Positions 1 through 64,000 of a stretch of DNA of 64,000 bases are shown one piece after another. The position numbers and the translations under genes are program-made. The stretch is taken from positions 806,001 to 870,000 of the forward strand of contig NZ_JADWYI010000001.1 of NCBI RefSeq assembly GCF_016904885.1. Reading direction: 5' to 3'. Each line of letters begins with the position of its first letter. Positions within the stretch are counted from its first letter, which is position 1. This DNA comes from Archangium primigenium (GTDB lineage: Bacteria; Myxococcota; Myxococcia; Myxococcales; Myxococcaceae). The notes below the pieces were generated by a model. It was not told the origin of the DNA and did no database searches. It worked only from the letters and a program-made list of their open reading frames with translations.

Positions 1-2
1 TG

Positions 3-497
3 GGGCTGGTGAAGGAGCCGTCGGGGCGGGTGGGGCAGGTGTTCGAGGCCCTGGGCATCGTCCTGCGGGAGTTGGGAGCGGGGCTGTACCACCAGCCGCT
101 CGCGCGGCTGCGGGCGTGGGCGGGCTCACCGGGGTTCTGGGGGCTCGTCATCGTGGGGGCGCTGTGGCGCTGGGGCCGGCGGTGGCGGGCGCGGGGGCCG
201 GTGGCACGGCGCAAGGGCCTGGGGACGCGGGACACACGGCTCGTGGCGGTGTACGCGCGCTATTTGAAGACGCTGGAGCGGCGGGCGCGCCTGGTGCCGC
301 ACCCGACGGAGACGGACGAGGAGCTGCTCGGGCGGCTCAGGGTGGCGCGGGGCGAGGCGGTGGCGGCGCTCGCCGCGGCCTTCCTGGAGGACTACCGCGA
401 GGCGCGCTACCGGGGTGGGGCCGTGGATCCGACGCGCATGGCGGCCGGGGTGGAGCGCCTGGACGCGGCGCTGCGCGAGGCCGTGCCCGGGGGCTAG
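3..497 (+). CDS. Transglutaminase-type membrane protein, C-terminal part (DUF4129-like), partial
   Basis: The frame is open from the left edge of the window, so the true start lies upstream and only about 164 codons are visible. The visible part has a membrane segment (about window bases 140-175, a Leu/Val/Gly-rich stretch ahead of Arg-rich residues). A soluble helical tail follows, with the pattern RYLKTLERRARL then a TETDEELLGRL stretch. This is the usual arrangement at the C-terminus of TgpA/transglutaminase-like proteins that end in a DUF4129 domain. The catalytic transglutaminase core would be upstream and cannot be checked here. Its TAG stop shares the palindrome CTAG (494-497) with the stop of the convergent neighbour. 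The family call rests on the C-terminal pattern alone, so it is moderate. Confidence 0.6.
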   Translation, partial: GLVKEPSGRVGQVFEALGIVLRELGAGLYHQPLARLRAWAGSPGFWGLVIVGALWRWGRRWRARGPVARRKGLGTRDTRLVAVYARYLKTLERRARLVPHPTETDEELLGRLRVARGEAVAALAAAFLEDYREARYRGGAVDPTRMAAGVERLDAALREAVPGG

Positions 498-1684
498 CTG
501 ACCTTCTCTCCGTTCCACTCGAGCAGGATGCCTTTGTTTCGCGCGAGAACTCTCGACCGCGGAGGGCGGTTCTTGACGGTGAGCAGTCCCTGTTCGGACC
601 ACTCGTCGAGCCATTCGCGGAGGTCGGATTCCCAGACCATGGGTGCCATCAGTGCGAATGCCCACGCATCGTCATAGCTGACACGACTTCTCTCCGAGAG
701 CCATTTTTTGAGCTGCCTTTGGCACTTGTCGAGGTAGCGTTCTCTCAGCAAGTCATAATGTCTTGAACTGCGCAGTGGAGTTTCTTGGAAGAAACTGGAT
801 TGCTGTCCAGATTGCTTTTCCTGCTTTCTCTTTTGGACCGTGGCACGTGCTTCTTCCATGTTTTGCATGGCCTTCTTTTCGACTTCCTTGAAGACCTCTA
901 CGCCCTTTGCATTGCGCGTCGCGTAGATGAGGTGAAAATGAGTTTTGTCGAACTCGGGATGTAGAACGATGGCGCAGCAAACATGTCTGAATTTCCCTGC
1001 TCTCTTCAGGCATTGCATATAGAAGGACACGGCGGCGTCCTCCCTGTCTTGTTCTGCCCTGCCCGCGAGCTTTTCTCGGAACCCATCAGAGCCAAAAAGC
1101 TGTTTGAAAGACTCGTGGCTCTGCTCAAGAGGTGACGTGATGAACCTCTTGATGTGGCTAGTCATGAAGTTGATGAGCACTTCACCGGGTTCTGACTGGA
1201 GCAAGGGTTGGATGGTCGTCATTGAGAAGCCAGTCCATCCCTTGGGGTCGATGAATATGAAGGGAAATGTTTTGGGACGATCCTTTTCTATGAAGGAGAG
1301 GATGTCGCCAATAGACGCTTCGAGCGGGGCGTTCTTTGTTTCGATGTGGGCGTGCTGGATTGTGTCTGTATACGCTTTGAGCAGGGTGTGTGATTGTCGA
1401 TTCTTTTCGATAAAGAAACAGCGAATGCCAAGTTCATGGCCATTGCGTTCGAGGACCCTCCGCGCTTTGCGCAATTCTTCAAGCGCAATGGCGAATGAAC
1501 TGTCCTCGAAGTTTTCGGACTTCAAGTTCCAGGGACCGGAGAAGCCGTCCACATAGGTGATGCTTTTCCACTTCGTGCCTACAATGAGTGCAAATCGCTC
1601 AAGGTACTTCCTCAAGATGAAATGTTTGACGAGCGTCTGCTCGCGTCCTTCGTAGTGGGCGTCCCCCGGTGCGCCTTCGTTCAT
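494..1684 (-). CDS. tcmP: Three-Cys-motif partner protein TcmP
   Basis: This 396-residue protein has the hallmarks of the TcmP family. A Rossmann-type start YVDGFSGP lies at residues 44-51, a second strand CFFIEKN at about 89-95, and FIDPKGWTG at 144-152. The layout is methyltransferase-like, although no activity is established for the family. TcmP proteins are defined by occurring next to Gp37/Gp68-type three-Cys-motif proteins, and exactly that neighbour starts upstream with only 9 bp between the two genes, so they should be co-transcribed. The base composition is visibly less GC-rich than the genes around it, with many TTT/TTC runs. This suggests horizontal acquisition of the pair. The cellular role is unknown. 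Confidence 0.85.
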   Translation of the reverse strand: MNEGAPGDAHYEGREQTLVKHFILRKYLERFALIVGTKWKSITYVDGFSGPWNLKSENFEDSSFAIALEELRKARRVLERNGHELGIRCFFIEKNRQSHTLLKAYTDTIQHAHIETKNAPLEASIGDILSFIEKDRPKTFPFIFIDPKGWTGFSMTTIQPLLQSEPGEVLINFMTSHIKRFITSPLEQSHESFKQLFGSDGFREKLAGRAEQDREDAAVSFYMQCLKRAGKFRHVCCAIVLHPEFDKTHFHLIYATRNAKGVEVFKEVEKKAMQNMEEARATVQKRKQEKQSGQQSSFFQETPLRSSRHYDLLRERYLDKCQRQLKKWLSERSRVSYDDAWAFALMAPMVWESDLREWLDEWSEQGLLTVKNRPPRSRVLARNKGILLEWNGEKVS

Positions 1685-1693
1685 ATTTCAAGT

Positions 1694-2497
1694 CTACACG
1701 ATGGCGGCCTGTTCAATCGCGAGCCGCTCGATGACGCGCATCCGCTGACTCCGCTCGGGCATGGGGACGGACGCACTCGTGGGAAGTTCGTCGTGGGTCC
1801 GTCCTTCCAACTCGCGTCCGGTCTGACTCTTGCGGACGCCTCCCCACTGTTTGAAGAAGAAGGGGACGCCAGCCTGTTGGCACTGGTCTCTCAGCGACGT
1901 GACCCATTCGGGTTTCATGGGCCGAGCACCCGCGCCGCTCTCCCCTCCGACGATGACCCAATGGATGCCCTCCAGGTGGACCGTGCCGAGCGACTCCAGG
2001 AGAGGCTCGACGGACAGGAACCGGGTTCGGGCGGGGGCGTCGCGCAAGTGATCGATCCGCGGAAGGCCGTACTTCCGGTCCTCGACGCTGACCCCCCACC
2101 AGATGTGCGCGCAGTCCGAGACGAAGCGCAGTTGGGTTTGGAGCAGATCCCTCATTCGCTCGGAGCGTTTGGTCAGCACCTGGAACGTGTGCCAGCGGGC
2201 CTGCTGCATCACCTTGGCGATCGAGACGATGTACGCGTCGGGAATGTCCTTGTGGAACAGGTCGCTCATGGAATTGACGAAGACGCGTTTGGGCGAGCTC
2301 CAACGCAGGGGCTCGGCCAGCTTCTCGGGAATCAGCTTGAGGTCGAAGCCCTGTTCGTAAGGATGCCCTGGCACACCGCGAAACCGTTCCGCGAACGTCT
2401 CCGCGTAACAGTGCTTACAGCCGGGACTGAGCTTGGTGCAGCCCCGAACCGGGTTCCATGTCGCGTCGGTCCATTCGATCTTCGACGAAGAGGACAT
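1694..2497 (-). CDS. Gp37/Gp68-family (DUF5131) three-Cys-motif protein
   Basis: The 267-residue product begins SSKIEWTDATWNPVRGC. It carries a cysteine cluster C20-x6-C27-x2-C30, which is the three-Cys motif of the phage Gp37/Gp68 (DUF5131) family. Further family-like blocks are VFVNSMSDLFH (about residue 70), FQVLTKR, WWGVSVEDRKYGLPRI, FLSVEPLLE, WVIVGGESG and PFFFKQWGG near the C-terminus. The cysteine spacing suggests a metal or Fe-S site in a TIM-barrel-like protein; that is an inference. It is the first gene of a two-gene unit with tcmP. The function is unknown, although the pair is typical of phages and genomic islands. Confidence 0.88.
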   Translation of the reverse strand: MSSSSKIEWTDATWNPVRGCTKLSPGCKHCYAETFAERFRGVPGHPYEQGFDLKLIPEKLAEPLRWSSPKRVFVNSMSDLFHKDIPDAYIVSIAKVMQQARWHTFQVLTKRSERMRDLLQTQLRFVSDCAHIWWGVSVEDRKYGLPRIDHLRDAPARTRFLSVEPLLESLGTVHLEGIHWVIVGGESGAGARPMKPEWVTSLRDQCQQAGVPFFFKQWGGVRKSQTGRELEGRTHDELPTSASVPMPERSQRMRVIERLAIEQAAIV

Positions 2498-2656
2498 CCG
2501 TCATCCTGGGCTGAATAGGTGTTCAGGGCATTCTAACAACACGGGCGTCGGGCGCTCTCTGCAAGAAGCGGGGCGGGATGCCTGGTGTCCAAGAGGGCGC
2601 TTACGGCCATCTGCTCGCCCTCTCTCGGCGAAAGGCTTGCCTGAATCGCGGCGGTC

Positions 2657-3712
2657 TCAAAGGGAGACGGGCGCGAAGCAGGCGTCCACGTCGGCGTCGC
2701 TCACCTCGGCGAGCGTGGACGGGCTCCACCGGGGCTTCTGATCCTTGTCCACCAGCACCGCGCGGATGCCCTCGCGGAAGTCCGGCCGCGCCGTGCAGTG
2801 CTGGCTCAGGCGGAACTCCACGTCCTTCATCGCGTCATAGGGCAGCGCCCGCCCGAGCCTCAGCTGGCGCAGCGTCACCTTGAGGCTCGTGGGGCACATC
2901 CGCCCGAGCGTGGCCCGCGTGGCCTCGGCCCACGGCGTGCCCTCCGCCTCCAGCGCCGCGAGAATCTCCTCCATCCGCCCGCCCGCGAAACACCGGTCGA
3001 TCTCCGCCGCCCGCACCCGCAGGGCCGACTCGCCGGCCGCCGTGGCGAACCCTTCAATCACCCGCGTGGCCACGTCATGCGCCGACCCCTGGCTCCAGTC
3101 CGCCGCGCCGAGCGCCTCCCCCAGCGCCTCCAGCCGCTCGTGCGGCACGTGCGCCGTGGCGTACCCGAGCCAGACGGCGTCCGCAGCACTCGCCCGCTCG
3201 CCGGTGAGGCCCAGGTACGTGCCCGCCTCGCCGGGAAAGCGCGGCAGGAACCAGCCGCCGCCCACGTCCGGGAACAAGCCGATGCCCGTCTCCGGCATGG
3301 CGAGCACCAGCCGCTCGGTGACGACGCGGTGTGAGCCGTGCCGGGACAGTCCCAGCCCTCCGCCCATGCAGATGCCGTCCACCAGGGCCACGTAGGGCTT
3401 GGGAAAGTGGTGGATGCGCTGGTTGAGCGCGTACTCCTCGCGGAAGAAGGCCCGCGCGAAGGGCTCGCCGCCCGGCTCCCGGGTATCCTGGGCCACGGCG
3501 GTGGCCACCGCGCGCACGTCGCCGCCCGCGCAGAAGGCCCGCCCACCCGCGCCCCGCACCACCACGGCGCGCACCTCGGGCCGCGCCGCCCAGTCCTCCA
3601 GCGCCGGGGCCAGGGCGCGGATCATCCCCAGGTCCAGCGCGTTGAGCGCCTTGGGGCGGTTGAGCGTCACCAGCCCCAAGGGGCCCCGCGTCTCCAGCAG
3701 CACGTCCGTCAT
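2657..3712 (-). CDS. 3-hydroxyisobutyryl-CoA hydrolase (crotonase superfamily)
   Basis: This 351-residue crotonase-fold protein has CAGGD at 61-65 and an oxyanion-hole GGGL at 117-120. The block PETGIGLFPDVGGG at 140-153 supplies the Glu and Asp that distinguish 3-hydroxyisobutyryl-CoA hydrolases from ordinary enoyl-CoA hydratases. The long C-terminal part with a CPTSLKVTLRQL segment also fits this subfamily. It would release 3-hydroxyisobutyrate in cytosolic valine breakdown. It lies 25 bp downstream of ilvE on the same strand. The two make a sensible branched-chain amino acid unit and are probably co-transcribed. The ATG start leaves the normal N-terminus of the fold intact. Confidence 0.85.
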   Translation of the reverse strand: MTDVLLETRGPLGLVTLNRPKALNALDLGMIRALAPALEDWAARPEVRAVVVRGAGGRAFCAGGDVRAVATAVAQDTREPGGEPFARAFFREEYALNQRIHHFPKPYVALVDGICMGGGLGLSRHGSHRVVTERLVLAMPETGIGLFPDVGGGWFLPRFPGEAGTYLGLTGERASAADAVWLGYATAHVPHERLEALGEALGAADWSQGSAHDVATRVIEGFATAAGESALRVRAAEIDRCFAGGRMEEILAALEAEGTPWAEATRATLGRMCPTSLKVTLRQLRLGRALPYDAMKDVEFRLSQHCTARPDFREGIRAVLVDKDQKPRWSPSTLAEVSDADVDACFAPVSL

Positions 3713-3737
3713 GCCGCCGGAGATACCACGCGCGTGC

Positions 3738-4811
3738 CTAGCCGATGACCGTCATCCACCCGTGCGAGTCGGCCAGGGTGCCGTACTGGATGCCCGTCAC
3801 GGCGTTGTACAGGCGCCGGGACAGCTCGCCCACGCGGCCCTCGCCGATGAGCAGCTCGCCGTCGCGGAAGCCCAGGCCTCCCACCGGGGAGATGACCGCC
3901 GCGGTGCCCGTGCCGAACACCTCGTGCAGCTCGCCCTTCTGGTGCGCCTCGCGCAGCTCGTCGATGGACAGCTTGCGCTCGCTCACCCGCACGCGCCAGT
4001 CACGCAGCAGCGTCAGCACGCTCTCGCGGGTGATGCCCGGCAGGAAGGTGCCGTCCAGCGGCGGGGTGATGACCTCGTCGCCAATGCGCACGAAGAGGTT
4101 CATGGTGCCCACCTCCTCGATGTAGCGGTGCTCGAGCGCGTCCAGCCACAGCACCTGCGCGTAGCCCCGCTTCTTGGCCGCCACGGACGCCTGGAGGCTC
4201 GCCGCGTAGTTGGCCGCCGCCTTGGCGCCGCCCAGGCCACCGGGCGCCGCGCGCGTGAGCTCCTGCTCCACCCAGATGCGCACCGGCTCGGCGCCATTGG
4301 AGAAGTAGCCGCCCACCGGGCTCAGGATGGCGAAGAAGATGTATTTGTCCGCCGGGCGCACGCCCAGGAAGGCCTCGGAGGCGATCACCACCGGGCGCAC
4401 GTACAGGGACGTGCCCGGCGCGTGGGGCACCCAGTCCGCCTCGTGGCGCACCAGGGCCTCGATGGCCTCGCGCGCGAGCTCCGGCGGCACCGCCGCCATG
4501 CACAGGCGCTCGGCGCTGGCCGCCAGGCGCGCGCAGTGGTCCTGGAGCCGGAAGGCGCGCAGCTTGCCGTCCGAGCCCCGGAAGACCTTGGAGCCGTCGA
4601 ACACCGACTGGGCGTAGTGCAGCACCGCGGCGCCCGGGTCCAACCCCAGCGGCGCGTGCGGCAGGATGCGCGCGTGGTGCCAGCCCTGCTCGGACGTGTA
4701 GTCCATGCGGAACATGTGGTCGGCGAAGTATTTGCCAAACCCGAGCACGTCCGAGGCGGCGGGCTTGGGCTTCAGCGCGGGGGCGCGGTGGACCTCGATG
4801 GGCAGCGGCAT
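3738..4811 (-). CDS. ilvE: Branched-chain amino acid aminotransferase
   Basis: This 357-residue class IV PLP aminotransferase has the expected landmarks. They are FDGSKVFR near residue 71, the PLP lysine K197 in GGAKAAANYAASL, EVGTMNLF at about 234, and FGTGTAAVISPVGG near 315. The length and motifs match the larger BCAT type rather than D-amino acid transaminases. It interconverts leucine, isoleucine and valine with their 2-oxo acids in the cytosol. It is followed by a valine-pathway CoA hydrolase and faces a MocR-type regulator across a 133-bp intergenic region. That region carries three related GACAAT boxes, so control by that regulator is plausible. Confidence 0.92.
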   Translation of the reverse strand: MPLPIEVHRAPALKPKPAASDVLGFGKYFADHMFRMDYTSEQGWHHARILPHAPLGLDPGAAVLHYAQSVFDGSKVFRGSDGKLRAFRLQDHCARLAASAERLCMAAVPPELAREAIEALVRHEADWVPHAPGTSLYVRPVVIASEAFLGVRPADKYIFFAILSPVGGYFSNGAEPVRIWVEQELTRAAPGGLGGAKAAANYAASLQASVAAKKRGYAQVLWLDALEHRYIEEVGTMNLFVRIGDEVITPPLDGTFLPGITRESVLTLLRDWRVRVSERKLSIDELREAHQKGELHEVFGTGTAAVISPVGGLGFRDGELLIGEGRVGELSRRLYNAVTGIQYGTLADSHGWMTVIG

Positions 4812-4869
4812 GTTCGGCTCCTCGGGACGGGACGCCCCAGGGGGGTCGGGGTTTCAACCGACATGTTGC

Positions 4870-4943
4870 GTGACAATGACGGCGGAAACCGGGACAATGA
4901 GTTACGTGGGGTCCCAACATTCGTCAAGTGTACCGATTGTCAC
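4870..4943. promoter_or_regulatory. Candidate MocR operator: three GACAAT-core boxes
   Basis: The divergent ilvE/mocR spacer holds GTGACAATGA at 4870-4879 and GGGACAATGA at 4891-4900, exactly 21 bp apart (two helical turns). A third copy is inverted, GATTGTCAC at 4935-4943, ending one base before the mocR ATG. Direct repeats on one DNA face plus an inverted copy are typical of GntR/MocR operators. Binding by this regulator is an inference. Confidence 0.45.
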
Positions 4944-4944
4944 C

Positions 4945-6363
4945 ATGACACGTTGGAGTCCAGAGCTGGCCGGCAGGCGGGGTCCGCTGTACCGCGTCAT
5001 CGCGGACGCGCTCGGGGAGGACCGGGCGGCGGGGCGGCTGGTGCCGGGCGCGCGCCTGCCCACGCACCGGGAGCTGGCCGAGCGGCTGGGGGTCACGGTG
5101 GGCACGGTGACCCGGGCCTACGCCGAGGCGGAGAAGCGGGGCCTCGTGCGGGGAGAAGTCGGGCGGGGCACCTACGTGCGCGGAGACGAGGACACCTCGG
5201 CGCACATGCCCCGACCCATGGCCCTGGAGGACGAGGCGGGGGACGAGGCGGCGCCGGTGGAGCTGGGCATCAACGCGCCCGCGACGCCGCCGGGCGATCC
5301 GGCGAGCCACGCCCTGCGCCGCGCGCTGGAGGCGCTGGGCCGCTCGCCGCGGCTGCCGGGGCTGCTCGGCTACCAGCCCGCGGCGGGCGCGCGGGCGCAC
5401 CGCGAGGCGGGGGCGGCGTGGGCGGCGCGCTTCGGGCTGGAGGCCCGGCCCGAGCAGGTGGTGGTGTGCGCGGGGGGCCAGCACGCCATGGAGGTCGCCC
5501 TGGCGGCGCTCACCCGGCCCGGGGACACGCTCGTCACCGAGGCGCTCACCTACCCGGGCATCAAGGTGCTCGCGCGCCGCTTCCAGTTGCGGCTGCAGGG
5601 GCTGGCCATGGACGCGGGGGGCCTCATGCCCGAGGCGCTGGAGTCCGCGTGCCGGGCGGGCCCGGTGCGCCTCCTCTATACCCAGCCCACGGGCCACAAC
5701 CCCACGGGGGGGGTGCAGGGCGAGGAGCGGCGGCGGGCGCTCGCCGAGGTGGCGCGGCGGCACGGGGTGCTGGTGCTGGAGGACGACGCGTATGGCCTGC
5801 TGCCCCTCGCGCGGCCCGCGCCCCTGGCCACCTTCCTGCCCGAGGCGACGTACTTCATCGCCGGGGTGTCCAAGCTGCTCACGCCGGGGCTGCGCATCGG
5901 CTACCTGGTGGCGCCGGCGCGGGCGCGGGGCGAGCGGCTGGCCGAGGAGGTGGGGCTCGCCTCGCTGATGACCACGCCGCTCATGGCGGAGGTGCTCACG
6001 CGCTGGGTGGAGGACGGCACGGCGGACGCGCTGGTGGAGGGCCAGCGCGGCGAGACGGCCGAGCGGCGGGCCCTGGCGCGCGAGGTGCTGGGCGAGGGCG
6101 TGCGCTGGGACGGCGCGGCGCTCTACCACCTGTGGCTGCCCCTGCCGGAGGGCCGGCGTGGCGAGGAGTTCGCCGCCCAGGCGCTGCGCCACGGGGTGTC
6201 GGTGACGCCGGCGGAGTTGTTCGCCGCGGGCGGGGGCGTGGGGCCGGCGGCGGTGCGGGTGTGCATTGGCACGCCGCGCACGCGGGCCCAACTGGAGCGG
6301 GGACTCATCCGCCTGCGCGCGGTGCTGGACGGCAGCGCCGTGCCCCGGCTCGCCATCGTGTGA
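4945..6363 (+). CDS. MocR/GntR-family transcriptional regulator with aminotransferase domain
   Basis: The 472-residue protein joins an N-terminal GntR winged helix (about residues 8-75) to a fold-type I aminotransferase domain. The helix contains GARLPTHRELAERLGV and TVTRAYAEAEKRGLV, and the domain has YTQPTGHNPTG, VLEDDAYGLL and the PLP lysine K310 in FIAGVSKLLTPG. MocR regulators sense PLP or amino-acid adducts and control neighbouring PLP-enzyme or transport genes. The ATG at 4945 was chosen because the winged helix begins just after it. An upstream in-frame extension would run through the operator boxes into ilvE. It is divergent from ilvE, which is its most likely target. Confidence 0.87.
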   Translation: MTRWSPELAGRRGPLYRVIADALGEDRAAGRLVPGARLPTHRELAERLGVTVGTVTRAYAEAEKRGLVRGEVGRGTYVRGDEDTSAHMPRPMALEDEAGDEAAPVELGINAPATPPGDPASHALRRALEALGRSPRLPGLLGYQPAAGARAHREAGAAWAARFGLEARPEQVVVCAGGQHAMEVALAALTRPGDTLVTEALTYPGIKVLARRFQLRLQGLAMDAGGLMPEALESACRAGPVRLLYTQPTGHNPTGGVQGEERRRALAEVARRHGVLVLEDDAYGLLPLARPAPLATFLPEATYFIAGVSKLLTPGLRIGYLVAPARARGERLAEEVGLASLMTTPLMAEVLTRWVEDGTADALVEGQRGETAERRALAREVLGEGVRWDGAALYHLWLPLPEGRRGEEFAAQALRHGVSVTPAELFAAGGGVGPAAVRVCIGTPRTRAQLERGLIRLRAVLDGSAVPRLAIV

Positions 6364-6375
6364 GTTCAGGCCCTT

Positions 6376-6408
6376 GAGTCCGGGCCCTCGGGTCCGGGCC
6401 CCTTGGGT
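6376..6408. terminator. GGGCCC-rich repeat after the MocR gene, possible terminator
   Basis: Two tandem copies of the pattern GTCCGGGCCC(t/c), each centred on a GGGCCC palindrome, follow the regulator stop codon by about 15 bp. They can form short GC stems but there is no T-run, so terminator function is uncertain. Confidence 0.25.
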
Positions 6409-6483
6409 GCACCAGCCGACATCCGCGCGGACACGCCGGGCCCTGGCTTGACGGCTCCCGGAGGGGGTGCTGTGTAGAAATCC

Positions 6484-8301
6484 GTGGTGACCCCCTTGGA
6501 TACCGCCCCCCCGTCCGAGCGTCTCGCCGAGCTCGAGGCCGACAACCGCCGCCTGCGCGAGGCCCTGCGGGACGCCCACACCGCCCTGCGCGCGAGCGAG
6601 GAGCGCTGCATGCTCCTGCTGGGAGGCCACGACGAGGAGGCTCCCGTCGGAGCGGCTTCCGACGCCGTGTCCACGGCCGTCCCCGTGTTGGAGGCGGATC
6701 TGTCGCCGCGGGCGGCCTGGTCCGCGGACGTGGAGGGCCGCATCACCCACGTGCCCGCCGCGTGGGCGCGGGTCATGGGGGTGACGCGCGAGTCACTGCT
6801 CGGGGACCACTGGCTGCGTCAGGTGCACCCGGAGGATCGGGCGGCCACGTCGTCGGCCTGGGCGCGCGCCGTCACCTCCGGGAGCACCTACGACGCGGAG
6901 TTCCGCATCCGCTCGGCCGACGGCCGCTACCGCTGGATGCACGCGCGCGCCCGGCCGCTGCGCGACGCGGAGGGCCACACCGTCGGCTGGCACGGGGTCA
7001 CGCAGGACGTGCACGACCGGCGCAGCGCCGTGGACGCCCTGCGCGAGCTCAACGAGACGCTGGAGACGCGCGTGGCCGATCGCACGCACGAGCTCGCGGC
7101 GGCCAACGCGCGGCTGCAGGCGGAGATGGGCGAGCGCGAGCGCGCCGAGGCCGCGCTGCGCCAGGCGCAGAAGATGGAGGCGGTGGGGCAGCTGACGGGT
7201 GGCATCGCCCACGACTTCAACAACCTCTTGTCCGGCATCATGGGCTCGCTGGCGCTCTTGGAGAAGCGCCTGGAGCTGGGCCAGGTGGATCAGGCGGGGC
7301 GCTACATCAAGGCGGCCACCTCCTCGGTCAACCGCGCCGCGGCGCTCACCCACCGGCTGCTGGCCTTCTCGCGGCGCCAGCCCCTGGAGCCCCGGGCCGT
7401 GGACGCGCACAAGCTCATCGTGAGCCTGGAGGAGCTCATCCGCCGCACGCTCGGGCCCTCCATCCAACTGGAGGTGCCCGCGGCGCCGGCGCTGTGGTCC
7501 ACCCTGTGCGATCCGAACCAGCTGGAGAACGCGCTGCTCAACCTGGTCATCAACGCGCGCGACGCCATGCCCTCGGGCGGGCGGCTGCGGCTGGAGACGG
7601 TGAACGCGCACCTGGGCTGGGACGAGGTGGACGGCCAGGGGGACGACGTGCTCGAGGGCGACTACGTGTGCATCCGCGTGTCCGACACGGGCACCGGCAT
7701 GACCCCGGACGTCATCGCCCGCGCGTTCGAGCCCTTCTTCACCACGAAGCCCCTGGGCCAGGGCACGGGCCTGGGCCTGTCGATGATCTACGGCTTCGTG
7801 AAGCAGTCGGACGGGCACGTGCGCATCGACAGCCGCGTGGGCGAGGGCACGAGCGTGAAGCTCTTCCTGCCGCGCTTTGACGGGGCCACGGCCGAGGCGG
7901 GGGGCCTGCTCGGCGCGGCCCAGACGCCCCGGGCCGAGGGCGAGACGGTGCTGGTGGTGGAGGACGAGGCGCTCCTGCGCGAGCTGGTGGTGGAGATCCT
8001 CGGGGAGCTGGGCTACCGCACCATCGAGGCCGAGGACGGCCCGGCGGGTCTCAAGGTGGTGCAGCAGAAGAAGCAGCGCATCGACCTGCTCGTCACGGAC
8101 ATCGGCCTGCCGGGGCTCAACGGGCGCCAGCTCGCGGACGCCGCGCGCGAGTCGCGCCCGGGCCTCAAGGTGCTCTTCATGACGGGCTACGCGGAGAACG
8201 CGGTGTTCGGCCACGAGCTGGACGCGGGCATGCAGATGATCACCAAGCCCTTCAACCCGGACGCGCTCGCCGCGCGGGTGCGCGAGATGTTCAAGGTGTG
8301 A
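6484..8301 (+). CDS. PAS-domain hybrid sensor histidine kinase / response regulator
   Basis: This 605-residue protein has a short coiled-coil start (about 8-40) and a PAS domain (about 78-180). A linker coiled coil follows with ELNETLETRVADRTHELAAA. The HisKA domain has phosphoacceptor H243 in GIAHDFNNLLSG, and the HATPase domain has NLVINARDAM, DTGTGM and GQGTGLGLSM. A C-terminal receiver has acidic VVEDEA, phosphoacceptor D539 in LVTDIGLPG, and MITKPF. There is no membrane segment, so it should be a cytosolic sensor. Such kinases of the DFNN type commonly phosphorylate their own receiver. The start is a GTG with a second GTG directly after it. No partner regulator is adjacent, so the input signal is unknown. 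Confidence 0.92.
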   Translation: MVTPLDTAPPSERLAELEADNRRLREALRDAHTALRASEERCMLLLGGHDEEAPVGAASDAVSTAVPVLEADLSPRAAWSADVEGRITHVPAAWARVMGVTRESLLGDHWLRQVHPEDRAATSSAWARAVTSGSTYDAEFRIRSADGRYRWMHARARPLRDAEGHTVGWHGVTQDVHDRRSAVDALRELNETLETRVADRTHELAAANARLQAEMGERERAEAALRQAQKMEAVGQLTGGIAHDFNNLLSGIMGSLALLEKRLELGQVDQAGRYIKAATSSVNRAAALTHRLLAFSRRQPLEPRAVDAHKLIVSLEELIRRTLGPSIQLEVPAAPALWSTLCDPNQLENALLNLVINARDAMPSGGRLRLETVNAHLGWDEVDGQGDDVLEGDYVCIRVSDTGTGMTPDVIARAFEPFFTTKPLGQGTGLGLSMIYGFVKQSDGHVRIDSRVGEGTSVKLFLPRFDGATAEAGGLLGAAQTPRAEGETVLVVEDEALLRELVVEILGELGYRTIEAEDGPAGLKVVQQKKQRIDLLVTDIGLPGLNGRQLADAARESRPGLKVLFMTGYAENAVFGHELDAGMQMITKPFNPDALAARVREMFKV

Positions 8302-8440
8302 GCGCCCCGGGCACGAACGTCGCATAGCGGACGGGCGGGCGCCTTCGCGCGGACGCACCGGGCCCGGCGGCGCGAGGGCCCCTGTATGACGGGAGCATGC
8401 GTGTGTGCTCCTGCCCTCTGACCGCCCCCGAGACGACCGC

Positions 8441-8824
8441 ATGAACGTGGCCGTGGCCCTCACGTTGGGTCTGCTCTTCGGCGCGGGGGTGATGCTCACG
8501 CTCCGGAGAGATCTGGTGCGCATGGCGGCGGGGAGCATGATGCTCACCAACGTGGCCATCCTGTTCACGCTCGCCACGGGCTTCGGGCACCGGGGCGAGC
8601 CCCTCCTCTCGGAGGCGGATGCCCAGCCGATGACGGATCCGCTCGCCCAGGCGCTGGGGCTCACGGCCATCGTCATCGGCTTCGCCACGTCGGCGCTGCT
8701 CCTGGCGCTCGTGTACCGGATGCACGAGCAGCACGGCTCCATCGACCTGCAGGACCTGGTGCGCGCGGAGCTGGACGAGGAGCGCGCGATGAGCCAGGAG
8801 CCCGAGCCGCCGGAGGACGCGTGA
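8441..8824 (+). CDS. mrpC: Na+/H+ antiporter subunit C (MrpC/MnhC-like)
   Basis: The 127-residue hydrophobic protein has three membrane segments and the MrpC/NuoK-like core LTLGLLFGAGVMLTLRRDLV. It continues with SMMLTNVAILF and DPLAQALGLTAIVIGFATSA, the last of which is the family signature. It is part of the membrane scaffold of the multisubunit cation/proton antiporter. It is the first recognisable gene of a tight five-gene set; its TGA overlaps the next ATG by one base. The ATG at 8441 is preferred over an upstream CTG because it gives the normal N-terminus. No mrpA or mrpB precedes it. Confidence 0.85.
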   Translation: MNVAVALTLGLLFGAGVMLTLRRDLVRMAAGSMMLTNVAILFTLATGFGHRGEPLLSEADAQPMTDPLAQALGLTAIVIGFATSALLLALVYRMHEQHGSIDLQDLVRAELDEERAMSQEPEPPEDA

Positions 8825-10200
8825 TGACGTGGCTGTTGCCGCTGGTGAGCGCGTGGGTGCTGGCGGCGGTGCTCGCCTTCCTGGACGGGCGCAAGAAGGC
8901 CGTGGCGTGGTTCGCGGTGGCGGGCATGGTGGGGGTGCTGGCCGCGAGCCTGGCCCTGGTGCCGGCGGTGCTCTCCGGGGAGTCCCCGCAGGTGGTGGGG
9001 GGCGGCTGGCCGGTGGGGGTGGGCATCCGCTTGAGGGCGGACCTGCTGTCGGTGCTCTTCTGCGGGGTGACCAACGCGGTGCTGCTCGGGGCGCTCGTGT
9101 GCGAGCTCATCGAGGGCATCGACACGCGCAGCTTCCCGGCGCTGGTGCTCTTCCTGTCCGCGGGGCTCACCGGGGCCTTCCTCACGGCGGACGCGTTCAA
9201 CTTCTACGTCTTCTTCGAGCTGTCCATGGGCGCGGCCTTCGCGCTGGTGAGCTATGGCCGGGGCGTGTCGCCGTTTCGCGCGGGCTTCACCTTCGTGGTG
9301 GTGAACCTGGTGGGCTCGGTGCTCTTCCTCACCGCGGTGGTGATGCTCTACCAGTCCACGGGCACGCTGGACATGGGCGGGCTGTCCGAGTGGGTGGTCA
9401 ACCCGCACACGCGCCGGCTGGACGTGGCGGGGGCGCTGCTGCTCAGCGCCTTCGGGGTGAAGCTGGGCCTGTTCCCGTTCCACTTCTGGGCGCCCATGGT
9501 GTACCGGGGGGTGAGCACGCCCATCGCGGCCATCCTCGCCGGGGCGCTCACCAACCTGGGCAGCTACGGGCTGATGCGCTTCGGGCCGGGGCTCTTGAGC
9601 ATCGAGCTGGAGCACGCCAACGTCGTGCTGGCGGTGCTGGGCGTGGCGAGCCTCGTGTACGGAGCCTTCCTGGCGCTGGCGCGGCAGGTGCCTGCCGAGG
9701 TGCTGGCGTACTCGTCCATCGCCCAGGCGGGCTACCTCTTCGCGGCGCTGGGGCTGGGCACCACGCGGGGCGTGGCGGCGGCGGTGCTCCTGGCGGTGTC
9801 GGGCTCGCTCGACAAGGCGGTGCTCTTCCTGGCCATGGGGCTCAAGGGCCTCCGGGCGCGGACGGCCTTCGCGGCGGCGGCGTTCAGCACCGCGGGGCTG
9901 CCGCTGTCACTGGGCTTTTTGGCCAAGACGGAGCTCTTGAGCGCGTCCATGCACGGGCAGCGCTGGGGGCTCATGGCCTTCGTGGTGCTCTCCAGCCTGC
10001 TCTTCCTGGTGGCGCTCTTTCGCACCTTCCAGCGGCTGTACTGGGTGACGCCGCACGAGAGTGGTCCGGCGGACGCGGCGGCGGGCGGGGTGGTGCTGGC
10101 GATGGCGCTGGTGGGCGTGGCGGTGGGCGTGTGGCCCGAGCCCCTGCTGTCCTTGGGCATGCGGGTGGCGAGCGCGCTGGCGCAGGGGGTGAATCCATGA
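8824..10200 (+). CDS. mrpD: Na+/H+ antiporter subunit D (MrpD; NuoN/NuoM-like)
   Basis: The 458-residue protein is a multi-spanning member of the proton-translocating NuoL/M/N-MrpA/D family. It shows FFELSMGAAFALVSYG (the conserved membrane Glu), FGVKLGLFPFHFWAPMVY (the conserved Lys) and VLAYSSIAQAGYLFAALG. It would be the ion-translocating subunit of the antiporter in the inner membrane. It overlaps mrpC at TGATG and mrpE at ATGA, so all three should be translationally coupled. Because mrpA is missing here, this is the only large proton-channel subunit in the operon. Confidence 0.9.
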   Translation: MTWLLPLVSAWVLAAVLAFLDGRKKAVAWFAVAGMVGVLAASLALVPAVLSGESPQVVGGGWPVGVGIRLRADLLSVLFCGVTNAVLLGALVCELIEGIDTRSFPALVLFLSAGLTGAFLTADAFNFYVFFELSMGAAFALVSYGRGVSPFRAGFTFVVVNLVGSVLFLTAVVMLYQSTGTLDMGGLSEWVVNPHTRRLDVAGALLLSAFGVKLGLFPFHFWAPMVYRGVSTPIAAILAGALTNLGSYGLMRFGPGLLSIELEHANVVLAVLGVASLVYGAFLALARQVPAEVLAYSSIAQAGYLFAALGLGTTRGVAAAVLLAVSGSLDKAVLFLAMGLKGLRARTAFAAAAFSTAGLPLSLGFLAKTELLSASMHGQRWGLMAFVVLSSLLFLVALFRTFQRLYWVTPHESGPADAAAGGVVLAMALVGVAVGVWPEPLLSLGMRVASALAQGVNP

Positions 10201-10700
10201 AGGGCCTCGTGGGCCGGTGGGTGGGGCCGTGGCTCCTGCTCACCGGGACGTTCCTGCTCATGGTGGGCAGCCTGTCGCCGTGGGACGTGCTGTGGGGCGG
10301 CGTCGTGGCGGCGGCCCTGCTCGTGTGGAGCGGACCGTGGCTGAGCGAGGGCCGGCCGCCCGGCGCGCTGAGCCCCGCGCGGCTGTGGCACTTCGGGGTG
10401 CTGGTGGCGTGGGTGCTGATGGACATCGTGCGCGGCACGTGGCGCATGCTGGGCGTCATCCTGGGGCCCCGCCCCGGGGCGAACCAGGGCGTGGTGGAGG
10501 TGCCGCTGGGCGAGCGCACCGCGGGCGGCGCGCGGGTGTCGGCGCTGGTGGCGTCGATGTCGCCGGGCTCGGTGCTGCTGGACATCGACTGGGAGCGGCG
10601 GGTGATGCGCTTCCACATGGTGGATGCGACGCGGGCGGAGGACTTCCGCCGGGAACTGGAGTGGTTCTACCGGGAGCGCCAGCGGTCGGTGTTCCCCTGA
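10197..10700 (+). CDS. mrpE: Na+/H+ antiporter subunit E (MrpE)
   Basis: This 167-residue protein has two or three N-terminal membrane segments, then the MrpE pattern FGVLVAWVLMDIVRGTWRM. A soluble tail follows with ALVASMSPGSVLLDID and a C-terminal FHMVDAT. The length is normal for MrpE. The ATG overlaps the mrpD stop (ATGA at 10197-10200). MrpE is an accessory subunit needed for assembly or full activity of the antiporter. Confidence 0.87.
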   Translation: MKGLVGRWVGPWLLLTGTFLLMVGSLSPWDVLWGGVVAAALLVWSGPWLSEGRPPGALSPARLWHFGVLVAWVLMDIVRGTWRMLGVILGPRPGANQGVVEVPLGERTAGGARVSALVASMSPGSVLLDIDWERRVMRFHMVDATRAEDFRRELEWFYRERQRSVFP

Positions 10701-10722
10701 CGGGGTGAGCGGAGGCCAGGAC

Positions 10723-10995
10723 GTGCACGACGGGGTCTTCTACGTGGCGCTGGTGTGGCTGCTGGTGCTGCTGGCGGTGTTGGTGGTGCTGGCGGTGAAG
10801 GCGCGCTCGACGCTGGACGTGGTGCTGGCCATGGACACGCTGGGCCTGGTGTTCGTGGCGGTGCTGGGGCTGTTCAGCGCGTGGCGGGGGATTACCGGCT
10901 ACCTGGACGCGGCGCTGGTGCTGGCGCTGGTGTCCTACGTGCAGACGGTGGCGGCCACGCGGCTGCACATGGGCCAGAAGCCGAGGGTGCGATGA
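10723..10995 (+). CDS. mrpF: Na+/H+ antiporter subunit F (MrpF)
   Basis: The 90-residue product has three predicted membrane helices and the MrpF-like block STLDVVLAMDTLGLVFVAVLG, then GYLDAALVLALVSYVQTVA. The GTG at 10723 follows a good ribosome-binding sequence (GGAGGCCAGG at 10711-10720). Earlier in-frame codons overlap mrpE and give no hydrophobic start. Its stop overlaps the mrpG start as ATGA. Confidence 0.85.
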   Translation: MHDGVFYVALVWLLVLLAVLVVLAVKARSTLDVVLAMDTLGLVFVAVLGLFSAWRGITGYLDAALVLALVSYVQTVAATRLHMGQKPRVR

Positions 10996-11312
10996 GCCAC
11001 GAGCTCCTCAAGTGGGTGGCGGACGTGCTGGTGCTGCTGGGGCTCGCGGCGGTGACGGTGTCGGTGGTGGGCATCATCCGCATGCGGGGCATGCTGATGC
11101 GGGTACAGGCCGCGGGGCAGGCGGTGCTGGTGGGCATCATCGTCGTGCTGATGAGCGCGGTGGGCTCGGGCCAGTGGGAGCTGGTGGGCCGGGCGGTGCT
11201 GGTGGCGGTGTTCCTCCTCTTGTCCGCGCCCATGTCCGCGCATGCCATCGCCCAGGCGGCCGCCCACGAGCGCGAGGCCAAGGCGGAGGGCCAGGACGAA
11301 GGGCCGCGCTGA
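10992..11312 (+). CDS. mrpG: Na+/H+ antiporter subunit G (MrpG)
   Basis: This 106-residue protein has three membrane helices with the MrpG pattern VADVLVLLGLAAVTVSVVGIIRMRG and a LLLSAPMSAHAIAQAA segment, which is the family signature. The tail is charged. It closes the mrpCDEFG operon. It ends only 9 bp from the stop of the convergent TPR gene, so there is almost no room for a separate terminator. Confidence 0.87.
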   Translation: MSHELLKWVADVLVLLGLAAVTVSVVGIIRMRGMLMRVQAAGQAVLVGIIVVLMSAVGSGQWELVGRAVLVAVFLLLSAPMSAHAIAQAAAHEREAKAEGQDEGPR

Positions 11313-11321
11313 AGCCCACGC

Positions 11322-13862
11322 TCAGCCGATGATGTGCAGCAGGATGGGACGTACGCTCGCGGTATCGGGGTGGTCCGGACTCAGGGTTCGGGTCAAGATG
11401 TCCAAGGCGCGTTGAGCCGTCTCCCGCGCTTCTGGCTTGCCCAACTGGGCTTGCGTTTGTGCGAGTGCGCTCAGGAGTCTTCCCGCCTCGGGGTGCTCCA
11501 TGCCCAAGCGCTTCTGCGCGATGGTCAGTGCGCGGACCAGGAACGGCTCGCCCTCCTGTGGGCGTTGGGCGAGCATCAAGGTAATCCCGAGATTGGTCAA
11601 TGTGGCGCAAAGGTCGGGATGGTCAATCCCGAGGGTTTGCTCCTGCAGCGAAAGCACTTCTCGGAAGGCTTGTTCGGCTTCAGCGTACCTCGCTTGACTG
11701 GAAAAGCTGGCGGCGAACTGGCTGAGAGTGATGGCGTAGCCCGGGTAGTGGATGCCAGGCGACTCCTTCAGCAAGACGAGCGCCTTTGAGAGCACTTCCT
11801 GTGCTCGGGCGTACTGGCCTTGCTCGACGAGATTCGCACCCAACTCTTGAAGAGTCATTGCGTAGTCGGAATGGTTCTCACCCACCGATTTGGCGAAGAG
11901 TGAGAGCGCTTGATGAAGCGATTTCTCTGCTTCGTGAGGCTGGCCTTGCTGTCGCTGGGTGATGGCGAGTACTTGGAGCGACGCCGCGTAATCCCTGCTC
12001 TCTTTCCCGACTGTTTGTTCAAGGATGGAGAGGGCCGCGCGGGCCTTTTGCTCAGCCTCCTCATAACGGCCCTGTCGCAGGAGGAGCAGGACAAGTTCTT
12101 GCAGGACAGCGCCATGCTCCCTGCGTGGAATGACATTGGATTCAGGCTCGATGAGCGTGAGCGATTGCCGCATCGAACTGTCGGCGTCGGAGTATTTTCC
12201 TTGCGAACGCTGGGTCGCGGCCAAGTTGTAAAGCGAGGCCGCGTAATACGCGGGAAGGTGTCCGTCGTGCTCCTCGGCGATGGAGATCGATTCACGCAGC
12301 ACGCTCTCCGCCTCGGCGTATCGGCCTTGTTTCCTGAGCGCGAGTCCCAGTACTTGCAAGGCTCCGCCATATGAAATGGAGTTAGGTCCGAAAAGTTCGC
12401 GGATACGCTCCAGGAAGTGCGTGAGCAGTTCCGTGGCTTGCGCATATCGATCCGTATGCAGATAGAGGAGGGCGAGTGCTCGTTGGGTGGAGAGGTGCGC
12501 AAGGGGATTCGACGAGGTCAAGCCCTCCGTGATGCCAAGCGCTTGGCGCAGTCCGTCTTCCGCTTCGGAATAGCGGCCTCGCTCCCTTTGAATATGGCTG
12601 AGTTCGGTCAACGCCCATGCCCGGCCCGCGTTTTCCAGTTCGGCTTTCGAGAGTTGGTGGCGAAGGATCGTCTCCGCCTCATCGAACGACCCTTGGTTCA
12701 AAGACACACGCACGAGTCCTTGCCAGCATTCGGGGTCCGCTCGCATGGCGCGGTGCGCCCATATTTGGGCGACATCAAGCACATTGGTCTGCAAGGCCAT
12801 GGACGACAACTGCTCCCACTCCGTACCTGTGCGGGGCCCCTGGCGAAGCTTCTCCTCGGAGGCGGTTCCAAGGGCAAGACTGCCTTCGCGCTCCTGCCCT
12901 TGCATTTCAAACAGGCCGTTTTCCAGCATGAGTCGGCCCAGTGCGTCTCGATCCGCTCCCCGCTCGAGCAGCGCTGTCTCCACGCGTTCCGTCGCGAGGC
13001 CGTGTTGAAGGAGGGTGCCCACCCAGGTGAGCGCCTCGGGCTCGAGGTCGCACAGCGCCGCCCAGCGACCCGGGCAGGGGGCGCCCAACCGCGCCAGATG
13101 ACGCCGCGCTTCGGCGAGTGCCTCCAACTGTCCATGGAGGAGCACCCAACCCGGTGAGGTAACACGGGGCTCCACGAGGATGATGTTCGTGCGGCGACGT
13201 GCCTCGGCGAGTGCCCATTGCAAGCGCAGGAGCCGCGACTTCCCATCGACGCCTGTCCAGGCGAGCCACTCGCCCCGGTGGGCCTTGGCCTCCGCGACGA
13301 GTTCCTCGTAGGGCAGGGCAGCGCTCACCCTGCGCAGCTTCCGTCGAGGACGGGCCGCGGCGAAGGCTGAGTCCAAATCACCGCCCTTCCAGATGATGCC
13401 GGGCACGCGGGCCGCCAGCGCGGCGCGGATCCCCTCCACGGCGAACGGCGCGGGACCCGCGGGGCAGTCCACCCGGAGCGACATCCAGTCGATGAAGTCC
13501 ACGGCGCCTCGCGCGAGCGCCACGGACACGTCCCGAGAGCAGAACAACACGACGCGCAGCCGCAGCGAGGCGAAGAGCGGGCGGTTGAGGTTGAGCCAGT
13601 CCGCGTCCTCTTCTCTCGGTACCAGCACCAGGGTGGAGCCTGGCGCGGCCTCCGCCATCCGCTGCACCTCGGTATGGACCTCCAGCTCCGGGGCGATAGG
13701 GATCAGGGCGCGGACCAGCTCCCCGAGCCGCTCGGGTCGCGCATGGTCCACCAGGAGCAGCACGCCCGAGCGCGACAGCTCCAGCGAGACCTTCAGCCGA
13801 CGGAGCCAGCCGGGGAGGTCTGCACGAGGTGCATCGTGAGCAGGGGATGGGGGTAGTACCAT
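11322..13862 (-). CDS. Tetratricopeptide-repeat sensor protein with STAND-effector-like N-terminus
   Basis: From the ATG at 13862 the protein has about 846 residues. The first ~300 residues are not a classical NTPase. They contain GVLLLVDHARPERLGELV, a WLNLNR block at about 89-94 and DFIDW at about 122-126. I recall this LN-R ... DF-x-x-W arrangement from bacterial NTPase-TPR proteins. The remainder, roughly residues 360-830, is a long TPR array with repeated RQGRYAEAE, QGKYSDAD and EQGQYARAQ units. It reads like a ligand-sensing superstructure. The gene starts 70 bp inside the end of an upstream P-loop NTPase gene in another frame, which makes a two-gene unit. The repeat half is less GC-rich. 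The function is unknown; a split signalling or defence NTPase is an inference. Confidence 0.75.
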   Translation of the reverse strand: MVLPPSPAHDAPRADLPGWLRRLKVSLELSRSGVLLLVDHARPERLGELVRALIPIAPELEVHTEVQRMAEAAPGSTLVLVPREEDADWLNLNRPLFASLRLRVVLFCSRDVSVALARGAVDFIDWMSLRVDCPAGPAPFAVEGIRAALAARVPGIIWKGGDLDSAFAAARPRRKLRRVSAALPYEELVAEAKAHRGEWLAWTGVDGKSRLLRLQWALAEARRRTNIILVEPRVTSPGWVLLHGQLEALAEARRHLARLGAPCPGRWAALCDLEPEALTWVGTLLQHGLATERVETALLERGADRDALGRLMLENGLFEMQGQEREGSLALGTASEEKLRQGPRTGTEWEQLSSMALQTNVLDVAQIWAHRAMRADPECWQGLVRVSLNQGSFDEAETILRHQLSKAELENAGRAWALTELSHIQRERGRYSEAEDGLRQALGITEGLTSSNPLAHLSTQRALALLYLHTDRYAQATELLTHFLERIRELFGPNSISYGGALQVLGLALRKQGRYAEAESVLRESISIAEEHDGHLPAYYAASLYNLAATQRSQGKYSDADSSMRQSLTLIEPESNVIPRREHGAVLQELVLLLLRQGRYEEAEQKARAALSILEQTVGKESRDYAASLQVLAITQRQQGQPHEAEKSLHQALSLFAKSVGENHSDYAMTLQELGANLVEQGQYARAQEVLSKALVLLKESPGIHYPGYAITLSQFAASFSSQARYAEAEQAFREVLSLQEQTLGIDHPDLCATLTNLGITLMLAQRPQEGEPFLVRALTIAQKRLGMEHPEAGRLLSALAQTQAQLGKPEARETAQRALDILTRTLSPDHPDTASVRPILLHIIG

Positions 13863-15160
13863 TCGGAGTCGTTGGGGTAGGGCAGAAGGTGCTGGTAGTC
13901 GAGCAACTCGTACGCCAGTGAGCCCGCTGGCAGCCGGTGCTCGGGATCCCGCGCGACATCCTCGAGGAGCCGGATGTGGTCCTTGTTCAGACCCGTCTCC
14001 TGCCGCAGGCGCCATTCATCGAGCACTTGCTTCACCAGGTCGGGGGTCGCGCTCGCGACGTCCTTGTCCCAGGCCAGCTCGGAGAGGGAGCGGATGAATC
14101 GGACGAAGTCTCGGGAACGTCCTCCGGAGCGGTATGCCAGGGTGTTGAGGTGCGCCTCACTCACCATGTCCTGGGCCGCTGGGCCCAAGTCGCTCACGCG
14201 CCGGGCATACAGCTCCCGGAAGAAGCCGATTCCAGGACCGGGACGCTCGGGATGCGTATGGTCGAGCACGGGCTCGTTGACCAGGGGCATGCGCTTGAAC
14301 GCGCTCTGGATGCCCGCGGTGGCCAGGTGGTGCCGCAGCGCGGCGGGTCCGCACACCACGAGCGGACATGGAAGCTGCGAGAGCAATTGCGAGTCGACGA
14401 AGAGCGCCTTGGCGCGGGTCAGGTCTCGGATGCGATCCAACCCATCGATGACCAGAAGGACTTTCTTGTATTTGGCTTGGACCTCGCCAATGAGCACGTT
14501 GACGGCGCTCAACAGCTCCTGGACATGGCGGTCCTGATCCGGGAGCACCTTCTCGTTGCGGCCCAGCGGGAGGGTCCAGTTGCGCAGCCCGCTGACCACG
14601 CTCTTGATGGTCCGCGCTCCAATGGCCACGCCTTGCGCCTCCATCCCCAAGGCACCGGTGGCGGCCAAGGTGGCACCCAGGTCCAGCGCCTCCTTGGTGA
14701 ACGTCCCCAGGTCCAATTGGGGGGCGGGAGCGCCCGCGGTGGCCGCCAGTGCCTGCCACGCCTTACCCAGGTTCCTCACCATTTCGGGGTCGAGTTCGGT
14801 GCCCAGACGCTCATGGAAGCGATGGACGAGCGTCAGTCCAGCCAGGAAGCAGACTTCCCAGGCATCGAGCCGTTCGAGCGCGCGCGGATCCTTGACCACT
14901 TCCGCGAAGTGCTGCGCCAGATCCATGAAGACGACCAGATCGGTCTCTTCCCGGGCCTCGGCGACGCGCAGCAACTCCGTGGTCTTGCCCGTGCCCACGG
15001 TTCCCATGAGGAGGAGCCGAGGCGTGCCGAAGGGCCGTGCCAGGGTCTCCAACATCGCCGTGGCCAGACTCCGGGTACGCGTGGCCCGCCATTCAGGAGG
15101 AGCGGGCAGCTCGGGGTCGAAACGCTCGTAGAGCTTCCGCCATAGGTCGCGGCGTGACAT
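13793..15160 (-). CDS. P-loop NTPase (AAA/STAND-like), partner of the TPR protein
   Basis: The 455-residue protein has a Walker A motif GTVGTGKTT at residues 53-61 and a Walker B KVLLVIDGLDRI at about 233-244. Sensor-like RDFVRFIRSLSEL follows at about 340-360, and then a C-terminal winged-helix-like region with LEDVARDPEHRLPAG. The Asp-Gly-Leu-Asp form of Walker B is common in STAND and related signalling ATPases. The C-terminus overlaps the start of the TPR gene by 70 bp. It lies 10 bp downstream of the DUF3445 gene, so it may belong to a longer transcript. The protein does not match a housekeeping AAA family that I recognise. Confidence 0.75.
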   Translation of the reverse strand: MSRRDLWRKLYERFDPELPAPPEWRATRTRSLATAMLETLARPFGTPRLLLMGTVGTGKTTELLRVAEAREETDLVVFMDLAQHFAEVVKDPRALERLDAWEVCFLAGLTLVHRFHERLGTELDPEMVRNLGKAWQALAATAGAPAPQLDLGTFTKEALDLGATLAATGALGMEAQGVAIGARTIKSVVSGLRNWTLPLGRNEKVLPDQDRHVQELLSAVNVLIGEVQAKYKKVLLVIDGLDRIRDLTRAKALFVDSQLLSQLPCPLVVCGPAALRHHLATAGIQSAFKRMPLVNEPVLDHTHPERPGPGIGFFRELYARRVSDLGPAAQDMVSEAHLNTLAYRSGGRSRDFVRFIRSLSELAWDKDVASATPDLVKQVLDEWRLRQETGLNKDHIRLLEDVARDPEHRLPAGSLAYELLDYQHLLPYPNDSEWYYPHPLLTMHLVQTSPAGSVG

Positions 15161-15170
15161 GGGAGTGCTT

Positions 15171-16091
15171 CTAACAGCCCCGTTCCAGGTACGCGAGCAG
15201 CCCCGGGAGGAAGGCCGTCATGCCCTTGTACGCGGCCATGTCCGGGGGCAGGGTGCGCACCACCCCCGCGAGCCGCCGCCGCCGCTCGGGGTCCTCCACC
15301 TCGGCGCCCACCGGGCCCACGTAGGTGTGGATGGTGAAGAGCACCGTGCCCGTCTCCGGCAGGGACGAGAGCGTCTGCCGCTCCAGCCGCATGAAGCACC
15401 GCGCGCCGGCGTTCTCGGCGGTGATGCCCTCGCGCAGGTGCAGCCACTCGCCGCGCGTCCATGGGGCCAGGTCCAACTGGTCCGTCGCCGAGATGCCCCA
15501 GTTGACGCGCGTGACGGGCCGCCCCGGCTTGAGCCCTTGCAAGAGCTTCGCGGTGCTCGGCCCCACCTTCGCGTTGAAGTCCGGCACCGGCGCGTGCACG
15601 TCCAACAGCGGCAGGCCCAGCTTGTCCTCCAGGCACCAACCCGCCGGGAAGCACAGGTGGCCCGCGATGAGCGGCAGGCCCTCGCGGGTGCCGTCCATCA
15701 GCGCCAGATCCTCCTGCACCTGCCGGCCGAGCCAGTCCAGCGGCGCGTGGGGCAGGCCGCCCGCGTCCCCCGGGGTGAAGCGGGCCTCGGTGCCGAGCAG
15801 GTGGTTGGTCCAGTGCCACGTGCCGTCCGGACAGGTCTCCAGGGCGAAGTGGTGGGGGTGCTCGCGCGCCATCAGGGGCAGCACGAGCCGCACCGCCTCC
15901 CACTGGGCCGCCTCCGAGCCCGGCAGCGCCCCGAAGCGCAGACGGGGCTCGGCGAGCAGCCGCGCCTTGAGGGCGAGCTCGCCCGGGTAGTGTGGTGCGT
16001 CCACCTCGATGAGGGGCTCGTCGGCCCGGAGCGCGCGGACGCCCAGCCGCAGGGCGAACACGTCCTGGTCGAAGGGGAAGTAGGGCAGCAC
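15171..16091 (-). CDS. DUF3445 / heme-dependent oxidative N-demethylase-like protein
   Basis: The recognisable protein is about 306 residues from a GTG at 16091. It runs LPYFPFDQDVFALRLG, FPAGWCLEDKLGLPLLDVHAPVP, VTRVNWGI, and ends RTLPPDMAAYKGM...LPGLLAYLE. These blocks match the DUF3445 family, one member of which is a heme-dependent oxidative N-demethylase. The domain normally begins at the PYFPF segment, so a GTG just before it is chosen. No strong ribosome-binding site is visible and an upstream start cannot be ruled out. The substrate is unknown. It precedes the NTPase-TPR pair on the same strand. Confidence 0.72.
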   Translation of the reverse strand: MLPYFPFDQDVFALRLGVRALRADEPLIEVDAPHYPGELALKARLLAEPRLRFGALPGSEAAQWEAVRLVLPLMAREHPHHFALETCPDGTWHWTNHLLGTEARFTPGDAGGLPHAPLDWLGRQVQEDLALMDGTREGLPLIAGHLCFPAGWCLEDKLGLPLLDVHAPVPDFNAKVGPSTAKLLQGLKPGRPVTRVNWGISATDQLDLAPWTRGEWLHLREGITAENAGARCFMRLERQTLSSLPETGTVLFTIHTYVGPVGAEVEDPERRRRLAGVVRTLPPDMAAYKGMTAFLPGLLAYLERGC

Positions 16092-16265
16092 GCCCGGAAG
16101 TGTAACCGCCGCCCGCGCCTTCGCCCACGCCTGGAGGGCGGCCAGGCGGGAAGACGCCCGGGTGTTAACGGCTAGGACGAGACGGGCCTCGGGCCCTGGG
16201 TACCCCCGGACGCTTGCGGGGTGGGGCGCGTGCCTACCGTTCCCGGACACGAAGGGGCACACACC

Positions 16266-18050
16266 ATGAGCGGAACCGTCGCCGATTACCTCCTCTACCG
16301 CTTGTCCCAATGGGGCGTGCGCCGCATCTACGGCTACCCCGGCGACGGCATCAACGGGATCATGGGGGCGCTCAACCGCAACTCCGAGTTCCAGTTCATC
16401 CAGGCCCGGCACGAGGAGATGGCGGCCTTCATGGCGTGCGCGCACGCCAAGTTCACCGGCGAGCCCGGCGTGTGTCTGGCCACGAGCGGCCCGGGCGCCA
16501 TCCACCTGCTCAACGGCCTGTACGACGCGAAGGTGGACCACCAGCCCGTGGTGGCCATCGTGGGCCAGCAGGCGAGCATCGCCCTGGGCGGCGCCTACCA
16601 GCAGGAGGTGGACCTGCAGGTGCTCTTCAAGGACGTGGCGAGCGAGTTCATCACCACGGTGGCGCACCCCTCGGCCATCCGCCACGCGGTGGACCGGGCG
16701 CTGCGCATCGCCCGGGCCGAGCGCACGGTGACGTGCGTCATCATCCCCAACGACATCCAGGAGCTGCCCTACGAGTCGCCGCCGATGAAGCACGGCACGG
16801 TGCACTCGAGCGTGGGCTACAGCGCGCCGCGGGTGATTCCGCAGGAGGTGGACCTGCGGCGGGCGGCGGAGGTGCTCAACGCGGGCAAGAAGGTGGCGAT
16901 GCTCGTGGGCATCGGGGCGGCGCGCGCGGTGGAGGAGCTCGTCGAGGTGGCGGACCTCCTGGGCGCGGGCGTGGCCAAGGCGCTCCTGGGTAAGGCGGTG
17001 CTGCCGGACGCGCTGCCGTTCGTGACGGGCTCCATCGGTCTGCTCGGCACGCGTCCGAGCTGGGACATGATGATGGGCTGCGACACGCTGCTCATGGTGG
17101 GCACGAGCTTCCCCTACCCGGAGTTCCTGCCGCCCGAGGGCCAGGCGCGCGGAGTGCAGATCGACCTGGACCCGCGCATGCTCGCCATCCGCTACCCGGT
17201 GGAGGTGCCGCTCTCGGGCGACGCGAAGGAGTCCCTGCGCGCCCTGATTCCCTTGCTCAAGCGCAAGGAGGACCGGAGCTGGCGCGAGGGGATCGAGAAG
17301 GGCGTGCGCCGCTGGTGGAAGGAGGTGGAGGGCCAGGCGATGGTCTCCGCCACTCCCATGAACCCCGAGCGCGTCTTCTGGGAGCTGTCGCCGAAGCTGC
17401 CGGACGGGGCCATCCTGGCGGCGGACTCGGGCACGTCGGCCAACTGGTTCGCGCGGGACCTGAAGATGCGCGAGGGCATGATGGCGTCCCTGTCGGGCAA
17501 CCTGGCCTCCATGGGCTGCGGCGTGCCGTATGCCATTGGCGCCAAGTTCGCCTTCCCGCAGCGGCCAGTCATCGCGTTCGTGGGGGATGGGGCCATGCAG
17601 ATGAATGGCTCGAGCGAACTCATCACGGTGGCCAAGTATTGGAAGGAATGGGCGGACCCGCGCTTCATCGTCCTGGTGCTCAACAACCGGGACCTGAACA
17701 TGGTGACGTGGGAGCAGCGGGTGATGAATGGCGACCCCGAGTACCAGGCGTCGCAGGACCTGCCGGACTTCCCCTACGCGCGCTACGCCGATTCGATCGG
17801 CCTGAGGGGCATCCGGGTGGACAAGCCCGAGCAGCTCGCCGACGCGTGGGATCGGGCGCTGACGGCGGACCGGCCGGTGGTGCTGGAGGCCTGCGTGGAC
17901 CCGAACGTGCCGCCGCTGCCGCCGCACATCACGTTCGAGCAGGCCAAACACTTCTCCGAGGCCATCCTCAAGGGGGACCCGAAGGCCCGGAGCATCATCG
18001 GCCAGTCCATCAAGGCCATGGTGGAGAAGCTCAAGCCCACCAAGAGCTGA
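16266..18050 (+). CDS. Thiamine-pyrophosphate-requiring enzyme, pyruvate oxidase-like
   Basis: The 594-residue protein has the three-domain layout of the acetolactate synthase/pyruvate oxidase family. The N-terminal block is YGYPGDGINGIMGAL with catalytic-type Glu in RHEEMAAFMA, then TSGPGAIHLLNGLYDAK. The C-terminal TPP motif starts GDGAMQMNG at 440 and ends in VLNN about 29 residues later. The long insert LNMVTWEQR and the DFPYARYADSIG block resemble pyruvate oxidase (PoxB) rather than acetolactate synthase. It would decarboxylate pyruvate or a related 2-oxo acid; the substrate is not certain. The ATG follows GAAGGGG, a good ribosome-binding site. A small membrane-anchored unknown follows. 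Confidence 0.82.
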   Translation: MSGTVADYLLYRLSQWGVRRIYGYPGDGINGIMGALNRNSEFQFIQARHEEMAAFMACAHAKFTGEPGVCLATSGPGAIHLLNGLYDAKVDHQPVVAIVGQQASIALGGAYQQEVDLQVLFKDVASEFITTVAHPSAIRHAVDRALRIARAERTVTCVIIPNDIQELPYESPPMKHGTVHSSVGYSAPRVIPQEVDLRRAAEVLNAGKKVAMLVGIGAARAVEELVEVADLLGAGVAKALLGKAVLPDALPFVTGSIGLLGTRPSWDMMMGCDTLLMVGTSFPYPEFLPPEGQARGVQIDLDPRMLAIRYPVEVPLSGDAKESLRALIPLLKRKEDRSWREGIEKGVRRWWKEVEGQAMVSATPMNPERVFWELSPKLPDGAILAADSGTSANWFARDLKMREGMMASLSGNLASMGCGVPYAIGAKFAFPQRPVIAFVGDGAMQMNGSSELITVAKYWKEWADPRFIVLVLNNRDLNMVTWEQRVMNGDPEYQASQDLPDFPYARYADSIGLRGIRVDKPEQLADAWDRALTADRPVVLEACVDPNVPPLPPHITFEQAKHFSEAILKGDPKARSIIGQSIKAMVEKLKPTKS

Positions 18051-18110
18051 CAGGCATGGGGGAGCCGCCAGGTGCGCTCCCGCCGCGCGGAGATGTCCGA
18101 GGGGGGGACC

Positions 18111-18446
18111 ATGTTGAAGCACGAGCTGTCACGAGTCGAGGCGTGGGACGCGGCCGAGGAAGGGGGAGACCGGCCCGATCCTCCCGGGGAGTTCGATGCG
18201 CATGACTCCCCGCGCGGGTTCACCCCCGTGCTCCGCGCGGCCCATCCGCCGCGTGGGCTCAGTTGTTTCCTGCGCGCGGTGGCGTATGACATTCCCGAGC
18301 ACCATGTGAAGCACGGCGCCCTGCTGCTCCTGTCGGACCGGATGAGCGTCCTGCAGGCCCGTCTGGGGACCCGGCCGGTGAGGGCGGCGGGCCTGGTGCT
18401 CGCGGCGCTCGGCGGCGGCTGGCTCTTGCGGCGCCTGCGCACCTGA
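18111..18446 (+). CDS. Small hypothetical protein with C-terminal membrane segment
   Basis: I do not recognise this 111-residue protein. It has an acidic N-terminal part, a central FLRAVAYDIPEHHVKHGALLLLSDRMS segment, and a C-terminal hydrophobic stretch RAAGLVLAALGGGWLLRRL that could anchor it. The ATG at 18111 is preferred because GAGGGGGG lies just upstream; ATG 18093 in the same frame is the alternative. It lies 60 bp after the TPP enzyme on the same strand and may share its transcript. Confidence 0.5.
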   Translation: MLKHELSRVEAWDAAEEGGDRPDPPGEFDAHDSPRGFTPVLRAAHPPRGLSCFLRAVAYDIPEHHVKHGALLLLSDRMSVLQARLGTRPVRAAGLVLAALGGGWLLRRLRT

Positions 18447-18466
18447 GCGTTCGGCCGGAGAGTCCC

Positions 18467-19081
18467 TCACCCGCGCGGGGGCGGTCGGGTCTCGTCGGAG
18501 AGGGCCGTCGTGCCCAGGGCGCGGGCGGCCTCGAGGAACTCGTCGCTCAGGCGCGAGCCCTTCACGGCGCGCGACAGCGACAGGGCGCCGTACATCAGGG
18601 CGAACACCCCGAGCGCCTTGCGGCGCGCCTTCTCCCCGGGCCCCACCAGCGCGGCGAACGCGTGCATGAACCCGGCGAGCTCGCCCTCCAGGGCCCCCTG
18701 GTACGGCTCGCCCTCGCGCGCCACCTCGGGGGCGATGCTCGGCAGCGGGCAGCCCGTCTGGGGATGGTCGCGGTGCTCGCGCGACAGGTAGCGCTCCAGC
18801 ACGAGCAGCGCCGGAGGGCGCGTGCTTCCGCTCTCGGTGGCGCGGGTGAGCAGCCGGTTCCACAGCGTGCGCCCCGTGGCGCGGATGGTCTCGGTGAACA
18901 GCTGCTCCTTGGAGTCGAAGTGGCCGTAGAAGCCCCCCACGGTGAGCCCCGCGCCCTTCATCACGTCCAGCACGGAGCTGGCGCGGATGCCCCGCTCGCG
19001 CAGCAGCGTGGCCGCGGAGGCGAGGATGGCCTCGTGGGAGCGCTGCTTCTGTTCGGCCTTCTGGCTCACCTTCTGGCTCAT
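18467..19081 (-). CDS. TetR/AcrR-family transcriptional regulator
   Basis: The 204-residue protein has a typical TetR N-terminal helix-turn-helix (about 10-60): HEAILASAATLLRERGI, then VMKGAGLTVGGFYGHFDSKE. A ligand-binding all-helical C-terminal domain contains PQTGCPLPSIAPEVA, a pattern of the family that represses reductase or hydrolase genes. Its ATG overlaps the stop of the upstream hydrolase as ATGA, so it is translated from the same message. An inverted repeat in front of the hydrolase is a candidate self-operator. Confidence 0.88.
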   Translation of the reverse strand: MSQKVSQKAEQKQRSHEAILASAATLLRERGIRASSVLDVMKGAGLTVGGFYGHFDSKEQLFTETIRATGRTLWNRLLTRATESGSTRPPALLVLERYLSREHRDHPQTGCPLPSIAPEVAREGEPYQGALEGELAGFMHAFAALVGPGEKARRKALGVFALMYGALSLSRAVKGSRLSDEFLEAARALGTTALSDETRPPPRG

Positions 19082-19827
19082 GCTGTCGCGGGGCTCCCGA
19101 GCGCGCGCACGACCTGTGCCGCGTGCGTCAGGGGTATCATGTGCGCCGCGCCCGGCACGACGGTGACGGTGGCGCCGAACGCCCGGGCGAGCTGCCGGGT
19201 GACCGCCTGGGGCGCCACCCGGGTCCGCTCGCCCAGGAGGATGTGGGTGGGCGGCGGCGCCTCGGCGAGCCAGGCGAGCGGCGTGGTGTCCCGGCGCGCC
19301 TGGTTCATCTCCAGGGCCACTCGGGGGGCGAGCCCGGTGATGACGGCCCGCGCCCGCTCGCCAAGGGCCTCCCAGGAGCCCTCGCCATTCCAGTGCTCCA
19401 CGAAGCCGCGCGCGGCCGCCGCGGGCGCCTCGGCCAGCCGGCGCATGAAGTGCTGATACTGGCCCTCCATCTCGTCGAAGCCCGCCTGCTCGCCGGTGTC
19501 GCGCAGCACGCTGACCAGGACCGGATCGATGAGCGTCAGGCGCGTCACCCGCGCGCCCAGGGCCCGGCGCAGGTGCAGGCCATACAGCGTCCCCAACGAG
19601 TGGGTGACGAGGTGCACGGGGCCTGGCCCCTCGGCGTCGATGAGGGCGCGCAGGTGGGCGACCTCCTCGGCGATGTCGTACGTGGCGCTGGGCGCCGGAG
19701 CGCGGCCGTAGCCGAGCATGTCCGGCGCGAGCACCCGCGCGCCGGTGGGCCCGAGCCCCCGGAGCACCGCGCCCCAGGAATAGGCGCCATTGGCGGAACC
19801 ATGGAGGAGGACGAGGGATTCGCTCAT
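19078..19827 (-). CDS. Alpha/beta hydrolase
   Basis: From the ATG at 19827 the product has 249 residues. It contains the alpha/beta hydrolase motifs LVLLHGSANGAYSW (oxyanion HG), nucleophile elbow THSLGTLYG, a late acidic residue region HILLGERTRV, and the histidine in PGAAHMIPLTH. It should be a soluble esterase, hydrolase or lactonase; the substrate is unknown. It is the first gene of an operon with a TetR regulator. The start was placed after the inverted repeat at 19828-19859, so that the repeat stays in the leader. Confidence 0.82.
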   Translation of the reverse strand: MSESLVLLHGSANGAYSWGAVLRGLGPTGARVLAPDMLGYGRAPAPSATYDIAEEVAHLRALIDAEGPGPVHLVTHSLGTLYGLHLRRALGARVTRLTLIDPVLVSVLRDTGEQAGFDEMEGQYQHFMRRLAEAPAAAARGFVEHWNGEGSWEALGERARAVITGLAPRVALEMNQARRDTTPLAWLAEAPPPTHILLGERTRVAPQAVTRQLARAFGATVTVVPGAAHMIPLTHAAQVVRALGSPATA

Positions 19828-19859
19828 GGATGATGGGGATAATATGATGGGCATCATCC
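19828..19859. promoter_or_regulatory. Candidate TetR operator (nested inverted repeats)
   Basis: GGATGATG (19828-19835) and CATCATCC (19852-19859) form a perfect 8-bp inverted repeat with a 16-bp spacer. Inside its right half is a second repeat, ATGATG-GG-CATCAT at 19844-19857. The element touches the hydrolase ATG, so a bound repressor would block transcription of the hydrolase-TetR operon. TetR binding is inferred from position. Confidence 0.45.
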
Positions 19860-20045
19860 GTCAAGGCTTTGGGAAGTGGCGTGACTTCCGGTGTTTGGGT
19901 TGCCGTGGAGGGGGAAACGCTTTTCCCGGCGTGGGGTGTTGGGCGTCCGGAAGGGCGTGGGACGGCCAACGGGCGCACACGACGCCGATGCGGAAGGCGA
20001 TGTGGGTGCTTTTCTCCACGCGACCCGTCCCCGAGGCGGAGCGCG

Positions 20046-20061
20046 CGTGGCACGCGGCTGG
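20046..20061 (+). promoter_or_regulatory. Sigma-54-type promoter (-24/-12) before the NlpC/P60 gene
   Basis: TGGCACG-CGGC-TGGCA matches the consensus TGGCACG-N4-TTGCA with one mismatch. The -24 GG (20047-20048) and -12 GC (20059-20060) have the required 12-base offset. Transcription would begin near 20072, about 28 bases before the proposed start codon. Myxobacteria use many sigma-54 promoters. Confidence 0.5.
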
Positions 20062-20099
20062 CAATTCCCCCTGGTGCAACGCTCAAGGGGGGTCGCTCG

Positions 20100-20885
20100 T
20101 TGGTCCGCGGAACGCTTCGCAATGTGGTCGTCACGTGCCTGATTGGAGCTGTCGGGACGGCATCGGTCGTGGGGGTGGATCGCATCACCTCCGAGTGGGC
20201 CCGGGCCCGGAAGCAGGCCCGGCGGACGACGGCGGCCCCCCCGGCGGCCGAGGCTCCGGCGCCCGCGGGGGTGCCGGCGCCCAAGGCGGCCCGCCCCTCG
20301 GGGGCGAAGACGCCGCTCCTGTTCGCGCTGGACACCCAGGCCTCGGTGACGCGCGCGCTCTGGGGCGAGCACGTGGCGCGGCGCGCGGCGGGCCTGGTGG
20401 GCCGCTCGGTGATTCCGGCCAAGGTGCCCAATGACTGCTCGGGGCTGGTGCGCGTGGCCTACTACGCGGTGGGCGTGGAGCTGCTGCACCGGCCGCGGCG
20501 CGAGGAGAACGCCGTCACCGCCATCTACCGGCGCGCCGAGGCGCTGGGCGCGGTGCACCGGGGCAAGCCCCACGTGGGCGACCTCATCTTCTTTCGCGAG
20601 ACGTATGACCGCAACGCGGACGGCCGGCGCAACGATGGCCTCACGCACATCGGCATCGTCGAGTCGGTGGCGCCCACCGGCACCGTCACCTTCGTGCACC
20701 GCGTGGGCCCGGGCGTGATGCGCAGCCGGGTGACGCCGCGCCAGCCCGCCGTGTACAGCCGGGGGGGCCGCGTCCTCAACGATCTGCTGCGCCGGGAGGA
20801 AGGGGGCGAGCGGGCTCGGCTCACGGGCGAGCTGTTCGTGGGCTACGCCGCCGCGGGCCGCCTGGGCGCGCTGGACGCCCGGTGA
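20100..20885 (+). CDS. NlpC/P60-type cell-wall peptidase, exported
   Basis: From a TTG at 20100 the protein has 261 residues. It starts with a hydrophobic segment NVVVTCLIGAVGTASVVGV that acts as a signal or anchor. An Ala/Pro-rich linker follows, and then an NlpC/P60 domain. The catalytic Cys113 is in NDCSGLVRVAYY, His183 in LTHIGIVES, and a third polar residue in TFVHRVG. Such enzymes cut D-Glu-mDAP bonds in peptidoglycan stem peptides. The TTG was chosen because it follows a purine-rich AAGGGGGG and a sigma-54-like promoter; a nearby GTG is possible. The intergenic region upstream (19860-20045) holds nothing else I can identify. Confidence 0.75.
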   Translation: MVRGTLRNVVVTCLIGAVGTASVVGVDRITSEWARARKQARRTTAAPPAAEAPAPAGVPAPKAARPSGAKTPLLFALDTQASVTRALWGEHVARRAAGLVGRSVIPAKVPNDCSGLVRVAYYAVGVELLHRPRREENAVTAIYRRAEALGAVHRGKPHVGDLIFFRETYDRNADGRRNDGLTHIGIVESVAPTGTVTFVHRVGPGVMRSRVTPRQPAVYSRGGRVLNDLLRREEGGERARLTGELFVGYAAAGRLGALDAR

Positions 20886-20941
20886 AGTCTTGTAGGGCGC
20901 CGGGTCCGTGAACACCTTCCCGCGACGACAGGGGAGGGGTC

Positions 20942-22210
20942 ATGGGGCGAGAGCGAAGCGCGTGGCTGCTGCTGGCCGTGGGTCTGGGAGTGAGCGCCTG
21001 TGGAAGCCCGTCCCCCTCGCCCGTTGAGCCCCCGGAGTCGGTGGAGCGGCCGGGCCCCGGCCCGGAGGAGGTTCCGGTGACGCCGCCGCCCGCGCCCGCG
21101 ACGCCGCCTGTCACGGGAGGCACGCCGCCGCCGACCTCCGGGAACGGGGACGGTGGAACCGTGTCCGAAAACGAGGGATCCCCCACTTTACCGCCACGCG
21201 CGTGCATTCCGTGGACGCGCCCGACGCCGCCGGTCCGGGCCACGGCGTGCGGGTCCGTCTCCGTGTTCGCGGATGGCTCCACCGAGCGCGCCCGGTATGA
21301 CGCCGACAGCCGCCCCCTGGAGGTGCGCAGGTTCAAGAGCGACGGCACGCTCGACTCGGTGGAGACGCGCAGCTGGAGTGGAGGGCTCCCGCGACTGTTC
21401 CGGCGGGAGGAGCAGGGGGGCGGCTGGTTCACCCAGACGGAGTGGACCTACGAGGGCCAGCGGCTGCTGCGGCGGGTGGACTCGCGCTCGTATGGCGGCC
21501 CGATAACGTATGACTATGTCTACGCCGCCCAGGGCCGCCTCGAGCGCGTCGTGCGCCAGGAGCCGGAGGACACCGTCACGAGTCTCTACACCTACGACGC
21601 GAACGGGCGCCTGGTGGGCATCGCCGACGCGCCGGGCGAGGGCTGGCTGTGCGGCCAGGACGACAGCCGCTGCGCGACCTTGTCCTACTGGCCCAACGGG
21701 AAGCTCCAGCGCCACGAATGGGAGACCGGGAAGATGAACTTCGAGGAGGTGTTCGACGAGGCGGGTCGGCTCGTCGGCTCGCTCGAACAGGATCCCGAGC
21801 GCCGGTGGCGCCGCCAACTGGCGTACGACGCGGCGGGGCGGGTGCGCTGGGAGTGGCGCGAGTTCTCCCGGTACGACTGGGTGACCACCTCGGTCCGCGA
21901 CACCGTCCAGGACGCGGCGGGGTGGCGCGAGCGGTTCGTGGAGGAGCTGGCGGACTACGTGTGTGGCATCCGCCGGCCGGGCTGCGAGCCAGAGCGGAGC
22001 TCCGTGCACGTCACCCGCCGCGCCACCTTCTTCTGTGGCACCCGGATCGTCGCGCTCGACGAGTGGGACGGCGACCAGGACGGCGGGGTGGATGCCACGC
22101 GCACGCACGAGCGCGATGACGCGGGCCGGCTGGTGCACGAGGAGTACTCGGGCACGCCGGGGTTGGATGACGGGCCGGTGCGGCGCGACTTCACCTACAC
22201 GTGCGAGTGA
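20942..22210 (+). CDS. YD-repeat-like surface lipoprotein
   Basis: The 422-residue protein begins with a lipoprotein signal peptide ending in the lipobox VSAC (Cys20). A Pro-rich spacer of about 60 residues follows. The rest is built of irregular YD/RHS-like repeats, for example FADGSTERARYDADSRPL, YTYDANGRLVG, EVFDEAGRLVGS and LAYDAAGRVRWE. There is no RHS core autocleavage motif and no toxin tip, so it looks like a small beta-strand surface protein rather than an RHS toxin. It has a strong ribosome-binding site (GGGGAGGGG). The role is unknown. Confidence 0.7.
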   Translation: MGRERSAWLLLAVGLGVSACGSPSPSPVEPPESVERPGPGPEEVPVTPPPAPATPPVTGGTPPPTSGNGDGGTVSENEGSPTLPPRACIPWTRPTPPVRATACGSVSVFADGSTERARYDADSRPLEVRRFKSDGTLDSVETRSWSGGLPRLFRREEQGGGWFTQTEWTYEGQRLLRRVDSRSYGGPITYDYVYAAQGRLERVVRQEPEDTVTSLYTYDANGRLVGIADAPGEGWLCGQDDSRCATLSYWPNGKLQRHEWETGKMNFEEVFDEAGRLVGSLEQDPERRWRRQLAYDAAGRVRWEWREFSRYDWVTTSVRDTVQDAAGWRERFVEELADYVCGIRRPGCEPERSSVHVTRRATFFCGTRIVALDEWDGDQDGGVDATRTHERDDAGRLVHEEYSGTPGLDDGPVRRDFTYTCE

Positions 22211-22225
22211 GGCGGACGGCGCCGC

Positions 22226-22987
<762 letters not shown>

Positions 22988-23073
22988 GGGGGTTCTCCTC
23001 GGAGGACGGGGTGGACGGCGACGGGCGCACTCTACTCCGGGCCGAGGGGCGGGGGCTCCGGAGGAGCACGGGT

Positions 23074-23559
23074 TTACACGGATTTGAGCGTGCACAGGGG
23101 TTGGAGGGCGGAGTCGTAGATGCCCTCACCCGACACGAACACCACTCCGTCGCACGTGCGGGCCACGTGCGCTTCGGTTGCATCCAACATCTCCCACGCA
23201 TCGTCTGTCATGTGCGTCGGCTCGACTTCGACGGTGATGAGTTGTCGGCTGCTTTGTATCCGTCGGATGAGCGCGGAATGACTTGATTCCAAGTCGGCAT
23301 CGCGAAGTGTCTGAGTGATCTCGTCCAAGGAACTCGCCAGGACGGCGTGTGTCGCGCGATGAAAGATGATGGGGTGTGTATTGCCTGGGGGGTGCACCTC
23401 GAGCCGTTCCCAGTCTGGATGGACCGCGATGGGGTCATTCGGATCAGGATCGAAACGAGGGGCCACGGGGAAGAAATATCCTTCGTGGATGAACTCGCCA
23501 ATCGCCTTCCGGGTCATCGGTTGTTCGGAGTGGCACAGGATGCGGAGATAGTGGCTCAT
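23074..23559 (-). CDS. Unknown protein, last gene of a coupled trio; candidate immunity protein
   Basis: I do not recognise this 161-residue acidic, soluble protein. It begins SHYLRILCHSEQPMTRKAIGEFI and contains HPDWERLEVHPPG and a VEVEPTHMTDDAWEMLDATEA region. It has no signal peptide or membrane segment. Its ATG overlaps the stop of the preceding gene (ATGA at 23556-23559). A small acidic cytosolic protein coupled directly behind an exported protein with an endonuclease-like C-terminus is the usual layout of an immunity gene. That role is an inference from position and composition only. Confidence 0.5.
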   Translation of the reverse strand: MSHYLRILCHSEQPMTRKAIGEFIHEGYFFPVAPRFDPDPNDPIAVHPDWERLEVHPPGNTHPIIFHRATHAVLASSLDEITQTLRDADLESSHSALIRRIQSSRQLITVEVEPTHMTDDAWEMLDATEAHVARTCDGVVFVSGEGIYDSALQPLCTLKSV

Positions 23560-24194
23560 GGACAGACTCGTGTATCGACGACGCTGGGATCTTCTCCGAA
23601 GCGATACAGGATTCGCTTGGAGAGGTCTATCTTGTCGACGAAGAGCAGCGTGTCGTGCTTGCCCAGGTGGACGAGTTCTTTCTTCAACTTCGACCGCACG
23701 TCGGCGCGAGGGATTCCGCTTTTCAGCATCTCGTCGACCTCGACATAATCGATTCCTCCTGAGGTGTTGGGCCTGTAGAGGTCGACGAAGTTGTCGCCCA
23801 GGCGCGTGTTCTCCGTGTTGATGAATCCTTCCTCCGTGAGCCGCTGCCGGGTCGTGACTTGGGCGGGTCCACCCGAACGGCCAGGTCGTCCTCCCCGTGA
23901 AGCGGGATCGAAGTAGGCGGACTTCCATTTGCCGAAATCGAGCACCTCATGGACCTGCTTGCCAGCGGTGTGTTGTTCGTGGAGGTAGCGTTGATATCGC
24001 CACGAGGCCGCGTTCAATGCTTCGAGCGGCGGCTTGGGTCCTTGCGGAGGCGGAGGAGGCCATTCGACATCGTGGACTGGAGAGGGGGTCGTTTGGGTTC
24101 GAGCACTTGCGGCACGGCTTTCAGATGAGGCTCCTGCCATCACTCCCTTGACGATGACCCCGGCCATCAAGGCGTTCACTCCGCTCAATATCAT
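23556..24194 (-). CDS. Unknown protein with N-terminal hydrophobic segment and possible nuclease-like C-terminal domain
   Basis: From the ATG at 24194 the protein has 212 residues. A hydrophobic start LSGVNALMAGVIVKGVMAGA is followed by a Pro-rich linker and a compact C-terminal domain. That domain carries VHEVLDFGKWKSAYFDP, TEEGFINTENTRLGDNFVDLY, IDYVEVDEML and a Lys/Arg-rich VRSKLKKELVHLGKHDTLLFVDKID. The spaced acidic residues (NFVDLY ... YVEVDEM) and basic helix resemble restriction-endonuclease-like folds, but I cannot assign a family. The start overlaps the stop of the upstream gene (ATGA). In this frame the codons upstream of the ATG also read as sensible helical sequence (RGLQQRARELGLETR). 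A single longer gene broken by a frameshift near 24240 is therefore possible. Confidence 0.5.
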   Translation of the reverse strand: MILSGVNALMAGVIVKGVMAGASSESRAASARTQTTPSPVHDVEWPPPPPQGPKPPLEALNAASWRYQRYLHEQHTAGKQVHEVLDFGKWKSAYFDPASRGGRPGRSGGPAQVTTRQRLTEEGFINTENTRLGDNFVDLYRPNTSGGIDYVEVDEMLKSGIPRADVRSKLKKELVHLGKHDTLLFVDKIDLSKRILYRFGEDPSVVDTRVCP

Positions 24195-24628
24195 CCTGGT
24201 TTCGAGCCCGAGTTCCCTGGCGCGCTGCTGTAAGCCGCGCCAAGCGCCGTACGAAGCCGGATGCCGCCTGGCTGCTCCTTGGAGAGGAAATCGAGGAAGG
24301 CCCAATTGGGGAGACAACTCCCCGATAGCTCGCGATAGACAGGAATCGCGCAGGACAACGCGTGGGTCCGATCGGCCACGGCGCGGCCGATTTCGGGAAA
24401 ATGCTGGGTCTCGAGTTCGTGGAAGACCTGTGTTGCACGCGGATGGCCTTGGGCCGCCTCGACGTGGAGTTGCTCGAGGAGCGGGGCGCGCTGGACCAGG
24501 GCTTGGACCGCGGCCGCGTGTTCGTCGCGGATGTGCCCTTGGGTGTCACAGTAGCTGTCGTAATCCAGGCTGAGAACCGAACCGACCAGGAGAACAAGAG
24601 TGGCTGTTGCGAGTGCGAGCGAGGACAT
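24191..24628 (-). CDS. Unknown exported protein, first gene of a coupled trio
   Basis: The 145-residue product starts with a signal peptide or anchor (SSLALATATLVLLVGSVLS). It continues as a helical, Cys-containing domain with YDSYCDTQGHIRDEHAAAV, FHELETQHFPEIG and LSGSCLPNWAFLDFLS. The last ~20 residues (from about AAYSSAP) look unlike a folded domain. The neighbouring frame at that point looks more natural, which raises the possibility of a frameshift joining this gene to the next. The stop overlaps the next start as ATGA. I do not recognise the family and no ribosome-binding site is obvious. Confidence 0.45.
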   Translation of the reverse strand: MSSLALATATLVLLVGSVLSLDYDSYCDTQGHIRDEHAAAVQALVQRAPLLEQLHVEAAQGHPRATQVFHELETQHFPEIGRAVADRTHALSCAIPVYRELSGSCLPNWAFLDFLSKEQPGGIRLRTALGAAYSSAPGNSGSKPG

Positions 24629-24768
24629 GGATTTGGACAGGCCGGAGGCAAGATGGGGACGTGATGAATGGGTCTTACCCGCGCTTGGCGCACGTGGGGG
24701 ACTGTGCGGCTGGTCCTCCGACCGGTGGGGGATGTTCGCTTGCCGTGTCCGGCGATAGGCTCGGCCCC

Positions 24769-25905
24769 ATGCGCCTTCCTTCCCAACGCCACCTGTTCGA
24801 CCTGCCCGAGGGCCTCGTCTGGCTCAACTGCGCGTACATGTCGCCCCAGTCGCGGACCGTGGGGGACGCGGGCCGCGAGGCCATCGAGCGCAAGGCCTCG
24901 CCCTGGCGCGTGCGCCCCGAGGACTTCTTCGCCGAGTCCGAGGCCCTGCGCCGGCTCTTCGGCACGCTCGTGGAGGCGGACGCCGAGGGCGTGGCCCTCA
25001 TCCCCTCGGTGAGCTACGGCATGGCGGTGGTCGCCGCCAACGTGCCCGTGCAGGTGGGCCAGCGGCTGCTCGTGCTCGCCGACGAGTTCCCCTCCAACGT
25101 GTACCCCTGGCGCGAATTGGCCCAGCGCTCGGGCGGGCAGGTGGTGACGGTGCGCCGGCCCCGGGACGGGGACTGGACCCAGGCCCTGCTCGCGGAGCTC
25201 GACGAGCGCACGGCCCTCATCGCCGTGCCCCACGTGCACTGGACGGACGGGGGCCTCGTGGACCTGGAGCGCGTGGGCGCGCGCGCGCGGGAGGTGGGCG
25301 CGGTGCTCGCGGTGGATGGCACCCAGTCCGTGGGGGCGCTGCCCCTGAGCGTGGCGCGCGTGCGCCCGGACTTCCTCGTCACCGCGGGCTACAAGTGGCT
25401 CATGGGGCCCTACAGCCAGGGCTACCTCTACGTGGCGCCCAGGTGGCGTGACGGCCGGCCCCTGGAGCACAACTGGCTCACCCGCGGCGGCAGCGAGGAC
25501 TTCGCCCGGCTCGTGGACTACCGCGACGACTTCCAGCCCGGCGCCCGCCGCTTCGACGTGGGCGAGCGCAGCAACTTCGTGCTCGTGCCCATGGCGCTCG
25601 CGGCGCTGCGGCAGGTGCTCGCCTGGGGGGTGGAGGACATCCAGACCACGCTGCGGGTGCTCACCGAGCGCGTGGCCCGGGGCGCGCGCGAGATGCGGCT
25701 CGAGGTGGCCGAGGAGCACCTGCGCGGCGGGCACCTGGTGGGCATCAAGCGCTCGGGCGGCTATGGGGCCGAGGTGGCCAGCCGGCTCGCCGCCCGGCAG
25801 GTGTTCGTGAGCGTGCGCGGTGACAGCCTGCGCGTGTCCCCCCACCTGTACAACTCGGAGGCGGACGTGGACCGCCTCCTCGAGGAGCTGGACGCGCTCG
25901 TGTGA
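24769..25905 (+). CDS. Class V PLP-dependent aminotransferase
   Basis: The 378-residue protein opens with LFDLPEGLVWLNCAYMSPQS, the normal class V start. It has VLAVDGTQSVGALPL around residue 180 and the PLP-lysine K209 in VTAGYKWLMGPY. FDVGERSNF and a C-terminal RGDSLRVSPHLYNSEADVDR follow, as in cysteine desulfurase/kynureninase/isopenicillin-epimerase relatives. No mobile-loop cysteine typical of NifS/IscS is seen, so a sulfur-transfer role is unlikely. The substrate is unknown. The ATG at 24769 fits the family's start. Confidence 0.85.
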   Translation: MRLPSQRHLFDLPEGLVWLNCAYMSPQSRTVGDAGREAIERKASPWRVRPEDFFAESEALRRLFGTLVEADAEGVALIPSVSYGMAVVAANVPVQVGQRLLVLADEFPSNVYPWRELAQRSGGQVVTVRRPRDGDWTQALLAELDERTALIAVPHVHWTDGGLVDLERVGARAREVGAVLAVDGTQSVGALPLSVARVRPDFLVTAGYKWLMGPYSQGYLYVAPRWRDGRPLEHNWLTRGGSEDFARLVDYRDDFQPGARRFDVGERSNFVLVPMALAALRQVLAWGVEDIQTTLRVLTERVARGAREMRLEVAEEHLRGGHLVGIKRSGGYGAEVASRLAARQVFVSVRGDSLRVSPHLYNSEADVDRLLEELDALV

Positions 25906-25918
25906 GCGCGCCCCGCTC

Positions 25919-25932
25919 GAGCCCGGGGGCTC
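25919..25932. terminator. Bidirectional hairpin between convergent aminotransferase and glgC
   Basis: GAGCCC-GG-GGGCTC forms a perfect 6-bp stem that overlaps the glgC stop codon and lies 13 bp after the aminotransferase stop. The 25-bp gap between the two convergent genes contains nothing else. No T-run follows. Confidence 0.35.
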
Positions 25933-27181
25933 ACTCGAACTTGTAGCCCTTGGGCACCACGGTGATGCCGTTGTCCGTCACCGTGAAGCCGCGCGCCTTG
26001 TCCGCCGCCAGGTCGTAGCCCACGCGCGCGTTGGGCGGCACGGTCACGCCCTTGTCGATGATGCTGTTCTTGATCTGCGCGTGCCGGCCCACCACCACCT
26101 CGTCGAAGAGGACCGAGCGCTCCACGAGCGAGTAGGAGTTCACGCGCACCCGGCGCGACAGGATGCTCTCGCGCACCGTGCCGCCGGAGATGATGCAGCC
26201 GCCGGCCACCATGGAGTTGAGGGCGCGGCCCATGCGCTCGCCCGACTCGTGGACGAACTTGGCCGGAGGGCTGAACTCCACCGCCGTGCGCAGCGGCCAC
26301 TCGGGGTTGAACACGTCGAACTCGGGGTTCACGGACACCAGGTCCATGGAGGCCTCGTGGTAGGCCTCGAGCGTGCCCACGTCGCGCCAGTAGGTGTTGA
26401 GCTGGGTCTGGCCGGGGATGGGGTTGGAGTGAAAGTCATACGCCTGGATGTGGTAGCCGTCGCGCAGCGCGCGCGGCAGCACGTCCTTGCCGAAGTCGTG
26501 CTGGCTGCCCTCGGTCTTGGCGTCGATCTCCAACAGCTCGTCGAGCACCTTCCGCTTGAAGATGTAGTTGCCCATGCTCGCGAGCGCGTGCGTGGGTTTG
26601 CTGGGCATGGGCGGCGGGTTCTTCACCTTCTCCTGGAAGTCGGTGACGCGGCCCCGGCCGTCGATCTGCATCACGCCGAAGCGGTGCGCCTCGGCCAGCG
26701 GCGTGGGGTAGGCGGCGATGGTGATGTCCGCGCGCGAGGACTCGTGCACCTCGCGCATGTGCGCGACGTTCATCTTGTAGATGTGGTCCCCGGAGAAGAT
26801 GGCCACGTCGTCCGCGTTGTAATTATTCACCAGGTGGAGGTTCTGGTAGATGGCGTCCGCGGTGCCGCGGTACCACACCGGGCCCAGCTCCTCGTACAGG
26901 TACATCTGCGCCGGCACGAGCGTGATGAAGTAGTCGGCCAGGAGGCCCGAGCCGAAGCGCCAGCCGCGCTGGATGTGCTCGGTGAGCGACTGGGCCTTGA
27001 ACTGCGTGAGCACGTAGACCGAATACACGCCCGAGTTGAGGAAGTTGCTCAGGGCGAAGTCGATGATGCGGAACTTGGACCCGAACGGCACGGCGGGCTT
27101 GGAGCGCCTCGACGTGAGTGGTGCCAGTCGCGTGCCTTGTCCGCCCGCGAGAATCATTCCCAGGATGCGCTTGCTGCTCAT
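25931..27181 (-). CDS. glgC: Glucose-1-phosphate adenylyltransferase (ADP-glucose pyrophosphorylase)
   Basis: The 416-residue protein has [13 protein letters not shown] at 11-23 for nucleotide binding, [28 protein letters not shown], and [10 protein letters not shown]. It ends in a left-handed beta-helix type domain ([27 protein letters not shown]). It makes ADP-glucose, the glucosyl donor for glycogen synthesis, from glucose-1-phosphate and ATP in the cytosol. A phosphoglucomutase gene, which makes its substrate, lies 0.7 kb away on the other strand. The length is normal. Confidence 0.95.
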
Positions 27182-27207
27182 GGTGGAGTGAACCCCCTCG
27201 TCTGTTC

Positions 27208-27213
27208 ACTATA
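27208..27213 (-). promoter_or_regulatory. Possible -10 element of glgC
   Basis: TATAGT on the minus strand lies 26 bp before the glgC ATG and stands out in this GC-rich spacer. No convincing -35 box is present at the right distance. The rest of the 267-bp spacer to 27448 holds no gene I can support. Confidence 0.25.
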
Positions 27214-27448
27214 CGGGGCTGTTCCGGAAAGGCGCGTTTCTCGTGAAGCTTCTTCACACGACGCGATGCGGCACTTCGCTGTGCTTCAAACGACACGCGG
27301 CCGCATGCAACGGGCGGGGGTCACGCGCCCGGGGCGTCCCCCGGAGGGCAGGCGGGCGGCGGGGGCGCGCGTGCACGGCCCGCGAGGGCTGCCCACCCTG
27401 GTCTTCTGAACGCGGAACATTCCTTGTTTCTCAAACACGGAGACGCAC

Positions 27449-27847
27449 ATGACCAGGTGGATGGTGGCGGGGCTGATGGCGGGCGGACTGTTGCTGACGA
27501 GCGCGTGCGGCCAGGACCGGGCGGCGCGTCGGGGTGACACGACGGAGGCTGGCACGGGCGGCTCGGGCTCGCAGGTGGACCCGGGCGTGGGCATCTACAA
27601 GGACTACGACGTGCCCCAGGAGGATCGCGCGAGCACCGGCGGCTCCGGCTACCGCGACGCGGTGACCAACCCCAACGCCAGCGACACGAGCAAGTCCAAG
27701 TCCGAGGACGTGCGGGACCAGGATCCGGCCGAGGAGCGGGGCACGGGCGGCTCGGGCTACGAGAAGGACAGCGACCTGTTCGAGCGCAACCAGGACTTCG
27801 GCGGCTCGAGCTTCCCGGGCGACAAGGCCGTGCCGCAGCGGCTGTGA
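27449..27847 (+). CDS. Small repetitive lipoprotein with GTGGSG repeats
   Basis: The 132-residue product begins with a lipoprotein signal peptide, lipobox LTSAC (Cys20). The mature part is hydrophilic and low in complexity. It repeats GTGGSGS, STGGSGY, GTGGSGY and FGGSSF roughly every 30-40 residues, separated by acidic segments with D, K and E. It looks intrinsically disordered and is probably anchored in a membrane. I do not recognise a family. It lies upstream of phosphoglucomutase on the same strand, 79 bp apart. Confidence 0.65.
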   Translation: MTRWMVAGLMAGGLLLTSACGQDRAARRGDTTEAGTGGSGSQVDPGVGIYKDYDVPQEDRASTGGSGYRDAVTNPNASDTSKSKSEDVRDQDPAEERGTGGSGYEKDSDLFERNQDFGGSSFPGDKAVPQRL

Positions 27848-27926
27848 CGCGCCGCGCGGGCGTATACGGGCCAACAGCCCGGAAAACAGGAGCGTAGGGC
27901 GGGGGCCATGGCGCTAGAGTCGCGCC

Positions 27927-29564
<1,638 letters not shown>

Positions 29565-29719
29565 TCCACCCGTCAACACGCGCGTGTCCGGCACCCGTCA
29601 CTCCGGGGGCCGGAGCACTTCCGCGCGTGTGTCCGTCTCGCGCGTGACTACCCTCCCGGACGAAGGACGGGGGCTCCACCGTCGTGGGCCGCTCGCCCGT
29701 CCGCGCCTGGGAGCCGGTC

Positions 29720-32341
29720 GTGTTCGCGAGACGACGATGGGTGGGAGTCGTGGGCCTGCTGCTCGGGATGGTGCTCGGGGGCGGCTGCCGCCTGGATCCC
29801 GAGCCCCCACCGGTGGATCCCCTCCGCTCGGTGCACAACCTCACCCCCGTGCTCGACACGGTGGAGGTCTCCGCCGAGCGGGTGCGCCTGTCCGGCACGC
29901 TGACCCTGCACGCGCGCGCCCAGGACGGCAACGTGCGCGACCTCTTGCGCTACTCCTGGACGGCCCCGGCCGGCGTGTTCAGCGCCGCCACCCGCGCCCA
30001 GACCCAGTGGACCGCCCCGCCCACCCCGGGCCCCGTGGAGCTGACGGTGACGGTGACGGACACGCTGGGGGCCTCGGTGTCCCAGACGCTCACCGTGGCG
30101 GTGCTGCCGCCCAACCAGACGCCTCGCCTGGAGGGGCTCACCGTCTCGCCCGCCCGCCTGGAATGGGGGAGCCCCGCGCGGCTGGGCGTGGTGGCCTCGG
30201 ATGGGGACGGCGACGCGCTGACCTATGCGTGGGAGGCCACCGGGTGCACGGGCACCTGGGCGGAGGCCTCGTCCGCCACGCCCCGCTTCACCCCCCACAG
30301 CCTGCCGCCGGGCGGCGCGTGTGATTGCCACCTGGGCGTGACCGTCTCCGACCCCTGGGGCGGGGTGGCCCGCGGCTCGGTGGGCCTGTGCGTGAGCGCG
30401 TTCTCGCTCCCCTCGGATGGCTGGGCGGCCGTGGGCGGGGTGAGTGGGGCGCGTCCGGGCCAGCGCGCCACCCTCCTGCGCTCGGGCGAGGTGCTGCTGT
30501 CCGGCGGCTGGTTCGAGTCCACCGGGTGGCCCGCCGAGGTGTTCAATCCGCGCACGGGGGTGTCCCGGCCCACGGGGCCCATGATGCAGCTCGCCTGGCG
30601 CAGCTTCCACACCGCCACCCTGCTGCCCTCGGGCAAGGTCCTGGTGACGGGCGGCGGCTCGGCCACGGCGGAGTTCTACATCCCCGAGACCAACTCCTGG
30701 CACATGACGGGCGCCATGAGCATGGGCCGCCAAGGGCATACGGCGACGCTCCTGCCCTCGGGCAAGGTGCTCGTGGTGGGGGGCGGCACCGACCTCCGCT
30801 CCGCCGAGCTCTACGAGCCGGACACGGGCCGCTGGCGCCGCGTGGCCCCCTCGCTCCTCTTGCACACGCGGCACACGGCGACGCTCCTGCCCTCCGGCCA
30901 GGTGCTCGTGGTGGGGGGGACGAACAACACGGGCGCGGAGCTCTTCGATCCGGAGACGGAGTCCTGGACCGTCGTCTCGCCGCCCGCGACCGCGCGCTCG
31001 CGCCACGTGGCCGTGCTGCTGCCCTCCGGCGAGGTCCTCCTCGCGGGCGGCGTCCAGGAGGACAAGGGCCTGCGCGAGGCCGAGGTGTATGACCCCGCGC
31101 GGGACACCTGGCGCCCGGCGGGGACGTTGAACCAGCTCGGGAGCAACGAGAACGCGGCGGAGGTGCTGCCCTCGGGCAAGGTGCTGCTGGTGAATGGCTC
31201 CGCCCTCGCCGAGCTGTATGACCCGGCGCGGGGCACCTGGACCTCGCTGCCCCTGGGCGAGGCGCGGGGCCGGGAGCTGGTGCGGCTGCCCTCGGGCGAG
31301 CTGCTGCTCTTTCCGGAGACCGACAGGGGCCGCACCTCGGTGGCCCGGTTCGATCCGGTGACGGAGACGTGGCGCGACTCGGGCGCTCCCAACAACGACC
31401 GGCTCCGCTCCACGGCGACGCTCCTGCCCTCGGGCAAGGTCCTGGTGGCGGGACAAGACTCGACCGGCGGCACCGTGCGCCTGTTCGACCCCGCGACCCT
31501 CACCTGGGCCCCGACGGGCGCGATGACCCATGCCCGCCAGGGCCACACGGCGACGCTCCTGGCCTCGGGCAAGGTGCTCGTGGTGGGGGGCACGGGGCTC
31601 CACAACCAGAACACGGTCACGGCGGAGCTGTATGACCCCGCGCGCGGCACCTGGTCTCTCGCCCCTCCCCCGAGCACGCTCCGGGTGTTCCACACGGCCA
31701 CGCTCCTGCCCTCGGGCAAGGTGCTCGTGGTGGGCGGCTACCAGGGAGACGGAGGCCTCGGCACCCGGGCGGAGCTGTATGACCCGGTGCGCGGCACCTG
31801 GTCCCCCACGGGCTCCATGGGCACGGGGCGGGCGAGACACACGGCGACGCTGATGCCGTCGGGCCAGGTGCTCGTGGTGGGAGGAACACCCTCGACGACG
31901 GAGAACGCCACGGCGGAGCTGTATGACCCCGCGCGCGGCACCTGGTCCTCCGCGGGAACCCTCACCCTGCCGCGTGGCGAGCACACGGCGACGTGGGTGC
32001 CCTCCGCGGGCGGGGTGCTGGTGGTGGGCGGCGCGCGCTTCAATCGCATGGTGGAGCTGTTCGATCCGCGGACCTCCCGCTGGTCGCGTCGGGGCGAGCT
32101 CCTGGCGCCCCGGAGCGGACACACGGCGACGCTGATGCCCTCGGGCCAGGTGCTGCTGGTGGGCGGCACGGCGGACGCCCCGGACGTGGAGCTGTACGAG
32201 CCCGTCACGGGCGTGTCGCGCGGGCGGGCGGGGCGGATCGTGCGCTCGGGCCACCAGGCGCTGGTTGTTCCCTCGGGTCAGGTGCTGGTGGTGGGGGGCG
32301 ACAACCAGGGCAGCGCCCTCGGCCTGCTCTACACCCCCTGA
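29720..32341 (+). CDS. Kelch-repeat lipoprotein with Ig-like N-terminus (copy 1)
   Basis: From the GTG at 29720 the protein has 873 residues. The signal peptide ends in the lipobox LGGGC. Two Ig/PKD-like domains (about 25-230) show YSWTAPAGVFSA and VTVTDTLGASVSQT patterns. A long kelch/galactose-oxidase beta-propeller region follows, about 14 repeats of the form HTATLLPSGKVLVVGG ... AELYDP. This would be an outer-membrane or exported propeller protein; the ligand is unknown. GGAG lies just before the chosen start; a GTG at 29684 would lengthen the signal peptide. The next gene is a paralogue in tandem. Confidence 0.8.
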   Translation: MFARRRWVGVVGLLLGMVLGGGCRLDPEPPPVDPLRSVHNLTPVLDTVEVSAERVRLSGTLTLHARAQDGNVRDLLRYSWTAPAGVFSAATRAQTQWTAPPTPGPVELTVTVTDTLGASVSQTLTVAVLPPNQTPRLEGLTVSPARLEWGSPARLGVVASDGDGDALTYAWEATGCTGTWAEASSATPRFTPHSLPPGGACDCHLGVTVSDPWGGVARGSVGLCVSAFSLPSDGWAAVGGVSGARPGQRATLLRSGEVLLSGGWFESTGWPAEVFNPRTGVSRPTGPMMQLAWRSFHTATLLPSGKVLVTGGGSATAEFYIPETNSWHMTGAMSMGRQGHTATLLPSGKVLVVGGGTDLRSAELYEPDTGRWRRVAPSLLLHTRHTATLLPSGQVLVVGGTNNTGAELFDPETESWTVVSPPATARSRHVAVLLPSGEVLLAGGVQEDKGLREAEVYDPARDTWRPAGTLNQLGSNENAAEVLPSGKVLLVNGSALAELYDPARGTWTSLPLGEARGRELVRLPSGELLLFPETDRGRTSVARFDPVTETWRDSGAPNNDRLRSTATLLPSGKVLVAGQDSTGGTVRLFDPATLTWAPTGAMTHARQGHTATLLASGKVLVVGGTGLHNQNTVTAELYDPARGTWSLAPPPSTLRVFHTATLLPSGKVLVVGGYQGDGGLGTRAELYDPVRGTWSPTGSMGTGRARHTATLMPSGQVLVVGGTPSTTENATAELYDPARGTWSSAGTLTLPRGEHTATWVPSAGGVLVVGGARFNRMVELFDPRTSRWSRRGELLAPRSGHTATLMPSGQVLLVGGTADAPDVELYEPVTGVSRGRAGRIVRSGHQALVVPSGQVLVVGGDNQGSALGLLYTP

Positions 32342-35050
32342 GCGCGCGGGCCCGCTTTGCCCTAGAGTCCCCGGCACGGACAGCGCGGTGGGGGGCGGCG
32401 CCTGTCGAGGGGGTTGTTCGTGCGAGTGAGGACGAAGTGGACGCGGGCCGTGTGGGTCGCGGCGTGCTGGAGTCTGTTCTTGGGGTGCCGGGCCGAGCCG
32501 GTGACGCCTCCCGAGCCCGCGCCGGAGCCGGGCAACACGCCGCCCGTCATCGAGTCGGTGACGGCGTCGGCGTTGGTGGTCGATGCGGGAGGCACCCTGC
32601 TCCTGGAGGCGCGGGCGCATGACGCGGACCCCGGAGACACGCTCTCCCTGGCGTGGACGGCGGCGGTGGGGGAGTTCCAACGCGTCTCGGAGACCCAGAC
32701 GCACTGGACGGCGCCGCGGGAGCCGGGGGTCGTGGTGCTGACGCTCACGGTGACGGACTCGCGGGGCGCCTCCGCCACTCAGTCGCTCTCCGTGCGGGTG
32801 ATGGAGGGCGGCGGGATCATCCTCAACTTCTCGCCCCGGGTGTCGGCGCTCACCGCCGAGCCCACGCGGGTGAGCGTGGGCGGGTCCACCACGGTGGTGG
32901 CCCGCGCCTCGGATCCGGACCGGGACGTGCTGACGTCCGCCTGGAGCGCCACGGGGTGCACGGGCACCTGGAGCGAACCCGCGTACGACCCCGGTCCGGA
33001 CACCGGGCCCATGAACGCGCGCTTCACGGTCCAGTTCACCGCCCGGACGGCCCCCACGGGGGACGCGTGCGACTGCCGGCTGGAGGTGACGGTGTCGGAC
33101 GGGCGGGGCGGCACGGCGGCGGACACGGTGCCCCTGTGCGTGGACGCGGAGCCCCCGCCGCCCTCGGGCGCGTGGGCCGCGAGCGGCGGGCTGAGCTGGG
33201 GCCGCGATGCCATGGCCGTGTCGCTCCTGGACTCGGGCGAGGTGCTGGTGTCGGGCGGCTGGACGCGGCTGGATGGCTGGGCCGCCGAGGTCTACAACCC
33301 CCGGACGAACCTGAGCCTGCCCACGGGCCCCATGGTCGATCCCTCCCGGGTGCACCACTCCTCCACGCTCCTGCCCTCGGGCGAGGTGCTGGTGGCGGGG
33401 GGCGGCTCGGCCACCGCGGAGCTGTATGACCCGAGGACGCACGTCTGGCGGGCCACGGGGAGCATGGCCGTGAGCCGCTCCTTCCATACGGCGACGCGCC
33501 TGCCCTCGGGCCGGGTGCTGGTGGTGGGCGGGGATGCGGACGGCGTGCCCTCCTCCGCCGAGGTGTACGAGCCCCAGACGGGCCTCTGGCGGACCGTGGC
33601 CCCGCCGACCGGGACGTACTCGCGCCACACGGCGACGCTCCTGCCCTCGGGCCGGGTGCTGGTGGCGGGGAGCGGCACACGCGCGGAGCTCTTCGATCCC
33701 ACGACGGAGACCTGGAGCGCCGCGGCGCCGATGCGCACCGGGCGCTCCCGGCACGTGGCCGTGCTGCTGGGCTCGGGCGAGGTGCTGGTGGCGGGCGGGG
33801 AGAACCGGGAGGCGGGCTGGCTGACGGACGCGGAGCTGTACGACCCCGCGGCCAATGCCTGGCGGCCCACGGGCGCGATGACGCACACGGGGGGCTGGAT
33901 GACCCCGTCGGCGACCGTCCTGTCCACGGGCAAGGTGCTGCTGGCGGATGGCTCGGACACCCTGGAGCTGTATGACCCGGCGAGTGGCACCTGGGCGGGG
34001 AAGCTCGTGTCCGAGCGGGCGGGTCCCTCATTGGTGGCGCTGGCCTCGGGCCAGGTGGTGCTGCTGCCGAGCGACTGGGGCTTCTTCTCCGTGCAGCGCT
34101 TCCAGCCCGACATGGAGACCTTCCGCAACGAGGGCCCCTCGCCGTGGATCCAGGAGCGCCTGTCGCCCACGGTGACGCCCCTGGCCACGGGCCGGCTCCT
34201 GGTGGTGGGGAGCCTGAGTGACGTGACGGAGCTCGTCGACCCCGCCACCCAGCGCTGGACCCCGACGCCGCCCATGTCCCGGCCCCGGCAGGGCCACACG
34301 GCGACGCTCCTGCCCTCGGGCCGGGTGCTGGCGGTGGGCGGGCTCTGGAACCAGGCGCCCGACGACACGGCGGACCTGTACGACCCGGCGAGCGGCACCT
34401 GGAGCCCCACGACGGCGCCCGAGGGCGCGCGGGCCTGGCACACGGCGACGCTCCTGCCCTCGGGCAGGGTGCTGGTGGTGGGCGGCCTCACGGCGGACTT
34501 CACCTCCAGCGCCTCGGCGTGGCTGTATGACCCGGCGAGCGGCACCTGGACCGCCACGGGCGCCCTGGCCGACAAGCGCGCGCGGCACACGGCGACGCTG
34601 CTCGCCTCGGGGCAGGTGCTGGTGGTGGGCGGCCGGGATGACGATCGGACCCTGGCCACCGCCGAGCGCTATGACCCGGCGAGCGGCACCTGGTCCCCGG
34701 CGGGCCGTCTCTCCACGGTGCGCGCGCGGCACACGGCGACGCGCCTGCCCTCGGGCGAGGTGGTGGTGCTGGGCGGCTCGGACCAGGCCACCGAGGTGGA
34801 GGTGTACGACCCGGCGGCGGGCACGTGGTCCCCGCGCGGCGAGCTGCTCGTGCCCCACGCGGGACACTCGGTGACCCCGATGCCCTCGGGCGACCTCCTG
34901 GTGATCGGCGGGGATCCCCTGCCGCGCACGGTGGAGCGGTACACGCCGGGCTCGGGCACCTCGACGGCCTTGCCCGACGCGGCCACGCCCCGCACGGACC
35001 ACGCGGCGGTGCTGCTGCCCTCGGGTCAGGTCTGGGTGGTGGGCGGCTTC
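30600..35050 (+). repeat. Tandem kelch-core DNA repeats shared by the two lipoprotein genes
   Basis: The core CGGCGACGCTCCTGCCCTCG and close variants recur more than a dozen times across both genes at roughly 130-150 bp intervals, for example near 30740, 30880, 31410, 31545, 33630, 34300 and 34440. The third-base identity goes beyond what protein conservation requires. Confidence 0.7.
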
Positions 35051-35089
35051 GCGCAGGGCTTCGGCGTGTCACTGCTCTACACGCCCTGA
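32420..35089 (+). CDS. Kelch-repeat lipoprotein with Ig-like N-terminus (copy 2)
   Basis: This 889-residue paralogue of the preceding gene has the same plan. A signal peptide with lipobox LFLGC comes first, then two Ig-like domains (ending VTVSDGRGGTAADTVPLCVD) and a kelch propeller region rich in HTATLLPSGRVLVVGG units. The GTG at 32420 follows GAGGGGG at a good distance. Its last 21 bp overlap the end of convergent fdhD. The DNA encoding the repeat cores is nearly identical between repeats and between the two genes, so the array is recently expanded or kept alike by gene conversion. Confidence 0.8.
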   Translation: MRVRTKWTRAVWVAACWSLFLGCRAEPVTPPEPAPEPGNTPPVIESVTASALVVDAGGTLLLEARAHDADPGDTLSLAWTAAVGEFQRVSETQTHWTAPREPGVVVLTLTVTDSRGASATQSLSVRVMEGGGIILNFSPRVSALTAEPTRVSVGGSTTVVARASDPDRDVLTSAWSATGCTGTWSEPAYDPGPDTGPMNARFTVQFTARTAPTGDACDCRLEVTVSDGRGGTAADTVPLCVDAEPPPPSGAWAASGGLSWGRDAMAVSLLDSGEVLVSGGWTRLDGWAAEVYNPRTNLSLPTGPMVDPSRVHHSSTLLPSGEVLVAGGGSATAELYDPRTHVWRATGSMAVSRSFHTATRLPSGRVLVVGGDADGVPSSAEVYEPQTGLWRTVAPPTGTYSRHTATLLPSGRVLVAGSGTRAELFDPTTETWSAAAPMRTGRSRHVAVLLGSGEVLVAGGENREAGWLTDAELYDPAANAWRPTGAMTHTGGWMTPSATVLSTGKVLLADGSDTLELYDPASGTWAGKLVSERAGPSLVALASGQVVLLPSDWGFFSVQRFQPDMETFRNEGPSPWIQERLSPTVTPLATGRLLVVGSLSDVTELVDPATQRWTPTPPMSRPRQGHTATLLPSGRVLAVGGLWNQAPDDTADLYDPASGTWSPTTAPEGARAWHTATLLPSGRVLVVGGLTADFTSSASAWLYDPASGTWTATGALADKRARHTATLLASGQVLVVGGRDDDRTLATAERYDPASGTWSPAGRLSTVRARHTATRLPSGEVVVLGGSDQATEVEVYDPAAGTWSPRGELLVPHAGHSVTPMPSGDLLVIGGDPLPRTVERYTPGSGTSTALPDAATPRTDHAAVLLPSGQVWVVGGFAQGFGVSLLYTP

Positions 35090-35977
35090 CGGCGAGTCCA
35101 CGCGCAGGCGCTCGGGGTGGGTGTGGACGTTGAAGCGCCCTCCCCGCACGAAGGTGGCGAGCGTGATGCCCGCGCGCTCGGCCAGATCGATGGAGAGCGA
35201 GGTGGGCGCCGACACGCTCGCCACCAGGGGAATGCGCGCCACGGCCGCCTTCTGGAGGATGTCGAAGCCCGCGCGCCCGCTGACCACGAGCAGCGTGGGC
35301 TGGAAGGCGCCGGGCCGGGTGGCGCGCGCCGAGCGCAGGCCGTGCTCGAGCACCAGCGCCCCCACCACCTTGTCCACGGCGTTGTGGCGGCCCACGTCCT
35401 CGAAGGCGGCGAGCACGTGGCCCTCGGCGTCGAGCGCCGCGGCGGCATGCACGCCGCCGGTGTGCTCGAAGTGGGGCTGGCGGGTGCGCAGCACGTCGGG
35501 CGCGCGGGCGAGCACGGACGCGGCGAGGCCAGGCCCGGGCGGCACGGGGTGGCACGCGGCGATGAGGTCCTCCACGCTCCTTCGGCCGCACACGCCGCAG
35601 GCCGCGGTGGTGAGGGTGCCGCGCCGGCTCGCGCTCACGCGCTCCAGGTCGAGCACGAGGCCCGGGGCGGGCGTCACCTCGACGACGTTGCCGTAGCCCT
35701 CCTCGCCGGGCCGTCCGCAGTGCACCAGCCCCCCCAGGTCCTCCGCCGAGTGGATGAGGCCCTCGGAGAAGAGGAAGCCCGTGACGAGGAAGCGGTCCGC
35801 GCCGGGCATGCGCATGGTGAGGGCCACGGTGTCGCCGCTCACGCGGATGTCGAGCGGCTCCTCGAGGGCCACGGCATCGGACTCGGGCGGGGCGAGCCCC
35901 GTGTCCGGGGAGTAGCGGCGAACGGGCCGCTGGGTGACGCCGGGCGGCGGGGGACGACGGGAGGGGTCGAGGGTCAT
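35069..35977 (-). CDS. fdhD: Formate dehydrogenase sulfurtransferase FdhD
   Basis: The 302-residue protein has EEPLDIRVSGDTVALTMRMPG at the start of the domain, FLFSEGLI, the sulfur-relay cysteines in AACGVCGRR, and HFEHTGGVHAAAAL. DVGRHNAVDKVVG and VSGRAGFDILQK follow, all canonical FdhD blocks. FdhD passes sulfur from a cysteine desulfurase to the molybdenum cofactor of formate dehydrogenase. Its target is very probably the Fdh encoded at 57.6-62.8 kb. The ATG overlaps the stop of the unknown upstream gene (ATGA at 35974-35977). Confidence 0.93.
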   Translation of the reverse strand: MTLDPSRRPPPPGVTQRPVRRYSPDTGLAPPESDAVALEEPLDIRVSGDTVALTMRMPGADRFLVTGFLFSEGLIHSAEDLGGLVHCGRPGEEGYGNVVEVTPAPGLVLDLERVSASRRGTLTTAACGVCGRRSVEDLIAACHPVPPGPGLAASVLARAPDVLRTRQPHFEHTGGVHAAAALDAEGHVLAAFEDVGRHNAVDKVVGALVLEHGLRSARATRPGAFQPTLLVVSGRAGFDILQKAAVARIPLVASVSAPTSLSIDLAERAGITLATFVRGGRFNVHTHPERLRVDSPSGRVEQ

Positions 35978-37014
35978 GAGCGCTGCGGCGGCTTGGAGGC
36001 CATCGTCCAGTCGCCCTTCAGCACCTTGTTCTTGTAGAGGCGCTCCACCTCCAGCTTGCTCTGGGAATCGAGGCAGGTGTTGAAGAGGAGTTGCGCGTCG
36101 GTCGGATTGGTCCGGAAGCTCTTGTACTTGGTCAGGTTCTCGGTGTTGAGCGCCTCGAATTTCTCGGGAAAGACATTCTTCGCGATCATCATCTTGATGA
36201 TCCAAGGCCCATAGCCCTTCTCGCCCAGACGTTCACGCCGGGACTTGAGGAAGTTGTGGAGAAGCGGGAACTTCTTGGCGCCGCCTGGCGAGGTCGGGCT
36301 CGCCACGAGCCAGTTGTTCAAGTACTCCGGTTTGCGGAAGTCGTACATCGTCGGGGTCGTGTTCCGGTCGAAGGTCAACCCCCAGAACAGGCCGGACTTC
36401 GAGAAGAGCGTGGCCATCTTGTCACGGTCCTCCCGGGTATCCGTGAGTCCGAGATGGGCCTTGGCCTGACCGAGGCAGTACCACTGAATCCGGTGGGTGT
36501 ACTCGCCGTGCTCGAGCCCGACGTAGTCCTTGGCCAGGTGGGCCTGCTGGATGTGATAGGCGAAGTCTCCCGACGAGAGCTGGCCGAGGAAGCGGCTCGT
36601 GCGCGGGTGTCCATCGCCGTCCGTGTCCACCTCGCGAAAGCCCTCCTGCTGCTCGTAGCGGGTGAGGATGGTCGTCAGCAGATGCCGCGTCGGATCGGCC
36701 TCCGTGGAGAAGGCGTTGGCGCGTCCATGGGCGAAGCTCACCTTCTCCAACGCGCTGGGGTCGAGCGTCTGACCCGTGCGCTGGCGGAGCTCCTGCTGCA
36801 TGGCCTGCTCCAGATGGAGGAGCGCGTCCCAGAAGGGCGAGGAGGCATCCGCGTACAGGAATTGGGAAATCTTGACGAACGCCTTGCTGAACCAGAAGGT
36901 CGGATTGAAGGCGACCGCCTTGGCCTGGCTGTCCTGCTTCTGTCGGGCGCGCGTGTAGTTCGCGTAGGCCGTCGTGTACTCGTCCTTGATCGCTTCTTCC
37001 GTGGGCATGGTCAT
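35974..37014 (-). CDS. Unknown 346-residue protein coupled to fdhD
   Basis: I do not recognise this protein. It is hydrophilic, without signal peptide or membrane segments, and has a mixed helical composition. Notable blocks are NYTRARQKQDSQAKAVAFNP, FREVDTDGDGHPRTSRFLG (a DxDxDG calcium-loop-like element near residue 130), and EHGEYTHRIQWYCLGQAK. NTTPTMYDFRKPEYLNNWLV follows, and the C-terminus is Lys-rich. The codon composition is less GC-rich than in fdhD or the moco genes, which suggests later arrival. It overlaps fdhD by 4 bp, so it is on the same transcript. The second ATG (37008) is an alternative start. Confidence 0.55.
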   Translation of the reverse strand: MTMPTEEAIKDEYTTAYANYTRARQKQDSQAKAVAFNPTFWFSKAFVKISQFLYADASSPFWDALLHLEQAMQQELRQRTGQTLDPSALEKVSFAHGRANAFSTEADPTRHLLTTILTRYEQQEGFREVDTDGDGHPRTSRFLGQLSSGDFAYHIQQAHLAKDYVGLEHGEYTHRIQWYCLGQAKAHLGLTDTREDRDKMATLFSKSGLFWGLTFDRNTTPTMYDFRKPEYLNNWLVASPTSPGGAKKFPLLHNFLKSRRERLGEKGYGPWIIKMMIAKNVFPEKFEALNTENLTKYKSFRTNPTDAQLLFNTCLDSQSKLEVERLYKNKVLKGDWTMASKPPQRS

Positions 37015-37286
37015 GGGGGCTCCATTCAGGGGGCGAGGGCACTGCCAGTATGCCAGTGGGCTCGCGGCGGGTGCACGGCGCCTCGGGACCTACACGGTGG
37101 CGCCGGCTCGTACCCGCGGGCGGGTGGACTGCCCGTTAGTGCGCGCGCGCGAGGTTTTCGTCTGGCATTGGCGTCTGGGATTGTCGGGCGCTGGGCCCCG
37201 GCGGGGCGCGCGGGCTGGGGCCGGACAGGGGGAGTGTTATGCCTTCAGGGCTCCCTCCGAGCGTCAAACCCCTACCCGAGGTTCCC

Positions 37287-37703
37287 ATGCGTCGTACCTA
37301 TCGCAACGCGGCGATCGCGGTGACGAGTCTGTCCGTCTTCCTGGCGTTGTGGACCGCCCGGCCTACCCAGGCCGCCGCGGAGGCGTGCACGGGCCCCAAC
37401 AAGTTCCTCACCCGGACGGACACGCCCCGCTACGTCTTCACCAACAGCGGCTCCACCCGGCGCATGACCTTCACCTACAGCGAGAGCCATTGGCCCCCGG
37501 GCACCTGCCTCTCCGTCGTCCCCGCTTCCGTCCAGCAGGGCAAGTGGGCCACGGCCTATGACAGCTTCAAGCTCACCCACACCGTGCAGGCGGGCTTCAT
37601 GGCCCACCCCATCACCTTCCGGCAGACCACGCTCGCGCGGGCGGGCAGCACCTCGGTGCTGTACTGGGTGAACGAGGCCGACGTCGAGGCCGTCGCGCGT
37701 TAG
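37287..37703 (+). CDS. Small secreted protein of unknown function
   Basis: From the ATG at 37287 the product has 138 residues. The signal peptide AAIAVTSLSVFLALWTARPTQA ends in an AXA-type cleavage site. The mature domain is about 105 residues with two Cys (EACTGPN and PGTCLSVV), which may form a disulfide. A good GAGG element precedes the start. Its TAG stop overlaps that of convergent mobB. The 272-bp spacer on its upstream side (37015-37286) holds no gene I can support. Confidence 0.6.
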   Translation: MRRTYRNAAIAVTSLSVFLALWTARPTQAAAEACTGPNKFLTRTDTPRYVFTNSGSTRRMTFTYSESHWPPGTCLSVVPASVQQGKWATAYDSFKLTHTVQAGFMAHPITFRQTTLARAGSTSVLYWVNEADVEAVAR

Positions 37704-38215
37704 GCCCCGGGGGGCACGAGCCGTCCCTCGTCCCGGCAGCGCAGGAGGAAGGTGGTGAGCCCCGCCACGTCCTCCGGCGCGAAGCGGGGCAGCTCCCGGC
37801 CGAGCGGCGGTGTGCCCACCCCGGCGAGCACGTCCGGGCGCGTGAGCGCGAGCGGCGCCTCCAGGCCCTCGCGCCACACCTCCACCTTGGGCAGGGGCCC
37901 GTCCTTCCACCCCTCCACGAGCACCAGGTCCACCCGCCCCGCGAAGGGCGCGAGCACCGCGAGCAGGTGCTCGGGCGGCTCGGGCAGGGACAGCTGCACG
38001 CCCGCGGGCGTGGCATAGCCCACGAGCGCCGCGCCGCCCTCGGCGAAGCGCGCCGTGTCACTGCCCTCGCGGTGCAGCGCGTGCGCGTGCGACGAGTGCT
38101 TCACCACCCCCACCCGCAGGCCCCGCGCGCGCAATTCCGGCACCAGGCGCAGGAGCAGCGTCGTCTTCCCCGCGCCCGACCAGCCGATGAGGCTCAGCGC
38201 GGGAAGCCCGCTCAC
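37700..38215 (-). CDS. mobB: Molybdopterin-guanine dinucleotide biosynthesis protein B
   Basis: The 171-residue GTPase begins with the P-loop LIGWSGAGKTTLLLRLV. It shows RVGVVKHSSHAHALHREGSDT, the MobB His-rich block, and VDLVLVEGWKDGPLPKVEV. MobB assists MobA in attaching GMP to molybdopterin to make the bis-MGD cofactor used by formate dehydrogenase. The GTG start overlaps the moeA stop (GTGA at 38212-38215), so the pair is translationally coupled. Confidence 0.92.
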   Translation of the reverse strand: MSGLPALSLIGWSGAGKTTLLLRLVPELRARGLRVGVVKHSSHAHALHREGSDTARFAEGGAALVGYATPAGVQLSLPEPPEHLLAVLAPFAGRVDLVLVEGWKDGPLPKVEVWREGLEAPLALTRPDVLAGVGTPPLGRELPRFAPEDVAGLTTFLLRCRDEGRLVPPGA

Positions 38216-39456
38216 GTCTCCTCCACCGCCAGGTACTGCGGCCGGTCGAACAGCTCGAAGTCCACCGGCTCGCCCTCGGCGAAGTCCGCCTGGCCCGGCG
38301 GGAGGATGGCATGGCCCTCGGCGCCGAGGTTGCCGAGCAGCTGGCCGCCGCCCTGGGCGCGGATGCGGGCCCAGACGAGCCCGTCCGCGCGCCGCTCGAG
38401 CGTGCCGGAGATGAGGTAGGTGAGCCCCGCCTGCTTGTGCCGCCCCTCGTCGAGCCGCACCCGCACGCGTCGACGCTCCTCGCGCACGCCCTGGTGGCGC
38501 AAGAGCAGCGGCCGGGCGAACTGATCGAAGGCGACGGTGGCGGCCCCGGGGGTGCCGGGCAGCACGACGACGGCGGTGGAGCCCATCCGCCCCACGGCCA
38601 CGGGCTTGCCGGGCTTGAGCGCCACGCCATCCACGAGGAAGGTGCACCCGAGCGCGCCGAGCACGCGCTTGACCCGGTCGCGGTCCCCCACGGACGCGCC
38701 GCCGGTGGTGATGAGCACGTCGGCGCGCTTGGCGAGCCGCTGGATCGTGGGCCTGAGCACGTCGTCGTCGTCGCGGGCGCGCTCGCGCGCCACCACCTGG
38801 GCGCCCGTCTCGCTCGCGAGCGCGGCGAGCAGCACGAGGTTGCTCTCGTACACCTGGTGGGGGAGGGCGGGGGTGCCGGGCGGCACGAGCTCGTCCCCGG
38901 TGGCGAGCACGGCCACGCGGGGTGGGGGCCGCACGAGCACCTCGGGGTCTCCCAGGGACGCGAGCACTCCGAGTACCCCCGCGTCGATGCGCTGGCCGGC
39001 GCGCAGCACGGAGGTGCCCTGGAGCAGATCCTCGCCCTCGGCGCGGATGTCGCGGCCGGGGGCCACGCCGACACAGACGTCCACGCAGGCGTCGGGGGCG
39101 GGCCGGGTGGCCTCCTGCCGCACGACGGCGGTGGCGCCCGGGGGCAGGGGGGCGCCGGTGAAGATGCGCGCGGCGTGGCCCGGCTGGAGCGAGCTGCGCG
39201 GCAGGTGCCCGGCGTAGATGGTGTCCGAGACGCGCAGGCGTCGGGGGGCATCGCGCGTGGCGCCGAGGGTCTCCTCGGCGATGACGGCGTACCCGTCCAT
39301 GGCGGACACGGCGCAGCCGGGCAGCGAGCGCGAGGCCACGAGGGGCCCGGCGAGGAAGCGGCCCAGGGAGTCCAGCAGGGCAACGGGCTCGGGATGCGCG
39401 GGCTGGAGCGCGTCGAGGGCGAGCCGGCGGGCGGTGGCGAGCGAGGTCAGGGTCAT
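38212..39456 (-). CDS. moeA: Molybdopterin molybdenumtransferase MoeA
   Basis: The 414-residue protein has SAMDGYAVIA near residue 51, ARIFTGAPLPPGATAVV, VLATGDELVPPG, DVLITTGGASVGDRD and VVVLPGTPGAATVAFDQF. These are the standard MoeA signatures. It inserts molybdate into adenylylated molybdopterin. It is the first gene of a moeA-mobB unit and is divergent from mobA across 63 bp. Confidence 0.94.
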   Translation of the reverse strand: MTLTSLATARRLALDALQPAHPEPVALLDSLGRFLAGPLVASRSLPGCAVSAMDGYAVIAEETLGATRDAPRRLRVSDTIYAGHLPRSSLQPGHAARIFTGAPLPPGATAVVRQEATRPAPDACVDVCVGVAPGRDIRAEGEDLLQGTSVLRAGQRIDAGVLGVLASLGDPEVLVRPPPRVAVLATGDELVPPGTPALPHQVYESNLVLLAALASETGAQVVARERARDDDDVLRPTIQRLAKRADVLITTGGASVGDRDRVKRVLGALGCTFLVDGVALKPGKPVAVGRMGSTAVVVLPGTPGAATVAFDQFARPLLLRHQGVREERRRVRVRLDEGRHKQAGLTYLISGTLERRADGLVWARIRAQGGGQLLGNLGAEGHAILPPGQADFAEGEPVDFELFDRPQYLAVEET

Positions 39457-39519
39457 CGGGCGGGCGGCACGTTAGCCTCTCGGGAGGACGATGTACCGGT
39501 GGAGTGAGGAGCACGGACC

Positions 39520-40152
39520 ATGCGTGAGGGCGCGGAGTTCCAGGAGGTGACACTGGCGGTGATCGCCGGGGGGCGGGGCGTTCGCCTGGGGGGGGTGGCC
39601 AAGGGGCTCTTGGAAGTGGAGGGGCGCCCGGTGGTGGAGCGGGTGCTGGCGCTGGGGGCGCTCATGGGGGACGTGGTGTTGGTGGCGAACGTGCCGGGGC
39701 CCTACGCGCGCTTCGGGGTGCGCACGGTGGGGGACGGGGTGCCCGAGCGGGGGGCGCCGGGCGGGGTGCACGCGGCGCTGGAGGCGGCGCACACGGCGTG
39801 GGTGCTGGCGGTGGCGTGCGACATGCCCTTCGTGACCGAGGCGGCGGTGCGGGTGCTGCTCGGGGCGCGAGGCCCGGACGTGGACGCGGTGGCCTTCACG
39901 GTGGCGGGCCGGGTGGAGCCGCTCCTGGCCGTGTACCGCCAGTCCCTGGCCGCTCCGTGGGGCGAGGCGTTGCGCGCGGGCGAGCCGTCCTTGCGCGCGC
40001 TGCTCGCCCAATGCCAGACACGGCTGTTGCCCGAGGACGCGCTCCGGGCGGTGGATCCCGAATTGCGGACGGTGGTGAGCGTGAACACGCCGGAGGATCT
40101 CGTGCGCCACGGCGTCACGGTGTCTTCCGCCGCGCGGATGCCGGAGCCATAG
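39520..40152 (+). CDS. mobA: Molybdenum cofactor guanylyltransferase
   Basis: The 210-residue protein opens with the nucleotidyltransferase motif VIAGGRGVRLGGVAKGLLEV. It has APGGVHAALEAA and VACDMPFVTEAAV with the metal-binding Asp, and a C-terminal VVSVNTPEDL. The length and order match MobA, which makes Mo-MGD from GTP. Gly replaces Met in the usual RMG of the start motif, a mild variation. A good AGGAG element precedes the ATG. It serves the same cofactor pathway as the divergent moeA-mobB and the distant fdh operon. Confidence 0.9.
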   Translation: MREGAEFQEVTLAVIAGGRGVRLGGVAKGLLEVEGRPVVERVLALGALMGDVVLVANVPGPYARFGVRTVGDGVPERGAPGGVHAALEAAHTAWVLAVACDMPFVTEAAVRVLLGARGPDVDAVAFTVAGRVEPLLAVYRQSLAAPWGEALRAGEPSLRALLAQCQTRLLPEDALRAVDPELRTVVSVNTPEDLVRHGVTVSSAARMPEP

Positions 40153-40159
40153 TGGGCGG

Positions 40160-40657
40160 ATGACTCGGACTTCGCGAAGTGCCGCGCTGCTCCTGCTGCT
40201 GACGGGCTGCGCGGGCGGGCTTTTCCGCTCCCGCGACGTGACCCCCCATCAGGGCGACTTCACCCAGGCCACGCTGGAATGGAAGACCCTCTCCTTCGAC
40301 GGAGAGACCGTGAAGGGGCGGCTGCTGATCGGGTCCACGAAGGAGGCCCTGCTCGTGGACACGCGCATCATCGAGCCCATCTCCCTGGAGTTGGATGACG
40401 TCATCGCGTGCGATACGGGCAGGGCCCTGGGCTACGTGGTCATGGACGTGATGGCCCCCACGCGTCAGCCCGAGCACGTCCTGAAACTCGCCCCGGGCGC
40501 CTGGTACGGCAAGGACGTGAGCCTCTTCCTGTTCATGGACTCCCCGGGCCAGGTGCTCCCTCAGTGCTTCCGGGCGGAGCTCGTGTACCGCTCCATCGAT
40601 GTCGTGAACGCGGGGCGCGTCGCTATTCGCGCGGAGCGTGACGCGGTGGCCCCATGA
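40160..40657 (+). CDS. Unknown lipoprotein, upstream partner of a SUKH gene
   Basis: The 165-residue product begins with a short lipoprotein signal and lipobox LLTGC (Cys17). The mature domain is beta-rich: WKTLSFDGETVKGRLLIGS, VDTRIIEPISLELDDV, LGYVVMDV, ELVYRSIDVVNAG. I do not recognise the family. It is probably anchored in the cell envelope. The stop overlaps the SUKH start as ATGA (40654-40657), so the two are translated together. Confidence 0.6.
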   Translation: MTRTSRSAALLLLLTGCAGGLFRSRDVTPHQGDFTQATLEWKTLSFDGETVKGRLLIGSTKEALLVDTRIIEPISLELDDVIACDTGRALGYVVMDVMAPTRQPEHVLKLAPGAWYGKDVSLFLFMDSPGQVLPQCFRAELVYRSIDVVNAGRVAIRAERDAVAP

Positions 40658-41142
40658 GTCTTCCCGCGCGCCTCGAACCGAACCCGGAGCGCTGCACCGA
40701 GGAGGACCTGCGCGCGCTCGAACAAGAGCTGGGCGCCGAACTGCCGCGTGACTACCGGGACTTCCTCGCCGCGTGCAACGGTGGCGCGGTGGAGGATGGC
40801 CATTCCCTGGAGTTCGACGCCGAGTCCGAAACGCACGACGTCGCGTGTTTCCTGGGCCTGTCCCGGGATCCCAGGCGCTACGGACTCCAGCGGCAGTACC
40901 TCACGGTCCGGGATGATTGGGACTTTCCGCCATCGCTCCTGCCGATCGCCGTCTCCGTGGGTCCCGCGAAGTACTACCTCGGCGTGGGCGGGCCCCGGCA
41001 CGGCAAGGTCCTCCACCATGGCCAGGCCTGTCTGGAAAAGCGCGAGGCCGACGGCGTGCTCCAGGTGGAGGACTTCCTCGTGATCGCCGCGTCCTTCTCC
41101 GCCTTCATGGCGAGTCTGCGTTGCACCCGCCTCGACACGTGA
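40654..41142 (+). CDS. SMI1/KNR4 (SUKH) family protein
   Basis: The 162-residue protein has the SUKH start TEEDLRALEQELGAELPRDY followed by RDFLAACNGG, the most diagnostic block. Later blocks are FLGLSRDPRRYGL, SLLPIAVSVGP and YYLGVGGPRHGKV, and the C-terminus is helical with FLVIAASFSAFMASL. SUKH proteins are often immunity proteins against contact-dependent toxins, although orphan copies are common. No toxin gene is adjacent; the coupled partner is a lipoprotein. Confidence 0.82.
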   Translation: MSLPARLEPNPERCTEEDLRALEQELGAELPRDYRDFLAACNGGAVEDGHSLEFDAESETHDVACFLGLSRDPRRYGLQRQYLTVRDDWDFPPSLLPIAVSVGPAKYYLGVGGPRHGKVLHHGQACLEKREADGVLQVEDFLVIAASFSAFMASLRCTRLDT

Positions 41143-41248
41143 GCGGATGCGGTTCGGGTGTGCGCGCGAGTGGGTGTCGAATTGCGCTCGGAGTCGCCTT
41201 TTTCAGGCCCAGGAAAAACAGAAACCCGGGTAAGGTACGCCCCCGCCC

Positions 41249-42031
41249 ATGGATCGACTCAAGGACAAGGTGGCCCTCGTCACGGGGGCGGCATCGGGGA
41301 TTGGCCGTGCCACGGCCCTGCTGTTCGCCCGCGAGGGCGCACGCGTCATCCTCACGGACATCGCCGGCTCGGGCGAGCAGGTCGTCCAGGAGCTGCGCGC
41401 CGCCGGCGGCCACGGCCTCTTCCTGCTGCATGACGTCACGGACGAGGTGGCCTGGAACAAGGTCATGAGCCGCATCTACGAGTCCCATGGCCGCCTGGAC
41501 ATCCTGGTGAACAACGCGGGCACCGCCACCTCGCGCGCCGTCACCGACCTGTCGCTCGGCGAGTGGCGCGAGCAGCTCGCCGTCAACCTGGACAGCGTCT
41601 TCCTCGGCACCAAGTACGCCGTGCGCACCATGCGCCTGGGCAAGCGCGGGGGCTCCATCGTCAACGTGTCCTCGGTGTCCGGCCTCGTGGGCAGCCCGGG
41701 CACCTGCGCCTACTCGGCCAGCAAGGGCGGCGTGCGCACGCTCAGCAAGGCCGTGGCCATGGAGTGCGCCCAGGACGGCATCCGCGTCAACTGCGTGCTG
41801 CCCGGAGGCGTGCGCACCCCCATCTGGCAGACCGCCGACTGGTGGAAGGGCTTCGTCGACAAGGTGGGCAGCGAGGACGAGGCCTGGAAGCAACTGGAGG
41901 CCTCCGCCCCCATGGGCCGCATGGGCGAGCCCGAGGACATCGCCGAGGCCATCCTCTACCTGGCCTCGGACGCCTCGCGCTACGTCACCGGCTCGGAGCT
42001 CGTCGTGGACGGCGGCTACACCGCCCGCTGA
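41249..42031 (+). CDS. Short-chain dehydrogenase/reductase
   Basis: The 260-residue protein is a classical SDR. VALVTGAASGIGRATA binds the dinucleotide and VILTDIAGS carries the NAD-preferring Asp. NNAGTA, the catalytic Ser in NVSSVSGLVG, and YSASKGGV with Tyr and Lys complete the active site. The C-terminal MGRMGEPEDIAEAILYLASD and VVDGGYTAR are standard. The specific substrate is unknown. A 105-bp spacer separates it from the SUKH gene, so it is probably transcribed alone. Confidence 0.88.
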   Translation: MDRLKDKVALVTGAASGIGRATALLFAREGARVILTDIAGSGEQVVQELRAAGGHGLFLLHDVTDEVAWNKVMSRIYESHGRLDILVNNAGTATSRAVTDLSLGEWREQLAVNLDSVFLGTKYAVRTMRLGKRGGSIVNVSSVSGLVGSPGTCAYSASKGGVRTLSKAVAMECAQDGIRVNCVLPGGVRTPIWQTADWWKGFVDKVGSEDEAWKQLEASAPMGRMGEPEDIAEAILYLASDASRYVTGSELVVDGGYTAR

Positions 42032-42044
42032 GCCCCTCGGCTTC

Positions 42045-42473
42045 TCAGCCCTTGCCCGGCTTGGGCGGGTGGCGCGTCCGCGCCTCCAGCACCCGGGCCA
42101 TGTTCTCCTCGATCCAGTCCGCCAGCCCGCTCACGTGCTCGGCCACCTCCAGGCCCATGGGCGTGAGGCTGTAGTCCACGCGCGGCGGAATCACCGGGTA
42201 CACCTCGCGCAGCACGAAGCCGTCCTGCTCCAGCGCCTGGAGCGTCTGCGCGAGCATCTTCTCGCTCACGCCGGCCACCTCGCGCCGCAGCTCGCTGAAG
42301 CGCCGCGTGCCCTCCATCAACACCACCAGCACCAGCACGCCCCAGCGGCTCGTCACGTGCTCCAACACTCCCCGCGAGGGACACAGGGGCGCGTACAGGT
42401 CACCCCGCTCCCGCCGCGCCGCGTGCTGCTTCACCGCCCGCGCCAGGGCGCCGGGCTTCTTTCTTTCCGCCAT
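42045..42473 (-). CDS. HxlR-family transcriptional regulator
   Basis: The 142-residue winged-helix protein has the HxlR core. CPSRGVLEHVTSRWGVLVL contains the redox-sensor-type cysteine before the first helix. RRFSELRREVAGVSEKMLAQTL is the recognition region and PRVDYSLTPMGLEVAEHV the wing. HxlR/QorR/YodB regulators sense electrophiles or oxidants through that cysteine and repress a divergent oxidoreductase. Here the divergent gene is an NmrA-type quinone-reductase-like protein, which fits. Two operator-like repeats lie in the spacer. Confidence 0.9.
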   Translation of the reverse strand: MAERKKPGALARAVKQHAARRERGDLYAPLCPSRGVLEHVTSRWGVLVLVVLMEGTRRFSELRREVAGVSEKMLAQTLQALEQDGFVLREVYPVIPPRVDYSLTPMGLEVAEHVSGLADWIEENMARVLEARTRHPPKPGKG

Positions 42474-42482
42474 GGGAGTAGC

Positions 42483-42518
42483 TTACCCGAAAGTGGGTAC
42501 TTACCAACAGTAGGTGAC
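42483..42518. promoter_or_regulatory. Tandem HxlR-type operators
   Basis: Two adjacent 18-bp elements, TTACCCGAAAGTGGGTAC (42483-42500) and TTACCAACAGTAGGTGAC (42501-42518), share ten positions, including TTACC at the left end, GG and a final AC. The first contains a perfect inverted repeat TACCC-N6-GGGTA. They sit 9 bp from the hxlR start and 61 bp from the divergent oxidoreductase start, as expected for an autoregulated QorR/YodB-type switch. Confidence 0.55.
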
Positions 42519-42579
42519 GGCGTTAGGGTGAGTGTCGAGTCCAACGCCTCACTCCCCTGTTCTTCTGGAGGTCCACGTC

Positions 42580-43434
42580 ATGATTCTCGTCACCGGTGCC
42601 ACGGGTCAGCTCGGTCGTCTCGTCGTCGAGGGGTTGCTGGAGAAGGTGCCCGCCGGGCAGGTGGCCGTCGCGGTGCGCAGCCCGGACAAGGCCTCGGCCT
42701 GGGCGGCGCGCGGCGTCCAGGTGCGCCAGGCCGACTACGGCCAGCCGGAGTCGCTCGCCGCCGCCTTCCAGGGCGTGGACAAGGTGCTGCTCATCTCGTC
42801 GAGTGAAGTGGGCCAGCGCGTCGCCCAGCACCGCGCGGTGGTGGAGGCGGCCCGGAGGGCGGGCGTGCGGCTCATCGCCTACACGAGCATCCTCCGGGCG
42901 GACACCTCGCCCCTGGCGCTCGCCGCCGAGCACAAGGCCACCGAGGGGCTCATCCGCGACTCGGGCGTGCCCTTCGTCTTCCTGCGCAACGGCTGGTACA
43001 TCGAGAACTACACGGTGGGGCTCGCGCCGGCGCTCGCGCACGGGGCGCTGGTGGGCAGCGCGGGCGAGGGCCGCATCGCCGCCGCCACGCGCGCGGACTA
43101 CGCCGCCGCCGCCATTCAGGTGCTCACCACGCCGGGCCACGAGAACACGGTCTACGAGCTGGGGGGGGACTCGCCCTTCTCCCTGTCGGAGTTCGCCGCC
43201 GAGGTGGCGCGGCAGACGGGCAAGCCCCTCGTGTACCAGGACCTGCCCGCCGAGCAGTACGAGCGGGTGCTCGTGGGGGCCGGTGTGCCCGAGGGCTTCG
43301 CGCGCATCCTCGTGGACTCGAGCGTCCAGTCCTCGCGGGACGCGCTGAACGATGGCTCGCACACGCTCAGCCACCTCATCGGCCGGCCCACCACGCCGCT
43401 CGCCGCGGCGCTGGGCGCCACGCTCGAGCGCTGA
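42580..43434 (+). CDS. NmrA-family NAD(P)H:quinone oxidoreductase-like protein (QorB type)
   Basis: From the ATG at 42580, behind a CTGGAGG ribosome-binding site, the protein has 284 residues. It begins ILVTGATGQLGRLVVEGLL, an atypical SDR Rossmann start. It has VQVRQADYGQPESLAAAFQGVDKVLLISS and FVFLRNGWYIENYT, a block typical of QorB/YtfG. It lacks a catalytic Tyr-x3-Lys. The family reduces quinones with NAD(P)H. Its gene faces an HxlR regulator, the same arrangement as qorB/qorR pairs, so induction by quinones or electrophiles is likely. Confidence 0.87.
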   Translation: MILVTGATGQLGRLVVEGLLEKVPAGQVAVAVRSPDKASAWAARGVQVRQADYGQPESLAAAFQGVDKVLLISSSEVGQRVAQHRAVVEAARRAGVRLIAYTSILRADTSPLALAAEHKATEGLIRDSGVPFVFLRNGWYIENYTVGLAPALAHGALVGSAGEGRIAAATRADYAAAAIQVLTTPGHENTVYELGGDSPFSLSEFAAEVARQTGKPLVYQDLPAEQYERVLVGAGVPEGFARILVDSSVQSSRDALNDGSHTLSHLIGRPTTPLAAALGATLER

Positions 43435-43438
43435 GGCG

Positions 43439-44413
43439 TCAGGGGTGCGTGGCCTTCATCGGAGGCGGGTAGGAGCGGGTGTTGAGCCACGTGCCCTTGC
43501 CGCGCTTGACCGACTGCTCCTTGCGCACGTGGGTGCAGACGTCACCGCCTCCGAAGTCCATCGCGCCCGGCACGAAGCGCTTGGGGCACTCATCGAGGAT
43601 GGCCTGGATCGGCTCGCCCTTGCGCGTACGCGCCAGACACGTGGCGCCGTCGGGCGACCACGAACTCTCGAAGGTGGCCTTGGCGGGGGAAAAGTCGGGG
43701 CTCTCCCGCGTCTCGCGCTGGACCACGCCCGTGCTGTCGTACAGGTCGACAACGTTGTCGTTCCACGTGTGCGAGCGGCCCGTTCCGCAGTAGTCCGCCC
43801 GCGCCATGCGCGTGCAGGCCTGGTGCAGGTCCACGTGCTCCGCGTTCCAGGGCTTGTAGCCCCACTGCGCGCACTTGGCGATGGCGCCCTGCTCGCACGC
43901 GAAGGTGAAGGCCTTGGCGTTCTCCTGCCGCGCGCCGGTGGCGTCCCACACGCCGCGCACCGCGAGGGCCCACGAGGCCTGGCTCTGGCCGCCGGGCACG
44001 CACGGGTTGGTCCACTCCGCGCTGCCCTTCACCCGCAGCTCGAGTCGATACCGCGTCGCGCCTCCGGAGCCCTGGGCGTCGCAGACGGCGACCTCCACGG
44101 GCTTTCCATCGCTGGACGCGCCGTCCAGCACGGTGAGGGGCGCGAGGGCGGGGACTTCATGGTCGTTCGGGAAGCGCAGGCGCCGGGGTTGCTCGTCGAC
44201 CGTCCGTGCACCGTCCAGCTTCACGGACGCGAGCACGGTGCTCATGGGCTGGGTGGCGGCGAGCTGCGTGCTGCCCCACAGCAGGGTGCCCTGGGGCCAG
44301 TGGGAGCGCGTCGGGCTCCTGTCCTGGCAGGGGAGCGAGTCTTTCGCCGCCGCCTCGCTCAAGGTGGACGTGAATGAAAGGGCACAGCCAACCAGAATCC
44401 AAGCGCTACGCAT
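43439..44413 (-). CDS. Secreted ADYC-domain protein
   Basis: The 324-residue product starts with a signal peptide (SAWILVGCALSFTSTLSEAAA). Its C-terminal half has the ADYC-domain arrangement: EQGAIAKCAQWGYKPW, HQACTRMARADYCGTGRSHT, DGATCLARTRKG and ILDECPKRFV. There are many spaced Cys residues suited to disulfides outside the cytoplasm. ADYC proteins are frequent in myxobacteria and their function is unknown. The gene converges on the NmrA gene with 4 bp between stops. Confidence 0.82.
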   Translation of the reverse strand: MRSAWILVGCALSFTSTLSEAAAKDSLPCQDRSPTRSHWPQGTLLWGSTQLAATQPMSTVLASVKLDGARTVDEQPRRLRFPNDHEVPALAPLTVLDGASSDGKPVEVAVCDAQGSGGATRYRLELRVKGSAEWTNPCVPGGQSQASWALAVRGVWDATGARQENAKAFTFACEQGAIAKCAQWGYKPWNAEHVDLHQACTRMARADYCGTGRSHTWNDNVVDLYDSTGVVQRETRESPDFSPAKATFESSWSPDGATCLARTRKGEPIQAILDECPKRFVPGAMDFGGGDVCTHVRKEQSVKRGKGTWLNTRSYPPPMKATHP

Positions 44414-44480
44414 CGAGGGCCTCTCCGGGACTTGAGACAGCGAGCGCGTTGAGGGTTCAACGAGCGCTCTTCCCGTAAGA

Positions 44481-44497
44481 GCGGCGGTATCCGCCGC
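44481..44497 (-). terminator. Hairpin after the giant kinase gene
   Basis: GCGGCGG-TAT-CCGCCGC is a perfect 7-bp stem with a 3-base loop, starting 8 bp after the kinase stop codon. The sequence TCTTAC follows on the minus strand. It is a likely terminator for the kinase transcript. Confidence 0.45.
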
Positions 44498-44504
44498 CTA
44501 TGCA

Positions 44505-47500
44505 TCAGGGCCCGGTGCGCGGGGTGGAGCGTGGGGTGCCACACAGGCGCACGCCCATCAGGGGGTAGGCCTGGCTGGGATTGCTGTATTGCCGGCTGGC
44601 GATGTGGGTCGCTTCGGTCCCGTAGTACCAGGCCCCGCCCAGCAAGACGTCCCCGTCGGCTCCCAGATCCCGGGTCCAGGCCCGCGTGGTTTCGTAGGCG
44701 TTGCCGCTCATGTCCCTCACGCCGAACGGACTGGTGGAGGCCGGATGCAGGCCCACTTCGTCGGGACCGAAGGCTCCCGGGGTCCGGTCGTACGTGGCGT
44801 CGATGTTGGCGTCGTCGACATGGAAGCGATTGCCATGCGGGTAGCGGCGGGGGTCGGCGCCTCGGGCAGCGCGCGTCCATTCCAGCTCGCCGCACAGGCG
44901 CGCGCCGGGCAGCCGGCCCGTGCTGTCCAGCCACTTCAGATACCCCACGTCCGTGGAGTCTGGCTCCAGACCCCGATGGAGGGTATCCGAGGAGATCCCC
45001 GCGAGTGGGAGGCGGCGCCAGCGCTGGATGGCGTGGTAGTCCCGCGGGCGGTACCCCGAGGTCTCGAACCATGGGCCCCCGGGGACGCGCAGCGGCGAGG
45101 GCGGCGTCGGCGTCTCCCAGGGCGCGGGTCGCTCGGGGGGCGCGAACGGGACGAGCCCCGCCGCGAGGGCCCAGGCGCGCTTCTGCATGTCGGCGCGAAC
45201 GGGGTTCGCGAGGAGGCCCCGCGCGTCCGACACGAGCAGCTGTCCCTCCCACCGGAAGGTGAATCGCCAGCCGCCCCGAGGGTCGGGATCCAGGGTGAAG
45301 CCATCGTTGCCGGCATCCGGGATCGTCGCGAACAGCGCGCGATCGGGATGGCTGGGGGGTTGGGCCTCGAGGTAATCCACCCAGTCGCCGAAGGTCACCT
45401 CATCGCGTTGGATGTAATAGCCTTGCGTCAGGCAGTGCTCGTGCAAGGGCGCGCTCTTCATGAACACGCGGATGTCCTCCGCCTCCGCGCCGCCGATGAA
45501 GAAGCAGCCGGGGGGAATGTAGACAAGGCCCTCGGGGGGTCGCGCGGGCAGTGTCTGGTCGAGCCGCGTGTCCTCGTCGCGCTTGAGCAGGACGGGATAG
45601 TCCAACGTCTCGGACCCTGGGTGGGTGATGCGCAAGTGGTAGGCGCCCGGAGGCAAGGGCACGGCGTGCAAGGGGGTCACCCCCGTGTGCGCGGGGCTGG
45701 CGGCGAGCGCCATGCGGCCCTCGGCATCCGTGACGTAACGCAGCACCTCCACCCGGGCGCCCGAGGGGTGGGTGGTGAGGTGGAGCCGGGCGGGTCGGGT
45801 CAGCCACCCCCGCCAGGTCGCATCCGAGGCCGAGAGCCGCTCGAAGCGCTGGCGGACCGCGTCGTGGGGTTGATGGAAGTCCTCGGAGAGGACGATGCGC
45901 TCGGCGAGAAGCACGAGACGCTGTCGTCGCGCCTCGGCGTGTCCCGGGACGCGCTCCAGCGCGACATCCAGCGCGAAGAGGGCTTCATCCAGGGCGTCCG
46001 CGGACCGTTGATACCGCGCGAGGGTGTCTGTCCAACGTCGCTCCGCCAGGCGCCGCCGGTCCATGTCGCTCAGGTCGTGGGCGGCGTCCGGGGGCTGGGC
46101 GTCGAACTCCCGCAGGGTCTGTTGCCGCGCCAGGCGGGGGGCCTCGTCCTGGAGCGTGGCCAGCGCCGCTCGCGTCGTCTCCTGGGACAGCCGCTGGACG
46201 TCCCACCACTCCGACAGCCGCCACCCGCCATAGAGCGCGGCGAGTCCCACCACCCCGAGCACGCCCCCGAGCACCCGCGCGCGCCGCCGCCGCGACAGGG
46301 CCCGCCGGGAGGCGAGCAGGAAGTGTCGCTCGGGCTCGGCCAGGCGCGAGGGCTCCAGCGCGCGGACCTCGTCGAGCTGGCGGCCCCGCCACAGCGTGTC
46401 CCGCGCGTGATCCATGCGCCGCCACTCGGCGCTCGCCAGCTCCAGCCGGTGCACGAGCGCGCGCCGACCCGCGTCCTCGTCCAGCCAGTCGCGCAGCGTC
46501 CGCCACCGCTCGATGAGGGACTCGTGGGCGAGGCCATAGTGCGCGCCCTCGGGGCGGGTGCGCGTGTGCAAGAGGCGCCCCTGCACGAGCGCGTGCAGGG
46601 CGGCCGGGGCGTCGGGGTCCGCGCCGAGCACTTCCATCTCGCCGCGCTCGCGGCGGGTGCCCTCGGGCGTCACGAGCCGCACGAGCAACTGGCGCGCCTG
46701 CGCATGCTGCCCGGGCGTGAGGCGGGCGAGCACCTCGTCGCCATGGCGGGACAGCGCGCCGGCCACGCCGCCCAGCGCGTCGAGGTCCGCCTGGCGCAAG
46801 AGGCCTCGCTCGGCGTCCCGTCGCGCCCACAGCTCGGCCAGGGTGAACTGGAGCAGGGGCAGGCCGCCGCTGTCCTTCGTCGCCTCCTCGACGAGTCGCC
46901 GCACCAGGTCCTCGGACTCGAAGTCCACGCCCCGGGCGCGCGCGGGCGCGACCACGGCCCGCTCCATCTGCTCGCGCCGCAGGGGCCGCAAGAGGTAGAG
47001 CGCGGACTCCACGGCCTCGCCCAGGCCCGGCAGCGCGCCCAGGCGGGTGAGGAAGTCGCCGCGCACCGTGAGCAGCACCCGCACGCCCTGGCCCGGCAGG
47101 CTCAACGCGCCGAGCAGCCGCGCCACGGCCACCGCCTCGGTCGGCTCGGCCAGGGTGAGCAGCTCCTCGAGCTGATCCACGAAGAGCAGGAGGCCCGCGC
47201 CGCGCAGGTGCCCCTCGCGCAGTCGCCGACCGAGCTGCTCGGGCGTGTGCGCGAGCACGGTGTCGAGCTCCGCCTCCGTGCGGTCGAGCACGGGCGCCAG
47301 CGCGGCGGCGAGCGCCGCCCGGGGTCGCCGGCCGGGGGTCAGCGTGACGCAGGTGTACATCCGCGCGCCCAGCTCCAGGTCGCCCTGGGCCACCCGGGGC
47401 ACGAGGCCCGCGCGGCACAGCGAGGACTTGCCCACGCCCGAGTCCCCGGCGACGAGCACCAGGGTCTGGTAGCGCAGGCGCTCGAGCACGCGGTCCACGT

Positions 47501-48560
47501 CGTCCTCGCGGCCGAAGAAGCTCGCGCGGTGCTCGGCCTCGAAGGGGGCCAGGCCCCGGTAGGGGTTGCCCGGATGGCGCTCGGGGGCGGGCGCGTCGAG
47601 CCGCTCCAGCTCGCGCAGCAGGGCCTCGGCCGAGCCGAAGCGCTCCTGGGGCTGCTCGCGCAGACAGCGCTCGATGAGGGTGGCGAAGCCCGGCGCGAGG
47701 TCGGGCACGTGCTCGGGAAGGGCGCGCGAGGCCGGGGCGTCCGGGCGCAGGAGGAGCTCCTCGAGGATGAGCCCCACGGCGTACACGTCACTGCGGGGCG
47801 TGGCCGAGCGGAAGCCCAGGACCTCGGGGGCCATGTAGCGCCGGGTCCCGGCGAGGCTCCGCTTGCCGGCGGCGCGCGCGAAGGTGACCGGATCGAGCAG
47901 CTCCGCCAGGCCGAAGTCGATGAGCTTCACCTCGCCCGCGTCGGTGAGCAGGACGTTGGAGGGCTTGAGGTCGCGGTGCAGGACGCCGTGCTGGTGCGCG
48001 GCGGTGAGGCCCCGGACGAGCTGCACGCCCAGGCTCAGCACGCGCCGCCAGTGCAGGGGCCGCTCCAGCTCCGCGAACGTGCGACCCTGGATGTATTCCG
48101 AGACGAGGTAGGGATGGCCCTCGACCTCGCCCTGGCTGAAGAGCGTGACGACGTTGGGGTGGTGCATGCGCGCGATGGCCCGGGCCTCGGTGGTGAAGCG
48201 CGCGCGTGCGTCCCCGTCCGGCCGGGCGATGGCGATGAACTTCACCGCCACCCGGCGATCCAACGCCACGTCCCGGGCCCGGTACACCACGCCCATGGCC
48301 CCACGACCCAGGAGCTGCTCCAGACGCAGCCCACCGAATTCCGGAGGAGGCGTCCACGTCTCCGGACTGTCCAGGCCGACCAACTCCCACGGGTCCTGCG
48401 CACTCCCGCCCACCACGGCGGCGAGCAGTCCACGACATGAGACACATTGCTCGGCATGAAGGTGCAAGGCCGTGCGTTCAGCGTCGGAAAGCTGTCCGTC
48501 CACCAGCGCGGTGAGCAGGTCGTCGGTGAGGTGGGGGCTGGATGAAATGGCTTGGCTCAT
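44505..48560 (-). CDS. ZAS-type zinc-motif Ser/Thr kinase with STAND NTPase and formylglycine-generating-enzyme domains
   Basis: This 1351-residue protein has a rare domain string. H35-x3-C39-x2-C42 is an anti-sigma (ZAS/zf-HC2) motif. A Hanks-type kinase follows (about 77-320), with GRGAMGVVY, K107, HRDLKPSN at 195 and DFG at 215. A STAND-like NTPase comes next, with FGREDDV near 349, Walker A GDSGVGKSS at 372 and Walker B LLLFVDQLEEL. A membrane segment at about 758-778 leads to a coiled region, a PEGA-like domain (about 920-990) and a C-terminal FGE/sulfatase-modifying domain from about 1010, including YIPPGCFFIGG, MSGNAYETTRAW and PLMGVRLCG. It is divergent from a sigma factor gene only 84 bp away, so an anti-sigma role through the zinc motif is attractive. 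Phosphorylation targets are unknown. Confidence 0.88.
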   Translation of the reverse strand: MSQAISSSPHLTDDLLTALVDGQLSDAERTALHLHAEQCVSCRGLLAAVVGGSAQDPWELVGLDSPETWTPPPEFGGLRLEQLLGRGAMGVVYRARDVALDRRVAVKFIAIARPDGDARARFTTEARAIARMHHPNVVTLFSQGEVEGHPYLVSEYIQGRTFAELERPLHWRRVLSLGVQLVRGLTAAHQHGVLHRDLKPSNVLLTDAGEVKLIDFGLAELLDPVTFARAAGKRSLAGTRRYMAPEVLGFRSATPRSDVYAVGLILEELLLRPDAPASRALPEHVPDLAPGFATLIERCLREQPQERFGSAEALLRELERLDAPAPERHPGNPYRGLAPFEAEHRASFFGREDDVDRVLERLRYQTLVLVAGDSGVGKSSLCRAGLVPRVAQGDLELGARMYTCVTLTPGRRPRAALAAALAPVLDRTEAELDTVLAHTPEQLGRRLREGHLRGAGLLLFVDQLEELLTLAEPTEAVAVARLLGALSLPGQGVRVLLTVRGDFLTRLGALPGLGEAVESALYLLRPLRREQMERAVVAPARARGVDFESEDLVRRLVEEATKDSGGLPLLQFTLAELWARRDAERGLLRQADLDALGGVAGALSRHGDEVLARLTPGQHAQARQLLVRLVTPEGTRRERGEMEVLGADPDAPAALHALVQGRLLHTRTRPEGAHYGLAHESLIERWRTLRDWLDEDAGRRALVHRLELASAEWRRMDHARDTLWRGRQLDEVRALEPSRLAEPERHFLLASRRALSRRRRARVLGGVLGVVGLAALYGGWRLSEWWDVQRLSQETTRAALATLQDEAPRLARQQTLREFDAQPPDAAHDLSDMDRRRLAERRWTDTLARYQRSADALDEALFALDVALERVPGHAEARRQRLVLLAERIVLSEDFHQPHDAVRQRFERLSASDATWRGWLTRPARLHLTTHPSGARVEVLRYVTDAEGRMALAASPAHTGVTPLHAVPLPPGAYHLRITHPGSETLDYPVLLKRDEDTRLDQTLPARPPEGLVYIPPGCFFIGGAEAEDIRVFMKSAPLHEHCLTQGYYIQRDEVTFGDWVDYLEAQPPSHPDRALFATIPDAGNDGFTLDPDPRGGWRFTFRWEGQLLVSDARGLLANPVRADMQKRAWALAAGLVPFAPPERPAPWETPTPPSPLRVPGGPWFETSGYRPRDYHAIQRWRRLPLAGISSDTLHRGLEPDSTDVGYLKWLDSTGRLPGARLCGELEWTRAARGADPRRYPHGNRFHVDDANIDATYDRTPGAFGPDEVGLHPASTSPFGVRDMSGNAYETTRAWTRDLGADGDVLLGGAWYYGTEATHIASRQYSNPSQAYPLMGVRLCGTPRSTPRTGP

Positions 48561-48644
48561 GACTGGGGGTATGATTTTCCCGTCACAACGGTACGGGTCG
48601 GGACATGACTGTCCATCTTGGGAGAGGCCGGCCCGGAAGGATTC

Positions 48645-49613
48645 ATGCGGAGGCTCGACCCAGGAAGGTTGTCGAGCGTGTCGAGCGATGACGAGAGGGC
48701 AAGGGAGATCCTTCGGGCGGCCTGGGAGCTCGCGCGTCAACAGTGGCCCGAGATAAAACTTTCCTTCGAGGAGTACGAGGCCTGTGTTCGCGAGAAGCAT
48801 CGCGGCAAGCCGCTGACACCCGAGCTGCTCGGGTCCCTGGACCTGCGAGCCCTGTTCCTCACTTGCGCGTGGTGTAGGACGGGCGATGCCACCGCGCTCA
48901 AGGTGTTGGAGGAGGTGTACCTCGCCCGCGTGCCGGAACAGCTCCGGCACTTGAACCTCTCGGACGAGCAACGCGCGGAACTCCTTCAGCGCTTGCGCGT
49001 CCATCTGCTGATGGGAACGCCTCCCCGGCTGTGCATGTACAAGGGGGAGGGCTCGTTGACGAGCTGGTTGTATGTCATCGCCGTGCGCATGGCGTACAAG
49101 ATCCTCGAGACGGGGCGCGAGTTGCCCGACGATGTCTTGGAGATCCTCGCGGCGCGGCCGGCCCCCGGTCCGTCTCCGGAGCAGGCGCTCATCCGGGAGA
49201 AGTTCCGGCCGGAGTTCCTCAAGGCCCTGCGCGAGGTCTTCGACGCCCTGCCCGCCGAGGACCGGCTGCTCTTGCGGCTGAGCTTCGAGCGGGGCATGAG
49301 CACACCCGCGCTGGCCAAGGTGTTCGGCAAGCACCAGACGACCGTCTGGCGCGCCCTGCAGCGGGTCTACGGTGAGGTCTTCGAGCAGGTCAAGGCGCTG
49401 CTCCAGCGGCGTCTGGGGTTGAGCTCCGACAGCTTCGAGAGCCTGCTGCTGTCCCTGCGCAGCCAGATGGACATGCGCCTGAGTCAGGTGTTGCGCGGGC
49501 CCCGGTATCGCAAGCCCTGCTCGCGGAGTCCGCCGCGACTCACGCTCAGGCTCCGGCGCAAACACGCGCCCTGGTACCTGCCCAAGAAGAAGAAAAAGAA
49601 GAAGAAGAACTAG
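48645..49613 (+). CDS. Sigma-70 family RNA polymerase sigma factor (myxobacterial group)
   Basis: From the ATG at 48645, behind GGAAGG, the protein has 322 residues. The region-2-like part is LYVIAVRMAYKILETGREL. Region 4 is EVFDALPAEDRLLLRLSFER followed by GMSTPALAKVFGKHQTTVWRAL, a good helix-turn-helix. The long N-terminal extension and overall order resemble the Myxococcales-specific sigma group often found beside Ser/Thr kinases. The C-terminus is very basic and ends in an uninterrupted run of eight lysines, unusual for a sigma factor. The divergent giant kinase carries an anti-sigma zinc motif and is its probable regulator. Confidence 0.82.
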   Translation: MRRLDPGRLSSVSSDDERAREILRAAWELARQQWPEIKLSFEEYEACVREKHRGKPLTPELLGSLDLRALFLTCAWCRTGDATALKVLEEVYLARVPEQLRHLNLSDEQRAELLQRLRVHLLMGTPPRLCMYKGEGSLTSWLYVIAVRMAYKILETGRELPDDVLEILAARPAPGPSPEQALIREKFRPEFLKALREVFDALPAEDRLLLRLSFERGMSTPALAKVFGKHQTTVWRALQRVYGEVFEQVKALLQRRLGLSSDSFESLLLSLRSQMDMRLSQVLRGPRYRKPCSRSPPRLTLRLRRKHAPWYLPKKKKKKKKN

Positions 49614-49614
49614 C

Positions 49615-50655
49615 TCAGTTGCGGCCCCACTGCCTGGGCTCGCCGAAGCGGTAGAAGCCGCTGGCCTCTTCCTCGGCGAGCGTCTGGGCCTCGTCGGCGA
49701 AGTAGCGCGCGCGCAGCTCACCCAGGCGCGCCTCCAGGTCCGCGCCCGTGTGCTGGACGGACAGGGCCGCGCGCTCGGCCATGTACTGCTCGCCCAGCGC
49801 CCAGCGCGCGTCGCGCCGCGTGTCCAGCTCCTTCCAGCGCGCGAGCGCCTCCTCGTCCAGGCCCATGCCCTGGCGCACCGTGCGCAGGTGCTCGGCGCGC
49901 TGCTCGGGCGTCATCGCCCCCAGCTCGCGCTGCACCGAGCCCAGCTCCAGGAAGCGGTCCATCAGCTCCTGCTGGTGCGCTTGCAGGTAGCCCGGCGCCT
50001 CGTCCCCGAAGGTCTGCGCCAGGCTCTGCTTGTAGCGCTCCAGGCGCCCGGGCACGCCCTCCTGGGGCAGGGCGTCGATGATGGACAGGGCGTTGGTCAC
50101 CGACTCGTTGCGCAGCTCGGCGGCCCAGATGCGGCGCGCCGTCTCCTCGCCGAACAGCTGGTGGCGCTGCTCCCACACCGCCTGGCGGCGCTCGGCCACG
50201 GGCCGCTCGCGCAGCGCCTGCTGGTGCGTCTCCATCCACTGGCCATAGGCCACGCGCTGGCGCAGCCGCAGGGCCAGCTCCTCGTACAGCTCGGGGAAGG
50301 CCTGCCGCACGAGCGCGAGCAATGGCTCCTCCCAGCCCGTGGGGTAGCGCTGCTGGAAGTGGCGCATGAGCTGCTCGAGCATGCGCATCTGCACGTGAGG
50401 GTCATTCAGGCGCGCCCCGTAGCGCGTGCGCAGCGCCTCCACCAGGGCCTCGCCGGTGGGCAGGGCCTCGGCCGCGTCCGGCGCCAGGGGCGCGCGCGTG
50501 CGGGGCGCGGCGGCGGCGGCCGGGGACGGGGCGGTCGGCGCGGAGGAGGTGGCGGGGGGCCCCAGGCGCTCGCTCATCGGGCGGGAGACGAGCACGGCGG
50601 CGCCCGCGAGCAGCAGGGCGAGGGCCAGCAGCAGGGGCGCCTTGGGACGGTTCAT
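49615..50655 (-). CDS. lifO: Lipase chaperone (foldase)
   Basis: The 346-residue protein has an N-terminal membrane anchor (APLLLALALLLAGAAVLVS) and an Ala/Pro-rich spacer. A helical foldase domain follows, with LYEELALRLRQRVAYGQWME, RRQAVWEQRHQLFGEETA and ERYKQSLAQTFGDEAP, then the C-terminal LRARYFADEAQTLAEEEASG with the typical AE-rich end. Lif proteins are anchored in the inner membrane and fold the secreted lipase in the periplasm. It follows its lipase gene on the same strand, with a strong hairpin in the 75-bp gap. Confidence 0.88.
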   Translation of the reverse strand: MNRPKAPLLLALALLLAGAAVLVSRPMSERLGPPATSSAPTAPSPAAAAAPRTRAPLAPDAAEALPTGEALVEALRTRYGARLNDPHVQMRMLEQLMRHFQQRYPTGWEEPLLALVRQAFPELYEELALRLRQRVAYGQWMETHQQALRERPVAERRQAVWEQRHQLFGEETARRIWAAELRNESVTNALSIIDALPQEGVPGRLERYKQSLAQTFGDEAPGYLQAHQQELMDRFLELGSVQRELGAMTPEQRAEHLRTVRQGMGLDEEALARWKELDTRRDARWALGEQYMAERAALSVQHTGADLEARLGELRARYFADEAQTLAEEEASGFYRFGEPRQWGRN

Positions 50656-50669
50656 GGAGCCCGAGGCTA

Positions 50670-50715
50670 CTCCTGGAGAGGCCCCGCGCGCGATGGGGGG
50701 GGGCCTCTCCAGGAG
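50670..50715 (-). promoter_or_regulatory. Sixteen-base-pair hairpin between lipase and foldase genes
   Basis: CTCCTGGAGAGGCCCC (50670-50685) and GGGGCCTCTCCAGGAG (50700-50715) are perfect complements around a 14-base loop. The stem lies 15 bp after the lipase stop and 14 bp before the foldase ATG. No T-run follows. It probably stabilises the lipase message or attenuates read-through so that less foldase is made. Confidence 0.6.
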
Positions 50716-50730
50716 AGCGAGCGAGCGGCC

Positions 50731-51834
<1,104 letters not shown>

Positions 51835-52039
51835 GCGGACAGCTCCTTGGGGTGGGCCCTGGAAGACCCCCGCGCGGCGCGGAGGTCCCCATGGGCCGGG
51901 GCGGGCGTGACGGGCGGCTCGTGACGGTGGGGAGGGGGACGCCGGGTCGGAAGACGCCCTGGAGGGCCCCGTTCAGCAATTCCCACGCCAGACTTCCCGC
52001 GTCGGCCCCGCCAGGACGACGCGTCGCGTCACCTGTGGG

Positions 52040-52065
52040 CGGGTGGAGCATGGATGCTCCACCCG
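52040..52065. repeat. Perfect 12-bp inverted repeat
   Basis: CGGGTGGAGCAT (52040-52051) is the exact reverse complement of ATGCTCCACCCG (52054-52065), with only GG between them. It can extrude as a tight hairpin on either strand and could be a terminator or a binding palindrome. Confidence 0.6.
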
Positions 52066-52121
52066 GCGCGTCCAAGAAGCGGAGACGGTACGAAAACCAG
52101 GGGGTTAGGCCCCCCGGGGGG

Positions 52122-52138
52122 TGTCCTGAGTCAGGACA
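52122..52138 (-). terminator. Hairpin downstream of the cell-wall peptidase, distal
   Basis: TGTCCTGA-G-TCAGGACA is a perfect 8-bp inverted repeat with a single central base. It follows the proximal hairpin in the 3' region of the peptidase message. Confidence 0.45.
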
Positions 52139-52141
52139 GGG

Positions 52142-52162
52142 GGTGTCCGAGGCGCGGACACC
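52142..52162 (-). terminator. Hairpin directly after the cell-wall peptidase
   Basis: GGTGTCCG-AGGCG-CGGACACC forms an 8-bp stem with a 5-base loop, starting 3 bp after the peptidase stop codon. It shares the GTGTCC sequence with the next hairpin, and together they form a likely tandem terminator. Confidence 0.5.
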
Positions 52163-52165
52163 GGC

Positions 52166-53086
52166 TCAGGGCCGGTACTCCCAGTGCCAGGGCTCGGAGG
52201 GCACGGTGCGCTTGAAGCCGTACTCGGCGCCGTGGGCGGCCAGCCACTTGTAGGTGGAGGTGCCGGTGCCGCCAACGTTGATGTCCACGGCGATGCCGCC
52301 CTGGTGGTTGGAGTAGCCGGGCTTGGCGGCGAGGTTGCCGGTGCCGTTGAGGTACTTGCGGTAGAGCTCCTGCTGCTCGGCCATGGAGCGAAAGCCGCTG
52401 TTGACGTGCAGGTTGATGCCGGCGCGGGCCGCCGCGGCGTGCATGCGGTTGAAGGCGGCCGCCGCGTCCGAGCGCATCTCCTTGCCGTTGGGCACCTTGG
52501 ACAGGTTGATCTGCCGCGGCACGCCGTTGACGTAGCCGGTGACGGTGCGGCCGCCGCCCGCGGGGGGCGTGGGGGTGGTGCCCGAGCCGCCGCCCACCTT
52601 GATGCCCAGCTTGTCCCACGTCTTGGGGCCGACGACGCCGTCGGCGGTGAGGCCGTGGGACTTCTGGAAGGCCTTCACCGCGGCCTCGGTCTTGGGGCCG
52701 AAGGAGCCGTCGGCGGCGCCCACGTTGTGGCCGAGCTGGTTGAGGCGGTTCTGCAGCGCGCGGACGGCCTCGCCCGTGGCGCCCTTCTTGAGCGTGGGGC
52801 CGGAGCCGCCCGAGGAGGCGCCCGCGGCGTTGAGGGCGCTCCACGTCTTGGGGCCGACGACGCCGTCGGCGGCGAGGCCGCGCGCCTTCTGGAAGGCCTT
52901 CACCGCGGCGGTCGTCTTGGGCCCGAAGGCCCCGTCCACCGCGCCGGGGTTGAAGCCGGCCGCCTTGAGCTTGTTCTGCAGCGTGGTGACCGAGGCGCCC
53001 TTGGCGCCCTCGCGCAGCGTGGGGGGCGCGGCGGTCGCCAGGGTGCGAAGGGCGGTGGTGGGGGCGCTGCGAGCGATGGCGACCAT
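52166..53086 (-). CDS. Peptidoglycan-binding D-Ala-D-Ala carboxypeptidase/endopeptidase (VanY-like)
   Basis: From the ATG at 53086 the protein has 306 residues. Two near-identical peptidoglycan-binding domains (about 25-90 and 97-165) share GSFGPKTEAAVKAFQK-type cores and DGVVGPKTW ends. After a Gly/Pro linker, a VanY/LAS-type zinc peptidase domain follows, with SGFRSMAEQQELY, SNHQGGIAVDIN and PWHWEYRP. The last two supply the His, Asp and His zinc ligands. It would cleave cell-wall peptides or act as a lytic enzyme. No clear signal peptide is visible with this start, so its export route is unclear. The domain duplication is still visible at DNA level. Confidence 0.87.
   Translation of the reverse strand: MVAIARSAPTTALRTLATAAPPTLREGAKGASVTTLQNKLKAAGFNPGAVDGAFGPKTTAAVKAFQKARGLAADGVVGPKTWSALNAAGASSGGSGPTLKKGATGEAVRALQNRLNQLGHNVGAADGSFGPKTEAAVKAFQKSHGLTADGVVGPKTWDKLGIKVGGGSGTTPTPPAGGGRTVTGYVNGVPRQINLSKVPNGKEMRSDAAAAFNRMHAAAARAGINLHVNSGFRSMAEQQELYRKYLNGTGNLAAKPGYSNHQGGIAVDINVGGTGTSTYKWLAAHGAEYGFKRTVPSEPWHWEYRP
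52617..52940 (-). repeat. Intragenic duplication of the peptidoglycan-binding domain
   Basis: The DNA at about 52617-52710 and 52847-52940 is nearly identical. It includes the shared stretch TCTTGGGGCCGACGACGCCG followed by TCGGCGG, and a common CTTCTGGAAGGCCTTCACCG. The copies lie about 230 bp apart and encode the two binding domains. Confidence 0.65.
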
Positions 53087-53255
53087 GGGGGCGGACTCAC
53101 TTTCGTCTGAGAACCAACTGGCCCTATTCTCGAAAGCCGCGAAAAGAAGTTGCCGGGGGGGCTTGTTTTTCCGGCGAGGGGGAGAAAGGGGCTGGACGCG
53201 TGGGAGGGTGCCTGTACGCTGGAGGTCCTTGGGGTCGGGTTTCCGGGAGGGGAAC

Positions 53256-53807
53256 GTGGGCAAGGGCAAGAGACAGGAGCTGCTGGCGGGGGAGGCCTTC
53301 CTGCGTCAGGACGAGGGGGTGGAGGCGGCGCCCCGGCTGGGGCTGGTGACGTGCGGGGAGGACCTGGCGCGGCTGCTCGACGGCGCCATGGCGTGCAACT
53401 TCTCGCACGAGGAGCCGACGGCGGACGCGGACGCGGCGGAGGAGAACGCACTGGTGGCGCGCTTCTTGCGAGACTGCCTGGAGTTCTGCGACGTGCCGGG
53501 CCTGCCCGAGTCGCTGCGCGAGGAGATGGAGGCCTACTTCGGGCAGAAGCTGGACGCGCTCTGGCGCAAGGACTGGCTGGTGTTCGGCGCGGCGGAGGAG
53601 GCCGTGCTGGAGCCCGGCGACGAGCCGCTCACGGGCCGCGCGGTGACGCTGTGCCTGGCGCGCGCGGACAGCCCGTCGGTGGAGATGGACGCGCGGCTGC
53701 GCCGCTCGCTGGAATACTTCAAGGAGGCCATCTCCCGGGTGACGCACCCGTCGCCGGACGAGGACGACGGGGACTCGGGCCTCGGCTCCGGCGGCCTGCT
53801 GCACTAG
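53256..53807 (+). CDS. Hypothetical protein, 183 residues
   Basis: I do not recognise this soluble acidic protein. It starts at a GTG behind GGGAGGGG and reads GKGKRQELLAGEAFLRQDEG at the N-terminus. A helical middle contains RFLRDCLEFCDVPGLPESL, then VLEPGDEPLTGRAVTLCLARADSP. The C-terminal tail is acidic and rich in Asp, Gly and Ser. There is no signal peptide. Its stop shares CTAG (53804-53807) with the convergent ankyrin gene. The reading frame and codon bias support a real gene. Confidence 0.55.
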   Translation: MGKGKRQELLAGEAFLRQDEGVEAAPRLGLVTCGEDLARLLDGAMACNFSHEEPTADADAAEENALVARFLRDCLEFCDVPGLPESLREEMEAYFGQKLDALWRKDWLVFGAAEEAVLEPGDEPLTGRAVTLCLARADSPSVEMDARLRRSLEYFKEAISRVTHPSPDEDDGDSGLGSGGLLH

Positions 53808-54658
53808 GCGGTGCGGTTGTCCGGCGCGCCGTCGGACGGAGGCCGGGCCACGGGGGCCTCCTCCATCGGGTGCTCGAGCAGCTGCGTGATGTGGGGCTTG
53901 CCGTGCAGGCGCGAGAGGGACAGCGCCGTGGCGCCCCGGACGTCCTGGCGCAGGGGCTGGGCGTGGGCGAGCAGGAGCACGCGCACGCTGTCCTCGTCTC
54001 CCCGCAGGGCCGCGAGCATCAGCGGCGTGGTGCCCTCGCCGCTGGCCGCGTCCACGGGGGCGCCCGCGTCGACGAGCTGCTGCACGAGCAGCGCGTGCCG
54101 CCGGTCCGCCGCGTAGTGCAGGGGCGTCCAGCCCACGTCGCGCCGGTTCTCGAAGGGCAGGAAGGTGGTGCTGAGCGCGCGCACGCTGGCGCCCCGCCGC
54201 AGCAGCTCGTCCGCCAGCGCCGAGTGGCCCCCGAGCACCGCGCACGTCAGCGGCGTCTTGCCCTCCTCGCCGCCGTACTCCAGCGCCGCGCCCCCCTCGT
54301 CCAGGAGCCACGTGGCCACCACCCGCTGCCCCGCGCCCACCGCGTGCCGCAGGGCCTCGCCCCGCTCGGCCGCGTCCGCCATGGGCAACAGGGGGCGCGC
54401 CGCCTCGAGGTGGCCCCGCTCCGCCGCCAGCACCAGCGCCGTGGCGCCCCGCGTGTCCCGCACCGACGGCGAGGCCCCCTGCAGGAGCAGCAGCTTCACC
54501 ACCTCCACCGCGCCGTTCCAGGCCGCCCACATGAGCGGCGTCATCCCCTGGGCATCACCTCTTCCCAGGGCGCGCGGCTCGCGCTTGAGCAGCGCTTCCA
54601 CCACGGACACGTCTCCCAGGCGCACTGCGTCAATCAGGTTGGCCACGATGTATCCCAT
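53804..54658 (-). CDS. Ankyrin-repeat protein
   Basis: The 284-residue protein consists almost entirely of ankyrin repeats. Clear units are GMTPLMWAAWNGAVEVVKLL, GATALVLAAERGHLEAARPL, GKTPLTCAVLGGHSALADEL, GWTPLHYAADRRHALLVQQL, GTTPLMLAALRGDEDSVRVL and a final GATALSLSRLHGKPHITQLL. There is no signal peptide or catalytic domain, so it is probably a cytosolic protein-binding scaffold. The partner is unknown. Confidence 0.9.
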   Translation of the reverse strand: MGYIVANLIDAVRLGDVSVVEALLKREPRALGRGDAQGMTPLMWAAWNGAVEVVKLLLLQGASPSVRDTRGATALVLAAERGHLEAARPLLPMADAAERGEALRHAVGAGQRVVATWLLDEGGAALEYGGEEGKTPLTCAVLGGHSALADELLRRGASVRALSTTFLPFENRRDVGWTPLHYAADRRHALLVQQLVDAGAPVDAASGEGTTPLMLAALRGDEDSVRVLLLAHAQPLRQDVRGATALSLSRLHGKPHITQLLEHPMEEAPVARPPSDGAPDNRTA

Positions 54659-54744
54659 CCGGGGGGAAGGGTTGAGTCCTTCCTACATTGCCATGAATCC
54701 GCGTATTCCGGGATTAAAACGTCAAACGGGAAGGACGGGTTTGT

Positions 54745-55476
54745 CTAATGCCGGGACGGGGTGCTGGCGTCCCAGTGGCCCTGGTAGCGGCGCTCCAGGG
54801 CCTGGAAGTAGCCCTCCTGCTCCCAGAGGACGGCGGCGAGCTCCTCCGCGAGCGAGGCCCGCGCGCTCGCGTCATCCGGGGCGGCCGGGGCCTTGCCGCC
54901 GGGGCTCTCGAGGACCCGCGAGAGGGCCTGGATCACCAGCCGGCTGCCCGCGAGGAGCCGACGCAGGGCCTGGTTCACCGGGCGCGCGTCCACCTCCTGG
55001 CAGGTGGCGAGGATGGCGGCGTGCACGCGCCGCGCGGCGTCCGGGGTGGCGAGGGTCTCCGGCGTCAGGTCCCCCCGGGCGAGCGCGTGGCGCAAGAGGT
55101 GGCCGTGGTGCAGGCTCACGGAGGCCATGTCCACGCAGTCCTTCACCCACAGGGCGGTGAGCACGCGGCGGTAGCCCTTGCGCGCGATCAGCCGCACCGG
55201 CATCAGCGCCACCTTGGCGAGGAATTGCTGCACGCGGCTGCCCTGGCGCGGGTGGCGGCCGGCGAGCGTGGCCACCGTGTCCGGTGGGGCCGTCAGGGCA
55301 CGCTCGTCGAGCAGGTCGCGCACCAGGGCCTCGCGCACCCGGCGCAGCGCGTAGTCGTCCAGGAAGGGCACGGGGATGAGCGGCGTGAGGCCCGCGCTCA
55401 CCGCGAAGGGGGCCACGCGCTGCAGGGACTCGAGAAGCGAAGCGGAGGCGGAAGCGGACTCGGGCGGGGGCGTCAT
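54745..55476 (-). CDS. Hypothetical protein, 243 residues
   Basis: I do not recognise this protein. It has a Ser/Ala-rich start. A moderately hydrophobic region, FAVSAGLTPLIPVPFLDDYA, follows and could touch a membrane. A Lys/Arg-containing LARKGYRRVLTALWVKDCVD-like helix is next, then a long helical C-terminal part with LLAGSRLVIQALSRVLESPG. It lies 50 bp downstream of a Ser/Thr kinase on the same strand, so it may be co-transcribed with it. Confidence 0.55.
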   Translation of the reverse strand: MTPPPESASASASLLESLQRVAPFAVSAGLTPLIPVPFLDDYALRRVREALVRDLLDERALTAPPDTVATLAGRHPRQGSRVQQFLAKVALMPVRLIARKGYRRVLTALWVKDCVDMASVSLHHGHLLRHALARGDLTPETLATPDAARRVHAAILATCQEVDARPVNQALRRLLAGSRLVIQALSRVLESPGGKAPAAPDDASARASLAEELAAVLWEQEGYFQALERRYQGHWDASTPSRH

Positions 55477-55527
55477 GTCACCTCGGGGCCCCAGGAGAGC
55501 ACGGCCCGGGGCGCCCCGCGAATCCGC

Positions 55528-57384
<1,857 letters not shown>

Positions 57385-57554
57385 GTGGCGGACGGTGTCG
57401 GGGCGGACGTGGGAGGTCCCGGGGAACGTGCCCCCCCGGCACATCCCCCCGCGCTGAAGGATCATCTTCCATGACCCGGCCGTGTGGGCACAGGTCCGCC
57501 GGCACACGGGGTTCACTGCTGGGCCCGCGCGCTGCCGACTGGCGGACACTCCGC

Positions 57555-57571
57555 CCCCGGCCGGGCCGGGG
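57555..57571 (-). terminator. Hairpin after the formate dehydrogenase operon
   Basis: CCCCGGC-CGG-GCCGGGG is a perfect 7-bp stem with a 3-base loop, 11 bp after the nrfD-like stop codon. It is the likely end of the fdh transcript and lies before the second kinase gene. Confidence 0.4.
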
Positions 57572-57582
57572 ATGTTGGGGGC

Positions 57583-58710
57583 TTAGCGCACCACCGGCAG
57601 GGGAAAGCGCAGCGGCCGTCCGTCCGACGCGTGCGTCTGGCCCGGCACGACTTCCGCCGCGCCCAGGCCCTGGCGCTGGCCCTGGAAGGTGGCCTGCGCG
57701 TCGCGCGACGAGGCCTTGCCCGCGTGGAACAGGGCGAAGCGCGTGAGCAGCGCCCCCGCCGTGCCGAGCACCGCCGCCACGCGCTCGGTCGTCTCGCGCC
57801 GCCGGCCCGGCCACAGGCCCACCCCGAGCGCCGCCGCCGTGCACACCCGCGCCGCCGTCCACAGCGCCCCCGTCCAGCCCTCGCGCAGGGGCCGCGCCAC
57901 CTCGGCCACGCGCCCGGCGTCCCGCGCCACCGCGCGCTCGGCGAGCAGCGCCGCCCCGAGCCCCACCGCGCTGAACACCCGCAGCACCCGCCGCTCCTCG
58001 GGGCGATGGGGGAGCAGCCGCAGGAGGCTGCCCGCGCCCGCCACCGACGAGGCCATGAAGAGCAGGGGCAGGGACTTGTGCACCGCCTGCCACAGGGGCA
58101 CCGCCGTGTTGGTGATGAGCACCGCCGTGTACCCGGCCAGCGGCATGCCGAGCAGCCCGCCGCCCACCGCCGCCACGTCCCCCACGTCCCCCACGCGCCC
58201 GAGCGCTCCCGTCCGCCCCGAGAGCAGCGCCGCGAGCCCGTTGAAGGCCCCCGAGCCGGAGAGGATCCACGTGCCCAGGCTCATGGGCGAGGTGGGCCGG
58301 AAGACGCGCAGCATGTACAGGAAGCGCTCGGGGCGGCCCAGGTCGTGGATGAGCAGCCCCGCGCTCACCAGGTCCCCCGCGGCGCCCACCCACCGGCAGC
58401 GGTGCCCGAGGGCCCGGAGCTTCTCGCCGCCCGCGAGCTCCGCCGCCACGCCGAGCACGCTCGCCGCGCCCGCCGTCCCGCCCACGTAGAAGTAGAGCGG
58501 CACGCTCCAGATCCACACCGGCGCCTTGAGCACGGGCTGGCCGTAGTAGCTCGGCGCGTCCGGGGACGCCGCGCCCGACTGGGTGGGCCGCGTGTGCACC
58601 CGGGCCTCGGGCGTGTCCGGCAGCTCCCGGGGCTTCACCCGCTGCTGGGCGCCCTCGCCCTCGAGCGTGCCCAAGAGGGGGTTGATGTCACGCCCATCCC
58701 GCCGCTTCAT
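57583..58710 (-). CDS. NrfD-type membrane subunit of formate dehydrogenase
   Basis: The 375-residue protein has a hydrophilic N-terminal tail of about 60 residues. About eight membrane helices follow, starting WIWSVPLYFYVGGTAGAASV. GLLIHDLGRPERFLYMLRVF and SPMSLGTWIL are classic NrfD/PsrC blocks. It would be the quinone-facing membrane anchor that takes electrons from the Fe-S subunit. Its ATG overlaps the stop of that subunit (ATGA at 58707-58710). It replaces the cytochrome b subunit found in FdnGHI-type enzymes. Confidence 0.9.
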   Translation of the reverse strand: MKRRDGRDINPLLGTLEGEGAQQRVKPRELPDTPEARVHTRPTQSGAASPDAPSYYGQPVLKAPVWIWSVPLYFYVGGTAGAASVLGVAAELAGGEKLRALGHRCRWVGAAGDLVSAGLLIHDLGRPERFLYMLRVFRPTSPMSLGTWILSGSGAFNGLAALLSGRTGALGRVGDVGDVAAVGGGLLGMPLAGYTAVLITNTAVPLWQAVHKSLPLLFMASSVAGAGSLLRLLPHRPEERRVLRVFSAVGLGAALLAERAVARDAGRVAEVARPLREGWTGALWTAARVCTAAALGVGLWPGRRRETTERVAAVLGTAGALLTRFALFHAGKASSRDAQATFQGQRQGLGAAEVVPGQTHASDGRPLRFPLPVVR

Positions 58711-59504
58711 GACCGGCCCTCCCGCCCGAGCAGCACCGCGCCGAGCGCCACCACCGCCATGCCCAGCGCGCCCCAGCCCGCGGCCTTCCACGACTCGCGG
58801 CCCTTGATCGTCGGCACCACGGGGTCGGGCGGCAGGTTGTAGACCTCGGGCTTGTCCACGAGCAGGAAGAAGGCGTTGAGCCCGCCCGTGCCCGGCTGGG
58901 CCTCCGCGTCCGCGCCGTAGAGGTACGCCGCCTCCCAGCCCTTCTCGTGCAGGGCCTTCACCCGCAGCTGGGCCCGGTCGCGCAATTCGTCCACGTCCCC
59001 GTACTGGATGGAGGCCGTGGGGCAGGCCTTGGCGCACGCGGGCGTCATGTCCTCGCCCAGCCGGTCGTAGCAGAGCGTGCACTTCCACGCCCGTCCGTCG
59101 TCCTCGCGCCGATCGATGACGCCGAAGGGACACGCCGTCACGCAGTAGCCACAGCCGTTGCACACGTCCGGCTGCACGTACACGGTGTCGAACTCGGTGC
59201 GGATGATGGCCCCGGTGGGACAGGCCTCCAGGCACCCGGCGCGCTGGCAGTGCTTGCACACGTCCGAGCTCATCAGCCACGAGAAGTCGAGCAGCCCCAC
59301 GGTCTGCCCCGGCAGCGGCACCGGCCGCTCCACGAAGGCCACGTGCCGCCAGGTGGAGGCCCCCAGGTGCCCCGTGTTGTCATAGGACATGCCCGTGAGC
59401 TGGAAGCCGTCCTCGGGCAGTTGGTTCCACTGCTTGCAGGCCACCTCGCAGGCCTTGCACCCGATGCACAGCGTGGTGTCGGTGAAGAAGCCCTTCTGTC
59501 CCAT
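58707..59504 (-). CDS. fdhB: Formate dehydrogenase iron-sulfur subunit
   Basis: The 265-residue protein carries four ferredoxin-type Cys clusters. C13-x2-C16-x2-C19-x3-C23 (TLCIGCKACEVAC) comes first, then CKHCQRAGCLEACP, CNGCGYCVTACP, and CTLCYDR with CAKACP. It ends in a single C-terminal membrane helix (AAGWGALGMAVVALGAVLLG). This matches the electron-transfer subunit of membrane-bound formate dehydrogenases. It starts 6 bp after the fdhA stop, and its ribosome-binding site AGGAGGAG overlaps the end of fdhA. Confidence 0.92.
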   Translation of the reverse strand: MGQKGFFTDTTLCIGCKACEVACKQWNQLPEDGFQLTGMSYDNTGHLGASTWRHVAFVERPVPLPGQTVGLLDFSWLMSSDVCKHCQRAGCLEACPTGAIIRTEFDTVYVQPDVCNGCGYCVTACPFGVIDRREDDGRAWKCTLCYDRLGEDMTPACAKACPTASIQYGDVDELRDRAQLRVKALHEKGWEAAYLYGADAEAQPGTGGLNAFFLLVDKPEVYNLPPDPVVPTIKGRESWKAAGWGALGMAVVALGAVLLGREGRS

Positions 59505-59510
59505 GGCGCG

Positions 59511-62500
59511 TCACTCCTCCTGCTGGGGTTGGGCCGTGGGCGGCCCCACGCCTTCCTTGTCCCGCGGCTCCTCCAACACGCCCGGAGGCAGCGCGGGCGG
59601 CGTCCACCCGAACGCCGCGCGCCGGCCCCGGCTGCGCCGCCCCGGGAGGATGCCGCACGTGAGCACCTTGGACTCCTGGATGGAGACGTTCGGGTCGGCC
59701 GTGAAGGCCGTGAGATCGTTCACCGTCTCGCCCGTCACCCGCCCCGTGTAGCTCCAGTGGTAGGGCATGCCCACCTGGTGCACCTGGCGTCCGTCCACCT
59801 GGAGTGGCCGGAAGCGCTCCGTCACCAGCACCCGGCACTCCACCTCGCCGCGCGCCGTCGTCACCGTGCACCAGCCGCCGTTCTCCAGCTCCACCTCGGC
59901 CGCCAGCTCCGGCGACACCTCGACGAACAACTCCGGCTGCAGCTCGCTGAGCCACACGAGCGAGCGCGACATGCCGCCCGCCGTGTGGTGCTCGGTGAGC
60001 CGGTAGGTGGTGAGCACGTAGGGATAGCGGGGATCCGCCCACGCCCGGTGCGCCGGGTTGTCGCGGCGCCGGTAGTCGTAGCGCGCCGGGTTGCACTGCT
60101 GCCCGTAGAGGGCGTTGGGCACCGGCGACTCCAGCGGCTCGTAGTGCGTGGGCAGGGGCCCGTCCACCATGCCGCTCGGCGCGAAGAGCCACCCCTTGCC
60201 GTCCGCCTGCATGAGGAACGGATCCGTCCCCGCGAGCGTGTCCACGCCCCACGTGTCCTTGTCCGGGACATACGAGGGCGGGCGATCCGCGATGAAGTCG
60301 GGCACGTCCTCGCCCGTCCAGCGCCCCTGGTGCGCGTCCCACCAGACGTACTTCTTGCGCTCGCTCCAGGGCCGCCCCTCGGGGTCCGCCGAGGCCCGGT
60401 TGTAGAGCAGCCGCCGGTTGGCGGGCCACGCCCAGCCCCACTCGGGCGCCACCCACGTCTGCTCCCGCCCCGGCTTGCGGCGCGCCGCCTGGTTCACCCC
60501 GTCCGCGTACACGCCCGAGTAGATCCAACAGCCGCACGTCGTGCTCCCGTCGTCGGCGAGCTCGGAGAAGCCCTTCACCGGCGCGCCATCCGCCACCCGC
60601 TGGCCGCTGATCTCCCGCAGCACCGCCTCGGCGTCCGGCTCCCCGTCCTTGAGCGGGTAGTCCCAGGTGAGGGCCCGCAGCGCCTCATCCTTCTCCTCGG
60701 GGGAGTCCGCGTAGAGCGCCTTGAGCCGCACGCCCAGGTCATGGATGAAGTGCAGGTCGCTGCGGCACTCCCCGAGCGGCTCCACCGCCTTGTGGCGCCA
60801 CTGCACCAGGCGCTGGGTGTTGGTGTACGAGCCCTCCTTCTCCGTGTGCGCCGCGCACGGGAAGAAGAACACCTCGGTTTGAATGTCCTCGGGGCGCACG
60901 TCGCCGCGCACCACCTCGGGGGCGGTGCGCCAGAACTCGGCCGTCTCGGTGAGCGCCAGGTCCCCCACCACGAGCCACTCGAGCTTCTGCAGCCCCTTGC
61001 GCTGGAGCGCGCCATTCATGGAACCCACCGCGGGGTTCTCGCCGAGCACGAAGTAGCCGCGCACCTTGCCGTCGGCCATGTCCGCCACGGTCGTCATGTG
61101 CGAGTGATCCCCCGTGAGCTTGGGCAACCAGTGGAAGCCATAGTCGTTGGCCTTCGTGGCGGCCTCGCCGTAGTACGCCTTGAGCAGCGAGACGATGTAC
61201 TTGGGGAAGTTGCTCCACCAGCCGCTGTCCGCCTGGTTGTTGTGCACGTACTGCGCGAAGCGCTGGGCGTCGGGCGCGTGCGGCATGGGGATGTAGCCGG
61301 GCAGCAGGTTGTAGAGCGTGGGGATGTCGCTCGAGCCCTGGATGGTGGCGTGGCCGCGCAGGGCCATGATGCCGCCGCCGGGCCGCCCCATGTTGCCGAG
61401 CAAGAGCTGGATGATGGCCGCGGTGCGGATGTACTGCACTCCCACCGAGTGCTGCGTCCAGCCCACCGCGTAGGCGAACGCGCTCGTGCGCTCGCGGCCC
61501 GAGTTGTCACACAGCGTCCGCGCCACCTGGAGGAACAGGGGCTCGGGCACCCCGCAGATGCGCGCGACCACGGCTGGCGTGTAGCGCGCGAAGTGCCGCT
61601 TGAGCACCTGGAAGACACAGCGCGGATGCTTCAGCGTCGGGTCGCGCTTCACCTCGGTGATGTGCGGGCCGCGCGGCTTGCCGTCACTCCCGGCGCCCGG
61701 CTCGGCGAAGATCTCCTTGTGGCCCGCGGCGGGCACCACGCCGTCCAGGCCCTCGTACTGCCACGTGTGGGGCGTGTAGCGGCCCTTCTCCGGGTCATAG
61801 CCGCTGAAGAGCCCGTCCAGCTCCTCCGTGTCCTGGTAGTCCTCGCCCACGAGCGTGGACGCGTTGGTGTAGTGCACCACGTAGTCGTGGAAGTAGCGCT
61901 CCTGCTCCAGGATGTAGTGGACCAGGCCCCCGAGGAACGCGATGTCCGTGCCCACGCGGATGGGCACATGCACGTCCGCCACCGCGCTCGTGCGGCTGTA
62001 GCGCGGATCCACGTGGATGACCTGGGCGCCCCGCGCCTTGGCCTCCATCACCCACTGGAAACCCACCGGGTGACACTCCGCCATGTTGCTGCCCTGGATG
62101 ATGATGCAGTCGGAGTTCGCCAGGTCTTGCTGGAAGTTGGTGGCACCGCCTCGACCGAACGTGATCCCCAGACCGGGGATCGTGGAGGAGTGTCATATTC
62201 GAGCCTGGTTCTCCACCTGGACGATGCCGAGGCCCGCCGTGAACAGCTTCTTGAGGAGGTAGTTCTCCTCGTTGTCCAGGGTGGCGCCGCCCAGGTGCGC
62301 GATGCCGAGCGTGCGATTGACCACCTCGCCCGCGTCCGTCCTGGCCTGCCACGTGGCGTCGCGCGTCTTCTTCACGCGCTCGGCCACCATGTCCATGGCC
62401 TTGTGCAGGGGGATGCGCTCCCACGCCGCCGCGCCCGGACGCCGGTAGAGCACGTGGTGCTCGCGGTGCGTGCCGGTGACGAGCTGGAAGCTGGCGCTGC

Positions 62501-62765
62501 CCTTGGGACACAGCCGACCGCGCGAGATGGGCGAGTCCTCGTCGCCCTCGATGTCGAGGATCTTCCCGTCCTTCACGTACACGCGCTGGCCACAGCCCAC
62601 CGCGCAGTAGGGACAGATGGACTGGACGACCTTGTCCGCCCGGGCGGTGCGCGGCGCGAGCGTCTCGCTGCGCTCGGTCATCGCCGTGTGGCCGAGTCCC
62701 AGCGCGTCCCGGTGGCGCAACTGCCGCAAGAGGGGCCAGCGAGACAGCCGCTTGAAGATACCCAT
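59511..62765 (-). CDS. fdhA: Selenocysteine-containing formate dehydrogenase catalytic subunit (UGA read as Sec)
   Basis: The gene reads as one 1084-residue protein if the in-frame TGA at 62195-62193 (codon 191) is decoded as selenocysteine. The N-terminal part has the Fe4S4 site C51, C54, C58, C86 (CPYCAVGC ... LCPKG). The sequence across the TGA is ENQARI-U-HSSTIPGLGITFGR, the position of the active-site Sec in FdhF/FdnG-type enzymes. After it come IIIQGSNMAECHPVGF and the full molybdopterin domains, ending in the dinucleotide-binding region. It oxidises formate using bis-MGD, tungsten or molybdenum, and selenium. No twin-arginine signal is visible, so it probably faces the cytosol. GGAGGAG precedes the ATG. 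A standard gene caller would split it in two. Confidence 0.93.
62163..62181 (-). promoter_or_regulatory. SECIS-like hairpin in fdhA
   Basis: On the minus strand GATCCCC-GGTCT-GGGGATC forms a perfect 7-bp stem with a five-base loop, beginning 11 bases after the TGA. The loop GGUCU is the same as the SelB-contacting apical loop of the Escherichia coli fdhF SECIS. It should recruit SelB and Sec-tRNA at this UGA. Confidence 0.8.
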
Positions 62766-62878
62766 GGGTGCGCTCCTCCCGGGACGTCACGACGAAGGTG
62801 TACACGCGAGTACAGGAGCACGAGTGGCGCGGCCCTCGTCCTGGAGGACATTGGTTGCTTGCCGGGCAGGCGGTCCGT

Positions 62879-63451
62879 TCAAGTTTGAGCACGTTCTCGC
62901 GACCGCTCGATCGCGCTGGCGATCAGCGGTGCCACGACTCGAAGTCCTTCGAGCGACAGCCGTCCCGCCTGGTACTGCGCGTACCACGCCCGCCTCAACC
63001 GGAGGATGCGTTCGTCATGGACGAGCGGCAGGAGCCGCAAGGTCGATTCCACGAGCGCCCGCAGAACCTCGGGCACTTTGTCCGTGAGCAAGAGCTGGAG
63101 CGAGGGAAGATGGACCTCGAACCAGCCCTCGCCCACGTCGTAGGGATCAAGCACTTCGCCTGCTCGCTTGCTGCTGTTGATCCACTGGGACGCGTAACGG
63201 TAGTTCGACCACTCGTAGGCCAGCGAGCGGTCGCGCTTGATGCTGCGGAAGTGGTCCACCGTGCCGCTGAGCTCCCACATGGCCGTGTACCCACAGCGGT
63301 GCCCGAAGCCTTCCGCGAGCTTCTCCCGGAAGGGGGACCACAGGTCACGCGGACGCTCCGCCTGGGGATGGCGCAGCAGCCACTGCCGTCCCGGTTGGCG
63401 GACCTTGTCGTGGAAGCCCGGTGGCTCCGGGACACGGCCCACCGGAATCAT
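62879..63451 (-). CDS. HNH-like nuclease, Septu PtuB-type candidate
   Basis: The 190-residue protein has a central block GTVDHFRSIKRDRSLAYEW, then SNYRYASQWINSSKR. This matches the His and Asn positions of HNH nucleases (DHF-R-K ... YEW-N ... N-x-x-K). The usual zinc-binding Cys pairs are absent: CGYTAMWE stands where CxYCE is expected and INSSK replaces CN-x-x-K. It begins with PGFHDKVRQPGRQWL, like PtuB-type partners. The ATG overlaps the stop of the upstream ATPase gene. Together they resemble the Septu (PtuA-PtuB) anti-phage pair, with a nuclease that has lost its zinc knuckle. Confidence 0.7.
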   Translation of the reverse strand: MIPVGRVPEPPGFHDKVRQPGRQWLLRHPQAERPRDLWSPFREKLAEGFGHRCGYTAMWELSGTVDHFRSIKRDRSLAYEWSNYRYASQWINSSKRAGEVLDPYDVGEGWFEVHLPSLQLLLTDKVPEVLRALVESTLRLLPLVHDERILRLRRAWYAQYQAGRLSLEGLRVVAPLIASAIERSRERAQT

Positions 63452-64000
63452 CGCACCGCTCCCGTCGCCACCAGCCAGCGGGGCCAGAAGGGGTCATGCC
63501 CCGGGAGCACCGCCTGGAGCCATTGCTGGAGCTTCTCGGGCGTCTCATGGCCGGGCAGGGGCTCGTGGCGCATGTAGGCCTCCGCCGCTTCGATGGCCTG
63601 CTCGGCCTCGCGGGATCGCGCCTGCTTGAGCCCAAAGGTCTCGGAGACGAGCCAGCCCACCGCATCGCCCTGCATCGCCCAGGGCTGTTCCTCGACGACG
63701 ATGCGCCCCTGGTCCAGCGCGAAGTGGAAGACCTTGTCCCGCTCCCGCTCGAAGTGACTCTCCAGGGAGGCCATGACCAGGGGTGCATGGGTGCTGGCCA
63801 CCACCTGCACCTGGACCTCTCCCGTCAGCCGCTGGATGACGCGGAGGAGCGCGGGCAGCAACAACCTCTGCCACTTGGGATGCAGGTGGGACTCCACCTC
63901 ATCGATGAGCAGGAGCACCTGCTCGGCCACGGGCTGTCCGGCGAGGCGTGCCGCCTCGCGGTGCTCGTTCCAGGACCAGACCAGGAGGTAGGCCAGTCCG
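63448..64000 (-). CDS. AAA-family ATPase (PtuA-like), C-terminal part, partial
   Basis: The frame is open to the right edge of the window, so only about 183 C-terminal residues are visible. It contains LLLIDEVESHLHPKWQRLL, the Walker B and D-loop of OLD/AAA15/AAA21-type ATPases. VVASTHAPLVMASLE is the switch-His strand, and a helical tail follows (GLKQARSREAEQAIEAAEAY). The codon before AEQVLL is a GTG, but the reading continues upstream with GLAYLLVWSWNEHREAARL, a normal part of the family, so the real start is outside the window. It is coupled by ATGA to an HNH-like gene, as in Septu systems. Confidence 0.8.
   Translation of the reverse strand, partial: GLAYLLVWSWNEHREAARLAGQPVAEQVLLLIDEVESHLHPKWQRLLLPALLRVIQRLTGEVQVQVVASTHAPLVMASLESHFERERDKVFHFALDQGRIVVEEQPWAMQGDAVGWLVSETFGLKQARSREAEQAIEAAEAYMRHEPLPGHETPEKLQQWLQAVLPGHDPFWPRWLVATGAVR

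What the first reader, a model, noticed from the sequence alone, without database searches (positions are those of the whole stretch)
62163..62195. In-frame UGA with SECIS hairpin: formate dehydrogenase is a selenoprotein
The frame before the TGA ends in ENQARI and continues in the same frame with HSSTIPGLGITFGR, exactly where FdhF/FdnG-type enzymes carry selenocysteine. Eleven bases later GATCCCC/GGGGATC with loop GGUCU forms a SECIS-like hairpin. A gene caller would report two broken genes and miss the enzyme. It also implies that the genome has selA, selB, selC and selD, none of which is in this window.
Basis: partly seen in the sequence, partly recalled or inferred. Interest (0 to 1): 0.75.

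Follow-up and report, generated by a model that had tools for sequence, protein, structure and literature searches.

The report
Selenium-containing formate dehydrogenase in a myxobacterium
A gene that looks broken by a stop signal is really one whole formate-oxidising enzyme in which that stop is read as the rare amino acid selenocysteine; bacteria are well known to do this, so the finding is right but ordinary.

Summary
One minus-strand frame (59511-62765) encodes a 1084-residue formate dehydrogenase alpha subunit interrupted by one TGA (62193-62195, residue 191). A hairpin with loop GGUCU (62163-62181) starts 11 bases later. In 80 relatives the site codon is TGA 70, TAG 6, TGC 4; in the 29 fetched (best-scoring) loci of the window's own order it is TGA 29 of 29. 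Hairpin positions pair in 95.4% of cells among 72 distinct TGA/TAG sequences, against 53.6% among four TGC sequences. The genome carries selA, selB, selD and tRNA-Sec, all outside the window. An iron-sulfur gene and an nrfD-type gene follow directly, so it is most likely a formate:quinone oxidoreductase (inferred). Selenocysteine FdhA is the most widespread bacterial selenoprotein in print; this is a new member of a known kind. Mildly interesting: of 145 genomes of the order 128 have selA over cut-off, but only 56 have a match to this enzyme at 60% identity or more, so others may keep the machinery for something else. Selenium in the protein was not measured.

The parts
59511..62765 (-). fdhA: formate dehydrogenase alpha subunit, 1084 residues with Sec at 191; start ATG 62763-62765, a GGAGG about 9 bases upstream (read directly)
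   Evidence: NCBIfam NF041513 1843.2 bits (cut-off 1400) and TIGR01553 1003.7 bits (cut-off 814.2); relatives in the Protein Data Bank
62193..62195 (-). in-frame TGA read as selenocysteine (U191)
   Evidence: falls on the non-standard residue X of 1h0h; TGA 70 / TAG 6 / TGC 4 of 80 relatives, TGA 29 of 29 fetched own-order loci
62163..62181 (-). bacterial SECIS hairpin GATCCCC-GGTCT-GGGGATC, starting 11 bases after the TGA
58707..59504 (-). fdhB-type iron-sulfur subunit, 265 aa, 6 bases after fdhA
   Evidence: Pfam Fer4 families; TIGR01582 FDH-beta 183.1 bits, under its cut-off of 334.7
57583..58710 (-). NrfD-type membrane subunit, 375 aa; its start overlaps the end of fdhB by 4 bases
   Evidence: Pfam PF03916 46.9 bits, cut-off 25.8; no NCBIfam match
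35069..36205 (-). fdhD/narQ-type ORF (domain match at 35105-35866), about 21 kb from the operon; its true start is not settled
   Evidence: PF02634 204 bits, cut-off 27.2, at G000:C1:841105-841866; ORF

Best explanation
It is a selenocysteine-containing formate dehydrogenase alpha subunit. The ribosome reads the UGA at codon 191 as selenocysteine: SelD makes selenophosphate, SelA converts seryl-tRNA-Sec to selenocysteyl-tRNA-Sec, and SelB carries this tRNA to the ribosome while holding the SECIS hairpin just after the UGA (inferred from the known pathway; the genes and the hairpin are shown here). The Sec residue would bind the molybdenum or tungsten of the cofactor and take part in oxidising formate to CO2 (inferred). 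Electrons would pass through the iron-sulfur clusters to a quinone at the NrfD-type membrane subunit (inferred from gene content). FdhD, also encoded in the window, would help mature the cofactor (inferred).
For: One open frame across the TGA with family scores far over cut-off. The TGA falls on the non-standard residue X of 1h0h (selenocysteine, recalled), and several other hits are named selenocysteine-containing. Site codon TGA or TAG in 76 of 80 relatives and TGC in the other 4; TGA in 29 of 29 fetched own-order loci. Hairpin cells paired: 481 of 504 (95.4%) in 72 distinct TGA/TAG 45-mers, 0 of 2000 shuffles as high, against 15 of 28 (53.6%) in the 4 TGC sequences; 4 of 7 pairs with changes on both sides on a 37-row alignment. 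selA, selB, selD and tRNA-Sec in the genome. Of 145 genomes of the order, the 56 with a match of 60% identity or more all have selA over cut-off, and none of the 17 genomes without it has such a match (my tally of the rows; Fisher p 2.5e-4). 53 of the same 56 have tRNA-Sec. fdhB- and nrfD-type genes lie beside fdhA in 29 of 29 fetched own-order loci and 60 of 80 others.
Against: No protein or selenium measurement. Hairpin energy is not exceptional; Rfam SECIS_3 is under threshold. The outermost stem pair is not conserved: 22 of 72 distinct Sec-type sequences lack it, 19 of 37. FdhB is under the FDH-beta cut-off. tRNA-Sec was not found by the stricter order-wide search in 3 of the 56 genomes, G010, G012 and G025. 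G002 (61% complete) has a 44% relative with a TGA inside but no selA match. Outside the 29 fetched loci one search reports only that one TGA lies inside the match, not where; in G092 a TGA is also reported in the stretch 374-1061, away from the Sec site.
Confidence: 0.97

Rival explanations
1. A sequencing error or recent nonsense mutation turned TGC/TGT into TGA in an ordinary cysteine enzyme.
For: Four of 80 relatives carry TGC at the site.
Against: TGA in 29 of 29 fetched own-order loci and 70 of 80 others; the hairpin is kept with a stop codon and decayed in the four TGC sequences; the Sec machinery is present.
Confidence: 0.01
2. The TGA ends a real short protein and a second gene starts downstream; the two halves act as separate subunits.
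For: Two ORFs can be listed, 62193-62765 and, from the ATG at 62082-62084, 59511-62084.
Against: The frame runs on unbroken in the four relatives with TGC; the stretch after the TGA that a downstream start would lose is conserved in the relatives looked at; the hairpin would have no role.
Confidence: 0.01
3. UGA is read as an ordinary amino acid by a suppressor or a changed genetic code, not as selenocysteine.
For: Not formally excluded without protein data.
Against: The genome has tRNA-Sec with anticodon UCA plus selA, selB and selD; the TAG relatives are all Geodermatophilaceae, for which tRNA-Sec with anticodon CUA is in print (PMC5330540); fdhA itself and fdhB end at TGA.
Confidence: 0.01

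Closest known systems
Formate dehydrogenase of NCBIfam NF041513, and the Sec-containing FDH of Streptomyces incarnatus (PMC4498112, whole text read)
   Same: Family score over cut-off; the paper reports an in-frame UGA followed by a SECIS element and selA, selB, selC, selD. That the S. incarnatus protein belongs to NF041513 was not tested; Streptomyces rows are among the relatives
   Different: In S. incarnatus the sel genes are a cluster near the FDH gene; here they lie at four distant places of one contig
E. coli FDH-N (FdnGHI)
   Same: Alpha subunit over the TIGR01553 cut-off; E. coli nitrate-inducible enzyme 1kqf matched
   Different: No twin-arginine leader seen at the N terminus (by eye); NrfD-type third gene in place of the cytochrome b subunit FdnI (recalled)
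FqoABC, tentatively assigned formate:quinone oxidoreductase (PMC8076601, passages read)
   Same: FdnGH-like A and B subunits with an NrfD-like subunit; reported for Actinobacteria and 12 Deltaproteobacteria species among others
   Different: The main text has no occurrence of 'selenocysteine' or 'myxo'; the complex is called uncharacterised there
Solved selenocysteine-containing FdhA (8cm4, 6sdr and others) and 1h0h
   Same: Aligned over residues 35-1036 (8cm4); Sec site in the same column in 1h0h
   Different: More distant than NF041513; sources and periplasmic location of the solved enzymes are recalled, not from a call

Membership tests
Bacterial selenoprotein FdhA | In-frame UGA at the active-site position, with homologous sequence on both sides | tested here: met
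Bacterial selenoprotein FdhA | SECIS hairpin directly downstream, kept by covariation | tested here: met
   outermost pair not conserved
Bacterial selenoprotein FdhA | selA, selB, selC, selD in the genome | tested here: met
Bacterial selenoprotein FdhA | Selenium in the protein | not testable with these tools
   needs mass spectrometry or 75Se labelling
NF041513 formate_DH_Act | Score over curated cut-off | tested here: met
   1843.2 against 1400 bits
FDH-N complex (FdnGHI) | Alpha subunit TIGR01553 over cut-off | tested here: met
   1003.7 against 814.2 bits
FDH-N complex (FdnGHI) | Beta subunit TIGR01582 over cut-off | tested here: not met
   183.1 against 334.7 bits
FDH-N complex (FdnGHI) | Cytochrome b gamma subunit (FdnI) as third gene | tested here: not met
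   the third gene matches PF03916 NrfD only; the rest of the genome was not searched for FdnI
FqoABC | FdnGH-like A and B with an NrfD-like C side by side | tested here: met
   kept in 29 of 29 fetched own-order loci
FqoABC | Formate:quinone activity; 8 transmembrane helices in C | not tested
   no assay; no helix prediction run
Rfam SECIS_3 | Gathering score 63 bits | tested here: not met
   22.3 bits, E 0.016

The most novel reading that the evidence does not exclude
Myxobacteria keep a dispersed, unlinked Sec system for more than this enzyme: of 128 genomes of the order with selA over cut-off, 72 lack a match to this FdhA at 60% identity or more and 54 lack any match at E 1e-100 (tally), so an undescribed or uncatalogued selenoprotein would keep the trait in many of these soil predators, with FdhA as a selenium-dependent formate:quinone oxidoreductase in the rest.
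Probability: 0.25. Interest if true: 0.4.

Novelty: new member of a known kind. Interest (0 to 1): 0.13.

Why it matters
It corrects an annotation: one 1084-residue enzyme in place of two fragments, and a likely selenium requirement for formate oxidation in this strain. The family also offers a natural control for the SECIS: the hairpin pairs when the codon is UGA or UAG and has decayed in the four sequences with UGC. None of this changes what is known about selenoproteins.

Tried and rejected
Folding energy as proof of the hairpin: not significant by itself. Rfam: SECIS_3 under threshold. A covariance model of the FDH SECIS (R1, from 37 of the 110 sequences, all TGA) searched over the own genome found this site at 69.5 bits; the only other match was 19.9 bits, E 1.08, taken as chance and not looked into (150 of 13895 first-look candidates were scored). 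Other selenoproteins in the own genome: Rdx/SelW family no match; 15 AhpC-TSA matches, none with a stop inside; SelD has no stop inside and reads Cys at the usual Sec/Cys site by eye. Other Sec families were not searched, so more selenoproteins are not excluded.

Literature, 9 searches of the held open-access library: myxobacteria + selenoprotein + formate dehydrogenase, selenocysteine + Myxococcus + SECIS and selenocysteine + formate dehydrogenase + Myxococcales returned 0 papers each; Myxococcus xanthus + selenoprotein 7 and selenocysteine + Stigmatella 2, not on the subject as far as titles and abstract starts show. PMC1794560 (passages) lists Anaeromyxobacter dehalogenans with 3 FdhA among 11 selenoproteins, so Sec FdhA in this group of bacteria is in print. 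The library lacks most subscription journals.

Scripts: the first one for reading the codon had a wrong motif and found nothing; one search missed 5 of 80 loci by a too strict motif; one search read those 5, and read all 80 plus 29 plus the window.

Full report
What is there. The minus strand of the window carries one frame, 59511-62765, with a start ATG and a GGAGG about 9 bases upstream (read directly), one internal TGA at 62193-62195 and a terminal TGA. Read with U at the internal TGA it gives 1084 residues, 120.7 kDa with Cys in place of Sec. It scores 1843.2 bits against NCBIfam NF041513 (formate dehydrogenase; cut-off 1400) and 1003.7 bits against TIGR01553 (FDH-N alpha; cut-off 814.2). 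Pfam finds the Fe4S4, molybdopterin and dinucleotide-binding domains. Against solved structures, residue 191 falls on the X, a non-standard residue (selenocysteine, recalled), of 1h0h; other hits such as 8cm4 and 6sdr are named selenocysteine-containing. G+C by codon position is nearly the same on both sides of the TGA.

The hairpin. Eleven bases after the TGA, GATCCCC-GGTCT-GGGGATC lies at 62163-62181. Folding energy is not exceptional against shuffles (z -0.78, -1.19, -1.35 for three stretches) and Rfam SECIS_3 is matched only at 22.3 bits, under its gathering score. Of 71 GGTCT sites in the window this one has a stem of 7 and the other 70 have 3 or fewer. The comparative evidence is strong. 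In the 72 with TGA or TAG, 481 of 504 stem cells pair (95.4%), against 58.1% and 59.5% when the partner is slid by one base either way; none of 2000 shuffles reached it. The fourth pair is C-G in 30, G-C in 20, U-A in 12, U-G in 8 and G-U in 1, unpaired in 1. The outermost pair is not conserved: it is missing in 22 of 72. In the 4 with TGC, 15 of 28 cells pair (53.6%) and the loop varies. The 37-row alignment A1 (37 of the 110 sequences, all TGA, chosen by me for diversity) gives 92.3% paired cells and 4 of 7 pairs with changes on both sides; 3 of 500 shuffles reach the latter, 0 of 500 the former; two pairs never vary. Shuffles do not allow for relatedness. So the hairpin is kept where the codon is a stop and has decayed in the four cysteine sequences.

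The codon in relatives. TGA in 70, TAG in 6 and TGC in 4 of 80; TGA in 29 of 29 fetched own-order loci. For the rows at 60% identity or more that span the site and were not fetched, one TGA inside is reported, position not given. All 6 TAG rows are Geodermatophilaceae and form one group; the 4 TGC rows form another (SH-aLRT 100 each; quick tree of 89 rows: 80 relatives, 8 of the 29 own-order loci and the window). UAG for selenocysteine in Geodermatophilaceae, formate dehydrogenase included, is in print (PMC5330540, section 17 and passages read). The window's protein groups with two rows of its genus and two of its family. That the strain is a myxobacterium is inferred from the nearest named rows (Hyalangium, Myxococcus, Corallococcus).

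The machinery. The own genome (9.49 Mb, 3 contigs, 98.6% complete) has selB (325.7 bits, cut-off 242.25), tRNA-Sec (66.9 bits, gathering score 47; tRNA-SeC with anticodon tca by ARAGORN), selA (557.7 bits, cut-off 267.9) and selD (379.6 bits, cut-off 125). The tRNA family is over its score in 5 of 14 control genomes, selA in 1, selB in 2 and selD in 2 of 14. The genes lie near 8.82, 4.72, 6.55 and 3.32 Mb of contig C1, far from each other and from the window (0.806-0.870 Mb). An fdhD-type domain lies inside the window at 35105-35866.

Distribution in the order. Of 145 genomes, 75 match the protein at E 1e-100 or better; by my count of the rows, 56 (the own genome included) have a match of 60% identity or more. 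selA is over its cut-off in 128 of 145, tRNA-Sec over its score in 118 of 145 (stricter filters). All 56 have selA over cut-off, and none of the 17 genomes without it has such a match (Fisher p 2.5e-4; the genomes are related, so this is not a true probability). 53 of the 56 have tRNA-Sec; G010, G012 and G025 do not in that search. G002 (61% complete) has a 44% match with a TGA inside and tRNA-Sec but no selA match. Conversely 72 of the 128 selA genomes lack a 60% match and 54 lack any match at E 1e-100. At most 5 candidates per genome were scored, so more distant formate dehydrogenases may have been missed. What keeps the trait in those genomes is open. In the own genome the SECIS model found no second convincing site, and the Rdx and AhpC-TSA families gave no candidate.

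Neighbours and mechanism. fdhA is followed after 6 bases by an iron-sulfur subunit (58707-59504) and, overlapping that by 4 bases, an NrfD-type membrane protein (57583-58710). The iron-sulfur subunit is under the FDH-beta cut-off (183.1 against 334.7 bits). Both partners lie beside fdhA in 29 of 29 fetched own-order loci and 60 of 80 others; of the 20 without, 14 are Actinomadura (14 of 16 loci of that genus) and 6 are contigs of under 10 kb (distance only, strand not checked). No twin-arginine leader is visible by eye. The gene content resembles FqoABC, a tentatively assigned formate:quinone oxidoreductase (PMC8076601, passages read). That it oxidises formate and reduces quinone is inferred, not shown.

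Known or new. FdhA is called the most widely distributed bacterial selenoprotein (PMC13188914, passages) and one of the two most widespread (PMC1794560 and PMC5029168, passages); Anaeromyxobacter dehalogenans is listed with three (PMC1794560); a Streptomyces selenocysteine formate dehydrogenase with SECIS and sel genes is described (PMC4498112, whole text). The finding is true, well supported and ordinary.

Noticed in passing
145 genomes of the window's order: selA is over cut-off in 128 genomes but a match to this FdhA at 60% identity or more is in only 56; 12 genomes of one genus (g19) have selA and tRNA-Sec without any match at E 1e-100, so another selenoprotein may keep the trait.
   Followed up: partly
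L050, L071, L082, L100, L101, L105: Geodermatophilaceae carry TAG at the Sec codon with the SECIS hairpin kept; this use of UAG is already in print.
   Followed up: yes
L055, L061, L063, L070: Four actinobacterial relatives have TGC and a decayed hairpin; one group in the quick tree.
   Followed up: yes
L030: A record labelled Comamonas sp. KCTC 72670 holds a gene that groups inside Myxococcus rows; the label is probably wrong.
   Followed up: no
window 35069-36205 (-): fdhD/narQ-type ORF, about 21 kb from the fdh operon.
   Followed up: partly
window, about residue 180 of fdhA (59511-62765, -): The window's protein has one extra Gly (LFTAGLGI) where the six relatives printed read LFTALGI, LFTSLGI, LYTSLGI or LFTTLGM; the frame is kept.
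   Followed up: no
L044, L046, L048, L052 and ten more Actinomadura loci: No fdhB/nrfD-type gene was found beside fdhA in 14 of 16 Actinomadura loci; some contigs end soon after the gene. Another electron partner is possible.
   Followed up: no
G092:C121:16975-19035: One search reports a TGA inside this fdhA stretch (query 374-1061), away from the Sec site, in a fragmented genome; not looked into.
   Followed up: no
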